Shown: positions 1 to 64,000, counted from the stretch's first letter. The stretch is 64,000 bases of DNA from an uncultured Lentisphaerota bacterium (GCA_900320225.1 ONRL01000005.1:1-64000), one strand, 5' to 3'. Numbers and translations: made by a program. Notes: generated by a model from the letters alone, not told the origin.

Positions 1-2289
1 GGCACGCTCGAGGTGAACGGCTCGTTCAACGTGGCGGCCGGCCGCACGGTCACGGTGAACGGCCCGCTCGCGCAGACGGGGCCGCTCGCCAACCGTCTCG
101 TCAAGGACGGCGACGGCACGCTCGTCGTCAAGGGCGACTCGACGCTCGGCTACTTCGCCATCCACGGCGGCACCGTGAAGTTCGACGGCGGCATGCACGC
201 CATCACCAACGTGTCCACGGGCGCCGGCGAATCCGTGCAGGGGCTTTCGCTCGCCAAGGGCACGATGGTCGTCGAGGGCGGCGCGACGGTCATGACGACG
301 GCGAACTCGATGTACGCCGCCAACTCCGGCGTCGACATGTACGTCACGAACGGCGTCTTCGACGTGTGGTCCCTGAAGAGCGATTACCTCAATGCGTTCA
401 AGGACAACATCGGCTCCTTCGCGCCGAGACGCTCGAGGCTCACCCTCAAGGACGAGGGAACGTTCGTCGTGAAGGCGTTCCGCATCTCCAAGGCCGCCAG
501 CAACAGCTACCCCGACAACCCGGACGAGGTCTACCTCGGTCCGGGCGGACGGTTCGTGTTCCGTAACTTCTGCATGGACGAGTCGAACGGCAGCAAGTTG
601 TACGCCACCATGAACCTCGACGGCGGCACGCTCATCACCACCAACACGCCGACCGACAAGGCGAACGGGGCCAAGCTCAACCGCTTCAGCACCGGCGACA
701 GGCACACCAACAAATGCTGGCAGAACGTGCACCTGTACGTCAAGGAGGGCGGCCTCACCATCGACACGCAGGGCGACTGCGACTCGTACTTCTACAAGGC
801 GTTCGAGAGCGGCGCGGAGCACGACGGCGGCATCACGCTTACGGGCAAGCACTGCGCCTACCTGTACGCCACCAACACCTACAACGGCGGCACGACCGTG
901 ACGGGGGGCGTCTACTGCGCGATCGACACCGACCGCTCGCTGGGCGCGATCCCCGCCGAACCGACGGACAACGTGTTCATGCAGTCCAGTTCCGCGTTCT
1001 TCCACATTGGCGCGACGTGCGACGTCCACCCGAACCGCACGTTCCGCCTGGCGGACGGCGTCGATGCGCAGTTCGGGACATTTGAAGGTAGGGTCGGCCG
1101 CATCCGCGGCCAGGTCCTCGGCGAAAAGGCGCTTCTGAAGGTCGTCTCCAGCTGGCCCGGCACCACCGCGCTCGCGCCGAACGAGGGCGTCACGAACCGG
1201 ATCGGCAAGCTGCTGGTGAACGGCGTCCTGCGCATCGACAGCGGCACGACGCTCGTCACGAGCAACTGCGCGGCCGGCGTCGGCACGGCATGTCCGCTGC
1301 TGGTTAGCGGCAACGGCTCGAGCTTCTCGGACACGCGGGGCTGCCTAGTCGTCGCGGGCGGCGTGCTGAAGGTGACGCAAAACTGCTACATCACGGTTGG
1401 CAACTACGGGCAGGTGATCGTCACGAACGGCGTTCTGGACCTCACGGCCACGCGCGAACTCCTGAGCGGCATCAACGGCGCCAACGTTGCTAACGGAAAC
1501 GGGCGCACGACCGTGGCGCACGGCGGCGAACTCAGGTGCGCGGCGTTGCGCATCAGCCAGTGGCGGAACTTCAAGGACGGACTGCCGGTCAACTCTGTGA
1601 ACATACAGACGGGCGGTGTGGTGCGGCTCAACAACTTCTACATCGACACGAACCCCAACCAGTGCGGACTCCTTAACCTCGACGGCGGCGTCGTGGTGCC
1701 GCGGGCGAACAACGTAAACTTCCTCGGCACGGACCACCTCAAGTGGCGGACGAACATCATTGTCCGCGCGTGCGCGGGCGGCGCGATCTTCGACACGACC
1801 AACTTCAACATTTCCGTCAAGAACTCCATCTACAGCGGCGCGGAGCAGGACGGCGGCCTCACGAAGCGCGGCGCGGGCACGCTCACGATGGTGAACACCA
1901 ACACGTACAACGGCGTCACGCGCCTGGAGGGCGGCACGCTGGCGTTCACGCACGCGGAGGGCTACCCGGGCGGCGATATCGAGATCGCGGCCGCGGCCGT
2001 GCAGGGCAAGACGCTTGCCGCGCCGCTCCTCACGGCGCAGGCGGTCACGTTCCGCGAAGGGAAGGGCGTGCGCGTGACGGAGGCGGACACGCTCGACGAC
2101 AAGACCTACGGCCGGATGAAGACCGTGGCGACGTTCACGACGCCGCTCGCGGCCGTGCCGTCGCTCACGCTCGTGAACACGGACGGCACGGAATGGACGG
2201 ATAGCAAGCAGTGGTGCCTGCTGCTGGCCGACGGCGGCAAGACGCTGCAGTTCGGCGCGCTTCGCGGCACGCAGGTGATTGTCCGGTAG
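1..2289 (+). CDS. Autotransporter-associated beta-strand repeat protein, 5' end missing
   Basis: The reading frame is open from the first base, so the N-terminus lies outside the window; 762 residues are visible. The product is built of short Gly/Thr/Asn-rich beta-strand units such as GGTLAFTH, GAGTLTMVNTNTYNG and GGVVRLNNFYI, typical of secreted parallel beta-helix passengers with autotransporter-associated repeats. It is a paralogue of the protein at 4699-7140. Alignment with that protein, whose matching GTL motif is at residue 86, suggests about 85 residues are missing here. The last 130 residues are nearly identical between the two, and the chain ends in QVIVR. It is probably an exported or cell-surface adhesin or matrix protein. 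No catalytic motif is visible and the ligand is unknown. Confidence 0.85.
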   Translation, partial: GTLEVNGSFNVAAGRTVTVNGPLAQTGPLANRLVKDGDGTLVVKGDSTLGYFAIHGGTVKFDGGMHAITNVSTGAGESVQGLSLAKGTMVVEGGATVMTTANSMYAANSGVDMYVTNGVFDVWSLKSDYLNAFKDNIGSFAPRRSRLTLKDEGTFVVKAFRISKAASNSYPDNPDEVYLGPGGRFVFRNFCMDESNGSKLYATMNLDGGTLITTNTPTDKANGAKLNRFSTGDRHTNKCWQNVHLYVKEGGLTIDTQGDCDSYFYKAFESGAEHDGGITLTGKHCAYLYATNTYNGGTTVTGGVYCAIDTDRSLGAIPAEPTDNVFMQSSSAFFHIGATCDVHPNRTFRLADGVDAQFGTFEGRVGRIRGQVLGEKALLKVVSSWPGTTALAPNEGVTNRIGKLLVNGVLRIDSGTTLVTSNCAAGVGTACPLLVSGNGSSFSDTRGCLVVAGGVLKVTQNCYITVGNYGQVIVTNGVLDLTATRELLSGINGANVANGNGRTTVAHGGELRCAALRISQWRNFKDGLPVNSVNIQTGGVVRLNNFYIDTNPNQCGLLNLDGGVVVPRANNVNFLGTDHLKWRTNIIVRACAGGAIFDTTNFNISVKNSIYSGAEQDGGLTKRGAGTLTMVNTNTYNGVTRLEGGTLAFTHAEGYPGGDIEIAAAAVQGKTLAAPLLTAQAVTFREGKGVRVTEADTLDDKTYGRMKTVATFTTPLAAVPSLTLVNTDGTEWTDSKQWCLLLADGGKTLQFGALRGTQVIVR

Positions 2290-2306
2290 TCGGTCGCCGC
2301 CGGGAC

Positions 2307-2361
2307 GGCGGCTCCCCATGCGGGAGGGTCGCCATTTATTGCGACCGTATGGAGAGCCGCC
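2307..2361. repeat. Intergenic hairpin containing a degenerate family A palindrome
   Basis: Outer arms GGCGGCTCC (2307-2315) and GGAGAGCCGCC (2351-2361) pair around an inner stem GGTCGC (2327-2332) / GCGACC (2341-2346). The inner 20 bases have the length, position and preceding GGGAG of a family A element, but the loop-proximal bases have decayed. It lies between two tandem secreted-protein genes, so it could also act as an mRNA stabilising or attenuating structure. Confidence 0.5.
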
Positions 2362-2399
2362 ATCTGGACGGCTCACGAGAAGGAAGGAACATAACGGCA

Positions 2400-4679
2400 A
2401 TGAAAAAGATAATCGGCATCGGATGCATGGCGGCGAGTGTGTGCGCGTTCGGCGCGCCGACGATGGGCGAAGACGACGGCAAGTACGTGATCGACGTGCC
2501 GGCGGGCGAGACGTACGCCCTCACGGCCGACGACGTGGCGGCCATCGGCACGCTCCCGCTCGTGAAGGCGGGCGAGGGCACTCTTACGGTCAACGACGTG
2601 CTGAAGGACTACACCGGCGACATCTACGTCACCAACGGCATCTACCGGGCGGATACCGCCGGAGCCGTCGGCACGACGAACGGCGTGACGCGCGTGCTGG
2701 ACGGCGGCACGTTCAACGGCACGCGAGAGGTTCCGTCGAGCGGAGGGCTGGCATTTGCGGGGGGCGAGAGGTTCTACATCTGCGGCGAAGGCTACAATCG
2801 ACTGGGTGCGATCCGGCAGACATCCAAGGCGTGTTGTCGCTTTGGCGGCAAGACCACGCTCACCGGGGCGACGCGCATCTCCGGCACCAGCCGCCTGGAC
2901 TACCGCTATGACGGTTTCGACATGGCCGGTTACCAGTTGACCGCCGCAATGGAAGATGGCCAGTGCCTTTTCCTTGTGGGCGTGTCTGTTGCCCATCCCG
3001 GAAACATCGTGGTGGAACGCGGCAGTTTTGAGTTCCAGGCAGGCGTCAGCGGGTTCACGGCCGCGCAGACGGTCACGGTGAAGTCCGGCGCGGCTCTCAG
3101 CCAATGGAACTCGACCCAGAAGCAACAGGCGACGCTCGTGCTGGAGGACGGCGCGAGACTCACGTCAAACAACGGCACTTACGCCCCGGGCAAATATGAG
3201 AAAAACGTCTGGGAAGGTCCGATCACCGTGCAGGGCGGGACGGTAAATGCCCTCGCATCCGGCAATCAGGTGACGTTTGTCGGCAAGATTTCCGGAGCGG
3301 GAGGGTTCAGGGGCGGGAGCGGCGGCTGGCTGCAGTTCTACAATGCGGCTAACACGTTTACGGACGGTATCGGCCAGACCAGCGGCGGCGTGGCCGCGTG
3401 GAACACGAACTCCATTCCCGTCCAGGGCGGTGCGGTGGCGCTCACGAACGCGAGCCTGCACCTGATGAAGTCACCGCCGTACACAATGACGCTCCCCGAT
3501 CTTGCGTTCCATGGAACAGGGGTCGTTTCCGGCAAGTTGGCGAGCGTGTCGGCGAAATCCCTTGCGAAGACAGGCTCGGGCATGCTTGATCTCTGGACCC
3601 CCCTGCAAGTGACGGGCCCGTTGTCCGTCCAGAATGGCGGCATCCGCATTCGCACGCGCGTGCCGGACACGCCAAGCGGTCTCCACTGGTATCAGAAGGA
3701 CGTTACCGGAAACATCAACGCGATCACCGTGCCGCCGACGATTCCGTACATGGGCATCGACCAAGCCGGCGTTTCGTTCGCCTATCGCGCGTGGCCCGCG
3801 GTCCCGACATTCAACACATGCTACTACTACACTGGCTATATCCGCGTGCCGGGCGAGGAGGGCGAGACGGTGACGCTCAACTGCATCTCCAGCATCGCGC
3901 GCACCACGCACCTGCGCATCGGCGACACGGACGTGATCAAGTTCAACGACCAGGCCGACCTGATCGACAACGAGAACCTTGCCGCGAACGACTGGTCGCG
4001 CTTCCGCATGGGGCGGCAGCGGACGCTCACCGCCGGCTGGCATCCACTGTTTCTCGAGATGCACAATTGGCATGACACGACCCGAGGACCGCAGCCCAAT
4101 ACGGGCAAGGGGTGGCAGGCGAATTTCGGCATTGGCATCGACTGGCAGGGACGGTGTGTCACGAACCCCGTGTACTACGCCAAGCTCGTCGATCCCGGCG
4201 ACGGCTCGTTCCTGCGTCCGGCGATGACAAAGGAGGAAGTGGATCCAGCCGCCTACCGTCCGGCGTTCGACGGCCCGGCGACCTTCGGTCCGGGCACGTC
4301 CATCGACTTCGGCGACGTGGCGCCGTACGTGCCGTTCGTCTTCAACGACCTCTCGGGCTGCCCCGCGATCGCGAACGGCGAGCTTGTGGTGAGCAACAGC
4401 TGGACGGCCTCGCACGCGCAAGCCACTGCCCAGCCGCTCACGGTTGCCGCCGGGGCGAAGCTGACGTTCGCCGCCGGTACGACGCTCGCCATCGAGGACA
4501 TTGATCTCTTCAGCCGCAAGCCCGCCGGCACGCCGCTCGTTGTCGCCGCCGACGCGGATGCCATCACGGGGCTGCCTGAATTGATCGGTGTCAACCACAA
4601 GTGGAAGGTCGAGGCGTCAGGGGACGGCAAGTCGCTCGTCCTGCGCGACATCAGCGGCATGGTGCTCACGATCAGGTGA
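2400..4679 (+). CDS. Secreted beta-strand repeat protein with PA14-like domain
   Basis: 759 residues. The start is the ATG at 2400, preceded by AGGAAGG at a good distance; the open frame extends further upstream, but only this start gives a signal peptide (MKKIIGIGCMAASVCAFGA). The first two thirds are Gly/Thr-rich beta-strand repeats as in its neighbours. Around residues 425-600 lies a segment with TCYYYTGYIRVPG, HLRIGDTDVIKFND and LTAGWHPLFLEMHNW, which resembles a PA14 carbohydrate-binding beta-barrel. The protein ends in MVLTIR, matching the hydrophobic-Arg terminus of the other four proteins in this run. It is likely an exported glycan-binding surface protein. The PA14 assignment is by pattern only. 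Confidence 0.8.
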   Translation: MKKIIGIGCMAASVCAFGAPTMGEDDGKYVIDVPAGETYALTADDVAAIGTLPLVKAGEGTLTVNDVLKDYTGDIYVTNGIYRADTAGAVGTTNGVTRVLDGGTFNGTREVPSSGGLAFAGGERFYICGEGYNRLGAIRQTSKACCRFGGKTTLTGATRISGTSRLDYRYDGFDMAGYQLTAAMEDGQCLFLVGVSVAHPGNIVVERGSFEFQAGVSGFTAAQTVTVKSGAALSQWNSTQKQQATLVLEDGARLTSNNGTYAPGKYEKNVWEGPITVQGGTVNALASGNQVTFVGKISGAGGFRGGSGGWLQFYNAANTFTDGIGQTSGGVAAWNTNSIPVQGGAVALTNASLHLMKSPPYTMTLPDLAFHGTGVVSGKLASVSAKSLAKTGSGMLDLWTPLQVTGPLSVQNGGIRIRTRVPDTPSGLHWYQKDVTGNINAITVPPTIPYMGIDQAGVSFAYRAWPAVPTFNTCYYYTGYIRVPGEEGETVTLNCISSIARTTHLRIGDTDVIKFNDQADLIDNENLAANDWSRFRMGRQRTLTAGWHPLFLEMHNWHDTTRGPQPNTGKGWQANFGIGIDWQGRCVTNPVYYAKLVDPGDGSFLRPAMTKEEVDPAAYRPAFDGPATFGPGTSIDFGDVAPYVPFVFNDLSGCPAIANGELVVSNSWTASHAQATAQPLTVAAGAKLTFAAGTTLAIEDIDLFSRKPAGTPLVVAADADAITGLPELIGVNHKWKVEASGDGKSLVLRDISGMVLTIR

Positions 4680-4698
4680 AGGAACGAAAGGTCGGATT

Positions 4699-7140
4699 GT
4701 GAAGAGTCTAACGATCATCGGATGCATGGCGATGGTTTTTGCCGTCGGTGCGGCGGACTACACGTGGCTGGCGAGCCCCGTGAGCGGCAACTGGCTCACG
4801 GACGCGAACTGGGACCAGGGTGCGTGGGACGAGACCGCGACGGCGAACGCGGCCATTTTCGGCGCGTCGTCGCAGACGTCCGTGGACGTGAACGGCGACG
4901 TGACGGCGGCGTCCGTGACCGTGGACGGCGCGGACTACACGTTCGGCGGCGCGGGCACGCTCATGTTGAACGGCCCGTTCACCGTGGCGGCCGGGCATAC
5001 GGTCACGGTCACGGGTGCGGTTGCGCAGACAAGCGGCGTGCTGACGGAGCGCTTCAACAAAATGGGCGGCGGCACGCTCGCGCTGACGGGCGGCGGCTCG
5101 TTGGGGCGCATCGGCGTTGCGGCCGGCAAGCTGGAACTGCGCGGCGGCACGTTCGACGTGACCTATCCGGACGGCGCGGAAGGCCAGAACGGCACCATGT
5201 CGCCGCTCATCATGCACGCCGAGAACGCCGAGCTGCTCGTCACGGACGGCGCCACGTTGCGGCTCTACGGCAATCCTCGCACGGTCAAGGCGACCGGAAT
5301 CCTCCGCATCGAAAACGGCACGGTGAGCGCGGAAGGCCAAGTCCCGTTCTGGAACAGCTCCTACACGGACAGCCGAAGCGGGCAGGTCATCGTCGGCAAG
5401 GGCGGGCGGATGAAGGCCTACACGTGGCTCAACGCCGGATTCAGCATTGCGGACAAGGTCACGACGCTCGTGACGACGGGCGGCGTGATGGAAGTGGAGC
5501 AGGGACTCGCAAGCAACAGCGGCAGCTTTTCCTCGACGATGCTCTTCGACGGCGGCACGCTCATCTCCCGCAACTTCAATTTCTCCTCGTACAAGACGAA
5601 GACGCTCGTCAAGGTCGGTCCGGGCGGCATCCATCTCGAGGTGCCGTCCAACCTGCAGTCGGTTGGCGGATTTCTCCACAGCAACGGCGAGAGCGACGGG
5701 GGCGTGCACGTGAACGGACATCCTGTGGTCTATTTTACTGGTACGAACGACCACAAGGGCGGCACGTGGCTGGACGGCGCGAACAACGTCTACCTCTGCC
5801 TGGACGGGGACGGTCCGCTCGGCGCCGTCCCGTCCACGCCCACCAACAACATCTTCTTCGTGAAGAGCACGGACATCCTCGTGGGCAACGCCGCCAACGT
5901 GCGGACGCACGCGAACAGGACCGTGTCGATCGCACCCAACGCCGTCGCCCAGTTCGGCGTCACGGCCGGTTCGCCGTTCACGATCGGCGGCGTCCTGAGC
6001 GGACCGACGAACAGCAAGGTGCGGACGGTCCACAACTGGGCCGGCGGCCCCGTCGTGTTCGATCCCGGCGAGGGGAGGGTCAGCTCGTTCGGGCAGCTGC
6101 GCGTCAACCACTCCACGGTCCTTGCGAGCGGCAGGATGGAGATGACGCAGGCCCGCAACGGCGCGGAGACAGGCGCGTCCGTGCCGGAAGAGCAGAAGGG
6201 CGGCAGCCTGTGGGTGGCGAGCGGCCACACGTTCTCGATCACGGGCGGCGTGTTCATGGCCAACAAGAGCAGCAAATACGTGACGCTGCAGGGCAACCTG
6301 ACGGTGACGGACGGCGGCGTGGCGGATCTTGACGTCAGCAGCGAAGTGCTGAACGCGTTCGGCGTGCCCGGCACGACCACCGTGGCGCGCGCGGGCACGC
6401 TCATCTGCAGGAGCTTCCGCGTCGCGCAGTCGATCGGGAATCCGGATTCGGCGCGGCTGCACCTCGTCACGGGCGGCGTCTTCATCGCCAACAGCCTGTA
6501 CATCGACGAAGGGACGAAGCCCCACGCCCGCCTTGACTTCAACGGCGGCATGCTCGTGTCGCGCGTGAACAACGGCTCGTTCATCGGGGCTTCGGCGATG
6601 TGGAAGACGAACGTGTTCGCCTACGTCCAGGCGGGAGGCTTGATTGTCTCCAACAACCACAACATCGGCATCGGGATCCCGCTGCGCTCTGCGGCGGAGC
6701 AGGACGGCGGCCTCGCGAAATACGGAACCGGGACGCTCACGGTGTCGAACACCAACACCTACAACGGCGCGACGCGCCTCGGCGGCGGCACGCTCGCCTT
6801 CACGCACGCGGAGGGTTATCCGGGCGGCAACATCGAGATCGCGGCGGCGGCCGTGCAGGGATCGCTCGCCGCGCCGCTCCTTACGGCCCAGTCTGTTACG
6901 TTCCGAGAAGGGAAGGGCGTGCGCGTGACGGAGGCGGACACGCTCGACGACAAGACGTACGGTTCGATGAAGACCGTCGCGACGTTCACCACGCCGCTCG
7001 CGTCATTGCCGTTGCTCACGCTCGTGAATACGGACGGTACGGAATGGACGAGCAGCAAGCAATGGCACTTGAAGTTGGTAGACGGCGGCAAAACGCTGCA
7101 GTTCGGTGCCCAACGCGCCACGCAGCTGATTCTCAGGTGA
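4699..7140 (+). CDS. Autotransporter-associated beta-strand repeat protein
   Basis: 813 residues from a GTG start at 4699, chosen because it gives a signal peptide with the same IIGCMA core as the neighbouring genes (MKSLTIIGCMAMVFAVGA) and follows a GGAACGAAAGG ribosome-binding region. The mature protein opens with DYTWLASPVSGNWLTDANW, a typical start for Verrucomicrobiota-type beta-strand-repeat passengers, and continues in Gly/Thr/Asn-rich strands. The C-terminal 130 residues are almost identical to those of the upstream paralogue (EGYPGGNIEIAAAAVQG, FREGKGVRVTEADTLDDKTYG) and end in QLILR. Recent duplication or gene conversion of the 3' end is likely. Its role is presumably surface adhesion or matrix formation; the ligand is unknown. 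Confidence 0.85.
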   Translation: MKSLTIIGCMAMVFAVGAADYTWLASPVSGNWLTDANWDQGAWDETATANAAIFGASSQTSVDVNGDVTAASVTVDGADYTFGGAGTLMLNGPFTVAAGHTVTVTGAVAQTSGVLTERFNKMGGGTLALTGGGSLGRIGVAAGKLELRGGTFDVTYPDGAEGQNGTMSPLIMHAENAELLVTDGATLRLYGNPRTVKATGILRIENGTVSAEGQVPFWNSSYTDSRSGQVIVGKGGRMKAYTWLNAGFSIADKVTTLVTTGGVMEVEQGLASNSGSFSSTMLFDGGTLISRNFNFSSYKTKTLVKVGPGGIHLEVPSNLQSVGGFLHSNGESDGGVHVNGHPVVYFTGTNDHKGGTWLDGANNVYLCLDGDGPLGAVPSTPTNNIFFVKSTDILVGNAANVRTHANRTVSIAPNAVAQFGVTAGSPFTIGGVLSGPTNSKVRTVHNWAGGPVVFDPGEGRVSSFGQLRVNHSTVLASGRMEMTQARNGAETGASVPEEQKGGSLWVASGHTFSITGGVFMANKSSKYVTLQGNLTVTDGGVADLDVSSEVLNAFGVPGTTTVARAGTLICRSFRVAQSIGNPDSARLHLVTGGVFIANSLYIDEGTKPHARLDFNGGMLVSRVNNGSFIGASAMWKTNVFAYVQAGGLIVSNNHNIGIGIPLRSAAEQDGGLAKYGTGTLTVSNTNTYNGATRLGGGTLAFTHAEGYPGGNIEIAAAAVQGSLAAPLLTAQSVTFREGKGVRVTEADTLDDKTYGSMKTVATFTTPLASLPLLTLVNTDGTEWTSSKQWHLKLVDGGKTLQFGAQRATQLILR

Positions 7141-7149
7141 GTTTGACCA

Positions 7150-7254
7150 AGGACAAAGGACAGATGACAAAGGACAAAGTATGGAGGTGCCCCATTCGGT
7201 CGCGCAGGAGCGCGACCCTCCCGCCTTTGTCTTCCGTCTTCTGTCCTTTGTCCT
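7150..7254. repeat. Composite inverted repeat: AGGACAAAG arms around a family A palindrome
   Basis: A 30-base left arm (7150-7179, beginning AGGACAAAGGACAGATGAC) is the imperfect reverse complement of 7225-7254, with about 26 of 30 positions pairing. Between them, at 7198-7217, lies a perfect family A palindrome GGTCGCGC-AGGA-GCGCGACC followed by CTCCC. The whole unit fills the gap between two secreted-protein genes and could fold into one long hairpin with an internal one. Confidence 0.7.
7198..7217 (+). repeat. Family A palindrome (T-A stem variant)
   Basis: Perfect 8-bp stem GGTCGCGC / GCGCGACC with loop AGGA, followed by CTCCC. The third base pair is T-A instead of the A-T found in most copies, a compensatory change. 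Confidence 0.8.
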
Positions 7255-7282
7255 CCCAACAAAAGCGAAAGGACCAATGACT

Positions 7283-10258
7283 ATGAAAAGGCTAGCGATT
7301 ATCGGATGCATGGCGGCGCTGGGCGTTTTTGCCGAGGTGCCGGAGGACTGGACGGGAACGACGCACGACCTGACAACGGGCGCGCTGACGGCCGCGGACG
7401 GCGGCGCGTACTGGGTGACGGGCTCGGGGAACGTGATCGTGGTGCCGGACAACGTGGTCTGCACGGTGGCGCTCGACACGGTGACCATCGTCGCGCCCGC
7501 CGACACGACCCCGTTCACCATCGGCGCGGGCTCGACCGTCCACCTGCAGCTGACGGGCACGTCCAAGCTCACGGGTGCGCCGGGTTATCCCGGCCTCGCG
7601 CTCAGCGCAAGCGGCGCCTCGCTTGTCGTCGATGACGGCAAGGGCCGGCTGGAGGCGCAGGGCGGCGTCGCGCGCCCCGGCATCTTCGTGCCCGAAGGGG
7701 CGTTCTTCACGCTGGATGCCTCGAATGTCACGGTCAAGGCGACAGGCGGCGCGAAGCCGGGCGGAAATGTTGCGAGACCAGCCCACGACAATTCCTCCAC
7801 GTCTGCCGCCGGCCTCGGCTCCTACGCGGCCATCAACAGCGGCACGGTGACGATCAACGCCGGACGACTGGAGGCGAAAGGCGGAAACCAGGGCGCGGGC
7901 ATCGGCGCCGGCACGGTGGACAATGTCGGCGCGGGCGACTGCGGCGACGTGATCGTGAACGGCGGCACGGTGATCGCGACGACGACCAGCTGGGGCGCGG
8001 GCATCGGTGGCGGCGTGCCGTGGATCAAAACCGGTGGCAACCTGAAGAGCTACACGCAGACGGGCGGCGAGGTGACGGCACATGGCCGGACGAGCGCCGG
8101 CCTTGGCGGCGGTGGCGGCGGTGGAAGCGGCACCTACTCCACTCAGAGCCAGGGCGGTCGCGTGCTCGGGCGGATACACATCACGGGCGGGTTCCTCTAC
8201 GCCACCTCGACGAACTATGACAACAAGGTCGTGCTCAGCGCGGCCATCGGCGGCGCGGGGACGCGGCTGGCGGCGTCCGGGATGTCGACCTCGGGCGGCG
8301 AGATCCTCATCGAGGGCGGAACCGTCTGGGCCATGGGCGACCACATCGGCATCGGCGCGGGTGGCGTGACGAACACGGCGCCGATGGCCGTCCACGGCGG
8401 CAACACGACCGTTACGATCACGGGCGGCACCGTGTACGCGCAGGGGGCGGACTGGGCCATCGGCGGCCCCGAGCTGCCGGCGTCGCCCGTCACGAACCTC
8501 GCGTCCGTCACGATCACGGGCGGCTATCTGCAGACGCGGAACGGCTTGCAGGTGCAGGCGACGAACGGCGACGCTCTGGGGAACCGTCCGGTCTACGCCG
8601 CGTCGTTCCATCCGAGCGACAAGGGGCCGGTCTTCGTGCCGGCGTCCGGAGAGGCTCCTGCATACGATTATCCGCTTCCCGGCATCGGAAGTCCCCGTTC
8701 GCCGGCTGGATGGGCGTGGTGGCAGTTCGCCTGGCTGCCGGAAGGCGAGTTCACTTTCTACGATGCAAGTGACAGGTTGCTCCATTGCGACGTGTCGCCC
8801 GTGCACGAGGTGGTGCACGACGTGGCGACGATGGGCGTCATGCGCCTCACGACCGCCAGCTCGAACGCGGTTCTGACCGGCACGTGGAATGCGAAGGCGG
8901 ATGGCAGCAGCCCCTACATCCTGGGCATGGGAACCGCCGCCTGGCCCATCACGACGTACCTGACGGTGCGCAACGCGACGATCACGAACAGCGCCAACGT
9001 GATCTCAACCTCTGCGGGCAGCACGCTCAACCTTCGTCTGGAGGGTGACAACAGAATCATTTGCGACACTGACAACATCACGCCCATCAACGTCAATTCT
9101 CTGGCCACGCTCGTAATCGACGGCCCCGGAACCTTGACCGCCATGGCTCAAAGCTATGCGGCGGCCATCGGCGCAGGCGGCAAGGAGAGTAGCGGCGCGA
9201 TCACGGTCAACGGGGGCACGATCTACGCGTACGGCGGCATGCAGGGCGCGGGGATCGGGTGCGGCAAGTCAGATAACGTCGTCGTCACGTGCGGGCCGAT
9301 AACCGTCAACGGGGGGACCGTGCGCGCGTACGGCTTCCACCGGACGGCGAACGGGGGCGTGTTGGGCAGTACCGGCTGGGCCGCCGGCATCGGCTGCGGA
9401 ACGGGTTACAGCCAGAACGGCGGCAGCTTGACGAGCTACACGCAGACGGGCGGCGACGTGGAGGCGTACGGCGAGACGGCCGCCGGCATTGGCGGCGGGG
9501 GCGGCGGCGGGAAGTCACGCACGTGCAACGGCGGCTGGTGCGGTCCCGTGAAGATCACGGGCGGACGCCTCGTGGCGGACGCGCTGACTTACAACAAGAA
9601 CAGCGCCTACTGCGCCGGCGCCGGAATCGGCGGCGCGGGCGTGCGCTACGACGGTTCGCAGACGCCAGGTACGGCGGGTTACCTGGCGAGCTACGAGCAG
9701 ACCGGCGGCGACGTGACGGTGCGCGGCGCACGTATCGGCATCGGCGGTGGCGGGCAGAACTGGGGCTGCGCGACGATCGGCGGCTATCAGCCGTTTGACA
9801 CGACGGTGAAGATCACGGGCGGCACGTTGACCGTCACGACGGGGCAGTACGGCGTGCATGCGATCGGCGGCATGGAGGACGCATCGTTCGAGAACGTCGT
9901 GCAGTCGGTCCCCGAGAGCATCAACCTCAAGAGCGTGACGATCACGGGCGGCAGCGTGAAGCTGGGCGGCGACATCCAGGTAGCGCCGTCGAACACGGTG
10001 GGCGAGGCGGTTTTCGCCGCGCCCACGAAGATGAAGAAGATCGACCGCGCGGCACCGCCGCTCGACGTCTCCTTCGCCGTCACGAACGGCCTCGGCGAGA
10101 CGAGCTACACCTACGCCTACCAGGGAACCGGACACGCGAATGACGAAAAAGTCTACTTCTGGCTGCCGAACGGTCAGTTCAAGATCGGTTCCGCCGGCGG
10201 CGACATGGTCGACGGCGTCTGGACCCCCTGGAGCGGCATGTGGCTGATCTTTCGATAA
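7283..10258 (+). CDS. Secreted double-repeat protein with GAGIGGG motifs
   Basis: 991 residues from the ATG at 7283, 9 bases after AAAGGA. The in-frame ATG at 7277 is only 3 bases from that site and is less likely. The signal peptide MKRLAIIGCMAALGVFA has the same IIGCMA core as its neighbours. The protein is an internal duplication: each half contains strands such as VTINAGRLEAKGGNQGAGIG, SYTQTGGEVTAHGRTSAG, GGGGGGGS and VTITGG, with the second half beginning near residue 520. This style of GAGIGGG/VTITGG repeat is found in secreted carbohydrate-binding or adhesin-like proteins. It ends in MWLIFR and its stop overlaps the next ATG (TAATG). No catalytic motif is visible. Confidence 0.82.
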   Translation: MKRLAIIGCMAALGVFAEVPEDWTGTTHDLTTGALTAADGGAYWVTGSGNVIVVPDNVVCTVALDTVTIVAPADTTPFTIGAGSTVHLQLTGTSKLTGAPGYPGLALSASGASLVVDDGKGRLEAQGGVARPGIFVPEGAFFTLDASNVTVKATGGAKPGGNVARPAHDNSSTSAAGLGSYAAINSGTVTINAGRLEAKGGNQGAGIGAGTVDNVGAGDCGDVIVNGGTVIATTTSWGAGIGGGVPWIKTGGNLKSYTQTGGEVTAHGRTSAGLGGGGGGGSGTYSTQSQGGRVLGRIHITGGFLYATSTNYDNKVVLSAAIGGAGTRLAASGMSTSGGEILIEGGTVWAMGDHIGIGAGGVTNTAPMAVHGGNTTVTITGGTVYAQGADWAIGGPELPASPVTNLASVTITGGYLQTRNGLQVQATNGDALGNRPVYAASFHPSDKGPVFVPASGEAPAYDYPLPGIGSPRSPAGWAWWQFAWLPEGEFTFYDASDRLLHCDVSPVHEVVHDVATMGVMRLTTASSNAVLTGTWNAKADGSSPYILGMGTAAWPITTYLTVRNATITNSANVISTSAGSTLNLRLEGDNRIICDTDNITPINVNSLATLVIDGPGTLTAMAQSYAAAIGAGGKESSGAITVNGGTIYAYGGMQGAGIGCGKSDNVVVTCGPITVNGGTVRAYGFHRTANGGVLGSTGWAAGIGCGTGYSQNGGSLTSYTQTGGDVEAYGETAAGIGGGGGGGKSRTCNGGWCGPVKITGGRLVADALTYNKNSAYCAGAGIGGAGVRYDGSQTPGTAGYLASYEQTGGDVTVRGARIGIGGGGQNWGCATIGGYQPFDTTVKITGGTLTVTTGQYGVHAIGGMEDASFENVVQSVPESINLKSVTITGGSVKLGGDIQVAPSNTVGEAVFAAPTKMKKIDRAAPPLDVSFAVTNGLGETSYTYAYQGTGHANDEKVYFWLPNGQFKIGSAGGDMVDGVWTPWSGMWLIFR

Positions 10259-13065
10259 TGAGAATGAGAGCGATATGCCTTTGGGTGATTGTTGCGGCGC
10301 TTTCCGCGTCCGGGGCGACGTCGTTCAGCGTCACGCCGTATGTGCAGCATCCTTCGACGAATGCGATGAGCGTGATCTGGTTCGTGAAGGGCGGGTCAGG
10401 CGAGGCAGCCACGATCTCGTGGCGTCCGGCGGCGGGCGGCACGACGCAGTCCCGGTCCGTGACGGGCGCGTGGGCGGTGGCGCTCACAAACAACGTGGCG
10501 TCGGGCGCCGACTCGGCGGCCCACGGCACGCAGTATAAGTACCGCCACCGCATCATGGGCCTTGAGCCGGGTACGGCGTACAGCTACACGGTCACGCTTG
10601 CGGGCGGGGCCGTGTACTCGAACACGTTCCGCACGGCACCGGACGCGGATTCGTCCGTCCGCTTCATCTACTACAACGACAGCGAGACACAGCCTGGATC
10701 GACGGGCGCGTACGAGACGTGGGACGTGTCGGACACCGTGGTCGTTTCCAACACGGTGACGGGCGTGACGAGTTCGCGGACGAGCCGTCCGGACGGCGTG
10801 ACGAAGTACTACGTGGACCAGACGGTGGGCTACGCCTCGAACATCGTGCGAATGGTCGAGCGGCAGCCGGATCTCTACGTGATCGCCGGCGATCTGGCGG
10901 CACAGGGCGGCAAGCAGCAGAACTGGGACGAGTTCTGGCGGCACAACGCGGGCGCGTACAACGATCCGGCCGGTTCCGTCCCGATCCTCGCCGCCATCGG
11001 GAACCACGACATCCAGGACTCCACGCCGCGTCCACCCGGGTGTCCGTCGCAGTGCGAGCATGCGTCCGGCGGCGAAGTGGCGCTGGAGAAGTACCTCTCC
11101 TATTTCGAGGTGGAGCCGAACGGCGTGGATTTCTCCGACGTGGACGCGCGCGACCGAAGCCAGATGTTCCACCGCGTGGACTACGGTCCCGTGACGTTCA
11201 TCTTCCTCGACACGAACAACGGCGACGACAGCGATCCGGAGAAGGACACGAACATCTACCTGTTCAGGGGCGCGAACCAATGGGGCCTTCCGTCCGGACG
11301 CTCGCCCGACTTCAATCCCGGCTCGCGCCAGTACACGTGGCTCACGAACAACTTGGCGGACGCGCAACGCAAGGCGAAGTTCACCTTCGTGGTGAACCAT
11401 CACTGCCCGTATTCGGTCGGCTACCACAACCGCACGAACGTGACGGAGAGCGGCGAGTGGCTTTCGGGGCGCGCCGTGCGCGCGCTGACGGACACGATGC
11501 TCAAGTACGGCGTCTCGGGCTGGCTGTGCGGGCACGACGAAATCATGGAACATTCGCGCATCTCCGGCGTCGAGACGCTGCCCGACGGCACCACGCGCGC
11601 CAAGGTCCTGAACGTCTTTGACATGGGCACGGCGGGCGACGGTCTGCGCGGCAAGCAGATCACGAAGGAGGCGAACCGCTACGAGGTGTTCCGCGCGCAG
11701 AAGGACGCACCGGAAATCTACAACCAGAACAACATCCTCGTGGACGGCGGCAAGCACTACGGGCACATGGAGGTGAATGTGCGTGAGATTGAGCCGGGAC
11801 TCTGGACGGCCACGATGGAGCCGGTGTACGTTTTCGTCCACAAGGACGCGAACGGCAAGGCGACGGGCTTTGAGCGGCGGGTGTACGCCGACGTGACCGT
11901 CCTCACGAATGACTTGCGCACAAGCCTGGGCGGCTATTTCCCGCGCACGGCGACGGCAGGACAGAACGGTTCGGCCGCGCATCCGTACGAGATTGCTGAC
12001 GTGGACGATCTTCTGGCGCTCCGGGACATGGTGGCAGATGGAATCGGCACGGACCGCTGCTTCCGCCAGGTTGCCGACATCGACATGTCGTCGGCGGGCG
12101 CGTTTGAAGGAATCGACACCTTCTCCGGTGTCTATGACGGCGGCAATTTCACGATCTCGAATCTCACGTTCACGCAACGCACGTACGCCGGACTCTTCAA
12201 TGAGGTGACGGGCGGCACGATCCGGAACCTGAAGATTAGGAATGTCGGCTTCCCCTCGTCCGCCACCGGAAGCTACGGCGGTGCCCCGTTTGTGGGGAAG
12301 GCCGAGAAGGGGACGGTTCTGCGGAATCTTGTCGCGCAGGGCGCGATCGGCAGCGCGGCGCGTCCGTTCACGCACAACGCGGCGGGCATCGCGATCCGTC
12401 TGAACGGCGCACAGGTGTTTGACTGCACGAACGCCGCATCCATCTACGGTTCATATACCAAGGCGGCCGGCATCGCCGCCTTTACGCAGAACGTGGACGG
12501 GAACTCATGGACGACGACGATTACGCGGTGCGCCCATGTCGGCTCGGTGACGTCAACGGCCAGCGGCGTAGACGGCGTGGCCGGCATCATCGCTTACGTG
12601 AACGAGCATCTGGAACTGAGGGACTGCTCTGTCACGGGTTCGATCTCCGGGCCGAGCGGGGCACGTGTCGCGCCGTTGGTCGGACGCGCCTACGGCATGC
12701 GCCTTGACGTGTCGGGAACGACCGTGGCACCTGCGGACCGGTTGCCCGTCGCGCTCATTGGCGGCCAGACAAATGCGGCGCTGGTGCCCGTGGTCACTGG
12801 TCTCACGTACGCCACTGTCGCTGACGGTTGGGCAACATTCGTGTCCGATGCAAGTCTTGTGTGCGGGGGGACCTACCGGGTGATGCTTGATCTGTCATCG
12901 GGTACCACGTTTACCTTCACGCGCCCTGGCAAAATTGCGTTTGACACCGTCCTTTGTCCGTTCAACGGCACGGTCACGGCGGTGGCGGGGTTGCCGCTCA
13001 CGCGCACGACCTCCGGCACGATTACGACCTACACGGCGGGCAGACTTTACCTATTGCTCCGGTGA
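10258..13065 (+). CDS. Secreted metallophosphoesterase with GLUG-like C-terminal region
   Basis: 935 residues; signal peptide MRMRAICLWVIVAALSASGA. Residues about 22-130 resemble the N-terminal Fn3-like domain of purple acid phosphatases. A calcineurin-type phosphoesterase domain follows, with metal-site motifs YYND (141), AGDL (210-213), GNHD (248-251), NHH (about 380) and CGHDE (about 424-428). The first motif is ND rather than the usual DxH, and the last is GHDE rather than GHxH. From about residue 560 the sequence changes to a GLUG-type repeat region (FSGVYDGGNFTISNLTF, AGLFNEVTGGTIRNLKI). It ends in RLYLLLR. It probably hydrolyses phosphoesters outside the cytoplasm and is anchored with the preceding surface proteins, to whose last gene it is coupled by a one-base overlap. 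Confidence 0.82.
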   Translation: MRMRAICLWVIVAALSASGATSFSVTPYVQHPSTNAMSVIWFVKGGSGEAATISWRPAAGGTTQSRSVTGAWAVALTNNVASGADSAAHGTQYKYRHRIMGLEPGTAYSYTVTLAGGAVYSNTFRTAPDADSSVRFIYYNDSETQPGSTGAYETWDVSDTVVVSNTVTGVTSSRTSRPDGVTKYYVDQTVGYASNIVRMVERQPDLYVIAGDLAAQGGKQQNWDEFWRHNAGAYNDPAGSVPILAAIGNHDIQDSTPRPPGCPSQCEHASGGEVALEKYLSYFEVEPNGVDFSDVDARDRSQMFHRVDYGPVTFIFLDTNNGDDSDPEKDTNIYLFRGANQWGLPSGRSPDFNPGSRQYTWLTNNLADAQRKAKFTFVVNHHCPYSVGYHNRTNVTESGEWLSGRAVRALTDTMLKYGVSGWLCGHDEIMEHSRISGVETLPDGTTRAKVLNVFDMGTAGDGLRGKQITKEANRYEVFRAQKDAPEIYNQNNILVDGGKHYGHMEVNVREIEPGLWTATMEPVYVFVHKDANGKATGFERRVYADVTVLTNDLRTSLGGYFPRTATAGQNGSAAHPYEIADVDDLLALRDMVADGIGTDRCFRQVADIDMSSAGAFEGIDTFSGVYDGGNFTISNLTFTQRTYAGLFNEVTGGTIRNLKIRNVGFPSSATGSYGGAPFVGKAEKGTVLRNLVAQGAIGSAARPFTHNAAGIAIRLNGAQVFDCTNAASIYGSYTKAAGIAAFTQNVDGNSWTTTITRCAHVGSVTSTASGVDGVAGIIAYVNEHLELRDCSVTGSISGPSGARVAPLVGRAYGMRLDVSGTTVAPADRLPVALIGGQTNAALVPVVTGLTYATVADGWATFVSDASLVCGGTYRVMLDLSSGTTFTFTRPGKIAFDTVLCPFNGTVTAVAGLPLTRTTSGTITTYTAGRLYLLLR

Positions 13066-13070
13066 AAATC

Positions 13071-13096
13071 CGGTTCACGTGAGGCCGTTTTTTTGA
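13071..13096 (+). terminator. Probable Rho-independent terminator after the secreted-protein run
   Basis: A short imperfect stem (CGGTT / GGCCG with two G-U pairs) is followed at once by seven T residues. It closes the five-gene secreted block. The T-run overlaps the spacer of the next promoter. Confidence 0.45.
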
Positions 13097-13102
13097 TAAA
13101 AT
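13094..13102 (+). promoter_or_regulatory. Extended -10 promoter for the ABC transporter operon
   Basis: TGATAAAAT fits the TGnTATAAT pattern seen throughout the window. The hexamer ends 11 bases before the ATG at 13114, and no Shine-Dalgarno sequence is visible, so the mRNA would have a leader of only about 5 bases. Confidence 0.55.
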
Positions 13103-13113
13103 AATGGCCCTCA

Positions 13114-13824
13114 ATGTTAGAGGTCAAACACATATCTTTTTCGTGGGGACGCGCGCCGCTGCTGGACGACGTCTCCTTCACCGTCGCGCCGGGCGAGACG
13201 GTGGCGCTGGCTGGCGCGAACGGGGCGGGCAAGACCACGCTTCTGCGCATCCTCGCCGGCGTGTGCGTGCCCGCCTCCGGCACCGTGGTGGGGGACGCGG
13301 TGGACATGCTCCGCACGCCGTTGCGGTATCGTCGGTTGCTGGGTTACTTGCCCGAGTCGGCTGCGGTGGAGCCCGGCATGACGGTGAAGGATTACCTGAA
13401 GTACCGCGCGAACCTGAAGGGGGAGGTGCCGAAGAAGATCCGCCACCGGGTGTTGGAGGCGATGGATCTGTGCGGCCTTTCCGCACGCGCGGATGCGCGC
13501 GTGGACGCGCTTTCGCAGGGGCTCCGCAAACGCGTGGCGCTGGCGGACGCGATTCTTTTGCGCCCGCGTTTCCTGTTCCTGGACGATCTGCTCGCGGGAC
13601 TGGACGCGGGGACGCGTCTTTCCGTAGGGCGAATCCTCCGTTCCGTCTCGTCGTTCGCGGCCATTGTCGTCTCCGGGCACGAGTTGGACGAACTGCAGGA
13701 ACTGTCGACGAAGTTCCTCGTGTTGAAGGACGGGCGGCTGTTGGGCGCGAAGACGGCGGCCGGCGTGCGGACCCTGCTGACGGCGGTGCCGTCGCGGAAG
13801 GGCGTAACGGAGGCTGACGGATGA
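13114..13824 (+). CDS. ABC transporter ATP-binding protein (GldA-like)
   Basis: 236 residues. Walker A GANGAGKTT (34-42), signature LSQGL (133-137), Walker B FLFLDD (153-158), followed by the D-loop region LAGLD. The residue after the Walker B Asp, normally the catalytic Glu, is Asp here. The downstream gene overlaps by ATGA and encodes a permease fused to a GldG-like domain, so this ATPase most likely energises that transporter. Related three-part systems are linked to gliding or export of unknown substrates. The single-ATPase, GldF/GldG and DUF4340 order is typical of Verrucomicrobiota and Planctomycetota. Confidence 0.92.
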   Translation: MLEVKHISFSWGRAPLLDDVSFTVAPGETVALAGANGAGKTTLLRILAGVCVPASGTVVGDAVDMLRTPLRYRRLLGYLPESAAVEPGMTVKDYLKYRANLKGEVPKKIRHRVLEAMDLCGLSARADARVDALSQGLRKRVALADAILLRPRFLFLDDLLAGLDAGTRLSVGRILRSVSSFAAIVVSGHELDELQELSTKFLVLKDGRLLGAKTAAGVRTLLTAVPSRKGVTEADG

Positions 13825-16037
13825 GGGCGGCGCGCGTGGTCATGATGCGCACGTTCGGCGCGCTGGCCGGGTCGCTGTCGACGGCGGCCGCGGTGGCCGT
13901 GTACCTCGGCGTGTCGGGCGGGCTCTTCGCGAAGGCGCTGTTGGGCGGCGAGGGAGGGCTCACGCCGGTGGCGGTTCTGTGGGCGCTCTCGGCGGCGCCG
14001 GCGCTTCCGATCCTGACGGCCGTTCTGACCATGCGCCTGGTGGCCGACGAGCGGTCCTCCGGACGGCTCGAGCTGATGCAGTCGGTCGCCGTGCGTCCGC
14101 GCGAGATCGTGTTGGGCAAGTTCCTCGGCGCGTGGCTGCATGCGGCCCTTGCGCTGACGCTGTACCTGGCGGTTCCGCTGATGCTGTTGCCGCCGTGCGC
14201 GCCGGCGCTCGCCGCGCATCTCACGTGGGACGTGTTCCTGCCTGCGTACGGGGCATTGCTCATGCAGGCGGCGCTTTGGTGCGCGTGCGGCCTGTTCGCA
14301 AGCGTTTGCTTCCGGCCCGCCGCCGTGGCGGCGATCGTCTCGATCGTCCTCACGGTCGTGTTGCCCAGCGCGGCGTACCAGGCGGCCTTCACGTGGGTGC
14401 GCGCATTCCGCATGCGGTTCTCCGAACAGCCGTTCACGGGCCATCTCGTGGACCTCTCGACGGGACTTGTCCAGTTCTCGACGATCTTCTTCTACTTTGC
14501 GCTCACCGTGTGCGCGCTGTTCGCGGCCTCGAAGGCGCTGGAGCTCCTGCGGCGGACGGGTCGCGGCTGGCGGGCCGCGCGGCTGTCCACGGCGTGCGCG
14601 ATCCTGCTCGGCTTTGCGTTCGCCGGCTGCGCGTTCCTGTTCGTGGACCGCTTCAACTTTTCGCTGGAACTGCCGACGCGGGGCGGGTACTCGGCGTCCG
14701 ACCGCACGCGGCAGATCCTCGCCGAGACGAGCGGCGAAATCGTGTCCGTGACCTGTTTCCTTTCGCGGCGCGCGCCCACCTATACGACCGTCCGCCGGCT
14801 GCTGCGCGGCCTCGAGACGACGGCGCGCGGCGTGGCGGGCGTGCAACTGGAGGTGACGGGCGTGGATCCGCGCTGGGACCTCGGCGCAGCGGGACGGCTC
14901 GTGAAGGCGGGGGTGCCGGAGGGGACGCTCGTCTTCAGCCGGGGACGACGCAAGGTGCTGGTGCCGGTGGACGACCTTTTCGCCGGCGCGACGAACGGGA
15001 CGCTCGCCGTCACGACGGAGGGGCTTTTCGAGGCCGAGAGCGCCTGCGCCACGGCCGTGCAGCGACTGTCCGTGGCGGGTCGGCGCGGGACGCTGTACTG
15101 GACGACGGGGCACGGCGAGTCGTCGGCGTCCTCCTACGACGTCGTCTACGGCATGAGCGACATCGCGCGTGAACTCCGCCAGAACGGCTACCGCATCAAG
15201 GCAATCGACCTTTCGCAGAGGGCGACGGTGCCGGAGGACTGCGCCGTGCTCGTCGTCGCCGGCGCGCGCGAACCGTTCTCTCGCACGGAGGCGCAGCGCG
15301 TGGACGGCTTCTTGCGCGGCGGCGGCCGCCTTCTCGTGTTGGCCGCCCCCTCGCCCAACGCGGGCGTGGGACCGTTGCTGGCGGACTGGGGTGTGCAGCA
15401 GCTGCCGTGCACGGCCGTTTCGCCGTCGCGCACGTTCAACGGCGCGGACGTGCTGGTGACGGATTTCGGCGACCACGCGTTGACGCGCCCCCTCGCGGAC
15501 TGCACGCTCCTCTTCGAGGGCGCCTCCGTGCTGCAGCCGACGGCGGCGGCGGACACGAACGCGGTGGACGCGGCGCTGGCGGCGGCCGTGGACCGCACGG
15601 AATTCACGGCGCTCGCGCGCACGGACGCCGAGAGCTGGGGCGAGTCGGAGCCGGCGGTGCGGCCCTGGTCGTTCGACCCCACCGTGGAGCCACGGGGCCC
15701 GCTCGTGCTTGCGGCGGCGCTCGAGCGCGGCGGCGGCATGGCGAAGGACGTCGTGTTCCGTCCTACGCGCATCGTGGTGGTGGGCGACGCGACCTTTGCC
15801 CTGAACGGCGCGTTGGCGCGCCGCGCGAACGCGAACCGCGACTTCCTCCTCAACGCCGTCGCGTGGCTCGCGGGACTTGACGCGTTCACGGAGTCCCGCA
15901 TGCCGGGATGCGTGGTGGCCACGGGCATGGACCGCGCGGGCTGGATCCGCTTCGGCCTGCTGGCCGCGGCGGTCCCCGCCGCGTGCGTTCTGCTGTTGGG
16001 ACTGGTCGCCGCGTTCCGGAGAAGGAGGCACGCATGA
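13821..16037 (+). CDS. GldF-like ABC permease fused to GldG-like auxiliary domain
   Basis: 738 residues, overlapping the ATPase gene by four bases. Residues 1-275 hold about seven hydrophobic segments of an ABC-2 type permease, including the DERSSGRLELMQSVAVRPREIVLGKFLGA region split across the first cytoplasmic loop. From about 285 the sequence matches GldG/ABC-auxiliary proteins (DRTRQILAETSGEIVSVTCF, YWTTGHGESS, LVVAGAREPFSRTE). A final membrane span lies near 708-730. In many bacteria these are two proteins, so this is a fused version. Its stop overlaps the next start (ATGA). The transported substrate is unknown. Confidence 0.85.
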   Translation: MRAARVVMMRTFGALAGSLSTAAAVAVYLGVSGGLFAKALLGGEGGLTPVAVLWALSAAPALPILTAVLTMRLVADERSSGRLELMQSVAVRPREIVLGKFLGAWLHAALALTLYLAVPLMLLPPCAPALAAHLTWDVFLPAYGALLMQAALWCACGLFASVCFRPAAVAAIVSIVLTVVLPSAAYQAAFTWVRAFRMRFSEQPFTGHLVDLSTGLVQFSTIFFYFALTVCALFAASKALELLRRTGRGWRAARLSTACAILLGFAFAGCAFLFVDRFNFSLELPTRGGYSASDRTRQILAETSGEIVSVTCFLSRRAPTYTTVRRLLRGLETTARGVAGVQLEVTGVDPRWDLGAAGRLVKAGVPEGTLVFSRGRRKVLVPVDDLFAGATNGTLAVTTEGLFEAESACATAVQRLSVAGRRGTLYWTTGHGESSASSYDVVYGMSDIARELRQNGYRIKAIDLSQRATVPEDCAVLVVAGAREPFSRTEAQRVDGFLRGGGRLLVLAAPSPNAGVGPLLADWGVQQLPCTAVSPSRTFNGADVLVTDFGDHALTRPLADCTLLFEGASVLQPTAAADTNAVDAALAAAVDRTEFTALARTDAESWGESEPAVRPWSFDPTVEPRGPLVLAAALERGGGMAKDVVFRPTRIVVVGDATFALNGALARRANANRDFLLNAVAWLAGLDAFTESRMPGCVVATGMDRAGWIRFGLLAAAVPAACVLLLGLVAAFRRRRHA

Positions 16038-17764
16038 ACAACCGGCGGGCCATACTCTTCTTCATCATCGGCATCGTCCTGCTGGGCGGGTCGCTCGCGT
16101 GGCTGGAGGTGCGGGCGCGTCGTCCCGCGCCGAATGCGCGAGAAGGCGTGTTGTGCGCGTTTGCGCCAGAACTTGTTGACGCCTGCTTCATCCAGTGCGC
16201 GGACCGGAACGAGGTCGAACTTGCGCGCGCGCCCGATGGCCGGTGGCACCTCGTGCGGCCCTTCGCCGTCGCGGTGGACGCGGCGGCGGTCGCCCGCCTC
16301 GTCGACGCGCTCACGCTCATGCCCGTCGAGGACATGCGTTCCGAGGGCGAGCTCCTGGAGATGTCCGAGACGCTCTCCGATTTCGGAATCGGGCCGTCCT
16401 CCTTTACCGTCTCCCTCGGCGCGGGCGGACGCCGCACGACCGTCGTTTTCGGCAACCTCTCGCCGTCCGGCGCCGAAGTCTACGCCCACGTGGAAGGGTC
16501 CCGCAGCGTCTGCACGCTGCCCCGGGACGTCTTCGACCGGATTCCCCGCGAAGCTGACGACTTCCGCGAACGGGGCGTGTTGGTCTGTCCGCGCGAAGAC
16601 ATCTCCGGCCTCGACATCCGCGTGCCGGACAAGCCGACCGTCCGCCTGGCACGTGTCGCGGGCGGCTGGACCATCCTCTCGCCGGCGGCCGCGCCGGCGG
16701 ACGACGCGGCCGTGGGCGCGCTCGTGGACTGCCTTGCCGCCGCGCAGGTCCAGGCGTTCGAGATTCCATCCCGCGCCCGCCCGTCCGTGCCGGCGGGCGG
16801 CATCCGGGCGGGCGATCTCGTGCCGTACGGACTTGACGCGGGGCTGTCGGTGACCGTGCGCGGCGCGGCGGACTACACGGAGCAGGTCGTGTTCGGCCGT
16901 TCGGCGGGCACGAACCTCGTGTGGGCGCTCGTGCGCAACGGCACGGCCGTGGTGTCGGTCGACGCGGCGCTTGCGGAGCGCTGCCGGGCGGACAGCGAGT
17001 CGCTGCGCGACACGCGCGTGTTTCCGTTCGCCGAGGGCGAGGCGATCACGTCCGTGTCGTTCACAGCGGGACCGGCCGTCTACGTGCTCGCGCAGGACAC
17101 GAACAGCGTGTGGCGCATCGAGGCGCCGGTCGTGGCTCCGGCGGACCAGGCCAAGGTCGCCGAGTTCATGGAACGCCTGCTGCGCCTGAGGCAGAACGAC
17201 GTGTCCGACGAGGGCCGCGCGGGAGACGAGCGCGTGCTCGTGAGCGTGTCCACCACCGTCACGAACCGTCCCGGCATCGCGGTGTCGGCCGAGCTCCTGG
17301 GCGGTCGGACCGCATTCGCGGACCTTCGCTCGAAGACGCTGCTCGCGATCGACCCCGCGACGGTGAGGCGGCTGTCGGTGCGCGCCGAATCGGGCGTGGA
17401 GACGGCGGTGCGCTTCAACGCCGAGCGCGGCGCGTGGGACCTCGTGCGCGGCGCGGGCGCGTCCGACACGCGGCGCGTGAACGACGCGGCCGTGAAGGCG
17501 CTGCTCTCGGCGCTCGCGCGCGTGGAGGCGACGGGCGTGGAGGCGCTCGCCGCGACGGCGGACGACCTGCGCCGGTGCGGGCTCGACAAGCCGGCTTTCG
17601 TGCTCGCGGTGGACGTGGACGCGGCCGACGCCGTGCGGCAGAACGTGCTGATCGGCGGCGCCGCGCCCGGAGGCGGACGCTACGCGACCGTGGGCGGCGC
17701 GGACGCCGTGTTCGTCATCTCGCGCCGTACGGCGGCGGACTTCACGGCTCCGCTCGCGGAGTAG
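16034..17764 (+). CDS. DUF4340 domain protein, single N-terminal membrane span
   Basis: 576 residues from the ATG at 16034, which overlaps the previous stop and is preceded by GGAGGCA. One transmembrane helix (about residues 7-25) anchors a large extracytoplasmic part containing repeated motifs such as LARAPDGRWHLVRPFAVAV, LARVAGGWTILSPAAAPAD and WRIEAPVVAPADQAKV. These are the imperfect repeats of DUF4340, which regularly accompanies GldF/GldG transporters. It is likely the periplasmic partner of the transporter encoded just upstream. Its biochemical function is not known. Confidence 0.85.
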   Translation: MNNRRAILFFIIGIVLLGGSLAWLEVRARRPAPNAREGVLCAFAPELVDACFIQCADRNEVELARAPDGRWHLVRPFAVAVDAAAVARLVDALTLMPVEDMRSEGELLEMSETLSDFGIGPSSFTVSLGAGGRRTTVVFGNLSPSGAEVYAHVEGSRSVCTLPRDVFDRIPREADDFRERGVLVCPREDISGLDIRVPDKPTVRLARVAGGWTILSPAAAPADDAAVGALVDCLAAAQVQAFEIPSRARPSVPAGGIRAGDLVPYGLDAGLSVTVRGAADYTEQVVFGRSAGTNLVWALVRNGTAVVSVDAALAERCRADSESLRDTRVFPFAEGEAITSVSFTAGPAVYVLAQDTNSVWRIEAPVVAPADQAKVAEFMERLLRLRQNDVSDEGRAGDERVLVSVSTTVTNRPGIAVSAELLGGRTAFADLRSKTLLAIDPATVRRLSVRAESGVETAVRFNAERGAWDLVRGAGASDTRRVNDAAVKALLSALARVEATGVEALAATADDLRRCGLDKPAFVLAVDVDAADAVRQNVLIGGAAPGGGRYATVGGADAVFVISRRTAADFTAPLAE

Positions 17765-17794
17765 ATGGCGCGGAAATCTTGATAGGAGAAAGAA

Positions 17795-18853
17795 ATGGAC
17801 AGAGAACTGAAAACGGTCTTGGTCACGGGCGGAAGCGGATTCCTGGGCATCAACCTCATCCGCCACCTGCGCGCGCGCGGCGTGGAGCGCATCCGCGTGC
17901 TGGACATCGCGCCGTTCGACTACCCCGAGGCGAAGGAGCCGTGGCTCGAGTTCACGCTCGGCGACGTGCGCGACCCGGCGGCGGTGAACAAGTGCGTCGC
18001 CGGCTGCGACGCGGTGGTGAACACCGCGGCCGCCCTGCCGCTCTACTCGCCGGAGGACATCCGCACCACGGAAGTGGACGGCGCGCGCAACGTGATCGCC
18101 GCCTGCCGCCGCGCGGGCGACGTGCGCATGGTGCAGATATCCTCCACGGCGGTGTACGGCGTGCCGAAGAAGCACCCGATCTACGAGGACGACGAGCTGG
18201 TCGGCGTGGGCCCCTACGGACACGCCAAGATCGAGGCGGAGGAAATCTGCCGTGCCGCGCGCGAAGAGGGCTTCTGCGTGCCGATCATCCGCCCGAAGAG
18301 CTTCATCGGCCCGGAGCGTCTCGGCGTGTTCGCCCTGTTCTACGACTGGGCCTACACGGGCCACGGCTTCCCGATGATCGGCAGCGGGAAGAACCGTTAC
18401 CAGCTGATGGACGTGGAGGACCTCTGCGGCGCGATCTGGAGCGCGATGACGCTCGACGCGAAGACCGTCAACACCGAGTTCAACATCGGCGCGAAGGAGT
18501 TCACCACGATGCGGGAGGACTACCAGGCGGTCCTCGACCGCGCCGGCCACGGCAAGAAGATCCGCGGCCTGCCGGTGAAGCCCATCGTGTTCATCCTCCG
18601 CATCCTCGAGAAGCTGCACCTCTCGCCGCTCTATCCGTGGGTGTACGAGACGGCGTCGACGGACAGCTTCGTGTCGATCGAGCGCGCGGAGAAGCTGCTC
18701 GGTTTCGCGCCGAAGTACTCGAACAAGGACGCGCTCGTGCGCAACTACGACTGGTACGTGGCGAACCTCGACTCCTTCAAGGGCAAGACGGGCGTGTCGC
18801 ACCGCGTGCCGTGGAAGCAGGGCCTGCTCGCGTGCGCCAAGTGGTTCTTCTGA
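17795..18853 (+). CDS. NAD(P)-dependent epimerase/dehydratase (extended SDR)
   Basis: 352 residues; start supported by AGGAGA 8 bases upstream. Rossmann motif TGGSGFLG near residue 10, VNTAAALP strand, and the active-site pair Y-G-H-A-K (YxxxK) near residue 142. An extended short-chain dehydrogenase acting on a nucleotide sugar or on a sterol-like 3-hydroxy group would fit. The C-terminal part ([18 protein letters not shown]) is typical of sugar epimerases. It stands between the transporter operon and RNase R and has no clear pathway partner, so the substrate is left open. Confidence 0.8.
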
Positions 18854-18881
18854 TGAATGCCGGGACAGAGGGAATGCATAC

Positions 18882-20867
18882 ATGAACAAGAGAAAAGAGA
18901 AACTGAGACGGCGCCAGGCGCCGCGCGAGACCGGCACGATGACCGGGCGGCTGCGCGTGGCGCGCAACGGCGCGGGGTATCTGGTGGATCCGGAGACCGA
19001 CAAGGCCGTGTGGATCGAGGAACGCGACCTCGGCACGGCGCTGCCGGACGACACCGTGACCGTCAAGCTGAAGGGCGCGGGCGACGAGGGCGTGCTGATC
19101 CGCATCGACGCGCGCGCCCCGCGGTCGATCGTCGGCACCGTCACCGCCGTGGGGCGCTTCACGCGCGTCCAGCCGCTCAACCCCGCCTACCGGCAGGAGT
19201 TCACCGTTCCCGGCGCGCGGGGCGCGCGCGCGGGAGACCGCGTGGTGATGCGGCTCGTGCGCTGGGAGAACCGCCACCTCGCCCCCGAGGGCGAGATTAC
19301 GGACATCATCGGCCCGCAGGACGACCCGTCGCTCGACACGCTCGCCGTGATGAAGCAGTACGACCTGCCGGAGTCGTTCCCGCGCGGCGTGCTTGACGCT
19401 GCCGAGCACGTGAGCGCGCGCCTTGCCGAGCCCGGCAAGCGCCTCGACCTGCGGCGGAAGTTCATCTTCACCTGCGATCCCGCGAGCGCGCGCGACTACG
19501 ACGACGCGCTCTCGCTGGAGACGGACAAACAGGGCAACCGCGTCCTCGGCGTGCATATCGCCGACGTCTCGCACTTCGTCACGCCCGGCTCCGCGCTCGA
19601 CAAGGAGGCGTACCGCCGCTCGACGAGCGTCTACCTCGTGGACAAGGTGGTGCCCATGCTGCCCGAGCAGCTCTCGAACGGCGTCTGCTCGCTCGTTCCG
19701 GGACAGGACCGCCTCGCGTTCAGCGCGTTCCTCACGTTCGACGCGAAGGGCGCCTGCGTGGCGCGTCGCTTCGCGAAGTCCGTGATCCGCTCGAAGGCGC
19801 GCTTCACCTACGAGCAGGTGATGGAGGTCATTTCCACGAAGCAGGGGCAGAAGCCCAACGTGCGCAAGACGATCCTCGCCATCCACGAGCTCGCGCAGCA
19901 GCTGCGTCGGAACCGCTTCGCCGCGGGCGCGCTCGACATGGACGTGCCGGAGGCGCAGATCCTCATCGACGAGAAGGGCATGATGACCGGCATCGAGGTG
20001 CGCCCCTACGACGAGTCGCACCAGCTCGTGGAGGAGTGCATGGTCGCGGCGAACGAAGCCGTGGCGAAGGAGCTGTGGACGCGCGGCGTGAAAATCCTCG
20101 CGCGCCTCCACGAGCCGCCGGATCCCGAGAAGCTCGAGGACCTGCGCGCGAACCTCGCAAAGCTCGGCATCTCCTGCGGCGACCTCTCCCAGCAGAAGAA
20201 CCTCGCGCGCTTCCTCGAGAAGATCAAGGGCTCGCCACTGGAGGGCACCCTCAGCGTGATGGTGCTGCGCTCCATGAAGCGCGCGCTCTACAGCGCCGAG
20301 CAGATCGGGCACTTCGGACTCGCGAAGAAGTTCTACGCGCACTTCACCTCGCCCATCCGCCGCTACCCCGACCTCGTGCTGCACCGCCAGCTCGCCTCGT
20401 GGATCTCCGGAGGCGGCGGACGCCTCGATTTCGGCTGGCTCAAGCGCGCCGCGCAGAACGCGAGCGAACGCGAGCAGGTGGCGGACGACGCGGAGCGCGC
20501 GCTCGACGAGATCAAGAAGTACCGCTATCTCGAGGAGGATCTCCGCGCGCGCGGCAGCGTGTTCGACGCCGTGGTTTCCAAGTGCACGCGCTACGGCCTT
20601 TTCGTGGACCTGCCCGCGCTCGCCGTGGGCGGCATGGTGCACATCTCCAAGCTCGCCGACGACTTCGTGCGCTTCGACGAGTTCCACGAGACGCTCGCCG
20701 GCGGCGGCCGGACGTGGTCCGTGGGCGCCAAGCTCAAGGTGCGCGTGGAGAAAGTGGACTTCGACCGCCGGCAGGTCGACTTCGTGCCCGTCGTCGAGCG
20801 ACCGGACAGAAAGATTCAGGCTAAGGCAAAGAGAAATCAAACCTCGAGAAGGAGATCACGAAAATGA
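18882..20867 (+). CDS. rnr: Ribonuclease R
   Basis: 661 residues. OB-fold cold-shock-like region at about 15-140, then the RNB catalytic domain with DPASARDYDDALSL (near 203), whose clustered Asp residues bind Mg2+, and HFTSPIRRYPDL (near 487). A C-terminal S1 domain (ARGSVFDAVVSKCTRYGLFVDL) and a basic tail (KAKRNQTSRRRSRK) follow. It is a processive 3'-5' exoribonuclease that degrades structured RNA. The gene overlaps the next one by ATGA, an unusual coupling to a secreted protease-like protein. Confidence 0.93.
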   Translation: MNKRKEKLRRRQAPRETGTMTGRLRVARNGAGYLVDPETDKAVWIEERDLGTALPDDTVTVKLKGAGDEGVLIRIDARAPRSIVGTVTAVGRFTRVQPLNPAYRQEFTVPGARGARAGDRVVMRLVRWENRHLAPEGEITDIIGPQDDPSLDTLAVMKQYDLPESFPRGVLDAAEHVSARLAEPGKRLDLRRKFIFTCDPASARDYDDALSLETDKQGNRVLGVHIADVSHFVTPGSALDKEAYRRSTSVYLVDKVVPMLPEQLSNGVCSLVPGQDRLAFSAFLTFDAKGACVARRFAKSVIRSKARFTYEQVMEVISTKQGQKPNVRKTILAIHELAQQLRRNRFAAGALDMDVPEAQILIDEKGMMTGIEVRPYDESHQLVEECMVAANEAVAKELWTRGVKILARLHEPPDPEKLEDLRANLAKLGISCGDLSQQKNLARFLEKIKGSPLEGTLSVMVLRSMKRALYSAEQIGHFGLAKKFYAHFTSPIRRYPDLVLHRQLASWISGGGGRLDFGWLKRAAQNASEREQVADDAERALDEIKKYRYLEEDLRARGSVFDAVVSKCTRYGLFVDLPALAVGGMVHISKLADDFVRFDEFHETLAGGGRTWSVGAKLKVRVEKVDFDRRQVDFVPVVERPDRKIQAKAKRNQTSRRRSRK

Positions 20868-22288
20868 AATCAGCAATCGTCGTGTTTTTCGCCGCGTGTG
20901 CCTGCCTTGCGGTGGCGGGCGCCGCGTATGACATCGGCAAGGAGATGGAGACGGAGGGCTTCTGGAAGTCCGACCCCGTCCTCTTCGTGAAGCGCCACCA
21001 GGACCAGGGCTTCAAGTTCACGTCCGGCGACCGGAGCAGCGCCGACACGCGCCTTGACGGCGCCGTCACGTACCACGGCATCCCCGTGTTCGAAAGCAAG
21101 GTCGCGTTCGCGGAGGACTCGAGCGGCATTACGCGCGTGGAGCTCGTTCTGTTCTCCCCCGCCGGCACGGAGATGCGCGAGAACGTCGACAGCCACCGCT
21201 ACCGTCTCGTGCGCCGAGACAAGGACATCACCTACGACGGATTCGTGCGGCTGATGCGCGACGTGCGCGGGAAACTGACGGCGGAGGGCGCGAAGAATCC
21301 GCAGATGAAGACGGAGCGCACGAAAGCGCCCGTTGTGCAGAAATCGCAGACGTGGCCGCGCACGGACATCCCCACCGAGACGACGCTCACGTGGAACTAC
21401 AGCCAGGAGGGACGCAAGACGGACACGTTCAAAGCCGGTTTCGTGCGCGTGGCGGTGGACGGCCCCGCGCGCCTGGCGGAGGCGTCGGACGGCAAGCGGA
21501 AGGCGTCCGTGGGCGGCGCGAACGCCGCGAAGGGCGCGAAGAAGATCGTGGACAACGTGATCCGCGACCCGCGCGGCGACGTGTTCATCGACAACGTGCC
21601 GATGGTCGACCAGGGGCAGAAGGGCTACTGCGCGGCGGCGGCCTCCGAGCGCGTCCTGCGCTACTACGGCGTGGAGGTGGACGAGCACGAAATCGGCCAG
21701 GCGGCGGGCACCACGGCGGAGGGCGGCACGTCCACGCTGGGCATGAAGAATTCTGTCCAGGCCATCGGGCGCAAGTACAAGCTCGGCACGGTCGTCACGT
21801 ACGGCGACTTCGAGAAACCCGTGGGCGAGCGCATCGAGAGCATCGTCAAGGAGGTCGCCAACTACAACAAGGCGGCGAAGAAGATGAAGAAGAAGGAGAT
21901 CGCGGACGACGTGTACATCACGCACAGCGGCTCGACGACCTACTACAATCCCGCGGCGGCGGACGCGGCGATGGACTCCGAGGTGCTCAAGTACATGAAG
22001 ACCGAGGGCTCGCAGAAGTCGAAGTTCACGAAGTTCATGAAGGACGTGCACGACCAGGTGAACAAGGGCATCCCGCTCATCTGGGGCGTGGTGCTCGGCA
22101 CCTATCCGGAACCGGAGATTCCCCAGTCGCACGGCGGGCACATGCGCCTCATCATCGGGTACAACGACAAGCGCAAGGAAATCCTCTACACGGATTCCTG
22201 GGGCGCGGGCCACGAGCTCAAGCGCATGCCCGCCGAATGGGCCTGGACCATCTCCCACTGCCTCATGTACCTCAAACCCCTCCGCTAG
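20864..22288 (+). CDS. Secreted C39-like cysteine peptidase
   Basis: 474 residues with signal peptide MKSAIVVFFAACACLAVAGA. The C-terminal half has a papain/C39-like layout: VPMVDQGQKGYCAAAASERVLRYYG with the probable nucleophile Cys near 256, then HGGHMRLIIGYN with the probable catalytic His near 425, followed by TDSWG. The N-terminal 230 residues are of unknown family. The protein is probably exported. It is translationally coupled to RNase R by a four-base overlap; no functional link between the two is known. Confidence 0.75.
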   Translation: MKSAIVVFFAACACLAVAGAAYDIGKEMETEGFWKSDPVLFVKRHQDQGFKFTSGDRSSADTRLDGAVTYHGIPVFESKVAFAEDSSGITRVELVLFSPAGTEMRENVDSHRYRLVRRDKDITYDGFVRLMRDVRGKLTAEGAKNPQMKTERTKAPVVQKSQTWPRTDIPTETTLTWNYSQEGRKTDTFKAGFVRVAVDGPARLAEASDGKRKASVGGANAAKGAKKIVDNVIRDPRGDVFIDNVPMVDQGQKGYCAAAASERVLRYYGVEVDEHEIGQAAGTTAEGGTSTLGMKNSVQAIGRKYKLGTVVTYGDFEKPVGERIESIVKEVANYNKAAKKMKKKEIADDVYITHSGSTTYYNPAAADAAMDSEVLKYMKTEGSQKSKFTKFMKDVHDQVNKGIPLIWGVVLGTYPEPEIPQSHGGHMRLIIGYNDKRKEILYTDSWGAGHELKRMPAEWAWTISHCLMYLKPLR

Positions 22289-22296
22289 GAAAAGCC

Positions 22297-23412
22297 ATGG
22301 AACTCGCATTGCTCGTCAACAAGTTCAACGTCAAGGGACGTCTTGTCACGATCGTGCCGTTCGGCAACGGCAACATCAACGACACGTTCCTCGCCGTGTT
22401 CCGCAACACGTTCACCGAGACCCAGGTGGTCGTGCAGAAGGTCAACCGCGCCGTGTTCACGCAGCCCGAGACCATCATGCGGAACATGCACAACATCACG
22501 CTCCACTGCCACGAGAAACTGGAGGCGGACGCCGCCGCCGGCCGTGACGACCGCGTGTGGCAGATGCCGCGCATCGTCAAGACGAAGGGGGGAGCCGACT
22601 TCGTGACGGACGAGGCGGGCGACGTGTGGCGCGTGATCACGCGCATCCTCTCCGCCCACGCCTTCGACAAGGCGCAGAGCCCCGAGCACGTGCTCGAGTG
22701 CGGCGCGGCGCTCGGCCACTTCCACTACCTCGTCTCGGACATGGACCCCGCCACGATCGTCGACCCGCTGCCGGGCTTCCACATCACGAGCGGCTACCTG
22801 AGCCAGTACGACGAGACGCTCGCCACCAACCCCACCGCGCGGGAGCTCGTCTCCGCCTCGATGGAGGCGCGACGCCTCGCGAAGTTCGTGGAGGACCGCC
22901 GCGACCTCGCCAGCTGCCTCGAACGGGCCGAGGCGAGCGGCGAGCTGAAGCGCCGCATGTTCCACGGCGACCCGAAGGTGAACAACATCATGATCGACGA
23001 CTTCACCGGGAAGGGCACGGCGATGATCGACCTCGACACCGTCTCGCCCGGCCTCGCCCACATCGACTTCGGCGACGCGATCCGCTCGCTCTGCAACCCC
23101 GCCGGCGAGGAGGAACTGAACCTCGGAAAGGTGACGTTCGACGAGGACCTCTTCGCCGCGTTCTGCAAGGGCTACATGTCCGAGGCCGGCGCGTTCCTCA
23201 CCGACGCCGACCGCGCCCACCTCTACGACGCGATTCGCCTCCTGCCGTTCGAGCTCGGCCTGCGCTTCTTCCAGGACTACCTCGCGGGCGACGTCTACTT
23301 CAAGGTGCGCCAGCCGGGCCAGAACCTCAACCGCGCGCGCGTGCAGTTCCGCCTCTGCGAGGCGATCGAGGCGCGCGAGCGCTCGATCCGCGGCATCCTG
23401 GAGAGACTTTAA
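22297..23412 (+). CDS. N-acetylhexosamine kinase-like phosphotransferase
   Basis: 371 residues, aminoglycoside-phosphotransferase fold. Visible motifs are the nucleotide-loop region PFGNGNINDTFLAVF, the lysine-containing strand VVVQKVN, the catalytic loop HGDPKVNNIMIDD (near 223) and the metal-binding IDLDT (near 244). INDT, HGDPK and IDLDT together are characteristic of the anomeric N-acetylhexosamine 1-kinase (NahK) branch, which phosphorylates GalNAc or GlcNAc at C1. The adjacent downstream gene is a GH123-like hydrolase, a family known to release GalNAc, which fits a GalNAc salvage role. Substrate specificity is inferred. Confidence 0.78.
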   Translation: MELALLVNKFNVKGRLVTIVPFGNGNINDTFLAVFRNTFTETQVVVQKVNRAVFTQPETIMRNMHNITLHCHEKLEADAAAGRDDRVWQMPRIVKTKGGADFVTDEAGDVWRVITRILSAHAFDKAQSPEHVLECGAALGHFHYLVSDMDPATIVDPLPGFHITSGYLSQYDETLATNPTARELVSASMEARRLAKFVEDRRDLASCLERAEASGELKRRMFHGDPKVNNIMIDDFTGKGTAMIDLDTVSPGLAHIDFGDAIRSLCNPAGEEELNLGKVTFDEDLFAAFCKGYMSEAGAFLTDADRAHLYDAIRLLPFELGLRFFQDYLAGDVYFKVRQPGQNLNRARVQFRLCEAIEARERSIRGILERL

Positions 23413-23431
23413 TCAAAGAAAGGAAACGAAC

Positions 23432-24907
23432 ATGAAGAAACTGATGACGATGGCATGTGGATGCGTGGCGCTTGCGGCGTCCGCGCTGGAATTGGCCGCC
23501 TGGCGCGGCGAGACCGTCTCGGCATGGGTGCCGCAAGGCGAGAAAATCGTGCGGGGATCGTCCGGAAAGGGCGGCTCGGCCTTTTCCAAGAAGGCGCCCG
23601 CGCATAAGGGCATCCACGTGAAGACGGGCGTGGCGCGCGACGTGAAGTTCGTCACGAAGGTGGGCGCGTTCGACTATGGATCCGTGCCAGACCGCGTCGT
23701 GTGGGGCCAGGGCGCCTTCGGCGCCGACGCGAAGCGCGTCGTCTCCGTGACGGTGGACGCGGACGCGCAGCCGGGCACGTACGCGTTCGGCGACCTGAAG
23801 GTGCGCGTGGTCGACCGCGTGCTGCCGCCCGCGAAGGAGTGGAAGTACTACCTCGACCTCTGGCAGCATCCGTGGGCCGTTGCGCGCGCGGCGGGCGTGG
23901 AGCCGTTCTCCCCGGCGCATTACGAGAAAATGGAACCGCTCTGGAAAATGCTTGCCGCAGCCGGGCAGAAGACGCTCACCGTCACGCTCGTGGACCTGCC
24001 ATGGAACCACCAGTGCTACGACGGGTACCGTCCGATGATCGAGACTGTGCGCTTCAAGCTTTTCGACGCCTACGTCCTGTTCGGCCGCTACTGCGGACTC
24101 GGCCCGCACATCGCCTGCTACACGATGTGCCCGTGGGGCTACAAGGTCAGCTGGCTCGACGAGGACGGCAAAATGCACAAGGCCGAGGCGAAGCCGGGAT
24201 CCGATTTCTTCAAGGCCTACTGGGGCTCGTTCCTCACCGATTTCGCCAAGCACCTGAAGAGCCGCGGCTGGTTCAAGGACACCTACATCTCCCTCGACGA
24301 GCGCTCGCCCGAGGATCTGCGCAACACCGTCGCGTTCATGCAGGAGAAGGCACCCGGTCTCAAGATCGCGATGGCCGGCAACCGCAAGCCGTCCGAGTTC
24401 AAGGGCATCGCGATCGACAGCTACTCGCAGTCCCTCGGCCACGTCAACCCCGACTTCCTCGCCGAGGTGCCGCAGCGCCAGAAGGAGGGCAAGGTGACCA
24501 CGTACTACATCTGCTGCGGCCCCGGCAAGCCCAACACGTTCATGGACTCCGAGCTCGACGAGGCGTTCTGGTGCGGGTTCTACCCGGCCGCGTGCGGCCT
24601 GGACGGACTTCTCCGCTGGGCGTACAACAGCTGGCCGCGCGACGCCTGCAAGGATGCTTCCTACGGCAACTGGCGCAGCGGCGACACGTTCCTCGTGTAT
24701 CCCGACGGCTCGCCCTCGATGCGCTTTCTGGAACTCTTCAACGGCATCCAGCAGGCCGAGAAGTTCAACATCCTCAAGCGTGCCGGCGAGCGTACCGAGG
24801 AGCTTGCCGCGCTCGCGGCGAAGTATGACCTGAAGGCCGCGCTCAACAAGAAGCCCGGCGATTTCACCGCGCTCATCCGCGAGACGAAGGACCTCCTCAA
24901 CAGATAA
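23432..24907 (+). CDS. Secreted GH123/DUF4091-like glycoside hydrolase
   Basis: 491 residues; start preceded by AAAGGAAACG. Signal peptide MKKLMTMACGCVALAASALE. The central region carries KEWKYYLDLWQHPWAVAR, LDLPWNHQCYDGYRPMI and YISLDERSPED. The Asp-Glu pair near residue 288 matches the acid pair expected of GH123, where the substrate's own N-acetyl group assists catalysis. GH123 enzymes are beta-N-acetylgalactosaminidases. It sits beside a NahK-like kinase and a DUF1080 protein, suggesting host-glycan or glycolipid breakdown. Confidence 0.75.
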   Translation: MKKLMTMACGCVALAASALELAAWRGETVSAWVPQGEKIVRGSSGKGGSAFSKKAPAHKGIHVKTGVARDVKFVTKVGAFDYGSVPDRVVWGQGAFGADAKRVVSVTVDADAQPGTYAFGDLKVRVVDRVLPPAKEWKYYLDLWQHPWAVARAAGVEPFSPAHYEKMEPLWKMLAAAGQKTLTVTLVDLPWNHQCYDGYRPMIETVRFKLFDAYVLFGRYCGLGPHIACYTMCPWGYKVSWLDEDGKMHKAEAKPGSDFFKAYWGSFLTDFAKHLKSRGWFKDTYISLDERSPEDLRNTVAFMQEKAPGLKIAMAGNRKPSEFKGIAIDSYSQSLGHVNPDFLAEVPQRQKEGKVTTYYICCGPGKPNTFMDSELDEAFWCGFYPAACGLDGLLRWAYNSWPRDACKDASYGNWRSGDTFLVYPDGSPSMRFLELFNGIQQAEKFNILKRAGERTEELAALAAKYDLKAALNKKPGDFTALIRETKDLLNR

Positions 24908-24927
24908 CTATTCTGTTTATCCAATTT

Positions 24928-25007
24928 GCCACAAAGTACACAAAGATCACAAAGATTGCCTGGAGCCAAGTGATTTCATCGAAAGAAGATTTTGTGTTCT
25001 TTGTGGC
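24928..25007. repeat. Inverted repeat of GCCACAAAG...ACACAAA type
   Basis: Left arm 24928-24946 (GCCACAAAGTACACAAAGA) and right arm 24989-25007 pair at 16 of 19 positions around a spacer of about 42 bases. The unit fills the gap between the GH123-like and DUF1080 genes. It resembles the AGGACAAAG arms at 7150-7254 in composition but not in exact sequence. Confidence 0.6.
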
Positions 25008-25033
25008 TAAAACCACTCCAAGAAAGGAAAATC

Positions 25034-25840
25034 ATGAAAAAAACAATCATCTTATTGGCCGCTGCAGGTACGTTCGCGGGTGTCGGCGCGGATTGCTGCG
25101 CGGGCGGCGCGTGCGAGTTCGTGCTCCCCAACACGCTTTCGGTCGCCGAGAAAGCCGCCGGCTGGCAGCTCCTCTGGGACGGCAAGACGCTCGACGGATG
25201 GGTCGGCGAGAAAAACGGCTGCAAGACCCCGCCCGAGAAGGGCTGGAAGATCGAGAACGGCGTCCTTACCGTGCTGCCGCGCAAGGCCATCAAGGACGGC
25301 AAGTGGGTGGACATCCCGAAGGAGCAGGCTGCGCTCGGCGGCGGCGGCGACCTCGTGACCGCGAAGGACTTCCGCGACTTCGAGCTGTCCGTGGACTTCC
25401 TCCTCACGGAGGCCGCGAACAGCGGCATCAAGTACTTCTACAACAAGGACCAGTTCAAGGGCACGTGCGAGGAGTACCAGATCCTCCACGAGGCCCATCC
25501 CGACTCCACGAAGGGACGCGACGGCAAGTGCCGCCGCGTGGCGTCGCTCTACGACATGATCCCCGCCAACGCCGAGCCGTACGTCAAGCCGCTCGGACAG
25601 TGGAACACGGCGAAGATCGTCTCGAAGGGGAACCACGTGGAGCACTGGCTGAACGGGCATAAGGTGCTTGAGTACGAACGCGGCAGCGAGGCGTTCCGCG
25701 CGATCGTGGCGCAGTCCAAGTACGTGAAGGAGCAGAAGCCCGGAGAACACTGGGGCGAGGCGCCGACCGGCCGCATCAAGCTTCAGGACCACAGCGACTC
25801 CACCGTCTCTTTCCGTAACATCAAGATCCGCGAACTGTAA
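25034..25840 (+). CDS. DUF1080 (3-keto-disaccharide hydrolase-like) secreted protein
   Basis: 268 residues from the ATG at 25034, chosen for the signal peptide MKKTIILLAAAGTFAGVGA and the upstream AGAAAGGAAA. The body has the DUF1080 hallmarks GWQLLWDGKTLDGWVGEK, DFELSVDFLLTEAANSGIKYF and WNTAKIVSKGNHVEHWLNG. The fold is a concanavalin-like jelly roll. The family includes hydrolases acting on 3-keto glycosides and many putative sugar-binding proteins. Activity here is inferred only from family. Confidence 0.85.
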   Translation: MKKTIILLAAAGTFAGVGADCCAGGACEFVLPNTLSVAEKAAGWQLLWDGKTLDGWVGEKNGCKTPPEKGWKIENGVLTVLPRKAIKDGKWVDIPKEQAALGGGGDLVTAKDFRDFELSVDFLLTEAANSGIKYFYNKDQFKGTCEEYQILHEAHPDSTKGRDGKCRRVASLYDMIPANAEPYVKPLGQWNTAKIVSKGNHVEHWLNGHKVLEYERGSEAFRAIVAQSKYVKEQKPGEHWGEAPTGRIKLQDHSDSTVSFRNIKIREL

Positions 25841-25855
25841 TCGCGTGACGTTCGC

Positions 25856-26413
25856 ATGAAGGTTGCATTCCTCCTCGCGGCGGCGCTGCTCGCCGGCTGC
25901 TCCACCACGCTCGTGCGCGAGAAGCCCGAGTCCGTGCGCGTGGCGGACGGTGTGCAGCTTGCAACCACGTCCCTCGTGGAGGCCCTGCTCGGTTTCAAGG
26001 GCACGCGCGTGCAGGCGGCGAACGGGGCGTGGAAGGACCAGGTGTTCTCCGCGCAGTGCGTGCTGAATGGGGACGGCGAGAAGTTGACGGCCGTCTTTCT
26101 CGCGCCGCAGCTCCGTCTCCTCACGATTACGCTCACGAAGCCGCACACGATTACCTGCGAGCGTGCCCCGCAGGTGCCGCGTGCGTTCGAACCCGAATAC
26201 GCGCTCGCCGACCTCGCCTACGTCAACCTCGACACCGAGACCCTGCGCCGCGCCGTGGCCCCCACGTTGAGCGTGGAGGACGACGGAACGACGCGCCGGA
26301 TCAAGGCGGGCGACACGCTCGTTGCGGATCTCGTGCGCCGCGCGAACGGCGACGTGGACTTCCGAAACGCACGCTACGGCTATTCCTACACGCTGCGCAA
26401 CGTCGCGCCTTGA
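25856..26413 (+). CDS. DUF3261-like lipoprotein
   Basis: 185 residues. The start MKVAFLLAAALLAGC is a short lipoprotein signal with lipobox LAGC (Cys near 15). The remainder, including FLAPQLRLLTITLTKPHTITCERA and an AFEPEYALADLAYV segment, resembles DUF3261 lipoproteins, which often sit in aryl-polyene or lipid-modification loci. It lies just upstream of a FabH-like ketosynthase and an FkbH-like protein, consistent with a cell-envelope lipid or polyketide role. No Shine-Dalgarno sequence is obvious. Confidence 0.7.
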   Translation: MKVAFLLAAALLAGCSTTLVREKPESVRVADGVQLATTSLVEALLGFKGTRVQAANGAWKDQVFSAQCVLNGDGEKLTAVFLAPQLRLLTITLTKPHTITCERAPQVPRAFEPEYALADLAYVNLDTETLRRAVAPTLSVEDDGTTRRIKAGDTLVADLVRRANGDVDFRNARYGYSYTLRNVAP

Positions 26414-26420
26414 GGCCGCC

Positions 26421-27401
26421 ATGATCGAACTGTCCGCACTGACCATTGAGTCTGTCTTCGGCTGCGTACCCGCGTGCGCGGCCGACAATCTCGCCATCCT
26501 CTCCGACCTCGTCGGACGCGCGAAGGCCGAGAGCATCGTGCAGGCGACCGGTTTCGCCACGCGCCGCGTGGCCGCCGAGGGACAGGGCGTGTTCGACCTT
26601 GCCCTCCCTGCGGCACGGCGCGCGCTGGCGGGCGTGAAGCCGTCGGAAGTGGGTGGCGTGGTCGCCGTCACGTTCTCGCATCCCGACCGGTTCCCCGCGC
26701 TCGCAATTCGTCTTCAGCATGCGCTCGGCCTGCCACAGGACGTCGCCGCATTCGACCTCGGCCTCGCCTGCAGCGGTTACCCGTATGGACTTCTTGCGGC
26801 TGGACAGCTTGCCGCAGCCACCGGCAAGAAGGTGTTGCTCGTGGACGGCGACGCGCAGAGCGCGCACGTGGACGCGTCCGATCCCAACACGCTCGCCGTG
26901 ATGGGCGACGCCGCCACCGCCACGCTCGTCTCGGCGACGGGCGGTCCCGCACGGTTCGCGTTCCTGACTGACGGCGCAGGCGCGGACGTGCTGCGTTGCG
27001 GCGCGGACGGCAAGATCCGCATGGATGGCTTCGGCGTGTTTCGCTTCGTCGCGGGTCCCGTGACGGAGTTTCTGCGCGCGTTTCTCGCCGAGACGGGCAT
27101 GCCCGATCTCTTCGCGCCGCATCAGGCCAACATGTACATGGTGCGCCAACTCGCGAAGTCGCTCGGTCTTTCGGACCGCCTCCTCACGAGCGGCGAACGG
27201 TACGCCAACCCCGGTTCCTGCTCCGTGCCGCTCACCCTCGCCTCATCATACGGACGCGCAGGAGCGCGTCCCTCCCGGGTGGGTCGCGCTCCTGCGCGAC
27301 CGTCGCGCGCGCTTCTCGCCGGGTTCGGCGCGGGGCTTTCCGCAGCCGCCGCGTCCGTGGAAATCTCTCCCACCTGCGAAAGGGGAGTGGTCGAGTTGTG
27401 A
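26421..27401 (+). CDS. FabH-like 3-oxoacyl-ACP synthase III with palindrome-derived insert
   Basis: 326 residues. The ketosynthase III triad is visible: Cys117 in LACSGY, His234 in FAPHQANM, Asn263 in YANPGSCSVP. The C-terminal GFGAGLS is also conserved. Between the Asn region and ALLAGFGAG, residues about 277-296 are extra. They are encoded by two opposed family A palindromes (27252-27271 and 27282-27301), in frame and read as GRAGARPS and VGRAPARP. The insert falls in a loop ahead of the last core strand, so activity may be retained. The enzyme would condense an acyl-CoA with malonyl-ACP. It overlaps the next gene by GTGA. A role in an envelope lipid is inferred from the neighbours. Confidence 0.85.
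   Translation: MIELSALTIESVFGCVPACAADNLAILSDLVGRAKAESIVQATGFATRRVAAEGQGVFDLALPAARRALAGVKPSEVGGVVAVTFSHPDRFPALAIRLQHALGLPQDVAAFDLGLACSGYPYGLLAAGQLAAATGKKVLLVDGDAQSAHVDASDPNTLAVMGDAATATLVSATGGPARFAFLTDGAGADVLRCGADGKIRMDGFGVFRFVAGPVTEFLRAFLAETGMPDLFAPHQANMYMVRQLAKSLGLSDRLLTSGERYANPGSCSVPLTLASSYGRAGARPSRVGRAPARPSRALLAGFGAGLSAAAASVEISPTCERGVVEL
27252..27301. repeat. Pair of opposed family A palindromes inside the FabH-like gene
   Basis: First copy 27252-27271 (GGACGCGC-AGGA-GCGCGTCC) with CTCCC after it. Second copy 27282-27301 in reverse orientation (GGTCGCGC-TCCT-GCGCGACC). Both stems are perfect. The copies are offset by 30 bases, which keeps the reading frame. Confidence 0.85.
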
Positions 27402-28861
27402 AAATCGCGCTTCTCGGCAACGTCACGCTTGATTTCCTGGCGCAGGATTTCCGCCGCGCGGGACACGACGTGTACGTGCCGCCCGGCTTCGACGCCTGGC
27501 GACAGGAGGTGCTTGACCCCGCGAGCGGACTGCATGTGTTCGCTCCTGATGCCGTGCTGCTTGTGATGGAGGGCGGCGTTTCTCTTGAAGACGAGCGAAT
27601 TATCGGTACTTTTGTGGACGCGCAGGAGCGCGTCCCTCCCCGTCAAGCGGACGCGCAGGAGCGCGTCCCTCCCGTGCGTGTCGTGGTGCCGGATATCGCC
27701 GCGCTCGCCGCCGAGACACCCGGATTCTGGGATGTGCGCATGCGCACGCTCGCGGCGATGCCGTTTTCACTTGCGGGGCTGAAGGCCATTGAGGATGAAT
27801 TCTACTTCGCGCTCGAGGCGGGAGGGCCGCGCTCCTGCGCGGCCGCGGCCAAAAAGATTCTCGCCGTCGATGCGGACAACACGCTCTGGAACGGGATCGT
27901 CTCCGAGGACGGCGCCGATGCCGTGACGCCCTACGTTGATTTCCAGAAGGGGCTTCTCGCACTGAAGGCGCGCGGCGTGTTGCTGGTGTTGCTCTCCAAG
28001 AACGACCCCGTCGGGGAGGGCCGCGCTCCTGCGCGGCCGCCTCTCGCCGCCGCCCTCGCGCGTGCCGACATGCCGATCACCCTCGATGATTTCTCCGCCG
28101 TTCGCGTGAACTGGTCGCCGAAGCCGGGCAATCTGCTTACGGTCTGCCGCGAGCTCAACCTCGGCACGGATTCGGTCGTGTTCGTGGACGACAACCCGCA
28201 CGAGCGCGCGCAGATGAAGGCGCACCTGCCGGAGGTGGCCGTGCCGCCGTTCCCGGCGGATCTGGCCAACCCCGCGCAGTTCCTCCGGCGTCTCGAACGG
28301 TATTTCTTCGCATCCGCCGGCACCACGGCGGAAGACCGTGCGCGTGCCGAGATGTACCGCGCGGAGGCGGCACGACGCGATTTTGCGCGTACGCTGCCGA
28401 CCGTTCAGGATTATCTGAAAGGGTTGCACCTCACGGTGCGCGCCGCGCGCGCCACGGCCGAGGACGTGCCGCGTCTTGCGCAGATGGCCGGCAAGACGAA
28501 CCAGTTCAACGCCACGACGATCCGGCGCACCGCGGAGGAGATGGCGGCGCTCGTCGCCGATCCGGCGCACCGCGTGTGGACGTTCCGCGCGGGCGATGCC
28601 TTCGGGGAGATGGGGCTTGTGTGCTACGTGGTCTACGACTGCGCCACGGCGCGCATCTCCGACTTCGTGATGAGCTGCCGCGCGATGGGGCGCACGCTCG
28701 AGCACTTCGCCGTCAACCACGTGCGCCGGGAACTTGCCGCCGAAGGCCTGGCCCTTGCCGGCATCGACTGTGTCCCCACCGCGAAGAACGGTCCGTTCCG
28801 CGAATTTCTCGCGACTCTCGATCTTTCTCGCGACGCCGTGACATGGTATGGTGAACGCTAG
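27398..28861 (+). CDS. FkbH-like HAD-IIIC family protein carrying four palindrome inserts
   Basis: 487 residues from a GTG that overlaps the previous stop. HAD phosphatase motif DADNTLWNG (158-166), LLSKNDP (199-204) and DSVVFVDDNPHER, followed by a C-terminal GNAT-like half (ARATAEDVPRLAQMAGKTNQFN). This is the layout of FkbH proteins, which load glyceryl groups onto acyl carrier proteins. Four in-frame family A elements add residues: about 73-93 (VDAQERVPP twice), 141-150 (GGPRSCAAA) and 205-216 (EGRAPARPP). None hits a recognised catalytic motif. It is probably co-expressed with the ketosynthase. No ACP gene is visible nearby. Confidence 0.85.
   Translation: MKIALLGNVTLDFLAQDFRRAGHDVYVPPGFDAWRQEVLDPASGLHVFAPDAVLLVMEGGVSLEDERIIGTFVDAQERVPPRQADAQERVPPVRVVVPDIAALAAETPGFWDVRMRTLAAMPFSLAGLKAIEDEFYFALEAGGPRSCAAAAKKILAVDADNTLWNGIVSEDGADAVTPYVDFQKGLLALKARGVLLVLLSKNDPVGEGRAPARPPLAAALARADMPITLDDFSAVRVNWSPKPGNLLTVCRELNLGTDSVVFVDDNPHERAQMKAHLPEVAVPPFPADLANPAQFLRRLERYFFASAGTTAEDRARAEMYRAEAARRDFARTLPTVQDYLKGLHLTVRAARATAEDVPRLAQMAGKTNQFNATTIRRTAEEMAALVADPAHRVWTFRAGDAFGEMGLVCYVVYDCATARISDFVMSCRAMGRTLEHFAVNHVRRELAAEGLALAGIDCVPTAKNGPFREFLATLDLSRDAVTWYGER
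27616..27668 (+). repeat. Tandem pair of family A palindromes in the FkbH-like gene
   Basis: Two perfect copies of GGACGCGC-AGGA-GCGCGTCC, at 27616-27635 and 27649-27668, each followed by CTCCC. They are offset by 33 bases, so both keep the frame and both are read as DAQERVPP. Confidence 0.88.
27825..27844 (-). repeat. Family A palindrome (C-G stem variant)
   Basis: GGCCGCGC-TCCT-GCGCGGCC, perfect stem, preceded by GGGAG. The third pair is C-G, the third distinct pairing seen at this stem position. It is read in frame as GPRSCAAA just before the HAD motif. Confidence 0.82.
28019..28038 (-). repeat. Family A palindrome (C-G stem variant)
   Basis: GGCCGCGC-TCCT-GCGCGGCC, perfect stem, preceded by GGGAG. 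It is inserted after the LLSKNDP motif of the FkbH-like protein and read as EGRAPARPP. Confidence 0.82.
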
Positions 28862-28951
28862 ACTCTTGCGGGTGGACGATGCCCCCGCGCAGCTTTCCGG
28901 TTTTCACACGGCAAAAGAAACAAGGTTTTGAGAGCGTAACGGGCAAACATT

Positions 28952-28960
28952 TGGTATAAT
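28952..28960 (+). promoter_or_regulatory. Extended -10 promoter (TGGTATAAT)
   Basis: Exact TGGTATAAT, 35 bases before the GTG start of the small lipoprotein gene. No good -35 at standard spacing is visible, as is usual for extended -10 promoters. Confidence 0.65.
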
Positions 28961-28995
28961 CATTGGCGTCATCAACCCATTAGAAAGGCACAAGA

Positions 28996-29370
28996 GTGAA
29001 AATCGCAGAAATCGTTTCGGCAACCCTCATCTCCGCCGTCTGCTGTGGCATGGTGGGATGTTCCACGACTCCCGTGCAAACAGCTGTCACGCCCGTGGAG
29101 AACGTCGCTGTCGAGTACGCGCAGGGACGGACGTTCGCGAGTGCCGTGAACCTCGCGGCGACGAGGCGGCGTTGGCTGCCACAGGCGCAGGCCGACGGTT
29201 CGATCCGCTGCACGCTCTCCCAGCGTGAACACCTCGTTGTGGTGGATGTCGTCCCGGTTGGCGCGAAGGCATTCTCGATTCGCATGGTACAGAGCAACAT
29301 TCCGGTTCGGAAGTATGACCAGTGGGTCAACAATCTGAGCCGCGAGATCGTGCTGCAGGCCTCTCGTTGA
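28996..29370 (+). CDS. Small lipoprotein of unknown function
   Basis: 124 residues from GTG at 28996, with AGAAAGG upstream. Signal peptide ending in the lipobox MVGC (Cys near 22), then a short mature part with SIRCTLSQREHLVVVDVV and FSIRMVQSNIPVRKYDQW. I do not recognise the family. It has its own promoter (28952-28960) and precedes the S1-domain gene. It is likely attached to the outer or inner membrane by lipid. Confidence 0.75.
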   Translation: MKIAEIVSATLISAVCCGMVGCSTTPVQTAVTPVENVAVEYAQGRTFASAVNLAATRRRWLPQAQADGSIRCTLSQREHLVVVDVVPVGAKAFSIRMVQSNIPVRKYDQWVNNLSREIVLQASR

Positions 29371-29506
29371 CCGTGTCGTTCCACTGCGGCAAGCACCATG
29401 CGGACTGCGCGGCCGCGTTGCTCGTGAAACTGGCGAACTGGCATTTCGCCTCGGCGGTCTACAATGCCTGAGCCGAATCTTTCCACAAGAAGGACAGAAA
29501 AACAAA

Positions 29507-30484
29507 ATGGACAACAATTCTTCGATGGCGGGTTTCGCCGCCCTGCTCGACCAGCAGTTCAAGGGCTTCCGCAAGGGATTCAACCAAGGCGACACGGTGA
29601 ACGCGCGTGTGGTGCGCGTGGGCGAGGAGTACGTGACGCTCGACGTCAACGCCAAGACCGTCGGCCTCCTGCCCGTGGCGGACGTCACGGACGAGGAGGG
29701 CGAGGTGACCGTGAAGCGCGGCGACACCGTCGAGGTGTCGTTCGTCTCCATGCAGAAGGACGCCTACCTCTTCGCGAAGGCGGACGTGGCCGTGTCCGCC
29801 GCCGTCGTCTCCGTGGACCAGACCATCCAGCGCGCCTTCGACGGCGGCCTGCCGCTTGACGGCACCGTCGAGAAGGAGGTGAAGGGCGGCTACGAGGTGA
29901 CGGTGTGCGGCCAGCGCGCGTTCTGTCCCTACTCGCAGATCGACCGCGTCCGCAAGCCCGCCGCGCCCGGAGCCGAGACCCCCTACGTCGGCAAGAAATT
30001 CCAGTTCATCGTGCAGGAGTACGGCACGGACGACCGGGGCGTGAACCTCATCGTCAGCCACCGCGCCGTGCAGGAACGCGAGCTCGCGGTGGCGAAGGAC
30101 TACCTGCGCGACACGCTGGAAGAGGGACAGACCCTCAACGGCACGGTGGTGAAGGTGTTGAACTTTGGGGCATTCGTGGACCTTGGCGGCGTGGAGGGCC
30201 TTGTGCCCGTACGCGAAATTTCGTGGGACAAGGTGAACGATCCCAACGACTACCTGAAGGCCGGCGACCTCGTGACGGTGAAGATTCTTTCCCTCGACTG
30301 GGCGCGCGACCGAATCTCGCTGTCGATCCGGCAGTGTCAGGTCAAGCCGCTTAAGCCGCGCACGCCCGAGGAGATGGCGCGCGACGCGGAGGCGCAGGAC
30401 GTCGCGGACTGGATGGAGGCGCACGCGGGCGAGACCGATTCGTTCAGCTCGCTCGGCTCCGCCTTCGACGGCCTCAAGCTTTGA
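29507..30484 (+). CDS. S1 RNA-binding repeat protein (short ribosomal protein S1-like)
   Basis: 325 residues; AAGAAGGA precedes the ATG. Three S1 domains are visible: about 26-90 (GDTVNARVVRVGEEYVTLDV), about 115-190 (more divergent), and about 208-282 (LNGTVVKVLNFGAFVDLGG, ending RISLSIRQCQ). Full-length ribosomal S1 has four to six such domains, so this is either a reduced S1 or an S1-like RNA-binding regulator. The acidic N-terminal FAALLDQQF motif is typical of S1-like proteins in related phyla. Confidence 0.85.
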   Translation: MDNNSSMAGFAALLDQQFKGFRKGFNQGDTVNARVVRVGEEYVTLDVNAKTVGLLPVADVTDEEGEVTVKRGDTVEVSFVSMQKDAYLFAKADVAVSAAVVSVDQTIQRAFDGGLPLDGTVEKEVKGGYEVTVCGQRAFCPYSQIDRVRKPAAPGAETPYVGKKFQFIVQEYGTDDRGVNLIVSHRAVQERELAVAKDYLRDTLEEGQTLNGTVVKVLNFGAFVDLGGVEGLVPVREISWDKVNDPNDYLKAGDLVTVKILSLDWARDRISLSIRQCQVKPLKPRTPEEMARDAEAQDVADWMEAHAGETDSFSSLGSAFDGLKL

Positions 30485-30499
30485 CACACAGGAGATGCG

Positions 30500-32026
30500 A
30501 TGACGGGAAAGAGGGGAGTCGTTTTTTTCGCGGTGGCGGCGTTGGTCGCGGCGTGCACGTATGAGGTGCATGCGCGCGGGGAGTCGTGGATGCCCAAGCC
30601 GCCGCCCCCGCCGCCCGTCGCCACGCTCACGAACGAGGCGCGCTACCTCGAATGGAAGTGGCGCATGGACGTCACCGACCCGGCGACGGGCGTGGACAAG
30701 GTGAAGGCCAAGGCGAAGATTCTTTCCCTCTCGCGGGAACTGGAGCCGAAGGAGCCGTGGAACGTGGTGAAGGCCACGTGTTTCGCGTGGCTCTGCGACA
30801 ACGTGGCGATCGACGTGTCGCCGCTCGACTGGTTCCCCGCGTTCTCGCTGTGGAACCGCTACGACCGTCCGATGAACGCCGTCACCGGACGCCGCAACGG
30901 CGAGATCGACAAGAAGTACTACCCCGAGATGCGCGCGCGCATGAACAAGGGCAACGCCATCGGGCGGTACACCGTGTGGAAGGACTTCGACCACATCATC
31001 CCCGAGTGGGACAAGGTCCTAAAGCTCGGCTTCCCCGGGATGAAGAGCCGTCTGCGCGCCAACTGGAAGGACGGCGTACCCTATTACCGGGCGGAGCAGA
31101 TGGCGTCGGACGCGGTCGACCGGTTGCTGAACCGCCTCATCGCGCAGGGGCGTGCGCGCGGCGGCATGCGCGCGCTCCGCCAGGCCGAGTCGCTCACGCG
31201 CCTCCGCGACGGCGCGCCGCAAACCGCCTACGACGTGATGCAGTTCATCTACCTCTATTTTGTCCTCAGTGAGCACTTCGAAGCCGTGCAGGCGCGGTCG
31301 CTCTCGATCATTGACCAGACGCTCTGGCCTTACTACCAGGCCGACCTCGCGACCGGACGCACCACGGAAGCCGAGTTCCGCGAGCAGTTCGCGCACTTCC
31401 TCTGGCAGTGGGGCTCGATCGACAACTACTGGGGCCAGCCCGTCACGATGGGCGGCACGAAGGCGGATGGCTCGACCGAGTACAACCCGCTCTCGCTCGT
31501 CATCCTCGACGTGATGGACCAGTGCGCGCTGCCCACGCCGAAGTTCCACCTCAAGGTCGCGCCGAACACGCCGGACGCCGTCCTCAACAAGGCGCTCGAC
31601 ATGGCGCGGCGGCACCGTCCGCTCTCGTTCATCGGCGAATTGCCCGTGCGCGCCGTGCTTGAGCACATCGGCTTCCCCGCCGACGACGCGCGGCGGTTCG
31701 TGACGAAGGGCTGCTACGAGTTCTGCACGCCGGAATCCGGCAACGGTCTCGGCGGCGGACACGTCAACCTCGTGAAAGTCGTGGAGCTGATGCTGGCGGA
31801 CGCCAAGGGCGGCAAGCTTGCGGCGAACGACTTCCCGTCGTTCAAGGCGGAGTACCTGCGCCGCGCGGCCGCCACGGCGGAGGAGGTGCGCGAGTTCTTC
31901 TTCACGTTCGAGAAGCACCTCGACGACGTCAACCCCGCGCTCGTCGCCTCGCTCGCGGGCGAGTTCAGCGTGCAGACCGGACGCGACGCGCTTTCGGCAC
32001 GGCGGTGGACGCGCTTCTCGCGGTGA
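30500..32026 (+). CDS. Glycyl-radical enzyme, N-terminal fragment, with lipoprotein signal
   Basis: 508 residues. The body is pyruvate formate-lyase-like: PVTMGGTKADGSTEYNPLSL and the active-site GCYEF (Cys about 405, followed by Glu two residues on), the GCxE form found in glycyl-radical dehydratases and lyases rather than the CC of true PFL. The start at 30500 is backed by CAGGAGA. It gives MTGKRGVVFFAVAALVAAC, which reads as a lipoprotein signal with lipobox LVAAC, very odd for an oxygen-sensitive cytoplasmic enzyme. The frame is lost after GRDALS at about 31998, and the radical domain continues in another frame at 32005-32706. Roughly 10-20 residues seem missing at the junction. Confidence 0.75.
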   Translation: MTGKRGVVFFAVAALVAACTYEVHARGESWMPKPPPPPPVATLTNEARYLEWKWRMDVTDPATGVDKVKAKAKILSLSRELEPKEPWNVVKATCFAWLCDNVAIDVSPLDWFPAFSLWNRYDRPMNAVTGRRNGEIDKKYYPEMRARMNKGNAIGRYTVWKDFDHIIPEWDKVLKLGFPGMKSRLRANWKDGVPYYRAEQMASDAVDRLLNRLIAQGRARGGMRALRQAESLTRLRDGAPQTAYDVMQFIYLYFVLSEHFEAVQARSLSIIDQTLWPYYQADLATGRTTEAEFREQFAHFLWQWGSIDNYWGQPVTMGGTKADGSTEYNPLSLVILDVMDQCALPTPKFHLKVAPNTPDAVLNKALDMARRHRPLSFIGELPVRAVLEHIGFPADDARRFVTKGCYEFCTPESGNGLGGGHVNLVKVVELMLADAKGGKLAANDFPSFKAEYLRRAAATAEEVREFFFTFEKHLDDVNPALVASLAGEFSVQTGRDALSARRWTRFSR

Positions 32027-32706
32027 AGGAGATCGTCTACGAGCGGAAGGAGATGTCGCTTGCGGAACTCGGCGCGCTCATGGCGGCGAACTGGAAGGGA
32101 CGCGAGGAGTTGCGCCTCCGCATGCTCCGCTCGAAGCGCAAGTGGGGCGTGAACGACCCGGAGGCGAACGCGCTCGGGAGCGAGATCGCGAAGCGGCTGT
32201 CGTCCGTGATCAACGGACGGCCCAACTCCCGCGGCGGTCGGTTCGGCATGAGCGGGCACAACGCACGGCAGTTCATCGTGCAGGGCGCGAAGACGGGCGC
32301 GACGCCGGACGGACGGCGGAAGGGAGAGGAATTCTCGAAGAACCTCTCCCCGACGATGGGCGCGGACACGGAGGGCGTGACGGCGCTCATCCAGACGCTG
32401 GCCGCGCTCGACTCGAAGGATTTCCCCGGCGACTTCCCGCTCGACGTGATGCTGCTTCCCTACACCGTCTCCGGCGACAAGGGCCTCGAGATGATGAAGG
32501 CGCTCCTCTCGCAGTACTACGCGAACGGCGGCCTCATGATGCAGTTCAACGTGTTCGACGCGGAGGAGCTGAAGGACGCGCAGGCGCATCCCGAGAAGTA
32601 CGAGAACCTCCAGGTTCGTGTGTGCGGCTGGAACGTGCGGTGGAACGACTTGCCGAAGGTCGAGCAGGACGCCTACATCCGCCGCGCCGAGGAAATCGCG
32701 CGCTGA
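32005..32706 (+). CDS. Glycyl-radical enzyme, C-terminal fragment (glycyl radical domain)
   Basis: 233 residues in a frame shifted from the preceding fragment. The join lies where the motif GTAVDALLAVKEIVYE begins; the upstream bases read AFGTAVDALLAVK in this frame. The Gly radical site is in VRVCGWNVRWNDL, with the Gly codon at 32626-32628, matching the RVxGY consensus. The preceding RPNSRGGRFGMSGHNARQFI and GATPDGRRKGEEF are also family motifs. As sequenced the enzyme is split and presumably inactive unless the shift is an artefact. No activating radical-SAM enzyme is encoded in the window. Confidence 0.75.
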   Translation: MDALLAVKEIVYERKEMSLAELGALMAANWKGREELRLRMLRSKRKWGVNDPEANALGSEIAKRLSSVINGRPNSRGGRFGMSGHNARQFIVQGAKTGATPDGRRKGEEFSKNLSPTMGADTEGVTALIQTLAALDSKDFPGDFPLDVMLLPYTVSGDKGLEMMKALLSQYYANGGLMMQFNVFDAEELKDAQAHPEKYENLQVRVCGWNVRWNDLPKVEQDAYIRRAEEIAR

Positions 32707-32725
32707 GCAGGTTTCTTGCGCGGGC

Positions 32726-33835
32726 TCAGGAGTAGAGGTCTACCTTGGTGGGGAGGTAGGCGTCCTGGGCGTCAATCCACGACTGGAAGAGGTCGCTGAG
32801 GTTCTTGGACGCGAAGGCGTCGCGCAGGCTGGTGGAGCCCACGAGCTTGTCGAGCCATTCGGTGCGGGCGTTCTCGGCCATTTCGTCGCGGTGGCGGTGC
32901 AGCAGTGCCGCGAGGATGATGACGCCCGCCGTGACGGGGTAGAACGCGTCGGGGTTCTCGACGGAGAGGAGGAGCCCGTTCAGCGTCTGGCCGGCGTAGG
33001 CGCCGCCAGCCGGGCGGTACCGCACGGGGCGCACGCCCATGCCGCAGGCGGGAAGGGGATCCATGAAATCATCGAGGAGCTTCGCGATGTCGAGCCACGG
33101 GGCGCCGATGACGCGGAAGGCGAGGGAACCGTGGCGGTCGCAGTCGATCGCGTTGAAGGCCTCGGAGAAGACGGTTGCGGGGTAGAGGGCCGCGCAGTCC
33201 CAGCTGCGGATGGCGGGCGAGGGCGGCATGAAGTCGCGCCAGGGGGTACGTTCGGCGTGTGACCAGTCGCGCAGCTTGATCACGGTGAGGTCGAGGTCGA
33301 GCTTTTCCTCGCGGACGATGAACTTCGCGCATTCCGCCGGGGTCATGCCGTGGCAGAACGGAACGTTGAGCGGGGCGACGAACGAGGCGAAGGCCATGTC
33401 GCGCATCGGTCCGTCGATGATGCCGCCGAGGGGAACGGGGCGGTCCAGCACGGTGACGGCCACGCCGGCCTCCGCGCACGCCTCGAGCATGAGCTTGATC
33501 GTGGCGAGATAGGTGTAGCAGCGCACGCCGATGTCCTGCAGGTCGATCACCACGCGGCCGAGTCCCTCCAGCATCTCCGGCGTGGGGCGGCGCACGTCGC
33601 CGTAGAGCGAATGGATGGGGACGCCCCAGAACGGGTGGGGTTCGCCCTGGGTCTTCTCGCCGGCGGCGGCGAAGCCGAACCAGCCGTGTTCGGGCGAAAA
33701 CAGGCATTTGAGAAGGGAGCCGAACTCGTTGTTGAGGATGCCGGCGGTGGGCAGCGCCTCGCGCGAGAGAAGGCCGAACGGCTCGGGGCCGACGACGTTC
33801 AGGTGCTTGACCAGCGCTTCGTATCCAATGGTCAT
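32726..33835 (-). CDS. NamZ-like exo-beta-N-acetylmuramidase (DUF1343)
   Basis: 369 residues on the minus strand; AAGGAG lies 8 bases before the ATG. DUF1343 motifs: LFSPEHGWFGFAAAGE, VPIHSLYGDVRRPTPEML, VVIDLQDIGVRCYTYLAT and VTVLDRPVPLGG. NamZ cleaves terminal MurNAc from peptidoglycan fragments. There is no signal peptide, so the enzyme here should be cytoplasmic and act in muropeptide recycling. It is the second gene of a two-gene minus-strand operon, 12 bases after the NAD(P)H-hydrate dehydratase gene. Confidence 0.88.
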   Translation of the reverse strand: MTIGYEALVKHLNVVGPEPFGLLSREALPTAGILNNEFGSLLKCLFSPEHGWFGFAAAGEKTQGEPHPFWGVPIHSLYGDVRRPTPEMLEGLGRVVIDLQDIGVRCYTYLATIKLMLEACAEAGVAVTVLDRPVPLGGIIDGPMRDMAFASFVAPLNVPFCHGMTPAECAKFIVREEKLDLDLTVIKLRDWSHAERTPWRDFMPPSPAIRSWDCAALYPATVFSEAFNAIDCDRHGSLAFRVIGAPWLDIAKLLDDFMDPLPACGMGVRPVRYRPAGGAYAGQTLNGLLLSVENPDAFYPVTAGVIILAALLHRHRDEMAENARTEWLDKLVGSTSLRDAFASKNLSDLFQSWIDAQDAYLPTKVDLYS

Positions 33836-33847
33836 GCGGGGACTCCT

Positions 33848-34717
33848 TTATCTTTCAAGCGCCACGCGAAGGGACGCGAGGGCGTGTGCGGTGTTGACGA
33901 CGGACGGGTCGGCGGGCGGGTCGGCGGAGACGAGCGCGTCGCTGGCGGCGGCGTGCAGCCAGACGGCGGCACAGGCGGCGAGGAACGCGGCGTCTGGATC
34001 GGGGATCGTCTTCGAGAGGTACGCCCAACGCGCGGCGAGCGCGCCGGAAAGGAGGTCGCCCATGCCGCCGAGGGCCATGAAGGGGTTGCCGGCCGCACAT
34101 TCAAACAGGTCCTCGCGTCCGGGTGCGGCCACGAGCGTGTGGGGACCCTTGAGGACGACGGTGGCCTGGTAGCGGTCGGCGATGCGCCGGACGGCGGCGG
34201 GGCGGTCGGACTGGATCTCCTCGGGCGTGCAGGCGAGGAGGCGGGCCGCCTCGCCTGCGTGGGGGGTGAGCACGAGGGTCTGGCTCTCGGCCTTCGTCGG
34301 GGCGTGCGGGCGGCTGGCGTACCACTTGGCGAGGATGCCGAGGGCGTCCGCGTCGAGCACGAAGCGTCCGGAGCTGCCGGAGAGGATGCGCGAGACGAGC
34401 ATCTCGCTGTTCTGGGCGGTGCCGAGGCCCATGCCCATGGCGGTCACGTCCGCGCGCGGGGGCACGCACGCGGGCGTCTGCTTGGTGAAGGTGGCCTCGG
34501 GCACGAGCGCGCCGGCGGCGATGCGCGAGGCGTCCGGCACCACGAGCTGGACGAGTCCGGCGCCGGCCGCGCGTGCGCCGAGTCCGGCGATGACGGGCGC
34601 GTGGATGTAGTGTGCGGATCCGCCGACGACGGTAACCGTGCCGGCCGTGTATTTATGCAGATCGGCCCGGCGTTTCGGGAACGCCGCGGCGAGCGAAGAT
34701 GGCAAAGAGGGGCTCAT
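33848..34717 (-). CDS. nnrD: ADP-dependent NAD(P)H-hydrate dehydratase
   Basis: 289 residues. The ATG at 34717 was chosen over an in-frame ATG at 34738 because the latter lies upstream of the -10 element. Ribokinase-like fold with TLVLTPHAGEAARLL, VLKGPHTLVAAP and the anion-hole motif GNPFMALGGMGDLLSG, equivalent to GNPGMATAGTGDVLSG of CARKD proteins. It repairs damaged NADH/NADPH hydrates. The usual N-terminal epimerase (YjeF_N) domain is absent, so it is the stand-alone dehydratase. It is the first gene of the operon with namZ. Confidence 0.88.
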   Translation of the reverse strand: MSPSLPSSLAAAFPKRRADLHKYTAGTVTVVGGSAHYIHAPVIAGLGARAAGAGLVQLVVPDASRIAAGALVPEATFTKQTPACVPPRADVTAMGMGLGTAQNSEMLVSRILSGSSGRFVLDADALGILAKWYASRPHAPTKAESQTLVLTPHAGEAARLLACTPEEIQSDRPAAVRRIADRYQATVVLKGPHTLVAAPGREDLFECAAGNPFMALGGMGDLLSGALAARWAYLSKTIPDPDAAFLAACAAVWLHAAASDALVSADPPADPSVVNTAHALASLRVALER

Positions 34718-34726
34718 ACTGCCGCC

Positions 34727-34735
34727 ATTATACCA
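34727..34735 (-). promoter_or_regulatory. Extended -10 promoter for nnrD-namZ
   Basis: On the minus strand this reads TGGTATAAT. The hexamer ends 9 bases before the nnrD ATG, so the transcript would have a leader of only 2-3 bases. Confidence 0.65.
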
Positions 34736-34809
34736 CAACTGCCGCGCCCTGTTGACGGTCTTATGAAAAAAATATGAAATTCAGTATGGATTTTTCGTCT
34801 GCGATTTCG

Positions 34810-34815
34810 TAAACT
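34810..34815 (+). promoter_or_regulatory. Possible -10 element for topA
   Basis: TAAACT, 40 bases before the topA ATG. It lacks the TG extension found elsewhere, and only a weak -35 (TGGATT) is present at suitable distance. Confidence 0.35.
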
Positions 34816-34855
34816 ATGCGCTCACTTTTTAGACGGAAGAAGGAAAGCATAGATA

Positions 34856-37450
34856 ATGAGCAAGAAGCTTATGATCGTCGAGTCGCCGGCGAAGGCGAAG
34901 ACAATCGGCAAGTACCTGGGCGGCGACTTCACGGTGATGTCGTCGGTCGGGCACGTGCGGGATCTGCCGAAGAAGGGACTCTCCATCAAGATCGAGCCGG
35001 TTGAAGGAGCCGAGGGCAGCTGGACGTTCACGCCGCGCTACGAGGTGTCGGTCGAGAAGAAGAAGGTCGTTGACGAGCTCCGCAAGGCGGCGCGTGCTGC
35101 GGACGAGGTGTATCTCGCGCCCGACCCCGACCGCGAGGGGGAGGCCATCGCGTGGCACCTGAGCCAGGTGCTGGAGGACGTGACGAAGGGCAAGCCCGTC
35201 CACCGCGTGACCTACAACGAGATCACGAAGACCGCGGTGCGCGCGGCCGTGGAGAATCCCGGCGAGATCGACCTCGCCCGCGTGGACGCGCAGCAGGCGC
35301 GCCGCATCCTCGACCGCCTCGTGGGCTTCAAGGTGTCCCCGCTCCTCTGGAAGAATCTCCAGTACGGCTATTCGCTCTCGGCGGGCCGCGTGCAGTCGGC
35401 CGCGTTGCGGCTTCTCGTGGAGCGCGAGCGCGAGATCGCGGCGTTCAACCCCGTCGCGTACTGGGTGCTCGGCGTGGAGGCGTCGAAGGGCACGAAGGAG
35501 ACCTCCTTCATCGCGAAGCTCGCGCGCCTCGACGACGCGAAGCCCGAGGTGCGCAGCCAGGAGCAGGCGGCCACGCTCGTGGACGACCTCGACGGCGCGG
35601 GCCTGCGCGTGGCGTACGTGAAGCGGCAGCCGAAGACGCGCCACCCGTACCCGCCGTTCACCACCTCCACGCTGCAGCAGGCGGCGTCGAGCGTGTGCGG
35701 GTTCTCGCCCCACCGCACGATGTCCATCGCCCAGAAGCTCTACGAGGCCGGTCTCATCACCTACATGCGAACGGACAGCGTGAACGTGGCGGCCGTGGCG
35801 CGCGAGGCGGCGAAGGAGCTGATCGTCTCCGAGTTCGGCGCGGCGTTCGTGCCGGAGAAACCCAACTTCTACAAGTCGAAGAGCGGTGCGCAGGAGGCCC
35901 ACGAGGCCATCCGTCCCACGGACGTGCGCCTGCACCCCGCCGAGGCCGGGCTGGACGCCGCGTCCACGAAGCTCTACGACCTCATCTGGCGTCGCTTCCT
36001 CGCTTCGCAGATGGCCGAGGCGCGCCTTGTGCAGACGACGGTGGGCCTGGATGCCGAGAAGGACGGCCTGCGCCATACCTACCTCTTCACGGCCTCCACG
36101 GCCACCGTTGAGTTCGAGGGCTTCCTCGCCGTGATGAAGGCCGCGCCGAAGAAGGCGAAGGCCGCCGAGGACGCGGACGAGGACAGCGACGAGGTGAAGT
36201 CCCTGCCGCCGCTCGCCGAGGGCGAGGCGCTCACGCCCGTCCGGTGGCTCTCGGACCGCAAGGAGACGAAGCCGCCGCCGCGCTACTCCGAGGCCTCCCT
36301 CGTGAAGGCTCTTGAGGAGAACGGCGTCGGCCGTCCGTCCACCTACGCGCAGACCATTGAGGTGCTCGTGGACCGCCAGTACGCGACGCGCGAGGCGCGC
36401 CAGCTCGTGCCGACGCCGCGCGGCATGGACGTGAACGACTGGCTTGTGAAGAAGATCGAGCCGCTGTTCAACGTGGGCTACACTGCCCAGATGGAGGGCG
36501 AGCTCGACAAGGTGGAGGAGGGCGCGGAGCGCGGCAACGACATGCTCTCTGGTTTCTACCGCCAGTTCACCGCCTGGGTGCGCGACGCGCAGGAGCCGCC
36601 GCCGCCCACGGAGAAGTTCACCGCGCTCTTCAAGCTGCTCGACGAGGTGAAGACGTGGCGTCCGCCGATGACCATCGGCAAGCGCACTTTCGGCGACCGC
36701 GAGTTCGTGGAGTCCGTGCGCCAGCAGCTCGCCGAGGGCAAGATGCCCGTTTCCGAGAAACAGCTCCAGGCGCTCGTCAAGGTGGCCGTGGCCTATCGCG
36801 ACCAGATCCGCGACGGCGAAATGCGCCTCGTGGACCTCGGCTACGGCCCGGAGATCGACCGCGTGAAGAACGCGCCGTCGGACGAGCTCGTCAAGTGGTG
36901 CTTCCAGACGATTGACCGAATCGGCGGCCTCACGAAGAACCCGTTCCTCAACTCCCTGCGCGAACAGGTGGACCGCGGCCGCGTGCTGTCGGCGAAGCAG
37001 TTCGCCATCCTCGCGCGCAGCGTGGGCGAGAACGCCGGCGCGCTCGACGACGCCGACCAGGTGCGTGCGCGCCTCGCGCCCTACGTGCCGGGCGGGTTCG
37101 AGATCGCGCCCGTGGACCCCGCCGTGCCCGACCTCCTCGCGCTGCTCGAGACCGTCAAGGAGTGGAAGGAGCCCGTGCGCCGCGGCCGCCGCGTCTACAA
37201 CGACCACGAGTTCGTTTCGTCTCTTCGCGACCAGTACGCCCGCCGCAGCTCGCTCTCGCCGCGCCAGGTGCTCGCGCTCCGCCGCGTGTGCGTGAACTAC
37301 CGCGAGCAGATTCCCACGTTCGAGGAGGTCGCCGACCGCCTCGGTCTCCGGGACCTGCCGCAGCACGAGAAGGCCTCGAGCGCCGAGAAGGACGCCAAGG
37401 CGGCCGCCCGTGCCGAGAGGAAGAAAGCGAGGGGCGCACGTCGCTCCTGA
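34856..37450 (+). CDS. topA: DNA topoisomerase I with repeat C-terminus lacking zinc fingers
   Basis: 864 residues. Toprim motifs MIVESPAKAKTIGKYL and APDPDREGEAIAWHL, and the active-site Tyr in LITYMRTDSVN. The core relaxes negative supercoils by type IA strand passage. The usual CxxC zinc-ribbon domains are missing. Instead, residues about 585-820 hold three similar 60-65-residue helical repeats (LLDEVKTWRPP...FGDREFVESVRQQ; a divergent middle copy; LLETVKEWKEP...YNDHEFVSSLRDQ). A Lys/Arg-rich tail follows (AARAERKKARGARRS). Confidence 0.93.
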   Translation: MSKKLMIVESPAKAKTIGKYLGGDFTVMSSVGHVRDLPKKGLSIKIEPVEGAEGSWTFTPRYEVSVEKKKVVDELRKAARAADEVYLAPDPDREGEAIAWHLSQVLEDVTKGKPVHRVTYNEITKTAVRAAVENPGEIDLARVDAQQARRILDRLVGFKVSPLLWKNLQYGYSLSAGRVQSAALRLLVEREREIAAFNPVAYWVLGVEASKGTKETSFIAKLARLDDAKPEVRSQEQAATLVDDLDGAGLRVAYVKRQPKTRHPYPPFTTSTLQQAASSVCGFSPHRTMSIAQKLYEAGLITYMRTDSVNVAAVAREAAKELIVSEFGAAFVPEKPNFYKSKSGAQEAHEAIRPTDVRLHPAEAGLDAASTKLYDLIWRRFLASQMAEARLVQTTVGLDAEKDGLRHTYLFTASTATVEFEGFLAVMKAAPKKAKAAEDADEDSDEVKSLPPLAEGEALTPVRWLSDRKETKPPPRYSEASLVKALEENGVGRPSTYAQTIEVLVDRQYATREARQLVPTPRGMDVNDWLVKKIEPLFNVGYTAQMEGELDKVEEGAERGNDMLSGFYRQFTAWVRDAQEPPPPTEKFTALFKLLDEVKTWRPPMTIGKRTFGDREFVESVRQQLAEGKMPVSEKQLQALVKVAVAYRDQIRDGEMRLVDLGYGPEIDRVKNAPSDELVKWCFQTIDRIGGLTKNPFLNSLREQVDRGRVLSAKQFAILARSVGENAGALDDADQVRARLAPYVPGGFEIAPVDPAVPDLLALLETVKEWKEPVRRGRRVYNDHEFVSSLRDQYARRSSLSPRQVLALRRVCVNYREQIPTFEEVADRLGLRDLPQHEKASSAEKDAKAAARAERKKARGARRS

Positions 37451-37479
37451 CGAATCCCGCCGCCCACGGCGACGCCGCC

Positions 37480-38415
37480 GTGGGGCGCTTCCGTACGTTC
37501 CTGCTTGGCGAGCGGAACGCATCGGAGCGCACCGTGTCGAACTACGAGATGGACATCGCGCAGTTCGCCGCGTTCCGCTGGGGGATGGAAGCCGCCGCGC
37601 CGTTTGACTGGGCGTCCGCCACGTCGGACGACGCCCGGCGCTTCCTCATGGCGTTCGCGCGCGAGGAGGCCCACGCCACGACCACGCGCCGCAAACTCGC
37701 CTCCCTGCGCTCCTTCTTCCGCTACCTCGTGCGTGAGGGGGCGTGCGCCGCCAATCCCTTCGCCGGACTGCGCGGTCCCAAGTTGCCCAAGCCGCTCCCG
37801 AAGGTGCTCTCCCAGGAGGAGGTGAAGCGATTCCTCTCCGCGCCCGGGCAGGAACTCGCGCGTCGCCAGAAGGAACGCGGCGAGGTGTCTCCCCAGGAGG
37901 CGTACGCCTATGCCCGCGACACCGCACTTTTCGAGACGCTCTACTCGACGGGCTGTCGTATCTCGGAGGCCGTGTCGCTCACGTGGGGGCAGATCAACTT
38001 CGAGACCGGCGGCGTGATCGTGACCGGCAAGGGGTCGAAGCAGCGCCTCTGCATCCTCGGCAAGCCCGCGCGCAAGGCGCTCCGGACGCTCCGCGCGGCG
38101 GCCGACGAGCTCTTCTCGGACGGCGGCGCGCCCGCCACGAACGTGTTCCTCAACGAACGCGGCGCCGTGTTCCGTCCGCGCGAGGCCCAGCGCCGCATGA
38201 AGAAGTGGCTCGCCGCCGCCGACCTGCCCGCCGACCTCACGCCGCACAAGCTTCGCCACAGCTTCGCCACGCACCTCCTCGACGCCGGCGCCGACCTGCG
38301 CAGCGTCCAGGAAATGCTCGGACACGCCTCCCTCGCCACCACGCAGATCTACACGCACGTCTCCGTGGAGCACCTCAAGGACGAGTACATGAAGGCCCAT
38401 CCGCGCGCCCAGTGA
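37480..38415 (+). CDS. Tyrosine recombinase of the XerC/XerD type
   Basis: 311 residues from GTG at 37480. The frame is open into topA but contains no better start, so the start is uncertain. N-terminal SAM-like DNA-binding domain (FRTFLLGERNASERTVSNYEMDI) and a complete catalytic set: Arg in STGCRISEA, Lys in GKGSKQR, HKLRH, the LGHAS His, and Tyr in TQIYTHVS. Length and motifs fit Xer recombinases that resolve chromosome dimers at dif. A roughly 20-residue acidic/basic insertion (RRQKERGEVSPQEAYAY) precedes the first catalytic block, as in several Xer proteins of this phylum. No dif-like site was found here. Confidence 0.87.
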   Translation: MGRFRTFLLGERNASERTVSNYEMDIAQFAAFRWGMEAAAPFDWASATSDDARRFLMAFAREEAHATTTRRKLASLRSFFRYLVREGACAANPFAGLRGPKLPKPLPKVLSQEEVKRFLSAPGQELARRQKERGEVSPQEAYAYARDTALFETLYSTGCRISEAVSLTWGQINFETGGVIVTGKGSKQRLCILGKPARKALRTLRAAADELFSDGGAPATNVFLNERGAVFRPREAQRRMKKWLAAADLPADLTPHKLRHSFATHLLDAGADLRSVQEMLGHASLATTQIYTHVSVEHLKDEYMKAHPRAQ

Positions 38416-38454
38416 GCGGATACGTTCTCCATACATTTTGCATACATTTTCGAT

Positions 38455-38476
38455 ACCGCCGACGTGCGGTTCTTTT
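38455..38476 (+). terminator. Possible terminator after the recombinase gene
   Basis: ACCGC-CGACGT-GCGGT stem-loop (5 bp) followed by TCTTTT. The stem is short, so strength is doubtful. Confidence 0.4.
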
Positions 38477-38511
38477 GACAGTTTCCCCTCTTGTCTGCCG
38501 CGGCACGCGCA

Positions 38512-38520
38512 TGGTATCCT
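38512..38520 (+). promoter_or_regulatory. Weak extended -10 element upstream of comM
   Basis: TGGTATCCT matches the TGnTATAAT pattern at seven of the fixed positions. It lies 49 bases before the comM ATG. Confidence 0.4.
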
Positions 38521-38569
38521 TTTCGCGTGGACGGCGAATCAGGACGCTGCCCCGTGAGAGGAACATGCC

Positions 38570-40105
38570 ATGCTTGCAAAATGTCATTCGGGCGCCGTGT
38601 ACGGCGTGGACGCGCAGACTGTCGAGATCGAGGTCTGCGCATCCGACGGCGCGCCGCAGTTCACGATGGTCGGCCTGCCCGACCAGGCGGTGAAGGAGGC
38701 GAAGGACCGCGTGTCGACCGCGATCGGCAACTCGGGCTTCAAGAAGATCGAGTCGAACATCACGGTGAACCTCGCGCCGGCCGACGTGCGGAAGGAGGGT
38801 CCGATCTACGACCTGCCAATCGCCGTCACCCTCCTCGCCGCCACGAACAAGGTGAAGGCGCCGGAGCTTTCCGACTACGCCCTCGCCGGGGAACTTGCCC
38901 TCTCGGGCGACGTGCGGCGCGTGCGGGGCATCCTGCCGATCGTGCTCGAGATGCGCCGCATCGGGAAGCGGGGCATCCTCGTGCCGGAGGAGAACGCGGA
39001 CGAGGCGTCCGTCGTGGACGGCATCGACGTGTATCCCGTCCGTAGCCTGCGCGAGGCCGTGGACTTCCTCTCCGGCGCGTTTCCGCTCACCCCGGTGCGC
39101 ACGGACCTCGCCGCGTGCGTGGCCGCGAACCGCGATTCGGGTGACGACTTCGCCGACGTGAAGGGCCAGGACGGCGCAAAGCGCGCAATCGAGGTGGCGG
39201 TGGCGGGCGGGCACAACCTGCTGATGGTGGGATCGCCCGGCGCGGGCAAGACGATGCTCGCGCGGCGGATTCCGTCCATCCTGCCGCCCCTCACGCCGGA
39301 GGAGGCGCTGGAAGTGACGCGCATCCATTCCGTAGCCGGCGTACTGAAGGCGCGCGAGTCGCTCGTGGTGCGCCGTCCGTTCCGCGCGCCACACCACACG
39401 GTGTCGGACGCGGGCTTACTCGGCGGCGGCACGCACCCCGTGCCCGGCGAGGTGTCGCTCGCACACCGCGGCGTGCTGTTTCTTGATGAATTCCCCGAGT
39501 TCCGACGTAACGTGCTGGAGGTGATGCGCCAGCCGCTTGAGGACGGCCATGTGGCTATCTCGCGCGTGTCGGCGGCGTGCGACTTCCCGTCCCGCTTCAT
39601 GCTCGTGGCCGCGATGAACCCCTGTCCGTGCGGCTACGCCGACGACCCGAAACACGCCTGCCGCTGCACGCAGCGCCAGATCGCCGCGTACCGCGCGAAG
39701 ATATCGGGTCCGCTCCTCGACCGCATCGACATCCAGATCGCGCTCCCGCCCGTCCCGTTCCGCGAGATCGTGGACCTGCCCGCCGGCGAGCCGTCCGCCG
39801 CCATCCGCGCGCGCGTGGTCGCCGCGCGGGAGATCCAGAAACAGCGGTTCGCCGGTCTGCGCGGCATCCACTGCAACGCGGAGATTCCGGCGCGCGACCT
39901 GCCGCGTTTCTGTCGGCTCGACGCCGCCGCGCAGGAGGAGATGCGCCTCATGCTCGCGCAGCTCGACCTCTCCGCGCGCGCCTACGACCGTGTGCTGAAG
40001 GTGGCCCGCACGATCGCCGATCTCGCCGGCTCGCCGAACGTCACGGCGGAACACGTGGGCGAGGCCTCGACGTTCCGCGAACTCGACCGCACGTACTGGG
40101 ACTGA
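38570..40105 (+). CDS. comM: YifB/ComM family Mg-chelatase-like AAA+ ATPase
   Basis: 511 residues; AGAGGAA precedes the ATG. N-terminal ChlI-type domain (MLAKCHSGAVYGVDAQ, FTMVGLPDQAVKEAKDRV), Walker A GSPGAGKTML near 219, Walker B VLFLDEFPEF near 303, and MNPCPCGY. ComM is a hexameric helicase that drives branch migration of incoming DNA during natural transformation. The neighbouring gene is comEC, which strengthens a DNA-uptake role. Confidence 0.92.
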   Translation: MLAKCHSGAVYGVDAQTVEIEVCASDGAPQFTMVGLPDQAVKEAKDRVSTAIGNSGFKKIESNITVNLAPADVRKEGPIYDLPIAVTLLAATNKVKAPELSDYALAGELALSGDVRRVRGILPIVLEMRRIGKRGILVPEENADEASVVDGIDVYPVRSLREAVDFLSGAFPLTPVRTDLAACVAANRDSGDDFADVKGQDGAKRAIEVAVAGGHNLLMVGSPGAGKTMLARRIPSILPPLTPEEALEVTRIHSVAGVLKARESLVVRRPFRAPHHTVSDAGLLGGGTHPVPGEVSLAHRGVLFLDEFPEFRRNVLEVMRQPLEDGHVAISRVSAACDFPSRFMLVAAMNPCPCGYADDPKHACRCTQRQIAAYRAKISGPLLDRIDIQIALPPVPFREIVDLPAGEPSAAIRARVVAAREIQKQRFAGLRGIHCNAEIPARDLPRFCRLDAAAQEEMRLMLAQLDLSARAYDRVLKVARTIADLAGSPNVTAEHVGEASTFRELDRTYWD

Positions 40106-40108
40106 CCC

Positions 40109-41740
40109 GTGCCGTTCTTCGTGGGAAGCCGCGATGCGTGTCGTCTCGCGGTGCGCACGGTGGTGCTCATCGCCGGCGCGTGCACAGCATTTGCGATACC
40201 CGCGTGCGCGGGACTGTGGCCGCACTTCGCCTACCTTGCCGTCGTCGTGTTTCTCGCGGCGTGGGGATGGGGCGCGCGCGGACTGCTTCTGCCCGCACTG
40301 TTCGTGTTGGGGGCGCTGGTGGCGTTCCGGGCGGACGACGCGCGTGCACGCATCCTCGCATCGAATGCGCGCCTCGGCGGCGAACGGCCCGTGCTTGAAC
40401 TTGAGGTGGAAGGGGATGTGGTGGAGTGGACGCGGAAGCGTGACGATGCGCCGCTTGTTTCGTTTGCCTCGCACGTGGGGCCGCTACCGCTGCGCGTCGT
40501 GTTGCCGCGTCCGACAGAAGGCCTGCCGCAGATCGGCGAGACGTGGCGTTGCCCGGGTTGGATTTCCCACAAGCCACCACACGAAAATCGCTTCGCGCGC
40601 CGCACCCTCTGGGTATCCGGGGAGGGACGCGCTGCTGCGCGTCAGCAAGGGGAAAAAAGCGCTCCTGCACGTCCGTCCGCCACGCGCGTGGCCCCTGCGC
40701 CCACGTACTCCCCCGCCGTCGTCTATGCCGCCTGCGCCGAGGAATTGGGGCTTCGCGCGCGCGTGGGACTCGACTGGTGCGCCGAGCTGGCGGGATTCAA
40801 CCAGGCGATTCTCCTCGGAAGTCGCGGCGGGCTCACGCGCGAGCGGCGTGCCCTGTTCGCGGCGGCGGGTACGATCCACGTGTTTGCGATCTCGGGTCTG
40901 CACGTGATGGTGGTGGCGGGACTCATCACGGGATTGCTTCGGCGTTTCGACGTGTCGCTCCGTGCGCGCGGGCTGGTGGCGGTGCCGCTGCTTGTTGCGT
41001 ACACGTTACTCACGGGAGCGCGTCCGAGCGCGGTGCGCGCGGCCCTGATGGCGGCGCTCTGGTTCCTGGCACCGGTGTTCGGACGCCGCCCCGATCCGCT
41101 TGCGGCCTGGTCGGTCACGGCGTTTGCGGTGTACCTGTTCCACCCCGAACGGCTGTTTGACGTGGGGTGTACGTTGTCGTTCGCGGTGATGTTCGGGATC
41201 GTGTTGTGGATCGACGGCACGCGGTATCTCGTCTCGCCGTTGCCGGGCGAAGCGGAGGCGGGATGGCGGAGGATGGATTGGAAGGCGAAACTCCGTCGCA
41301 AGGTGGGGGCTTTTGCGCAGGCGATGGGCGTGTCGTTTGCGGCATGGGTGGCGAGCGTGCCGGTCACGGCGTGCGTGTTCGGTCGGTTCACGGTGGGCGG
41401 GCTTGTGGCGAACGTCGTCCTTGTCGTCTGCGCGAAATGGATGGTGACCGCCGGCGTGACCGGACTTGTGGCGAGCTTCGTCTGTCTGCCGCTCGGCGCG
41501 ATTTGCAACAACGCGACGGCGGCGCTGACGGGCGTGATGGTGCTGGCGTCCGAGCGGGTGGCATCATGGCCATGGGCGAGCGTGGAGGTGCGTCCGTGGG
41601 GTGCGTGGGCGTGCCTCGCGTGGTATGTTGCCTGGGGCGCGCTCTTCGCCGTCCTCTGCCGCTTCTGGCCCCGCCGCGTACCGTTCCCCCGCGCCTGGTG
41701 GTCTCTCACGCAAACGAAAATCCATGATTTTGGCAATTGA
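40109..41740 (+). CDS. comEC: ComEC/Rec2-like DNA uptake channel without the lactamase domain
   Basis: 543 residues from GTG, three bases after comM. Hydrophobic, with N-terminal membrane spans, an OB-like periplasmic section, and the competence-domain signature LLGSRGGLTRERRALFAAAGTIHVFAISGLHVM. The C-terminal metallo-beta-lactamase nuclease domain of long ComEC proteins is absent; the protein stops after the last membrane segment. Residues about 170-192 (GEGRAAARQQ...APARPSA) come from two family A copies, the second decayed, offset by 30 bases. ComEC translocates single-stranded DNA across the inner membrane. Confidence 0.87.
   Translation: MPFFVGSRDACRLAVRTVVLIAGACTAFAIPACAGLWPHFAYLAVVVFLAAWGWGARGLLLPALFVLGALVAFRADDARARILASNARLGGERPVLELEVEGDVVEWTRKRDDAPLVSFASHVGPLPLRVVLPRPTEGLPQIGETWRCPGWISHKPPHENRFARRTLWVSGEGRAAARQQGEKSAPARPSATRVAPAPTYSPAVVYAACAEELGLRARVGLDWCAELAGFNQAILLGSRGGLTRERRALFAAAGTIHVFAISGLHVMVVAGLITGLLRRFDVSLRARGLVAVPLLVAYTLLTGARPSAVRAALMAALWFLAPVFGRRPDPLAAWSVTAFAVYLFHPERLFDVGCTLSFAVMFGIVLWIDGTRYLVSPLPGEAEAGWRRMDWKAKLRRKVGAFAQAMGVSFAAWVASVPVTACVFGRFTVGGLVANVVLVVCAKWMVTAGVTGLVASFVCLPLGAICNNATAALTGVMVLASERVASWPWASVEVRPWGAWACLAWYVAWGALFAVLCRFWPRRVPFPRAWWSLTQTKIHDFGN
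40625..40674 (-). repeat. Two family A palindromes inside comEC, one decayed
   Basis: First copy 40625-40644: GGACGCGC-TGCT-GCGCGTCA, preceded by GGGAG, with one loop change and one terminal mismatch. Second copy 40655-40674: AAAAGCGC-TCCT-GCACGTCC, strongly decayed on one arm. They are offset by 30 bases and both read in frame. Confidence 0.7.
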
Positions 41741-41765
41741 CCGGGTAAGGGTGTTTTGCTATACT
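41737..41765 (+). promoter_or_regulatory. Promoter of the tRNA-Val gene
   Basis: TTGACC, 17-base spacer, TATACT, with the TG extension (TGCTATACT at 41757-41765). The transcript would start about 7 bases before the mature tRNA. The -35 overlaps the comEC stop codon. Confidence 0.75.
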
Positions 41766-41778
41766 ATCCGTCGTTTCC

Positions 41779-43064
<1,286 letters not shown>

Positions 43065-43095
43065 AGTAACCGAGCCCATGCACAGCATGGCATGT

Positions 43096-43136
43096 CCGCC
43101 CGTCGAAGCTCGTCTTTGACGGGCGGTTCGCTTTTT
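43096..43136 (+). terminator. Rho-independent terminator after eno
   Basis: Perfect 9-bp stem CCGCCCGTC (43096-43104) / GACGGGCGG (43118-43126), 13-base loop, then TTCGCTTTTT. Confidence 0.8.
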
Positions 43137-43179
43137 ATTCCGCTTTCAGATCTGCGCCGTTCAACTTTGGCTGAGTTTT

Positions 43180-43188
43180 TGGTAAACT
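43180..43188 (+). promoter_or_regulatory. Extended -10 promoter of the glycan locus
   Basis: TGGTAAACT, 26 bases before the ATG of the first glycosyltransferase gene, immediately downstream of the eno terminator. Confidence 0.55.
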
Positions 43189-43214
43189 ATTTACCGATTA
43201 CGATTTGCTTTCCC

Positions 43215-44018
43215 ATGACAGAAAAAAACACAGACTGCACGGTGGTTGTTGGTTCGTGCGACAAGTACGCGGACCTTCTCGGGCCGTTCATCGCGCTTTT
43301 CAGGAAGTTCTGGCCCGACTGTCCCTTTGAGGTGGTTCTGGTCACGGAGAGCGACCCGCACATCGAGGGTTTTAACAGGACAATTGCCTGCGGCGGAGGA
43401 ATGAACTGGGCCTCGCGCATGGAGAGGGCGCTGGGCGAGGTGTCCACGCCTGCCGTGTTGATGCTCTGCGACGACTACTATCTTTCAGCCCCGGTTGAAA
43501 CGGAGAAGATACTCCTTCGCCTGGGGCAGATGAAGTCCCTGAACGCCGTCAACTTGCGGCTCATACCGAACCCTGTGCCGAGGAGCGGGAATTCCAAGCC
43601 TGCCGACCACGGGCTTATCGAATACCGCAAGAACACGGCCTACTGCATCGCGACGCAGGCAGGCTTCTGGGATCGTGAGTTCTTGAAGGGGCTGCTACAC
43701 GGCAAGACGAGCATCTGGGAGTTCGAGCGCCATGGTAGTTTTGAGGTGGGCGAGGAATCGCGTCCGCTGCTCGTGACGCCGGAAAAGGAGTTCCCGTTCG
43801 TGGATGCCGTCCATAAGGGTTGTTGGGAGAAGTTCGGCCTCGCCGTGTGCCGCGCGAACGGCATCGAGCCGGATCTCTCCGTGCGCGGCCTGCCGTCGTT
43901 CAAGACGCGCTTTGTCGAAGGGTTGAAAGCACTCATTTTCGCCATTCTTCCGACTACGCTGATCGTCCGCATCCAGAACGCCCTCGGCTCCGGCGCGAAG
44001 GAGCGCCCAAACGGATGA
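43215..44018 (+). CDS. Putative glycosyltransferase
   Basis: 267 residues. CTVVVGSCDKYADLLGPFIALFRKFWP at the start and VLMLCDDYYLSAPVE near residue 83-97, where CDD is a probable metal/nucleotide-sugar DxD-type motif. A C-terminal hydrophobic stretch (ALIFAILPTTLIVRI) may associate with the membrane. The family is not one I can name firmly. It is the first gene of the glycan locus and overlaps the GT8 gene by ATGA. Confidence 0.7.
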   Translation: MTEKNTDCTVVVGSCDKYADLLGPFIALFRKFWPDCPFEVVLVTESDPHIEGFNRTIACGGGMNWASRMERALGEVSTPAVLMLCDDYYLSAPVETEKILLRLGQMKSLNAVNLRLIPNPVPRSGNSKPADHGLIEYRKNTAYCIATQAGFWDREFLKGLLHGKTSIWEFERHGSFEVGEESRPLLVTPEKEFPFVDAVHKGCWEKFGLAVCRANGIEPDLSVRGLPSFKTRFVEGLKALIFAILPTTLIVRIQNALGSGAKERPNG

Positions 44019-44986
44019 CAATCGCATACGCCAGCGACAAGAACTACGCCGCGTTGACCGCGATCAGCGCGGTGTCCGCGCTACGATACAATCCGGGCGC
44101 GCGGATCGTGCTGTTGGGCTACAATCTGGAAGCGGACGCGCAGGAGCTCGTGCGCAGCTGCGTTGAGAAAGCAGGCGGCGAGTTCGTGTACAAGGATGTC
44201 AGTCCTGCCATCGGGAAATTGGTCGAGCAGGGCGTCTGCCCTTACACTTCATACGCGGCCTACGCGCGAATCTTCATTCCCGAAGTACTGGCGGAAGAAG
44301 GGCGTATCCTTTACCTCGACTGCGACACGCTGGTGGACGGTCCACTCGACGAACTATTTTCTCTCGATCTCCAGGGCAAGCCGTTTGCGCTCGGGTACGA
44401 TTGTATTCTCAGCCATTTCAAGCGCTACATACACCAGCCGCTGGAACTGCCATACTACAACACCGGCGTCATGCTCATCGACTTGGCTGCGTGGCGTGCC
44501 CATCGGTGCACCGAGCGCGTCCTTGCGGAACTCGCGCATCCGAGCGGACCGAATCCGTTGGGCGACCAGGACATCATCGTGCGCGTATTTCCGCAGGAGA
44601 CGCGACCGATTGATCCCAAGTGGAATTTCCTCTCGCAGTTCTTCCTGCTTTCCTACAAGGGGTTGAGGCGAATCGTCGGGGAAGGGGAGAATCTCCTCTT
44701 TTCGCCGGAGGCATACCGCGAGGCCCGCCAACGTCCGGTCATCTACCACTTTTCGGGACATACGCTTGGCCGTCCGTGGTTTACGAGCTCGCGGCATCCG
44801 ATGAGGAAACTCTACCAGTCCGTCGCGCAGTCGGCGGATCTCGCCTCCGCCGCTGAGCAGGTACGTCCGATGCCGATGGCCTATCGGGTACAGTACCTGC
44901 TTTACCGTCTGTTGCCACAGGGCTTGTTTGACCGTGCCTGCCGGTGGCTCTATCGCCTGCACGTCAGGTTGACTTACAAGGTGTAG
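44015..44986 (+). CDS. Glycosyltransferase family 8
   Basis: 323 residues. ASDKNYAALTAISAVSALRYNPGARI, YTSYAAYARIFIPEVL, the metal-binding DxD in ILYLDCDTLVDG, and YYNTGVMLIDLAAWR are all standard GT8 features. It is likely to add galactose or glucose to a growing lipopolysaccharide or surface-glycan chain in the cytoplasm. It is followed after two bases by an acyltransferase gene. Confidence 0.9.
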   Translation: MTIAYASDKNYAALTAISAVSALRYNPGARIVLLGYNLEADAQELVRSCVEKAGGEFVYKDVSPAIGKLVEQGVCPYTSYAAYARIFIPEVLAEEGRILYLDCDTLVDGPLDELFSLDLQGKPFALGYDCILSHFKRYIHQPLELPYYNTGVMLIDLAAWRAHRCTERVLAELAHPSGPNPLGDQDIIVRVFPQETRPIDPKWNFLSQFFLLSYKGLRRIVGEGENLLFSPEAYREARQRPVIYHFSGHTLGRPWFTSSRHPMRKLYQSVAQSADLASAAEQVRPMPMAYRVQYLLYRLLPQGLFDRACRWLYRLHVRLTYKV

Positions 44987-44988
44987 AC

Positions 44989-46053
44989 ATGCCACGAAAA
45001 AGTAACCTTGAACTTTTGCGGATCCTTGCGATGCTGGCCATCGTGAGCGGACATCTCCTCAGCCAGAGTTCACTTGCCAACGTAACGGGGACGAATCACA
45101 TCCTCGCCATGTTGTTGGGATCTGGTGTGCGCATCGGCGTCAACGTGTTCTTGATTCTGGGCGTTTGGTTCATGGTTGATGCGAAGTTCAAGGCCGAACG
45201 CATCGTCCGGCTCTATCTGGAAGTCTTCTTTTACAGCGTGCCGATAACGATTTGCATGTTTCTGATGGGCGAAGCGGGCGGCTTTCGTAACGTTCTCCAG
45301 GGAATGCTTCCTTTCTTCGGTCGCTCCGTCTGGTTTGCGAGCGCCTATATCTCGTTGATTGCCCTATCGCCTTTCCTAAATCATTTCTTCACCTTGCCGG
45401 CCCGTACGCAGCGCACGTTGCTGGCGGTCTTGATTATCCTTTTCTGCCTTGTTCCGACAATCCCCTGCTCCACCCCGCTTGACTACCTGGCCGATTTCAC
45501 GTGGTTCTGCGTTGTTTATCTTGTCATTGGCATAATCAAGAAAGAAAACTTGCTGGAGCGGTTGCGTGGCGCGAAACGGTTTTTCTTGGCGGGGTGCGCC
45601 GTCTATTCTGCCCTTGTGGGCATGAGGCTTGTCCCGACTACGCAGCCGATTGCGGATTATTGGATCGTCAACATCAAGTCGTTGCCGAACTTCCTCTGCG
45701 CCTTTCTGATATTCTTCGGATTCCTTCGGCTGGATTTCGGCGTGGTGAAAGGAATCAATTTTGCTGCGCGCTCCGTGTTCGCGGTCTATATTGTCCATCA
45801 GACGCCCGCCTTCATCCATTACCAGTGGAATGTCCTGTGTCGCGCGGATTCGTTCGTCAACGCTTCACCGGCTGTGTTCGCGGGTGTCGTTGTGGGTATT
45901 TCGTTTGCGGTCTTTCTGGTTGTATCGGCAGTTGATTTCATCCGGCTCCGTTTTTTGGAACCGCTTTACATGGCATCTCCTCCAGTCAAGTGGATCTGTT
46001 CTAGGATATCGTCTTTCTATCGTCAAGGCCCTCAAGAAGCGTCTGCCACATGA
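44989..46053 (+). CDS. Acyltransferase family 3 membrane protein
   Basis: 354 residues with about ten hydrophobic segments. The opening SNLELLRILAMLAIVSGHL carries the His typical of acyltransferase-3 proteins, and WFASAYISLIALSPFLNHF and FAVYIVHQTPAF are also characteristic. These integral membrane enzymes O-acetylate surface polysaccharides. It is placed directly after the GT8 gene, so it probably decorates the product of this locus. Confidence 0.85.
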   Translation: MPRKSNLELLRILAMLAIVSGHLLSQSSLANVTGTNHILAMLLGSGVRIGVNVFLILGVWFMVDAKFKAERIVRLYLEVFFYSVPITICMFLMGEAGGFRNVLQGMLPFFGRSVWFASAYISLIALSPFLNHFFTLPARTQRTLLAVLIILFCLVPTIPCSTPLDYLADFTWFCVVYLVIGIIKKENLLERLRGAKRFFLAGCAVYSALVGMRLVPTTQPIADYWIVNIKSLPNFLCAFLIFFGFLRLDFGVVKGINFAARSVFAVYIVHQTPAFIHYQWNVLCRADSFVNASPAVFAGVVVGISFAVFLVVSAVDFIRLRFLEPLYMASPPVKWICSRISSFYRQGPQEASAT

Positions 46054-46112
46054 AAGGCTCTATGGTAGTGGCGGGCAAGTATATTGAACTTATCATTTTG
46101 TTAAGTTTCGGG

Positions 46113-46141
46113 TTGACGCACGCGAGGAAAAGTTGTAGAAT
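46113..46141 (+). promoter_or_regulatory. Promoter of the higBA pair
   Basis: TTGACG, 17-base spacer, TAGAAT. The hexamer ends 9 bases before the higB ATG, so the leader would be only a few bases long. Confidence 0.65.
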
Positions 46142-46150
46142 GACTGTCGC

Positions 46151-46462
46151 ATGCGCATAATAAAAATCAAACACCTTCGCGACTTCTGGACGTTGCATCC
46201 GACCGCTGGACCTTCGTTGCGTCAGTGGGTTGTTGAATGCAGACGTGCGCAATGGAAGAGTTTTGCGGATGTCAAGGCGTACGCGCGAAGCGCCGATTGG
46301 GTTGGAAACGGACGTGTCGTGTTCAATGTCTGCGGCAATCGGTTTCGCCTTGTCGTTGCAATCGGATTCAGAACCGGCATTGTGCTTGTGAAATTCATCG
46401 GAACCCATGCCGAATACGCGAAAGTGGATGTGGCCACAGTCGAGATAGGAGATGCGAAATGA
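46151..46462 (+). CDS. higB: HigB-family toxin
   Basis: 103 residues, RelE-fold mRNA interferase family. The signature is VVFNVCGNRFRLVVAIGFRTGIVLVKFIGTHAEY split over two strands, with the typical FIGTHxEY ending. HigB toxins cleave mRNA on ribosomes. The partner antitoxin follows with an ATGA overlap; in this family toxin-first order is normal. Confidence 0.9.
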   Translation: MRIIKIKHLRDFWTLHPTAGPSLRQWVVECRRAQWKSFADVKAYARSADWVGNGRVVFNVCGNRFRLVVAIGFRTGIVLVKFIGTHAEYAKVDVATVEIGDAK

Positions 46463-46911
46463 GAATACTGAAGAAGCTTCTGAAGCCTTTCCGCCGCAAG
46501 TTGACGACGGAGGCAGAGTACGACAATGCCGTCAAGACGTTGTCGACCTTGCTTGACCGCGAACCGACGCTCAACAAGGAGGAACTGGAGTATCTCGATC
46601 TTCTGGGAACGTTGGTGGAGGAGTACGAGCGGCGTACGTCGCCGGAGGTATATGCGGACATCGACATTCCTGTTGCGCCAATCGACGCTATCCGCTGGGC
46701 GATGGACCGGAACGGGTTCATGCAGAAGGACCTTTGCCCGTACATCGGTAGCGAATCCGTTGTCTCGGCTGTGCTGAAAGGCCAGCGTTCGCTTTCCAAG
46801 GCCATGATCGTTCGTCTGCACGAGGGGCTAGGAATCCCATACGAGAACCTTCTTCCCGTACCCCGCGCCAAGCCGCGTTCGTCTTTGCGGCGCGTGGCCG
46901 CCGTACTGTAA
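46459..46911 (+). CDS. higA: HigA-family antitoxin, HTH domain
   Basis: 150 residues from the ATG overlapping the higB stop. N-terminal segment LTTEAEYDNAVKTLSTLLD, then a helix-turn-helix (AIRWAMDRNGFMQKDLCPYIG / SVVSAVLKGQRSLS) as in HigA proteins. It should neutralise HigB and repress the operon. Confidence 0.87.
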   Translation: MRILKKLLKPFRRKLTTEAEYDNAVKTLSTLLDREPTLNKEELEYLDLLGTLVEEYERRTSPEVYADIDIPVAPIDAIRWAMDRNGFMQKDLCPYIGSESVVSAVLKGQRSLSKAMIVRLHEGLGIPYENLLPVPRAKPRSSLRRVAAVL

Positions 46912-46923
46912 CCAGTCCATCTC

Positions 46924-47352
46924 ATGTCTTATCTTGCCTCACGTCTCTCGTTTCATGACCCCGCGTCCGTCCCCGTTTCGCCAGCGGTGGGCTCGGCGCG
47001 TTATAGTACCGCCTCGTTGGAGAGACTGCTTGACGAGACGGACGAATATTGCCGCACCCATCTCGAACGCGAAGATGGGGATGAAATGTTCAAGAGGATA
47101 CGGAACAAGCGCCAAACACCGGTAAAGATCGGTATAGCGGATGGCCAGTATTCATTCAAGCTTGATTTTGACAAGAGGTTTGACGGCATGGACGCAGAGA
47201 TTGCAGCAGAGTTCGGCGAACAGTCCGAAAAAGTTGCCGAAGAAAGGCGCGGAGAATTGCCTCCGTCCGTGCAGGAGATTGTTGGAATCCTACCGGCGGA
47301 CATTGACGCTGAAAAGGCGTATTGCGAACATCTTGAGGAGAAGTATCAATGA
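46924..47352 (+). CDS. Hypothetical protein, possible partner of next gene
   Basis: 142 residues, acidic and charged in the second half (AEIAAEFGEQSEKVAEERR). I do not recognise a family. It starts 12 bases after higA and overlaps the following short gene by ATGA, so the two may form a second small two-gene module within the glycan locus. Confidence 0.5.
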   Translation: MSYLASRLSFHDPASVPVSPAVGSARYSTASLERLLDETDEYCRTHLEREDGDEMFKRIRNKRQTPVKIGIADGQYSFKLDFDKRFDGMDAEIAAEFGEQSEKVAEERRGELPPSVQEIVGILPADIDAEKAYCEHLEEKYQ

Positions 47353-47567
47353 CTCCCATGTTCAAATGCAACCTGCCGCCGTACCTGGCGCACGACCTCG
47401 AGGCCTGGAAGAAGGGCGTCGAGGAGCATTCGCATCTCCTCGACTGCCTCTGGGGCGAACTCTACGGCTCGATCAACATCGCCGAGATCAACGACGGCGC
47501 GATCACCCACGAACAGGCGCAGTACCTGCGCGACAAGTACCTCTGGGGGAAGGACGTAGATGCGTGA
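47349..47567 (+). CDS. Hypothetical small acidic protein
   Basis: 72 residues, compact and hydrophilic (YLAHDLEAWKKGVEEH, EINDGAITHEQAQYLRDKYLW). It overlaps both neighbours (ATGA upstream, 8 bases downstream). Higher GC than the next genes. It could be an antitoxin-like or immunity-like protein, but no family is recognised. Confidence 0.55.
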   Translation: MTPMFKCNLPPYLAHDLEAWKKGVEEHSHLLDCLWGELYGSINIAEINDGAITHEQAQYLRDKYLWGKDVDA

Positions 47568-48795
47568 ACTGATTTCCAAAATACGGGTTTGGGGGCTGGC
47601 GGGAATCTTCGGATTCTTTCGGCGGAAGTATGCCTTTTTCGTCCAACGGCGCCGATTGACACGGCTTGTGCAGCATTCCTCAACGACGGTTCCCCAACGC
47701 GGCATTACGGTCGTCGGCGACTTGACCGGGCGCGTGTCGTTGAGCAAGGCCATGCGAGATTTCATTCTGTGCCTGAAAGACGCTGGCATTCCGTTCCAGA
47801 CATATGACACGCTTTTGAAGCCGCAGATTCCCGAATCGGATGTGAAGGGCATTGTCACGCCCATTGCGGAGTTTGATCCTTTGCGATACAGCCATGTCGT
47901 GATGATGTATCGGTGTCCCCTTGAAAAGGAATGGATGCCCCAGCAGGTCTTCGCGCGGATCGCGTTTCATGAGAGTGAGCACGGCATCCACGAGACGGCG
48001 CCGTTCTTGAAAGAAAGCGGCGATACGATCATCGGGATGTCTGATTTCAACTACAACTATTACAAGCGGGCATTCCCGAACCAACCGGTTTATAAGATTC
48101 TCTATCCATTCAGGCCCAAGTTGACGGGGGCAGCCCCGCCAGAAGACTTGCGGGAACGCCTTGGGATCGCCAAAGATGACTTTGTCGTTTTCTTTAACTT
48201 CGATTTCGGTTCCTACTACCGGAAAAACATCACGGCCGAGCTGAAGGCATTTGCCTTGGCGTTCAAAGGGGACAAAAAGGCGAAACTGGTGTTTAAGACG
48301 AAAGGAGCCGATGCGAACCGTCATCAGGTCGCCGAGATGATGGCGCTGGTTGGGGAATTGGGAATTGTCGAGCAGTTCGTCCACATTCCGCAATATCTCC
48401 CGCGTGCCGATCTGGATGGATTGACGGCGGCGTGCGATGTCTATCTCTCGTTGCACAGGGCTGAAGGGTTCGGTCTTGGAATGGCCGAGGCGATGAGCCA
48501 GGGGAAGCCCGTGGTGGCGACAAACTGGAGCGCAAACATCGAGTTCTGCCGGCCAGATACCGCCTGGTGCATTCCGTATCGGATAGTCCCCGTTCAGCCG
48601 CACGAGTACATGGTGGCCACGAAAGAGTGGGCTGAGGCGGATGTCGAGGTGGCCGCTGCAGCCCTCCGAGAAATTCGGACCAATCCAGGATTGGTGGCAG
48701 AGCGAACCGCGAAGGGTAAGTCGTTCATGGAGGAACACTTCTCCATCGCGAACTTCAAGAAAAGCGTTGACGCGTTTCTGGATGGAAGACTATGA
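47560..48795 (+). CDS. Glycosyltransferase, GT4-like
   Basis: 411 residues; AAGGA precedes the ATG. GT-B fold with RLGIAKDDFVVFFNFDFGSYYRKN and the C-terminal donor-binding block VYLSLHRAEGFGLGMAEAMSQGKPVVATNWSAN split over its strand and helix; the E-x7-E type motif (EGFGLGMAE) is intact. It probably uses a nucleotide sugar to extend the surface glycan. It is coupled to the downstream DUF5672 gene (ATGA overlap). Confidence 0.87.
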   Translation: MRELISKIRVWGLAGIFGFFRRKYAFFVQRRRLTRLVQHSSTTVPQRGITVVGDLTGRVSLSKAMRDFILCLKDAGIPFQTYDTLLKPQIPESDVKGIVTPIAEFDPLRYSHVVMMYRCPLEKEWMPQQVFARIAFHESEHGIHETAPFLKESGDTIIGMSDFNYNYYKRAFPNQPVYKILYPFRPKLTGAAPPEDLRERLGIAKDDFVVFFNFDFGSYYRKNITAELKAFALAFKGDKKAKLVFKTKGADANRHQVAEMMALVGELGIVEQFVHIPQYLPRADLDGLTAACDVYLSLHRAEGFGLGMAEAMSQGKPVVATNWSANIEFCRPDTAWCIPYRIVPVQPHEYMVATKEWAEADVEVAAAALREIRTNPGLVAERTAKGKSFMEEHFSIANFKKSVDAFLDGRL

Positions 48796-49562
48796 ATGAT
48801 GCGACTGCGTTGCTTTCACGTTGGCAGCGTCAACGGCTGGACACCGTTCACGCGAACCGCACGGATTACGGACACGGACCGGATTCAGTTACCGTGTTGG
48901 CTTATTACTGGGGGGCGGATGTTGAGAAGCCTGATACGTACTTTTATCGGATCGAATCGGCATTTCGCGAAACCTGGCTACATTGCGGAATGATGAAATC
49001 ATTTGCCCAAAAGTTTCCTTGCGTGGAAATACAAATCGAGCCCTCGCTAATCCCCGGAAACCTCTACACCATGAGCGCTGATTGCGATGGGAAATTTGCC
49101 GATCGCTTCTCGACCGACTACCTCATGGTCATCCAAGATGACGGATTTCCCTTGCAATCCGGTTTGGAGGAGTTCCTTGGCAAGTGGGATTTCATCGGAC
49201 CGCCTTATGTCCGGGACAAGTTCTTCCCCAGGTTGATCGCACGGATGTTCAATCTTTGGACGGCTAATGGCGGTTTCTCCATCCGATCTAAGCGAATGTG
49301 CGACATGGCCCAGAAGTATTGGCGGGAGATTTACCACACCTTTCCCGACTGCCATGCCGTGGGCGAGGATGCTTATTACACGGAAACGTTGCTGAGGCGT
49401 CATCGCGAATACAGGTGCACGATGAAAATGGCTGATTGCCGGTCGGCGATTCGTTTTGCCTACGATTGCGTGGTGGAGCAGCCGGTCAAATCCCTGCCGT
49501 TCGGATTCCACAGGGCGGAAACGTTTGCCATATTCGTGGATCGTGGCTGGATTCAGGTTTGA
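48792..49562 (+). CDS. DUF5672 family putative glycosyltransferase
   Basis: 256 residues. Family motifs: YLMVIQDDGFPL, the following WDFIGPPYV, and NGGFSIRSKRM, which together define DUF5672, a GT-A-like group found in polysaccharide loci. The DD of IQDDG likely coordinates the nucleotide sugar. Its 3' end overlaps the convergent glycosyltransferase gene by 10 bases. Confidence 0.82.
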   Translation: MNDATALLSRWQRQRLDTVHANRTDYGHGPDSVTVLAYYWGADVEKPDTYFYRIESAFRETWLHCGMMKSFAQKFPCVEIQIEPSLIPGNLYTMSADCDGKFADRFSTDYLMVIQDDGFPLQSGLEEFLGKWDFIGPPYVRDKFFPRLIARMFNLWTANGGFSIRSKRMCDMAQKYWREIYHTFPDCHAVGEDAYYTETLLRRHREYRCTMKMADCRSAIRFAYDCVVEQPVKSLPFGFHRAETFAIFVDRGWIQV

Positions 49563-50557
49563 AGTCTCTTACGGGCGCGGCCGTTTAGGCGGTCCATGAG
49601 CCGTTTGCCGGCATTGTAGATGCGTTTGCTGGTCAGCAACGGGTATAGGAATGAGTTTTGGATCAGGTGTAGCGGGTAGAGGACGCAACGCATGAGAAAG
49701 GTGGACTGGAGCCAGATGGCGTGGAAGTTTGCGGAGCCTTCCCGGCCGCGGAGATAAAGGAACGTCTGCCCGTAGAAACCGAACCGCCCGATTTGCGAAC
49801 CGTACACCAGCGCCTTGAACGCGCGTTTCGACAGTTTCCTGTCCCAGAGCTCGCCCGTGAGGATGGCAAAACCCACGGCGAGGTACGTTGTCCGACTCCT
49901 GGTGAACACCTCGCTTTTGACGTCCCCCCGCGTGATGGAGGCGTCGTTCCCGTAACAACCGGGGAGAACAATTCCCTGTTTGATCACGTAGATGCTGCCA
50001 CCGTGGTTGAGGTACATGACAACGGGTGCGAGATGGGGGAAAAGAGCGAACGTGCAGTCGTAGGCGTTGCGCATGGCCGTATCGGTGATAATGCCTGGAC
50101 CGTAGATGATAGAAGGCAGGAAGGTCATCTGCTGGAGGCATTCCGCCGGGTCACTGCGTTTGGGACCGCTCTTTGCCAAGTGTCGATCCCCGACGCAGAT
50201 TAGTTTCTCGCCGCGTTGCATGGCCTCTTCAACTTCGGGCCACCCCTCCCAGTTGTAGACGTCGTCGTCGCAGATGACCCAGTGGTAGGGTTTTGCGCCG
50301 TATATTTCCAACGCCTTTGCGATGTTGGCGTTTCCTCCGACGTTGAAGTTGTTGACGAGGTGCTTGACGTTGGGGTACAATCCCGCGTAGCGTCCGGCGA
50401 TTTGCGGCGTCGCGTCGGTGGATTTGTTGTCAAGGATCGTGAGGTCGCAATTCCGCACCGGCGAGTCGGGGGCAAAGAGCATCTCGAGCGTCTTTTCGAA
50501 CTGCGGCGCCCGATTGAAGGTAATCAGCACGATGTCGAGAAGTTGTTCTGTCGTCAT
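49553..50557 (-). CDS. Glycosyltransferase family 2
   Basis: 334 residues on the minus strand. LDIVLITFNRAPQFEKTLEML, CDLTILDNKSTDATPQ, and the metal-binding WVICDDDVYNW are classic GT2 features. The C-terminus is basic and aromatic (KRIYNAGKRLMDRLNGRARKRL), possibly for membrane contact. It is transcribed away from the GNAT-methyltransferase gene from a mirrored promoter pair. Confidence 0.88.
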   Translation of the reverse strand: MTTEQLLDIVLITFNRAPQFEKTLEMLFAPDSPVRNCDLTILDNKSTDATPQIAGRYAGLYPNVKHLVNNFNVGGNANIAKALEIYGAKPYHWVICDDDVYNWEGWPEVEEAMQRGEKLICVGDRHLAKSGPKRSDPAECLQQMTFLPSIIYGPGIITDTAMRNAYDCTFALFPHLAPVVMYLNHGGSIYVIKQGIVLPGCYGNDASITRGDVKSEVFTRSRTTYLAVGFAILTGELWDRKLSKRAFKALVYGSQIGRFGFYGQTFLYLRGREGSANFHAIWLQSTFLMRCVLYPLHLIQNSFLYPLLTSKRIYNAGKRLMDRLNGRARKRLQT

Positions 50558-50611
50558 GGCAGGATACTTGTTTAAGATTGTCTACTCGCTATGTGGCGAA
50601 AAGTTTTTGAT

Positions 50612-50620
50612 ATTATACCA
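50612..50620 (-). promoter_or_regulatory. Extended -10 promoter of the GT2 gene
   Basis: On the minus strand reads TGGTATAAT. With the copy at 50638-50646 it forms an inverted repeat, so two diverging promoters face outward from a 17-base centre. Confidence 0.65.
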
Positions 50621-50637
50621 CAAAACGCTCTCGTTTA

Positions 50638-50646
50638 TGGTATAAT
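50638..50646 (+). promoter_or_regulatory. Extended -10 promoter of the GNAT-methyltransferase gene
   Basis: TGGTATAAT. The hexamer ends 6 bases before the GTG at 50653, so transcription would begin at or next to the start codon (leaderless). Confidence 0.65.
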
Positions 50647-50652
50647 GCGCGC

Positions 50653-50994
50653 GTGGCTGATGAAGTTCTGACATATTCGGTCCTTTCTGGTTCGGCGCTG
50701 ATCGATGCCGATTGGGCCGAGGTGTCGGAATTGTTTTCGTCCTCCTACGGGGTCTACAGCGAAAAGGAGCCGTCTGGTCGTGCAGGACGGCGCATTCGGC
50801 TTTCACCGGCTTACTACCGCAGGGCGTATGCGAATGGATCCTATCAGGTCGCAGTTTGCCGTGATGGGAAGAGTCTTGTTGCCGAGGCCGTGTTCCGCGT
50901 GAGCGATACGACGAGGGGGCGTGCGGCGTTCGTCGTACAGCTAGTTGTTGATGAGAAGTACCGTCGTCGTGGACGTCGTACAGCTAGTTGTTGA
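50653..50994 (+). CDS. GNAT acetyltransferase part of a broken GNAT-methyltransferase gene
   Basis: 113 residues. The acetyl-CoA binding strand and loop VVQLVVDEKYRRRG is present, but the frame then leaves the domain (RRTASC) because a 43-base segment is duplicated in tandem (50931-50973 and 50974-51016). Removing one copy joins this part to the following frame as VDEKYRRRG-IASTLLHAVWGF, giving one protein of about 491 residues. The GTG start fits the leaderless promoter. Confidence 0.7.
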   Translation: MADEVLTYSVLSGSALIDADWAEVSELFSSSYGVYSEKEPSGRAGRRIRLSPAYYRRAYANGSYQVAVCRDGKSLVAEAVFRVSDTTRGRAAFVVQLVVDEKYRRRGRRTASC

Positions 50995-51016
50995 TGAGAA
51001 GTACCGTCGTCGTGGA
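50931..51016 (+). repeat. 43-base perfect tandem duplication within a gene
   Basis: Copy 1 is 50931-50973 and copy 2 is 50974-51016, identical, each beginning CGTCGTACAGCTAGTTG and ending CGTCGTGGA. 43 is not a multiple of three, so the reading frame is shifted by one. Confidence 0.95.
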
Positions 51017-52171
51017 ATCGCCAGTACGCTCCTCCACGCGGTCTGGGGATTCTCCGATTTCTGCTGCTGGGGGATCGTCACGTCCAATGCATTCACAGTC
51101 GAGTCGTTGGAGGCGGCGACTTTTCGGCGAGTTTGTCCGCAGACGATACTGGACAACGCGGAGTTCATTCGACGGGAGGTCCTTGCGGGAATTGGGTTCC
51201 TTGAAGAGGCTCGTTGGACGATCTCGGCCTCGGAGTCGGTGGTTGACACCGGATTTTACACGGATCGTTCGACGCCGGCTGAGGCGGTGTTCGCGATGTC
51301 TGAGCGGTTGGGTGCCTTGCCAGAGGGGGCGGAATGGCTGGCCGTTGTTTTCCGCGAGCAGCCGCTTGACGATTTCAAGGCCTACAGGAGTCTCATCCTC
51401 TCTTCCGCTCGTTTCGTCGCCGAGGCGTATTCGCGTATGCCTCAGGGCGAACAAGGATGGGCGGCGAAAGCCGATGCCGAGATCTCCGCCATTCTCGGCT
51501 GGATTCCCGAGTTGCCCCGAACGGCACGCATCGCTGATTTTGGTGCGGGTTCCGGACGTCACGTTACGACACTGCGGGCGGCAGGTTTCATGGATTTGAC
51601 CGCCGTTGATTTCGCGTCGTCAGTGCCCGGTATCGTGAGAGAAGACATTCGGACATGGCGGGCGAACGAGCCGTTTGATCTGATACTCTGCCTTTACGAC
51701 GTCATCGGTTCATTCCCGGACGATGAGGACAACAAGGCCATTCTTGCATCCGTTTCTGCCAACCTCAAACCGGGCGGACATGCCGTGCTGTCGGTTTCCA
51801 ATTACGACTATGTTGCCGGGAAGGGGGCGGGCAAGGTTGATCTGGATAATCCTGTCGAGTCCGTGCGACAAATCTTCGCGTTGCCTCCTTCGCGGTCGAT
51901 GGAGACGACGGGGGAGTTCTTCAATCCTAATTTCATTCTTCTAGACGAAAAACGCCATGTCGCCTGTCGGAAGGAGCAGTTTTCCGCTCGGTCAGGGTTG
52001 CCGGGCGAGTATCTGCTGTGCGACCGGCGTTTTACGGCAGATGAGATTCGTGCTTGGGCTGAGGCATGTGGCCTCGCCGTTACGGAAGTCAGGTTTGTCA
52101 GGGCAGGGTTTGACACAGAGTTTGATGCTTCGACGGGCAAGGAAATCCTGTTGATCACCAAAAGAACATGA
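50945..52171 (+). CDS. GNAT tail plus class I methyltransferase (broken gene, 3' part)
   Basis: Second part of the interrupted fusion. It repeats QLVVDEKYRRRG and continues through the rest of the GNAT fold (IASTLLHAVWGFSDF). After about residue 180 comes a SAM-dependent methyltransferase with the glycine motif RIADFGAGSGRHVTTLR and the motif-II region FDLILCLYDVIGSF. The acetyltransferase-methyltransferase pairing suggests modification of an amino-sugar in the surface glycan. As sequenced the protein may not be translated efficiently from its own internal start. Confidence 0.75.
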   Translation: MLMRSTVVVDVVQLVVDEKYRRRGIASTLLHAVWGFSDFCCWGIVTSNAFTVESLEAATFRRVCPQTILDNAEFIRREVLAGIGFLEEARWTISASESVVDTGFYTDRSTPAEAVFAMSERLGALPEGAEWLAVVFREQPLDDFKAYRSLILSSARFVAEAYSRMPQGEQGWAAKADAEISAILGWIPELPRTARIADFGAGSGRHVTTLRAAGFMDLTAVDFASSVPGIVREDIRTWRANEPFDLILCLYDVIGSFPDDEDNKAILASVSANLKPGGHAVLSVSNYDYVAGKGAGKVDLDNPVESVRQIFALPPSRSMETTGEFFNPNFILLDEKRHVACRKEQFSARSGLPGEYLLCDRRFTADEIRAWAEACGLAVTEVRFVRAGFDTEFDASTGKEILLITKRT

Positions 52172-52836
52172 GAGGACGAAAGAAGAATCTTATGCCTGCG
52201 AATAATGGTTATTACCAAAACAAGCGTCCTGAGATTTATGGGATGGTGCCTGAATCCGCACGCACGGTTCTGGAAATCGGATGTGCCGCCGGTGGATTCC
52301 GGCTGAACTTTCCCGACGAAGTTGAATATTGGGGCGTGGAACCGGTTCGTGAGGCGGCCGAACAGGCTCGTCAGAAGAACATCAAGGTTCTTTGCGGAAC
52401 TTATGATGAGGTCAGCGAGCAATTGCCGGCTGCGTATTTTGACGTTGTGGTCTGCAATGACGTCATTGAGCATGTGCCCGATCCCGAAGCGTTTCTGGTG
52501 TCGTTGAAGGGCAAGTTGGCGACGAATGGCATTCTCGTAGGATCAATCCCAAATGTCAGGTTCTGGGGCAACTTGATCAACTTGCTTGTACGGCGTGATT
52601 GGAAATACGAAGAGAGCGGTGTCCTTGACCGCACGCACCTTCGTTTCTTCACGGCGAAATCATTCCGCAGATTGATGCATGGCGCCGGATACGAGTTGGT
52701 GAAAATGGCGGGAATCGAATCAAAGAGGATGAAGGTCCTGAAGGTGTTGTTCTCGCCATTCCTGATCTTGGCGGGCTTTGACGTTTGCGATATGCAATTC
52801 ATGTTTAAGGCCGTCAAGAAGGGAGAACAGGAATGA
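52168..52836 (+). CDS. Class I SAM-dependent methyltransferase
   Basis: 222 residues, ATGA overlap with the previous gene. Motif I VLEIGCAAGGFRLNFP, motif II FDVVVCNDVIEHVPDPEAFL, and the post-II block RTHLRFFTAKSFRRLMHGAG, all typical of Methyltransf_11/23 proteins of polysaccharide loci. The substrate is likely a glycan or glycolipid intermediate. Confidence 0.87.
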   Translation: MRGRKKNLMPANNGYYQNKRPEIYGMVPESARTVLEIGCAAGGFRLNFPDEVEYWGVEPVREAAEQARQKNIKVLCGTYDEVSEQLPAAYFDVVVCNDVIEHVPDPEAFLVSLKGKLATNGILVGSIPNVRFWGNLINLLVRRDWKYEESGVLDRTHLRFFTAKSFRRLMHGAGYELVKMAGIESKRMKVLKVLFSPFLILAGFDVCDMQFMFKAVKKGEQE

Positions 52837-53594
52837 GACCTGACGTAAGTATTTGCATTTTGACATGGAACAGGGCCGATTTCCTTGAGATCTGTCTGCG
52901 AGAGATGTTCGCATCCATTACGCCGACGAGTCAAGGCGGATTGACACGTGAGATCTTGATTATGGACAATGGGTCAACTGACAAAACACAAGAAGTTTTA
53001 GCTCGGTATGCAACTCGGTCTGATGTACGGATATATCGACAGAAAAAGAATCTTGGGTTCAGTGCTTACAAGAGGTTGTTTTTTCATGCGCGAGGCCATA
53101 TCGTGATTGATTTGGATGACGACATATTGAAGTTCCCAAAGGACTTTGACAGAATACTGGTAGACTATCTTTCTGTCTACAAAGACTATGGATTTCTTGC
53201 CTGCAATGTTGTGCAGAACGAGAAGACAGACGGCAATCGACCACGGGATGCCAAGTATATCAAAGATGTCAGAGGAGGCATGGTCGTCGAAGAAGGACCG
53301 ACAGGGGGATGGTGCAGCGCTTTTAGGAGGCGAGACTATCTGTGGATCAAGCTTTTGATTTTTCTGTTTAGAATGGACTCAAAAACTCCTGAAGATGCCT
53401 ACATCGCATCGCTTTGCTGGCGTTTGCATAAAAAGATTGGCATCATCACGAACGCTGTTGTCTTTCATGCTTGCGGTCCGACGTATGCCCGCGAATACAA
53501 CCATCTTGACCGCGAGATAGAGAAGTATCGCATGGGCGAGAATCACGAGTTCGCGCAAAGGTTTATCAACGAGAAACTCATGGAAAAGAATTGA
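52833..53594 (+). CDS. Glycosyltransferase family 2
   Basis: 253 residues, ATGA overlap with the methyltransferase gene. VSICILTWNRADFLEICLREMF, EILIMDNGSTDKTQEVL and the metal site VIDLDDDILKFP. A late GGWCSAFRRRDY and EDAYIASLCWR complete the GT-A pattern. Base composition is clearly more AT-rich than the flanking genes, suggesting separate acquisition. Confidence 0.87.
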   Translation: MRPDVSICILTWNRADFLEICLREMFASITPTSQGGLTREILIMDNGSTDKTQEVLARYATRSDVRIYRQKKNLGFSAYKRLFFHARGHIVIDLDDDILKFPKDFDRILVDYLSVYKDYGFLACNVVQNEKTDGNRPRDAKYIKDVRGGMVVEEGPTGGWCSAFRRRDYLWIKLLIFLFRMDSKTPEDAYIASLCWRLHKKIGIITNAVVFHACGPTYAREYNHLDREIEKYRMGENHEFAQRFINEKLMEKN

Positions 53595-53619
53595 TAGTGT
53601 TTGATGTCTAGGAGGTTAC

Positions 53620-53643
53620 ATGAGGTTGGTTTTGTGTCAGTGA
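53620..53643 (+). pseudogene. Stub of a gene: strong Shine-Dalgarno site and seven codons
   Basis: AGGAGG (53610-53615) is followed at 53620 by ATG and then MRLVLCQ and TGA. The open frame ends where the convergent flippase gene begins. It looks like the 5' end of a glycosyltransferase-type gene left at a recombination joint. Confidence 0.3.
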
Positions 53644-54986
53644 GCATTTTCCGTTGGATAATTTCTCCAATGGGATATAGCCATTGCCATGGTACAGGCT
53701 AGCGCTTTTAAAATGGCAATTGCTGTCATCCACCAAAACATGGAATCCAGAGTATATATATTATGTGCGACAAGGAAATCGGACCATTCTTGGGGAATGA
53801 AGCCAGTTAAATAGCCATGGCCGGTAACGGCAAGTAATAGCACAGGATAGATGAGTTCTAGTGGTATCGCCCATGTGAGGAACCCAAAACGATTTGCCGC
53901 AATTTCCGCCGTCGTGTAAAAACCATGAAGGGCCAAGAGACCGAGGATCATTGTTTGCCAGGGTATTGCCCACCAGTATGCTGCATATTGCGCTCCACTT
54001 GGAAGGACAGAGAGGATTGGCCTTGCGATGAAACAGAATCCTGCGGCGAGGATTGTGCAGAATGTAAGATTTACGGCAGTAGCTTTAAAGATCAACTTGA
54101 TTTGTCTGCGTCCGTTATTCCATAGTTCTGCGGCAAATGGAAAAAATGTGAAAATCATAGCTCCGTAAAGGTATGTAGCGATTTCCGATAATCGCATTAC
54201 CATGTAGTAGCCAGCAGAGTCTAAATCCGGAAGGCGTTGCCGGATTACCGTCGACTCTACAAGGGCATAAAATCCCCCCGTAAAAGCCCATAGCAGGAAC
54301 GTGGCAAAAAGCTTTGAAAACTTTCTTGCGGTCTCCTTGTCCCAGTACCGCTCTGCAGGGGTCGCAAGTTCCTTTCGGAGGGAGAATATCGCGGCAAAGA
54401 TGTTGAATACAGGCACAGAAGCCTGTCCTACGAAATATCCCGTAAGTGCTCGAAAGGGCATCGCGACGAGCATCGTGACGAGGCGCACGGGCGCACCGAT
54501 GATGCTGAGGAGCGACTGAGCCTTGAACTTCTTGAGTGCCTGTAGCGCGCTTGAGTATATTGGCGCGATGGCCGAAACAAAAGAGGCGGCAATGATGATG
54601 AGCCCGAGCGATCCCTCGACGATGCGGATGCGTTCGAGGAACGCAGGAAGGAGGAAATGTGCTGTGACAAGGGCGATGAAGAGAAAAACGGCTGTGGCAA
54701 CGAAAACGCCTCGCATCAAAGACTTGAGCTTGCCGAACTCACGCCCGATTGAAAGCCGCGTGAGCTCGTTGCGGAACGTATTGGCGAACGCGGCCACGGG
54801 GAGGGCGAGGAAGTTCGCAAAGTTGGTGAGTGGCATGACGGCGCCGAGTTCGGATGGCCCTACATATTTCGGCACGAGCCACAGGCCGACGAAGGCGTTG
54901 AGCACGTCGGCGGCGCGGCACGCGCAGAAGAGCATCAGCGAGTACCACCAGAAATCCCCGAGCTTGGCATGGAGTTTTTTCAACAT
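53637..54986 (-). CDS. Wzx-like oligosaccharide flippase
   Basis: 449 residues on the minus strand, with about twelve hydrophobic segments in the arrangement of polysaccharide-transport (MATE/MOP superfamily) proteins. Examples are VFVATAVFLFIALVTAHFLL, SLGLIIIAASFVSAIAP and WQTMILGLLALHGFY. It would move undecaprenyl-linked repeat units across the inner membrane. AT-rich and oriented opposite to its neighbours. Its promoter reads TGATATAAT with the ATG only 6 bases after the hexamer. Confidence 0.82.
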   Translation of the reverse strand: MLKKLHAKLGDFWWYSLMLFCACRAADVLNAFVGLWLVPKYVGPSELGAVMPLTNFANFLALPVAAFANTFRNELTRLSIGREFGKLKSLMRGVFVATAVFLFIALVTAHFLLPAFLERIRIVEGSLGLIIIAASFVSAIAPIYSSALQALKKFKAQSLLSIIGAPVRLVTMLVAMPFRALTGYFVGQASVPVFNIFAAIFSLRKELATPAERYWDKETARKFSKLFATFLLWAFTGGFYALVESTVIRQRLPDLDSAGYYMVMRLSEIATYLYGAMIFTFFPFAAELWNNGRRQIKLIFKATAVNLTFCTILAAGFCFIARPILSVLPSGAQYAAYWWAIPWQTMILGLLALHGFYTTAEIAANRFGFLTWAIPLELIYPVLLLAVTGHGYLTGFIPQEWSDFLVAHNIYTLDSMFWWMTAIAILKALACTMAMAISHWRNYPTENAH

Positions 54987-54992
54987 GCGGAA

Positions 54993-55001
54993 ATTATATC
55001 A
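54993..55001 (-). promoter_or_regulatory. Extended -10 promoter of the flippase gene
   Basis: On the minus strand reads TGATATAAT. The hexamer ends 6 bases before the ATG at 54986: a leaderless arrangement. Confidence 0.65.
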
Positions 55002-55025
55002 TTTTCATGAAAGCACGGCTACGGG

Positions 55026-55430
55026 TTAGAAGGTTTTCGCCATGACGAGGGGCAACGAGAGGAGATGTCGGTCGGCGGTGATCAGCACGGCACCCGTTTC
55101 AAGTACTCCGGCGGCGATCCAGATGTCGTTGGAGGGGATGGGCGTGCCGACTGACTTCAGGAAAGAGAATACCCGCGCGTAGAATTCCCCTGTTTTGCGC
55201 GTGATGGGCAGGACGGAAACCTGTTCCATCTCCAGAAAGGAGGCAAAAGCCTGTCGCGTCACCCTCTCGCGCTTTGTGTCGCCTTGCGCGCCGGCGTCAA
55301 TCTCTCCGCATACGACAGCCGGAACGAGAACCTGTTGGACGTCCTTCAGCATCCGCGCGATAGCCTTGTTGCCATCGAGGAGCGAGATGATTGCGTTTGT
55401 GTCGAGTATCGCCGTGTCGTTCACTTCCAC
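55026..55430 (-). CDS. vapC: PIN-domain toxin (VapC)
   Basis: 134 residues. The PIN acidic residues are present: ILDTNAII (Asp), VVCGEIDAG (Glu), PSNDIWIAAG (Asp) and LITADRH (Asp). VapC toxins are Mg2+-dependent ribonucleases, often acting on tRNA or rRNA. It overlaps the antitoxin gene by 10 bases, downstream of it on the minus strand. Confidence 0.88.
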   Translation of the reverse strand: MEVNDTAILDTNAIISLLDGNKAIARMLKDVQQVLVPAVVCGEIDAGAQGDTKRERVTRQAFASFLEMEQVSVLPITRKTGEFYARVFSFLKSVGTPIPSNDIWIAAGVLETGAVLITADRHLLSLPLVMAKTF

Positions 55431-55675
55431 ATCTCCGGATCAATTCTTCGCTGGGACGCAACGGCTTTGCTCAATTCATCGCCCGCTCCTTTCGGCAGCA
55501 CGCCGCAGAACTTCATGAACGGATTGTCGGCGTCGCCCGCGCGTTTCTTGACAATGCCGAGAATCGGGGCGAGCAGGTCCTTGACGGTCTGGTTGATGCT
55601 TTTCCCCGATTTGCGGGCATGCGTTCGCAGGGCTTCTGCGAAAACATCGTCGGCATGGATTGTCATCGTGGTCAC
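55421..55675 (-). CDS. vapB: VapB-like antitoxin
   Basis: 84 residues from a GTG at 55675, chosen because AAGGAG is 11 bases upstream; the alternative ATG at 55666 is too far away. The N-terminal MTIHADDVFAEALRTHARKSGKSINQTVKDLL looks like a ribbon-helix-helix dimerisation and DNA-binding domain; the C-terminal acidic/basic tail (RIDPEMWK) would occupy the toxin. It probably autoregulates through the operator at 55697-55713. Confidence 0.8.
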   Translation of the reverse strand: MTTMTIHADDVFAEALRTHARKSGKSINQTVKDLLAPILGIVKKRAGDADNPFMKFCGVLPKGAGDELSKAVASQRRIDPEMWK

Positions 55676-55696
55676 GATTCTTATTCTCCTTCAGGT

Positions 55697-55732
55697 GATT
55701 CACATTATGAATCAAACTGGCGTTAAAGTCAA
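55697..55732 (-). promoter_or_regulatory. vapBC promoter and overlapping operator
   Basis: On the minus strand TTGACT (55727-55732), 17-base spacer, CATAAT (55704-55709). An inverted repeat GATTCA-5-TGAATC (55697-55713) covers the -10, as expected for autoregulation by a ribbon-helix-helix antitoxin. Confidence 0.7.
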
Positions 55733-55780
55733 GTGGGATTTTTCAGCGCCTTCATTTGCCAAGACACCTGAGGTATTCCG

Positions 55781-56200
55781 CTACCGTGAAAACGGGTTGA
55801 GGAGCTTGACGCCCATTCCATCCATGTCGCGTATGTTGCGCGTGACAAGAATCAGGTTGTCGACTTTGGCTGTTGCGGCGATGAGTGCGTCGATCGCGGG
55901 GCGGGTGTTGCCGGATTTCGCGTTGGCGGCAAGAATCTCGCCCCAGCATTCGGCGACCGTTGCATTGACGGACAGAACGCGTGGGCTAAATGTCGCCTGA
56001 AGCTCGTTCAGCCATTCGGATAGCGCGCGAGCCTTTTTCGTGTCGCCGAGCATGCAGATTCCGTTCTTGATCTCGCCAATTGATATGGCAGAAAGGTAGA
56101 GTGTTTCCGGCGGCTGGCGCGAAAGCCATTCAATGACGGCCGCATCAGGCTTCTTGGCGCGTGTTTCGCTGATGACGCAGGTATCCAGGAGATACATCAC
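55781..56200 (-). CDS. PIN-domain toxin, FitB/VapC type
   Basis: 139 residues. YLLDTCVISE (Asp), ISIGEIKNGI (Glu), RPAIDALIAATA (Asp) and LVTRNIRDM complete the PIN active site and match the FitB-like subgroup. It overlaps the Phd-like antitoxin gene by four bases. Together with the vapBC pair it forms a four-gene toxin-antitoxin cluster between the flippase and rfbF. Confidence 0.88.
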   Translation of the reverse strand: MMYLLDTCVISETRAKKPDAAVIEWLSRQPPETLYLSAISIGEIKNGICMLGDTKKARALSEWLNELQATFSPRVLSVNATVAECWGEILAANAKSGNTRPAIDALIAATAKVDNLILVTRNIRDMDGMGVKLLNPFSR

Positions 56201-56451
56201 GCAAACACCACCTTCCTCGCGGGAGACTTGTCACGTGGGGTCTGAAGTCCGCCTTCGATCTTGGGGCCGCCGAGCAGGACGTCAATCGGCGAACGTGACG
56301 GGGCAGAAAGTGCCCTGTATTCACTGTATGAAATCATGACAACGACCGGCTTCCCGCGCCGCGTCACGATCTGGGGCTCAATCTCGCACGCCCGATCAAC
56401 GACAGCCGAGAATTTACTCTTCGCATCCTGCAGTGCCCATATCGAACTCAT
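56197..56451 (-). CDS. Phd/YefM-type antitoxin
   Basis: 84 residues. SIWALQDAKSKFSAVVDRA and PQIVTRRGKPVVVMISYSEYRAL are the standard Phd/YefM DNA-binding and dimerisation block. The C-terminal third is disordered-looking and would bind the PIN toxin encoded next. Expression starts from TGTTATACT at 56492-56500, with a doubled ACTAGT operator just after the start point. Confidence 0.88.
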   Translation of the reverse strand: MSSIWALQDAKSKFSAVVDRACEIEPQIVTRRGKPVVVMISYSEYRALSAPSRSPIDVLLGGPKIEGGLQTPRDKSPARKVVFA

Positions 56452-56466
56452 ATTCTCATCTCCTTA

Positions 56467-56484
56467 CTGACTAGTCTGACTAGT
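56467..56484. promoter_or_regulatory. Tandem 9-base operator of the Phd-type antitoxin
   Basis: CTGACTAGT repeated twice without gap, so two palindromic ACTAGT half-sites are spaced by three bases. It lies directly downstream of the predicted transcription start and is likely bound by the antitoxin. Confidence 0.55.
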
Positions 56485-56491
56485 TGGGTGT

Positions 56492-56521
56492 AGTATAACA
56501 GAGTCACCCTCGACTGGTCAA
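56492..56521 (-). promoter_or_regulatory. Promoter of the Phd/PIN toxin-antitoxin pair
   Basis: On the minus strand TTGACC (56516-56521), 18-base spacer, and extended -10 TGTTATACT (56492-56500). Confidence 0.65.
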
Positions 56522-56571
56522 TGTCCAAATACAAAAGATGAGAAGTTTTTGGTACTTATGTCGGCGCAGTA

Positions 56572-56580
56572 TGTTATACT
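56572..56580 (+). promoter_or_regulatory. Extended -10 promoter of the CDP-sugar operon
   Basis: TGTTATACT. The hexamer ends 7 bases before GTG at 56588, and 46 bases before the ATG at 56627. Confidence 0.6.
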
Positions 56581-56587
56581 ACTAGCC

Positions 56588-57421
56588 GTGAAAACTTCAA
56601 AGCAAAAAGGTTCAAGCCAGAGGGCCATGCCTCCGGTGATGATTCTCTGTGGCGGCAAGGGCACGCGCCTGCGCGACGTGACGGAGCTGTTGCCGAAGCC
56701 GATGGTGCCGATCGGCGAGCAGCCGATCCTGTGGCACATCATGAAGAGCTATGCGGCCTTTGGCTGCAAGCGCTTCATCCTCTGCCTCGGCTACAAGCGC
56801 GAGGTGTTCGTGGATTACTTCATGAACTACCACCTCCGTACGAGCGACGCCACGATCACGCTCGGCCATTCGCCGAAGATCAAGTTCCACGAGAAGGTGC
56901 CGGAAGGGGATTGGGAGGTCACGCTTGCGGGCACGGGGCTTGAAACCGGCACGGGTGGCCGCGTGTTCCAGGCGGCACGGTATCTCAAGCCGACCGACCG
57001 AGAATTCTTCCTCACGTACGGCGACGGCGTGGCGGATGTGGACATCGCCGCGCTCCTGAAAACGCACCGCGCCGCCGGGCGCGAAATCACGGTCACGGCC
57101 GTGCATCCCGCTGCGCGATTTGGCGAGATGGTGACGGAGGGTGATCGGATCGTTCGTTTTGAGGAAAAGCCCGCCGTCGCGCAGGGGTACATCAACGGCG
57201 GGTTCATGGTGGTGTCGCGGGGTTTCCTGAAGAAGTACCTCACCGACGATCCGCAGATGTTCTTCGAGCGCGATCCGATGCAGAAATCAGCCGAGGCCGG
57301 TGACATGACAATCTACCGCCACGAGGGCTTCTGGCAGTGCATGGACACAAGCCGCGAGTACCAGCTCCTCAACGAGTTGTGGGGGAAGGGGGCTGCGCCG
57401 TGGACAAGGTATTGGACCTGA
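56588..57421 (+). CDS. rfbF: Glucose-1-phosphate cytidylyltransferase
   Basis: 277 residues from GTG at 56588, or 264 from ATG at 56627. The shorter form matches the family length better, but its ribosome site is poorly spaced, while the GTG fits a leaderless transcript. The nucleotidyltransferase signature is VMILCGGKGTRLRD, followed by PKPMVPIGEQPILWHIMKSYAAFG and ILCLGYK. Catalyses CTP + glucose-1-phosphate to CDP-glucose, the first step toward CDP-3,6-dideoxyhexoses. First gene of an operon with rfbG and rfbH. Confidence 0.92.
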   Translation: MKTSKQKGSSQRAMPPVMILCGGKGTRLRDVTELLPKPMVPIGEQPILWHIMKSYAAFGCKRFILCLGYKREVFVDYFMNYHLRTSDATITLGHSPKIKFHEKVPEGDWEVTLAGTGLETGTGGRVFQAARYLKPTDREFFLTYGDGVADVDIAALLKTHRAAGREITVTAVHPAARFGEMVTEGDRIVRFEEKPAVAQGYINGGFMVVSRGFLKKYLTDDPQMFFERDPMQKSAEAGDMTIYRHEGFWQCMDTSREYQLLNELWGKGAAPWTRYWT

Positions 57422-57422
57422 C

Positions 57423-58550
57423 ATGAAGCTGGAAGCCTATAAGAATAAGCGCGTCCTTGTGACGGGGCATACGGGCTTCAAGGGATCGTGGCTCTGCGAA
57501 TGGCTCTTGGCACTCGGTGCGGAAGTGCATGGCTTCGCCCTTGAGCCGCCCACGAGGCCGAGCCTGTTCAAGCAGCTGAAGTTGGCAAGGCGGATAGCAT
57601 CCCATACGATCGGCGATGTGCGCGATTTGCCGGCGGTTGTGCGTACGATGCGCCGCGTGAAGCCGGATTTCATCTTTCATCTGGCCGCCCAGCCGCTCGT
57701 GAGGCTTTCGTATGAGAAGCCGGTTGATACCTTTGAAACGAATGTGATGGGCACCGTGAATGTGCTGGAGGCTGCAAGGCGGGTTTATGGCCTTGGCCGA
57801 ACACAGTTCGGCCATCAGGACTGTGGATGCGGGCATAAGAGCAATGGGCATCGCCTCTCCATTATCTGCATCACCACCGATAAATGCTACGAGAATCGGG
57901 AAACATCGCACCCCTATCGGGAAAATGAGCCAATGGGCGGCTACGATCCCTATAGCTGCTCGAAGGGGTGTGATGAACTGTTGATTTCATCCTATCGGCG
58001 ATCCTTCTTCGGCACGTCCGATTCGCCCGTGTGGGTGGCATCGGCGCGGGCCGGCAATGTGATCGGCGGCGGCGACTGGGCGAAGGATCGGATTGTGCCC
58101 GATTGCATGAGGGCACTGGCGAAAGGGCAGCCGATACCGGTTAGGAACAAAGTGTCGACGCGTCCGTGGCAGCACGTGTTGGAGCCGTTGAGCGGTTATT
58201 TGACGCTCGGCGCGGCAGTGGCGGCGCGTGAGCGATTCGACGAAGTATGCGGCGGCTTCAACTTCGGCCCCGATCCAAAGGATAACAGAACGGTGAGGGA
58301 GCTGGTCGAGGAAATTCTCAAATGGCGCGCGGGTGCTTGGGTGGATAGGAGCGATCCTGCGGCCGTCCATGAGGCGGGGTTGCTGAACCTCGACATCCGC
58401 AAGGCACGGCGTATCCTTGGCTGGAAGCCCAGGTGGGGATTTGAAGAGACTGTGCGGCAGACCGCCGATTGGTATAGCTCTGTAGAAAACGGGGCCGATC
58501 CGATTGAGATAACGCAACGGCAGATTGGGGAGTATACATTAAGGACCTGA
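57423..58550 (+). CDS. rfbG: CDP-glucose 4,6-dehydratase with palindrome-derived insert
   Basis: 375 residues. Extended SDR: TGHTGFKGSWL near 14-24, HLAAQPLVRLSY, and YSCSK (Tyr177, Lys181). It converts CDP-glucose to CDP-4-keto-6-deoxyglucose. Residues about 122-144 (YGLGRTQFGHQ...) are absent from normal family members. They are encoded by a family B palindrome and its flanks (57795-57813), placed between EAARRV and the SIICITTDKCYEN strand, so the insert sits in a surface turn before a conserved strand. Confidence 0.92.
   Translation: MKLEAYKNKRVLVTGHTGFKGSWLCEWLLALGAEVHGFALEPPTRPSLFKQLKLARRIASHTIGDVRDLPAVVRTMRRVKPDFIFHLAAQPLVRLSYEKPVDTFETNVMGTVNVLEAARRVYGLGRTQFGHQDCGCGHKSNGHRLSIICITTDKCYENRETSHPYRENEPMGGYDPYSCSKGCDELLISSYRRSFFGTSDSPVWVASARAGNVIGGGDWAKDRIVPDCMRALAKGQPIPVRNKVSTRPWQHVLEPLSGYLTLGAAVAARERFDEVCGGFNFGPDPKDNRTVRELVEEILKWRAGAWVDRSDPAAVHEAGLLNLDIRKARRILGWKPRWGFEETVRQTADWYSSVENGADPIEITQRQIGEYTLRT
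57795..57813 (+). repeat. Family B palindrome inside rfbG
   Basis: GGCCGAAC-ACA-GTTCGGCC, perfect 8-bp stem, followed by ATCA. Read in frame as GRTQFGHQ. Confidence 0.85.
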
Positions 58551-58552
58551 CG

Positions 58553-59890
58553 ATGACATCTGAAGAGCTCAAGAAAGAGATTCTCGAAAAGACGGCGGAA
58601 TACTACCGGCTCGTCCATCAGGCGAAGCAGAAGGAGCCTTTTGTTCCCGGCAAGTCGCGCGTGAACTATGCGGGCCGCGTGTTCGACGAACGCGAGATGC
58701 AGAACCTCGTCGACGCATCGCTGGAATTCTGGCTCACGTACGGCCATTGGTCGCGTCAGTTTGAGAAGGGACTTGCCGAATACTTGGGCGTGCGTTTTGC
58801 TCTGCTCGTGAACTCCGGATCCTCTGCCAACCTCCTCGCGTTCATGACGTTGACCTCGCCGCTTCTCGGCGAGCGGCAGGTGAAACGCGGCGACGAGGTG
58901 ATCACGGTCGCGGCTGGCTTCCCCACCACGATTGCGCCGATCGTGCAATACGGCGCCGTGCCGGTGTTCGTGGATGTGGAGCTCGGCACGGTAAATATCG
59001 ATGCGTCGCAGCTTGAAGGGGCCTGGTCGCCGAAGACGAAGGCCGTGATGCTTGCGCACACGCTCGGCAATCCGTTCAACATCAAGGCCGTGAAAGCCTT
59101 TTGCGAGAAGCGCAACCTCTGGCTGATCGAGGATAATTGCGACGCGCTCGGCTCGAAGTACGACGGCAAGTTCACCGGCACGTGGGGCGATATCGGTACG
59201 TCGAGCTTCTATCCGCCGCACCACATGACGATGGGCGAGGGCGGGGCGGTCTACACGGATAATCCGCTCCTCAAGAAGATCGCGCTCTCAATCCGCGACT
59301 GGGGGCGTGACTGCTGGTGTGAATCGGGTGTTGATAACACCTGCGGCTGCCGCTTCACGAAGCAGTTCGGCTCGCTTCCACTCGGCTACGATCACAAATA
59401 TGTGTATTCGCACTTCGGCTACAACCTCAAGGCGACCGATTTGCAAGCGGCGATCGGCTGCGCGCAGCTGGAGAAATTCCCGTCGTTCGTGGAGGCGCGG
59501 AAGCGGAATTTCGCGCGCCTCTACGAGGGATTGAAGGATTTGCCGCAGATCCGCCTCTTCGAGAAATACCCTGAAAGCGATCCCTCCTGGTTCGGCTTCT
59601 TGATGACGGTGAAGCCCGATGCCGGCTTCACGCGCAACGATCTCGCGAAGCACCTTGAGGCGGCGAACATCCAGACACGCAACCTCTTTGCAGGCAACAT
59701 CATTCGTCATCCCTGCTTTGAGATGATGCGCGCAAATGTAGATTACCGCATTGCCGGCGAGTTGACGAACACCGACACCATCATGAACTCCTCGCTCTGG
59801 ATCGGTCTTTACCCTGGCATGGGCGAGTCGCGCCTTGACTACATGGTGGATACGATACGCAAGTTCTGTTTGTACGGTGGAGAATCTTAA
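58553..59890 (+). CDS. rfbH: CDP-6-deoxy-4-keto-glucose 3-dehydratase (E1 type)
   Basis: 445 residues. PLP-aminotransferase fold in which the usual Schiff-base Lys is His: SSFYPPHHMTMGEGGAVYT near 217-235, diagnostic of E1/RfbH C3-dehydratases. Cysteines in RDCWC and TCGCRF are candidates for the [2Fe-2S] cluster. It forms the 3-deoxy intermediate of 3,6-dideoxyhexoses and needs an E3-type reductase that is not encoded in this window. Confidence 0.93.
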   Translation: MTSEELKKEILEKTAEYYRLVHQAKQKEPFVPGKSRVNYAGRVFDEREMQNLVDASLEFWLTYGHWSRQFEKGLAEYLGVRFALLVNSGSSANLLAFMTLTSPLLGERQVKRGDEVITVAAGFPTTIAPIVQYGAVPVFVDVELGTVNIDASQLEGAWSPKTKAVMLAHTLGNPFNIKAVKAFCEKRNLWLIEDNCDALGSKYDGKFTGTWGDIGTSSFYPPHHMTMGEGGAVYTDNPLLKKIALSIRDWGRDCWCESGVDNTCGCRFTKQFGSLPLGYDHKYVYSHFGYNLKATDLQAAIGCAQLEKFPSFVEARKRNFARLYEGLKDLPQIRLFEKYPESDPSWFGFLMTVKPDAGFTRNDLAKHLEAANIQTRNLFAGNIIRHPCFEMMRANVDYRIAGELTNTDTIMNSSLWIGLYPGMGESRLDYMVDTIRKFCLYGGES

Positions 59891-59915
59891 CACAGAGACA
59901 CAGAGGCACTGAGAA
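59889..59915 (+). repeat. Short ACACAGAG-type low-complexity repeat
   Basis: Tandem ACACAGAGACACAGAGGCAC-like run in the 32-base gap between rfbH and the TPP enzyme gene, similar in style to the ACAAAG repeat at 24928-25007. Confidence 0.4.
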
Positions 59916-59922
59916 GATCGAT

Positions 59923-61743
59923 ATGAGAGTCGCGGATTACATTTGGAAGTTTTTGGCGGAGAAGGGCATACGCCATGTGTTCCTCGTGACAGGGGGCGGC
60001 GCGATGCATCTCAACGATGCGCTTGGGCGCGAAACACGAATTAAATACGTGTGCAATCTTCATGAGCAGGCATGTGCCATGGCGGCGGAGGGATATGCTC
60101 GCCAATCGGGGATGCCGGGGGTAATCAATGTCACGACGGGGCCGGGGGGCACGAATGCCCTTACCGGGGTGATGGGCGCATGGCTTGATTCGGTGCCGAT
60201 GATTGTCATCTCTGGGCAGATCAAGCGCGCGACCATGATTACCTCGTGCCCACAGCTGAAACTTCGGCAGTTGGGGGATCAAGAGTATAACATCGTTGAC
60301 GCGGCACGGCCGATGACGAAGATGGCCAAGACGGTGATGAGCGTGGAGGAAGTGCCAGAGGTGATGGCAGAGGCATGGGAGCTTTGCCAAAGCGGGCGGC
60401 CGGGGCCGGTGTGGATCGACGTGCCGCTCGATATACAGGCGGCGGAGAGTGATTGGCCGGATTGGTCGGATTGGCCGAACACAGTTCGGCCATCAAATCT
60501 GGAGGGGCCATCAAATCTGGATAAGTTTTTGCGACCTGCGCAAAGCGAGATTGATGAAATTGCCTCGCTGTTGAGAAAGGCGAAGCGGCCGGCGGTAATT
60601 GTGGGTTCCGGTGTGCGCAATGCACGAGCCGAGCAATTGTTCCTTGAAGTGGCTGAATCGCTGAATGTTCCGGTGCTTACTTCGATCTCTGGGATTGATC
60701 TAATTCCTTCGGATCATCCGCTGTTCTTCGGGCGTCCAGGTATTTTGGGTGAGCGCCCTGCGAATTTCATCATGCAGAACAGCGATCTGTTCATCGTCAT
60801 CGGCACGCGGATGGGCATTCGCATCTGCGGCTATGCCTCCGAAACGGTGGCACGCAATGCCGTGAAGGTGATGATCGATGTCGACGAAGCGGAATTGAAC
60901 AAGCCAACGTTCCGCCCTGATGTGAAGATACATTCCGATGCCGGAGTTTTTCTGACGGCGCTTCATGCCGCATTGCCCTCATTGCCACCGCAGGAAGAGT
61001 GGTTGGCGTATTGTAGGCGCGTCAAGGCGAAGTTTCCCATGATCTTGCCAGAGTACCGCACACGAACGGACTATGTTTCCAGCTACGTGCTGCCGGAGGC
61101 GATCATGCGCCACGCGCCCGATCCGCTCACGGTTGTGACGGCAAACGGCGTGGCCTATACTTCGACATTCCAGGCGATTCCCATTCGCAAGGGCATGCGG
61201 ATGTTCGCGAACGAGGCGTGTGCCTCGATGGGCTATGGTTTGCCGGCGGCGATCGGGGCGGCGTTTGCAGGCGGCATGGAACGAACTGTCGTATGCCTTG
61301 AGGGCGACGGATCGATTCAAATGAATCTTCAGGAATTGCAGACGGTGCTGAACTACAAGCTCCCGATCAAGCTGTTTGTCTATAATAATGACGGATATCT
61401 TTCGATCAAGACGACACAACGAGCCTTCTTCGGCGGGAAGTTCATGGGCTCTGAGCCGGGATCGGGCGTGATTCTTCCGAGTTTTGAGAAACTTGCGGCG
61501 GCTTATGGATTCCCCTACTTTAAGCTTCGTAACAATCAGGAGTTGGATGCCGAGTTGCCTAAGATTTTTGCGGCAGAAGGTCCTGTGTTCGTGGAGGTCA
61601 TGCTTGATCCATTCGAGGTGCTGGGGCCAAAGGCGGCATCGAAAAGATTGCCAGATGGCACGATGGTTTCGGAGCCGCTCGATAACATGGCGCCGTTCTT
61701 GCCGGAAGAGGAGCGAGTGGCCTGGTCTATCGGCCGAACATAG
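59923..61743 (+). CDS. TPP-dependent enzyme, YerE-like, with two palindrome inserts
   Basis: 606 residues of the acetolactate-synthase family. Catalytic Glu48 in NLHEQACAMAAEGYAR, TTGPGGTNALTG, and TPP site GDGSIQMNLQELQTV near 462 with NNDGYLS. No regulatory small subunit follows. Because it lies directly after rfbFGH, it is more likely a YerE-type enzyme, which adds a two-carbon unit from pyruvate to CDP-3,6-dideoxy-4-keto-glucose, than true IlvB. Residues about 176-200 (DWPNTVRPSNL) come from a family B palindrome in the linker after the PYR domain. A second copy at 61732-61750 supplies the last residues and the TAG stop. Confidence 0.85.
   Translation: MRVADYIWKFLAEKGIRHVFLVTGGGAMHLNDALGRETRIKYVCNLHEQACAMAAEGYARQSGMPGVINVTTGPGGTNALTGVMGAWLDSVPMIVISGQIKRATMITSCPQLKLRQLGDQEYNIVDAARPMTKMAKTVMSVEEVPEVMAEAWELCQSGRPGPVWIDVPLDIQAAESDWPDWSDWPNTVRPSNLEGPSNLDKFLRPAQSEIDEIASLLRKAKRPAVIVGSGVRNARAEQLFLEVAESLNVPVLTSISGIDLIPSDHPLFFGRPGILGERPANFIMQNSDLFIVIGTRMGIRICGYASETVARNAVKVMIDVDEAELNKPTFRPDVKIHSDAGVFLTALHAALPSLPPQEEWLAYCRRVKAKFPMILPEYRTRTDYVSSYVLPEAIMRHAPDPLTVVTANGVAYTSTFQAIPIRKGMRMFANEACASMGYGLPAAIGAAFAGGMERTVVCLEGDGSIQMNLQELQTVLNYKLPIKLFVYNNDGYLSIKTTQRAFFGGKFMGSEPGSGVILPSFEKLAAAYGFPYFKLRNNQELDAELPKIFAAEGPVFVEVMLDPFEVLGPKAASKRLPDGTMVSEPLDNMAPFLPEEERVAWSIGRT
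60473..60491 (+). repeat. Family B palindrome in the TPP enzyme linker
   Basis: GGCCGAAC-ACA-GTTCGGCC, perfect, followed by ATCAAATCTGG twice. Read in frame as WPNTVRPSN. Confidence 0.85.
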
Positions 61744-61750
61744 TTCGGCC
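61732..61750 (+). repeat. Family B palindrome forming the stop of the TPP enzyme gene
   Basis: GGCCGAAC-ATA-GTTCGGCC. Relative to the rfbG copy, loop base C is T, turning ACA-CAG into ACA-TAG in the same frame. It lies 41 bases upstream of the RAYT start. Confidence 0.82.
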
Positions 61751-61791
61751 ATCAAATCTCGCCAGGAGGGGATTTCGGGATCAGGAGAAGA

Positions 61792-63024
61792 ATGAAAGCC
61801 ACTTGCAATATAAAGCGCTATCGGCGGTTTGCGGGCTGGAATTATGCGAAGGGGGCTTCGCTCTTCATCACCATCGCCACGGAGCCGCGAAGGGCGCTTT
61901 TCGGCAAGGTGCGGGGAGATGCGGTGGCGCTTTCGCCGCTGGGGGAGAAGGTGAAGGAAGCGCTTGAGGCGATACCGCGCCTCAATCCCGGCATCCTGCT
62001 TTTCGGCCATGAAGTGATGCCGGATCACGTGCATTTCAACTGCGCGCTGCTGCCGGGGCTTCGCGAGCCGCTGAAGGTGCTGGGAAATGCGATCAGGCGG
62101 TTTAAGAATTATACCACCAAGGTGGCCAAGATGGCTGGCTTGGCCAGATCTGCCGAACATCGTTCGGCCATCAAATCTGGAGAGGCCTTCAAATCAGGCA
62201 GCTCGGGATTTGGCAAAGCCTCTAGCTTTGATGGCCAAACTACGTTTGGCCAAAGTGGCCATCTCTGGCAGCAGGGCTACCACGATTACATCCTGCTTTC
62301 CCGCGAGATGATCGATGCGACCGAGCGCTACATCGCCTACAACCCGCTGAAGTGGGAGCTGATGTATGGCGTGAAGGGGGCGCTTCGCGTGGTCGAGCCG
62401 CTGTTTCTGCCGCGCTTCGATGCCGGCGATTATTGGAAGGGCGTGGGCAACATTGCGCTGCTCGATCAGGGCGAGAAGCTTCTTTCGCTGCGCATCTCGC
62501 GCCAAGTGCAGGGCGCGGCCATGGCCAAGATGCTTGCGCGGATTGAGAGCGCGGTGGATCAGGGCTATGTGATCATCAGCGGCTTTATTTCCAAGGGCGA
62601 GCAGGCGGTGCGCGATATGCTTTGCCGGAGGAGCGATGCGCGCTTCATCCGCATTCTGCCATCGTGCATTCCCAATCGGCGCTTCAGGCCGGAAAGCCGC
62701 TATGCGGGGCCATTCGCCGAGGGGCGCTACCTTGAAATCGCCCAAGGCAACGACGAGGTGGAATTCGGACGGCGCGCCTGCCTCGATATCAACGCCGAGA
62801 TCATCGAGATCGCCACGGCCGGCGATGGGCTGGCGATCTATTGGAAGGGGGATGGGCCGCATGTATTGGCCGAACACAGTTCGGCCATCAATGCTCCTGT
62901 GGGGGTGAATGATCAGGCCAGCAATGTGAGGGGCGGTCATGCATCGCACCAGTACTGCTTACCAGGCTTTGATCCTCGCAACGATGGCCAAACTGGGTTT
63001 GGCCAAAAAAGGAGGGGCCAATGA
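61792..63024 (+). CDS. REP-associated tyrosine transposase (RAYT) with DprA-like C-terminal domain
   Basis: 410 residues; AGGAGAAGA precedes the ATG. The N-terminal Y1 transposase domain has the HUH motif MPDHVHF (His79, His81) and nucleophile Tyr163 in LWQQGYHDYIL followed by ERYIAYNPLKW, all hallmarks of RAYTs, which process REP palindromes. Residues about 116-156, immediately before LWQQGY, come from two opposed family B palindromes. Residues 210-355 form a second domain (LLSLRISRQ, GYVIISGFISKGEQA, RILPSCI, EIIEIA) with the layout of a DprA/SLOG Rossmann fold. The last 50 residues come from two more family B copies. It overlaps the SDR gene by ATGA. Confidence 0.82.
   Translation: MKATCNIKRYRRFAGWNYAKGASLFITIATEPRRALFGKVRGDAVALSPLGEKVKEALEAIPRLNPGILLFGHEVMPDHVHFNCALLPGLREPLKVLGNAIRRFKNYTTKVAKMAGLARSAEHRSAIKSGEAFKSGSSGFGKASSFDGQTTFGQSGHLWQQGYHDYILLSREMIDATERYIAYNPLKWELMYGVKGALRVVEPLFLPRFDAGDYWKGVGNIALLDQGEKLLSLRISRQVQGAAMAKMLARIESAVDQGYVIISGFISKGEQAVRDMLCRRSDARFIRILPSCIPNRRFRPESRYAGPFAEGRYLEIAQGNDEVEFGRRACLDINAEIIEIATAGDGLAIYWKGDGPHVLAEHSSAINAPVGVNDQASNVRGGHASHQYCLPGFDPRNDGQTGFGQKRRGQ
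62151..62169 (+). repeat. Family B palindrome within the RAYT gene
   Basis: TGCCGAAC-ATC-GTTCGGCC, one terminal stem mismatch, followed by ATCAAATCTGG. Read in frame as AEHRSAIKSG. Confidence 0.8.
62233..62251 (-). repeat. Family B palindrome, reverse orientation, A-T stem variant
   Basis: GGCCAAAC-TAC-GTTTGGCC, perfect stem, preceded by TTTGAT. The fifth pair is A-T where other copies have G-C, a compensatory change. Read as DGQTTFGQ. Confidence 0.82.
62868..62886 (+). repeat. Family B palindrome near the RAYT 3' end
   Basis: GGCCGAAC-ACA-GTTCGGCC, perfect, followed by ATCAA. Read as LAEHSSAIN. Confidence 0.85.
62986..63004 (-). repeat. Family B palindrome at the RAYT/SDR boundary
   Basis: GGCCAAAC-TGG-GTTTGGCC, perfect stem with the A-T variant, preceded by CGAT. 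Reverse orientation. Read as DGQTGFGQ. Confidence 0.82.
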
Positions 63025-63929
63025 GGCGCATCTTCATCACCGGTGGCACCGGATTCTTCGGGAAATCGATGCTCGATTACCGGCTACGCCACCCTGATTG
63101 GGAATGGGCGCAGGCGGAATGGATCATTCTCTCGCGCTCGCCCGAGCGCTTTGTTGCGGTGCATCCGCAGCTCGCGAATCAGCCGGGCGTATCATTCGCC
63201 GCCGGCGATGTGCGCGATTTCGCCTTCTCGCAAGGGCCGTTCGATGCCATCATCCATGCCGCCACAAGCGCGGTTACCACGCTTTCCGACGCCGAAATGA
63301 CCAGCGTGATACTGGACGGCGCGCGGCATGTGGCCGATTTCGCCAAAGCTGCTGGCTGCCGCACGATTCTTTTCACAAGCTCAGGCGCGGTCTATGGGCC
63401 GCGAACGACGCCGGCCTCCGAAAGCGATGCGTGCAATCCCGCAACCGCATACGGCAAGGGAAAGCTGGCGGCGGAGCGGATGCTCGCGGAAACGGGGTTG
63501 GATGTGAAGATCGCCCGCTGCTTCGCCTTCACCGGACCGTATCTCAATCGCGGCATCCACTTTGCCATCGGCAACTTCATCCAGGATTGCCTGGATGGCA
63601 AGCCTATCATCATCAACGGCGATGGCACGCCGCTTCGCAGCTACCTTTATGCCGATGACCTCGTTAAATGGCTCTTTACAATTCTCGAGCGAGGTGAGGC
63701 AGGGCGGCCCTACAACGTGGGATCGGCAGAAGCGCTCTCCATCCGCGCCTTGGCGGAGAAGGTGCGGTCGGCGTTGGGGGCGAACAATGAAATCAAGGTG
63801 CTGGGCGTGCCAACAGGAGAAGCTCCGTCTGTGTATGTGCCAGAGATTGGGCGTGCCCGGCAGGAGTTGGGGCTCGTGGAGGGCGTTCCGCTAGAGCAGG
63901 CCATTCTCCGTACATGTAACGGTGTGTGA
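63021..63929 (+). CDS. NAD(P)-dependent SDR, possible YerF-like reductase
   Basis: 302 residues, start overlapping the RAYT stop. ITGGTGFFGKSML at the N-terminus, HAATSAVTTL, and the catalytic YGKGK (YxxxK) near 151. An extended SDR acting on a nucleotide sugar. After rfbFGH and a YerE-like enzyme the expected final step is reduction of the C2-branched CDP-sugar, the YerF role; epimerisation is the alternative. The RAYT gene separates it from its presumed operon partners. Confidence 0.82.
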   Translation: MRRIFITGGTGFFGKSMLDYRLRHPDWEWAQAEWIILSRSPERFVAVHPQLANQPGVSFAAGDVRDFAFSQGPFDAIIHAATSAVTTLSDAEMTSVILDGARHVADFAKAAGCRTILFTSSGAVYGPRTTPASESDACNPATAYGKGKLAAERMLAETGLDVKIARCFAFTGPYLNRGIHFAIGNFIQDCLDGKPIIINGDGTPLRSYLYADDLVKWLFTILERGEAGRPYNVGSAEALSIRALAEKVRSALGANNEIKVLGVPTGEAPSVYVPEIGRARQELGLVEGVPLEQAILRTCNGV

Positions 63930-63952
63930 GGCGTCATTTCCATGATTCGGGG

Positions 63953-63983
63953 TTGACTAACATACCCGTAGGTATGTTATACT
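63953..63983 (+). promoter_or_regulatory. Promoter with palindromic operator at the right edge
   Basis: TTGACT (63953-63958), 19-base spacer, TGTTATACT ending at 63983. An inverted repeat AACATACC-CGTA-GGTATGTT (63959-63978) fills the spacer and overlaps the -10, so a repressor there should block RNA polymerase. Confidence 0.7.
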
Positions 63984-63989
63984 ATGCGC

Positions 63990-64000
63990 ATGATTTCTTT
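63990..64000 (+). CDS. Start of a gene cut by the window end
   Basis: ATG at 63990 lies 6 bases after the -10 hexamer (MISF...), with an in-frame ATG at 63984. The promoter-operator arrangement resembles that of autoregulated toxin-antitoxin or regulator genes. Too short to identify. Confidence 0.4.

Follow-up and report, generated by a model that had tools for sequence, protein, structure and literature searches.

A REP-associated tyrosine transposase with a DprA-like C-terminal domain and in-frame hairpins inside its own gene

We describe a gene that encodes a Y1/HUH REP-associated transposase (RAYT) of 410 residues, in which the transposase domain is followed by a DprA-like domain. We estimate a probability of roughly 0.6 that it represents a new RAYT subclass that moves pairs of REP-type hairpins, compatible with coding sequence, as single strands. 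The host is a rumen bacterium whose nearest named relatives are rumen Kiritimatiellae MAGs. The stretch of DNA analyzed, hereafter the window, is the first 64 kb (64,000 nucleotides) of contig C131 in a 5.2-Mb genome that is 95% complete. Table 1 lists the features of the locus.

Table 1. Genes, domains, residues and family-B hairpins of the locus, in coordinates of the window
Feature	Position	Strand	Evidence or remark
NDP-sugar 4,6-dehydratase-like gene, sugar operon	57423..58550	+	Pfam GDP_Man_Dehyd 2e-37
Family-B hairpin inside the sugar-nucleotide dehydratase gene, in frame	57795..57817	-	L049 has a 67-aa triple insert there; L059 is empty
DegT/DnrJ (RfbH-like) gene, sugar operon	58553..59890	+	Pfam PF01041 1.3e-87
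TPP-dependent enzyme gene, sugar operon	59923..61743	+	Pfam TPP_enzyme N/M/C
Family-B hairpin inside the TPP-enzyme gene, in frame in a linker	60473..60495	-	Linker differs from, and is 7 aa longer than, that in L050
Family-B hairpin upstream of the RAYT	61732..61754 (with foot)	-	Contains the TPP-enzyme stop codon; palindrome ends 41 bases before the RAYT start
RAYT-DprA fusion CDS, 410 aa	61792..63024	+	ORF; stop overlaps the next gene's start by 4 nt
Y1/HUH transposase domain, residues 9-201, split by the hairpin-coded loop	61816..62394	+	AlphaFold2 mostly >90 outside the loop; Foldseek
HUH motif, His79-Val-His81	62026..62034	+	Conserved in 71/71 homologues
In-frame loop insert, residues 116-156 (inverted hairpin pair and spacer)	62137..62259	+	DNA fold z -6.4
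Family-B hairpin, first of the loop pair	62151..62173	-	Family-B search
Family-B hairpin, second of the loop pair	62229..62251	+	Family-B search
Predicted catalytic Tyr180 in YIAYNP	62329..62331	+	Tyr in 70/71; helix 171-192, after the loop
DprA-like Rossmann domain, residues 206-362	62407..62877	+	AlphaFold2, fold search, hhalign
Arg237, aligning with the GTR-motif arginine of DprA	62500..62502	+	65/71 conserved; alignment with HpDprA GTRR
Family-B hairpin in the C-terminal tail	62868..62890	-	Family-B search
Family-B hairpin, 3' end of the RAYT gene	62982..63004	+	A ribosome-binding-site-like GGAGG for the epimerase lies just after it
NAD-dependent epimerase gene	63021..63929	+	Pfam PF01370 7.9e-34

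The Y1 transposase domain

The NCBIfam model REP_Tyr_transpos (NF047646) matches the ORF at 1.7e-10 with 41 bits, a score below its curated cut-off of 80 bits, and Pfam Y1_Tnp matches the N-terminal part at 0.022. A direct sequence search of the PDB with the single protein as query returned nothing; matches needed profiles. AlphaFold2, given 71 homologues, predicted the whole protein with a pLDDT of 83.4, and Foldseek matched the Y1 domain to E. coli TnpAREP (4er8, 6.5e-5) and also to the TnpA proteins of ISDra2 and IS608, i.e., the Y1 fold of the TnpAY1/RAYT superfamily.

The identification as a RAYT with intact Y1 motifs, made in a preliminary description from the sequence alone, is therefore borne out by the fold and by the invariant HUH histidines; the aspartate of the DHVH motif is present in 69 of the 71 homologues. 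The same description had named Tyr163 as the catalytic residue. This position holds Tyr in 57 and Phe in 10 of the 71 homologues, which rules it out, and Tyr180 is predicted instead; by position it corresponds to Tyr115 of E. coli TnpAREP.

Values of dN/dS were 0.09-0.25 (all <0.26) for both domains where computable, which shows that both are under purifying selection and rules out a pseudogene. An assembly artefact is unlikely because many independent MAGs have the identical architecture, and a scan of viral_contigs for viral carriage found no relative.

The DprA-like C-terminal domain

When residues 206-362 were folded alone, AlphaFold2 reached a pLDDT of 92.7. The best 14 matches in a fold search of the PDB were all DprA relatives, including ShosA (2.5e-6), H. 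pylori DprA with ssDNA (3.0e-5) and the DprA proteins of S. pneumoniae and R. palustris, while non-DprA SLOG proteins (LOG/YgdH-type) reached E-values of about 0.05 or worse. The resemblance to DprA/SLOG suggested earlier is thus confirmed at the level of the predicted fold, which came out as DprA/Rossmann when checked against Rossmann/SLOG.

The signal in the sequence is fainter. Neither Pfam nor NCBIfam gave a match for the C-terminal part, and a search of the genome with PF02481 (DNA_processg_A) returned no RAYT among its matches. In a PDB profile search DprA took the first four places, yet with E-values of 0.03-0.06, and hhalign against a DprA profile of related genomes gave an E-value of 0.0011 over 104 collinear columns with Prob 20%. 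Taken by itself, the sequence makes homology to DprA marginal, and the argument for it is therefore a structural one. In the alignment, Arg237 falls on the arginine of the GTR motif, which binds ssDNA in HpDprA. Arg327 is conserved in 68 of 71 homologues; it lies beyond the columns that hhalign aligned, and on our comparison of the sequences it may be the RNR arginine of DprA. Where DprA has the motif SGxAxGID, the fusion family has SGFISxGE.

DprA hands single-stranded DNA to RecA, and the domain described here may hold ssDNA or recruit or load RecA. An ordinary DprA is encoded elsewhere in the genome, and comM and comEC lie within the window, about 20 kb from the RAYT gene. It is also conceivable, though in our judgment rather unlikely, that the domain is a SLOG-type ligand-binding or dimerization module that is only shaped like DprA, with no ssDNA or RecA function; such a module is compatible with our best explanation of the Y1 half. 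The replaced SGxAxGID motif and the lack of a Pfam or NCBIfam match would fit this possibility, as would TM-scores of about 0.65 at most against the fold matches. However, DprA relatives outrank every LOG/YgdH-type protein, and the arginine at the ssDNA-binding GTR position is kept in nearly all homologues.

At four loci (L219-L222, in G046, G050, G037 and G200) the family profile matches over its DprA-like half only, possibly marking a standalone domain; a motif scan of these four loci gave no match.

Family-B hairpins at the locus and in the genome

The hairpins at the locus, which we call family B, consist of a fixed TGAT foot and an 8-bp stem, and occur in inverted pairs as REP/REPIN elements do. 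Using the consensus TGAT-GGCCRARC-NNN-GYTYGGCC with one mismatch allowed, we counted 12 copies in the genome, against 0 for a reversed-pattern control. REPs and REPINs are typically of high copy number and mostly extragenic, whereas most of the family-B copies examined sit in coding sequence. Seven of the 12 copies fall within 5.2 kb (57.8-63.0 kb of the window), and five are elsewhere in the genome. The binomial probability of such clustering in 5.2 Mb, calculated by hand, is ~1e-13; a test that included one copy more gave 1e-16.

Four of the seven copies at the locus form two inverted pairs inside the gene (62151/62229 and 62868/62982), both with the TGAT feet inward as in REPINs. The first pair sits between the HUH and Tyr motifs, in an insert placed after alphaC and before beta4. 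All placements given in the preliminary description were recovered, namely the hairpin 41 bases upstream, the opposed pairs within the gene and at its 3' end, and the copies in the coding sequence of neighbors (57795 and 60473). The hairpin-coded stretches are predicted to be disordered: pLDDT is <50 for residues 133-154 of the loop insert, which short-loop homologues lack, and for residues 372-410, where the tail hairpins lie.

Folded as single-stranded DNA, single hairpins are about 6 SD better than shuffles. Stems are 94.8% paired, and among these related copies there are 51 double changes versus 13 in shuffles (0/500). This covariation might stem from elements having been replaced, and not from selection in place.

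Dispersed copies are found in frame at two sites in uvrA and in the genes of a C10 peptidase and of valS-like and metG-like synthetases. Five of the six reading frames through the element are open, and all five are used in different genes. At the first uvrA site, the host genome (G000), G006, G011 and G013 carry an insert and others lack it; at the second, G000 and G011 carry one and G006 and G013 do not. No recent hairpin insertion was seen in any strain pair. The UvrA loops of related species, with or without in-frame palindromes at the two sites, can be compared at L127:2703-5588, L133, L139 and L177-L189.

The genome also holds a second hairpin family, GGWCGCGCAGGAGCGCGWCC with a CTCCC foot, at 7198 and 27252-28038 of the window and genome-wide, with 574 matches at up to 3 mismatches and 0 in the control. 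It is a classical abundant REP family.

Position of the gene in a sugar operon

In the window the RAYT gene lies within a sugar operon (Table 1), and polysaccharide-type neighbors accompany at least 11 of about 16 close homologues. L048, L049, L050 and L052 likewise have the gene directly upstream of the epimerase gene. Its immediate upstream neighbor is the TPP-enzyme gene in all of these but L048, where other ORFs intervene. The N-terminus of the epimerase carries an in-frame hairpin in L048-L050. At L059, a homologous operon, the RAYT lies between the dehydratase and RfbH-like genes. The two operons therefore differ in the junction that the RAYT occupies, each junction being empty in the other: dehydratase-RfbH in the window and TPP-epimerase at L059.

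This setting raises the question of whether the protein is a domesticated regulator, which would bind hairpins, as DNA or mRNA, in its own gene and its neighbors and so tune the sugar operon, transposition being rare or over. The position tightly inside polysaccharide operons, with 4-nt overlaps, is consistent with such a role, as are the low copy number of the hairpins, the retention of hairpin pairs at matching places in homologues, and the location of the 3' pair just before the epimerase ribosome-binding site. However, members of the element family are scattered in unrelated genes of the genome, and their sites differ between relatives, so we consider regulation of this kind an unlikely explanation.

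Distribution among relatives

In our sample of the phylum, 67 of 289 genomes match the fusion at E<=1e-20, and by our reading of the match table for these 289 genomes, roughly 95 places cover both domains. Relatives in gut Bacteroidales also align over the C-terminal domain, and the host genome has at least six further homologues. A MAG labelled Paludibacteraceae (L058) has a RAYT about 62% identical to that of the window, by gene transfer or mis-binning.

Among the 71 homologues, hairpins are about eight times denser in the alphaC-beta4 loop (10.0/kb) than in the protein core (1.2/kb), with 4.4/kb in the tail. Homologues with loops of at most 9 residues have no loop hairpins, and feet-inward inverted pairs occur in about ten RAYT loops. 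A family-B-type hairpin is carried by 19 of the 26 RAYTs that are at least 54% identical to that of the window, versus 3 of the 45 others (Fisher p 8e-9, at an identity threshold picked after seeing the data). Other RAYT clades carry hairpins of their own, and each clade tends to own a hairpin family.

At L128:6256-7173 (G000:C293) the host genome encodes a RAYT that has no DprA domain, and this gene and its flanks hold 14 matches to hairpin family A. The matches are in frame and arranged as inverted pairs, some of them lying between the HUH and Tyr motifs, so self-invasion occurs a second time in the genome.

It had been suggested that the occurrence of family B in relatives that lack a RAYT would bear on the pairing. 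This expectation held in part: genomes with no RAYT match at E<=1e-10 have at most 2 copies, but G009, G011, G013 and G015 have 6-10 copies and only distant RAYTs, so the pairing with family B is not exclusive. A simpler rule, that any RAYT explains family B, fails since many genomes with RAYTs have other hairpins and zero family-B copies.

These four genomes might indicate that another agent spread the hairpins, or that their spread is old, and that the RAYT in the window is not their enzyme. Some uvrA insertions are common to several species and are therefore old, which would agree with this. Nonetheless, the hairpins cluster at the RAYT locus, the RAYT clade and the hairpin family match strongly, and other RAYTs likewise carry hairpins of their own; we therefore regard a separate agent as very unlikely.

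Proposed mechanism

We propose that the RAYT-DprA protein probably recognizes the hairpin formed by the TGAT foot and 8-bp stem, and that Tyr180 would cut single-stranded DNA at the foot. Inverted pairs would then move in single-stranded form, the route proposed for TnpAREP and IS200/IS605, and the DprA-like domain would probably hold the strand or recruit RecA before the strand is joined elsewhere. As five of the element's six frames are open, insertions into flexible protein loops, including those of the transposase itself, would survive, and the transposase gene would thereby carry its own substrate.

We favor this explanation because of the Y1 fold and motifs, the DprA fold and the purifying selection; because the hairpins are biased to loops, match the RAYT clade, form inverted pairs and show double changes in their stems; and because uvrA sites are occupied or empty, five frames are used and RAYT junctions differ. 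Against it stand the 12 genome copies, far fewer than is usual for REPs; a foot of TGAT rather than GTAG; the four relatives with several copies and no close RAYT; and the weakness of the DprA homology by sequence alone.

A more elaborate version seems distinctly unlikely to us as a whole. It would be a self-contained system of single-strand mobility, in which the Y1 domain excises the pairs and the DprA-like domain loads RecA, taking the strand to chosen or homologous sites, and in which elements open in five frames are a source of flexible linkers, mainly in surface-polysaccharide operons.

Comparison with known systems

REPs in frame inside tnpAREP genes have been described for TnpAREP/RAYT subclass 2.4 (Quentin et al. 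2018, PMC6006769). Like the fusion, members of this subclass have a Y1 enzyme, a W-Q motif, in-frame REPs between the HUH and Tyr motifs, and REPs that also flank the gene. However, they have the motifs NH[IFV]H and YIxNNP and no C-terminal tail, whereas the fusion has DHVH, YIAYNP and a DprA-like tail of 150 residues, so it shares the in-frame REPs of subclass 2.4 and not its motifs or lack of a tail. The insert is also placed differently, between beta3 and alphaC in subclass 2.4 (PMC6006769). One homologue, L216 (G001:C409), has its repeat-coded insert where that subclass is described to have it, between the HUH strand and alphaC. The combination of the fusion's motif set with a large DprA-like tail is in no listed TnpAREP subclass.

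E. coli TnpAREP (4er8) shares with the fusion the Y1 fold, the HUH motif and a catalytic Tyr in YIxxNP; it differs in having 165 residues, no extra domain, and REPs scattered outside genes. DprA (H. pylori 4ljl, S. pneumoniae 3uqz) and ShosA (8zva) resemble the tail in Rossmann fold, strand order and the Arg at the GTR place. The tail is only 14-17% identical to them, is shorter, has SGFISxGE and no SAM or winged-helix domain, and is fused to a transposase.

In-frame palindromes inside proteins are known from the REPs of Opitutus terrae, including intragenic REPs in uvrA, and from the RPEs of Rickettsia (Di Nocera et al. 2013, PMC3733652). Family B is similar in both its in-frame placement and in having uvrA among its hosts. 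It differs in its foot, TGAT as opposed to GTAG and CGTC, and for CGTC repeats no association with transposase genes is reported (PMC3733652), whereas a transposase of the matching clade is present for family B. The idea in the preliminary description that known REPs are solely intergenic is thus contradicted by those published in tnpAREP genes (PMC6006769) and in uvrA (PMC3733652). We found no RAYT-DprA fusion in the open-access full-text journal literature searched. As far as this literature extends, the DprA fusion is new, while in-frame REPs in RAYT genes were already known.

Significance

RAYTs cut hairpins, while the movement of REP elements is still unsettled, and we know of no account of the fate of the strand after RAYT cleavage. 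A widespread natural RAYT-DprA fusion under purifying selection suggests that what follows cleavage may be protection of the single strand or loading of RecA, and a single protein would suffice to test this. The family also supplies many natural examples of proteins that tolerate mobile palindromes, among them the very enzyme presumed to move these.
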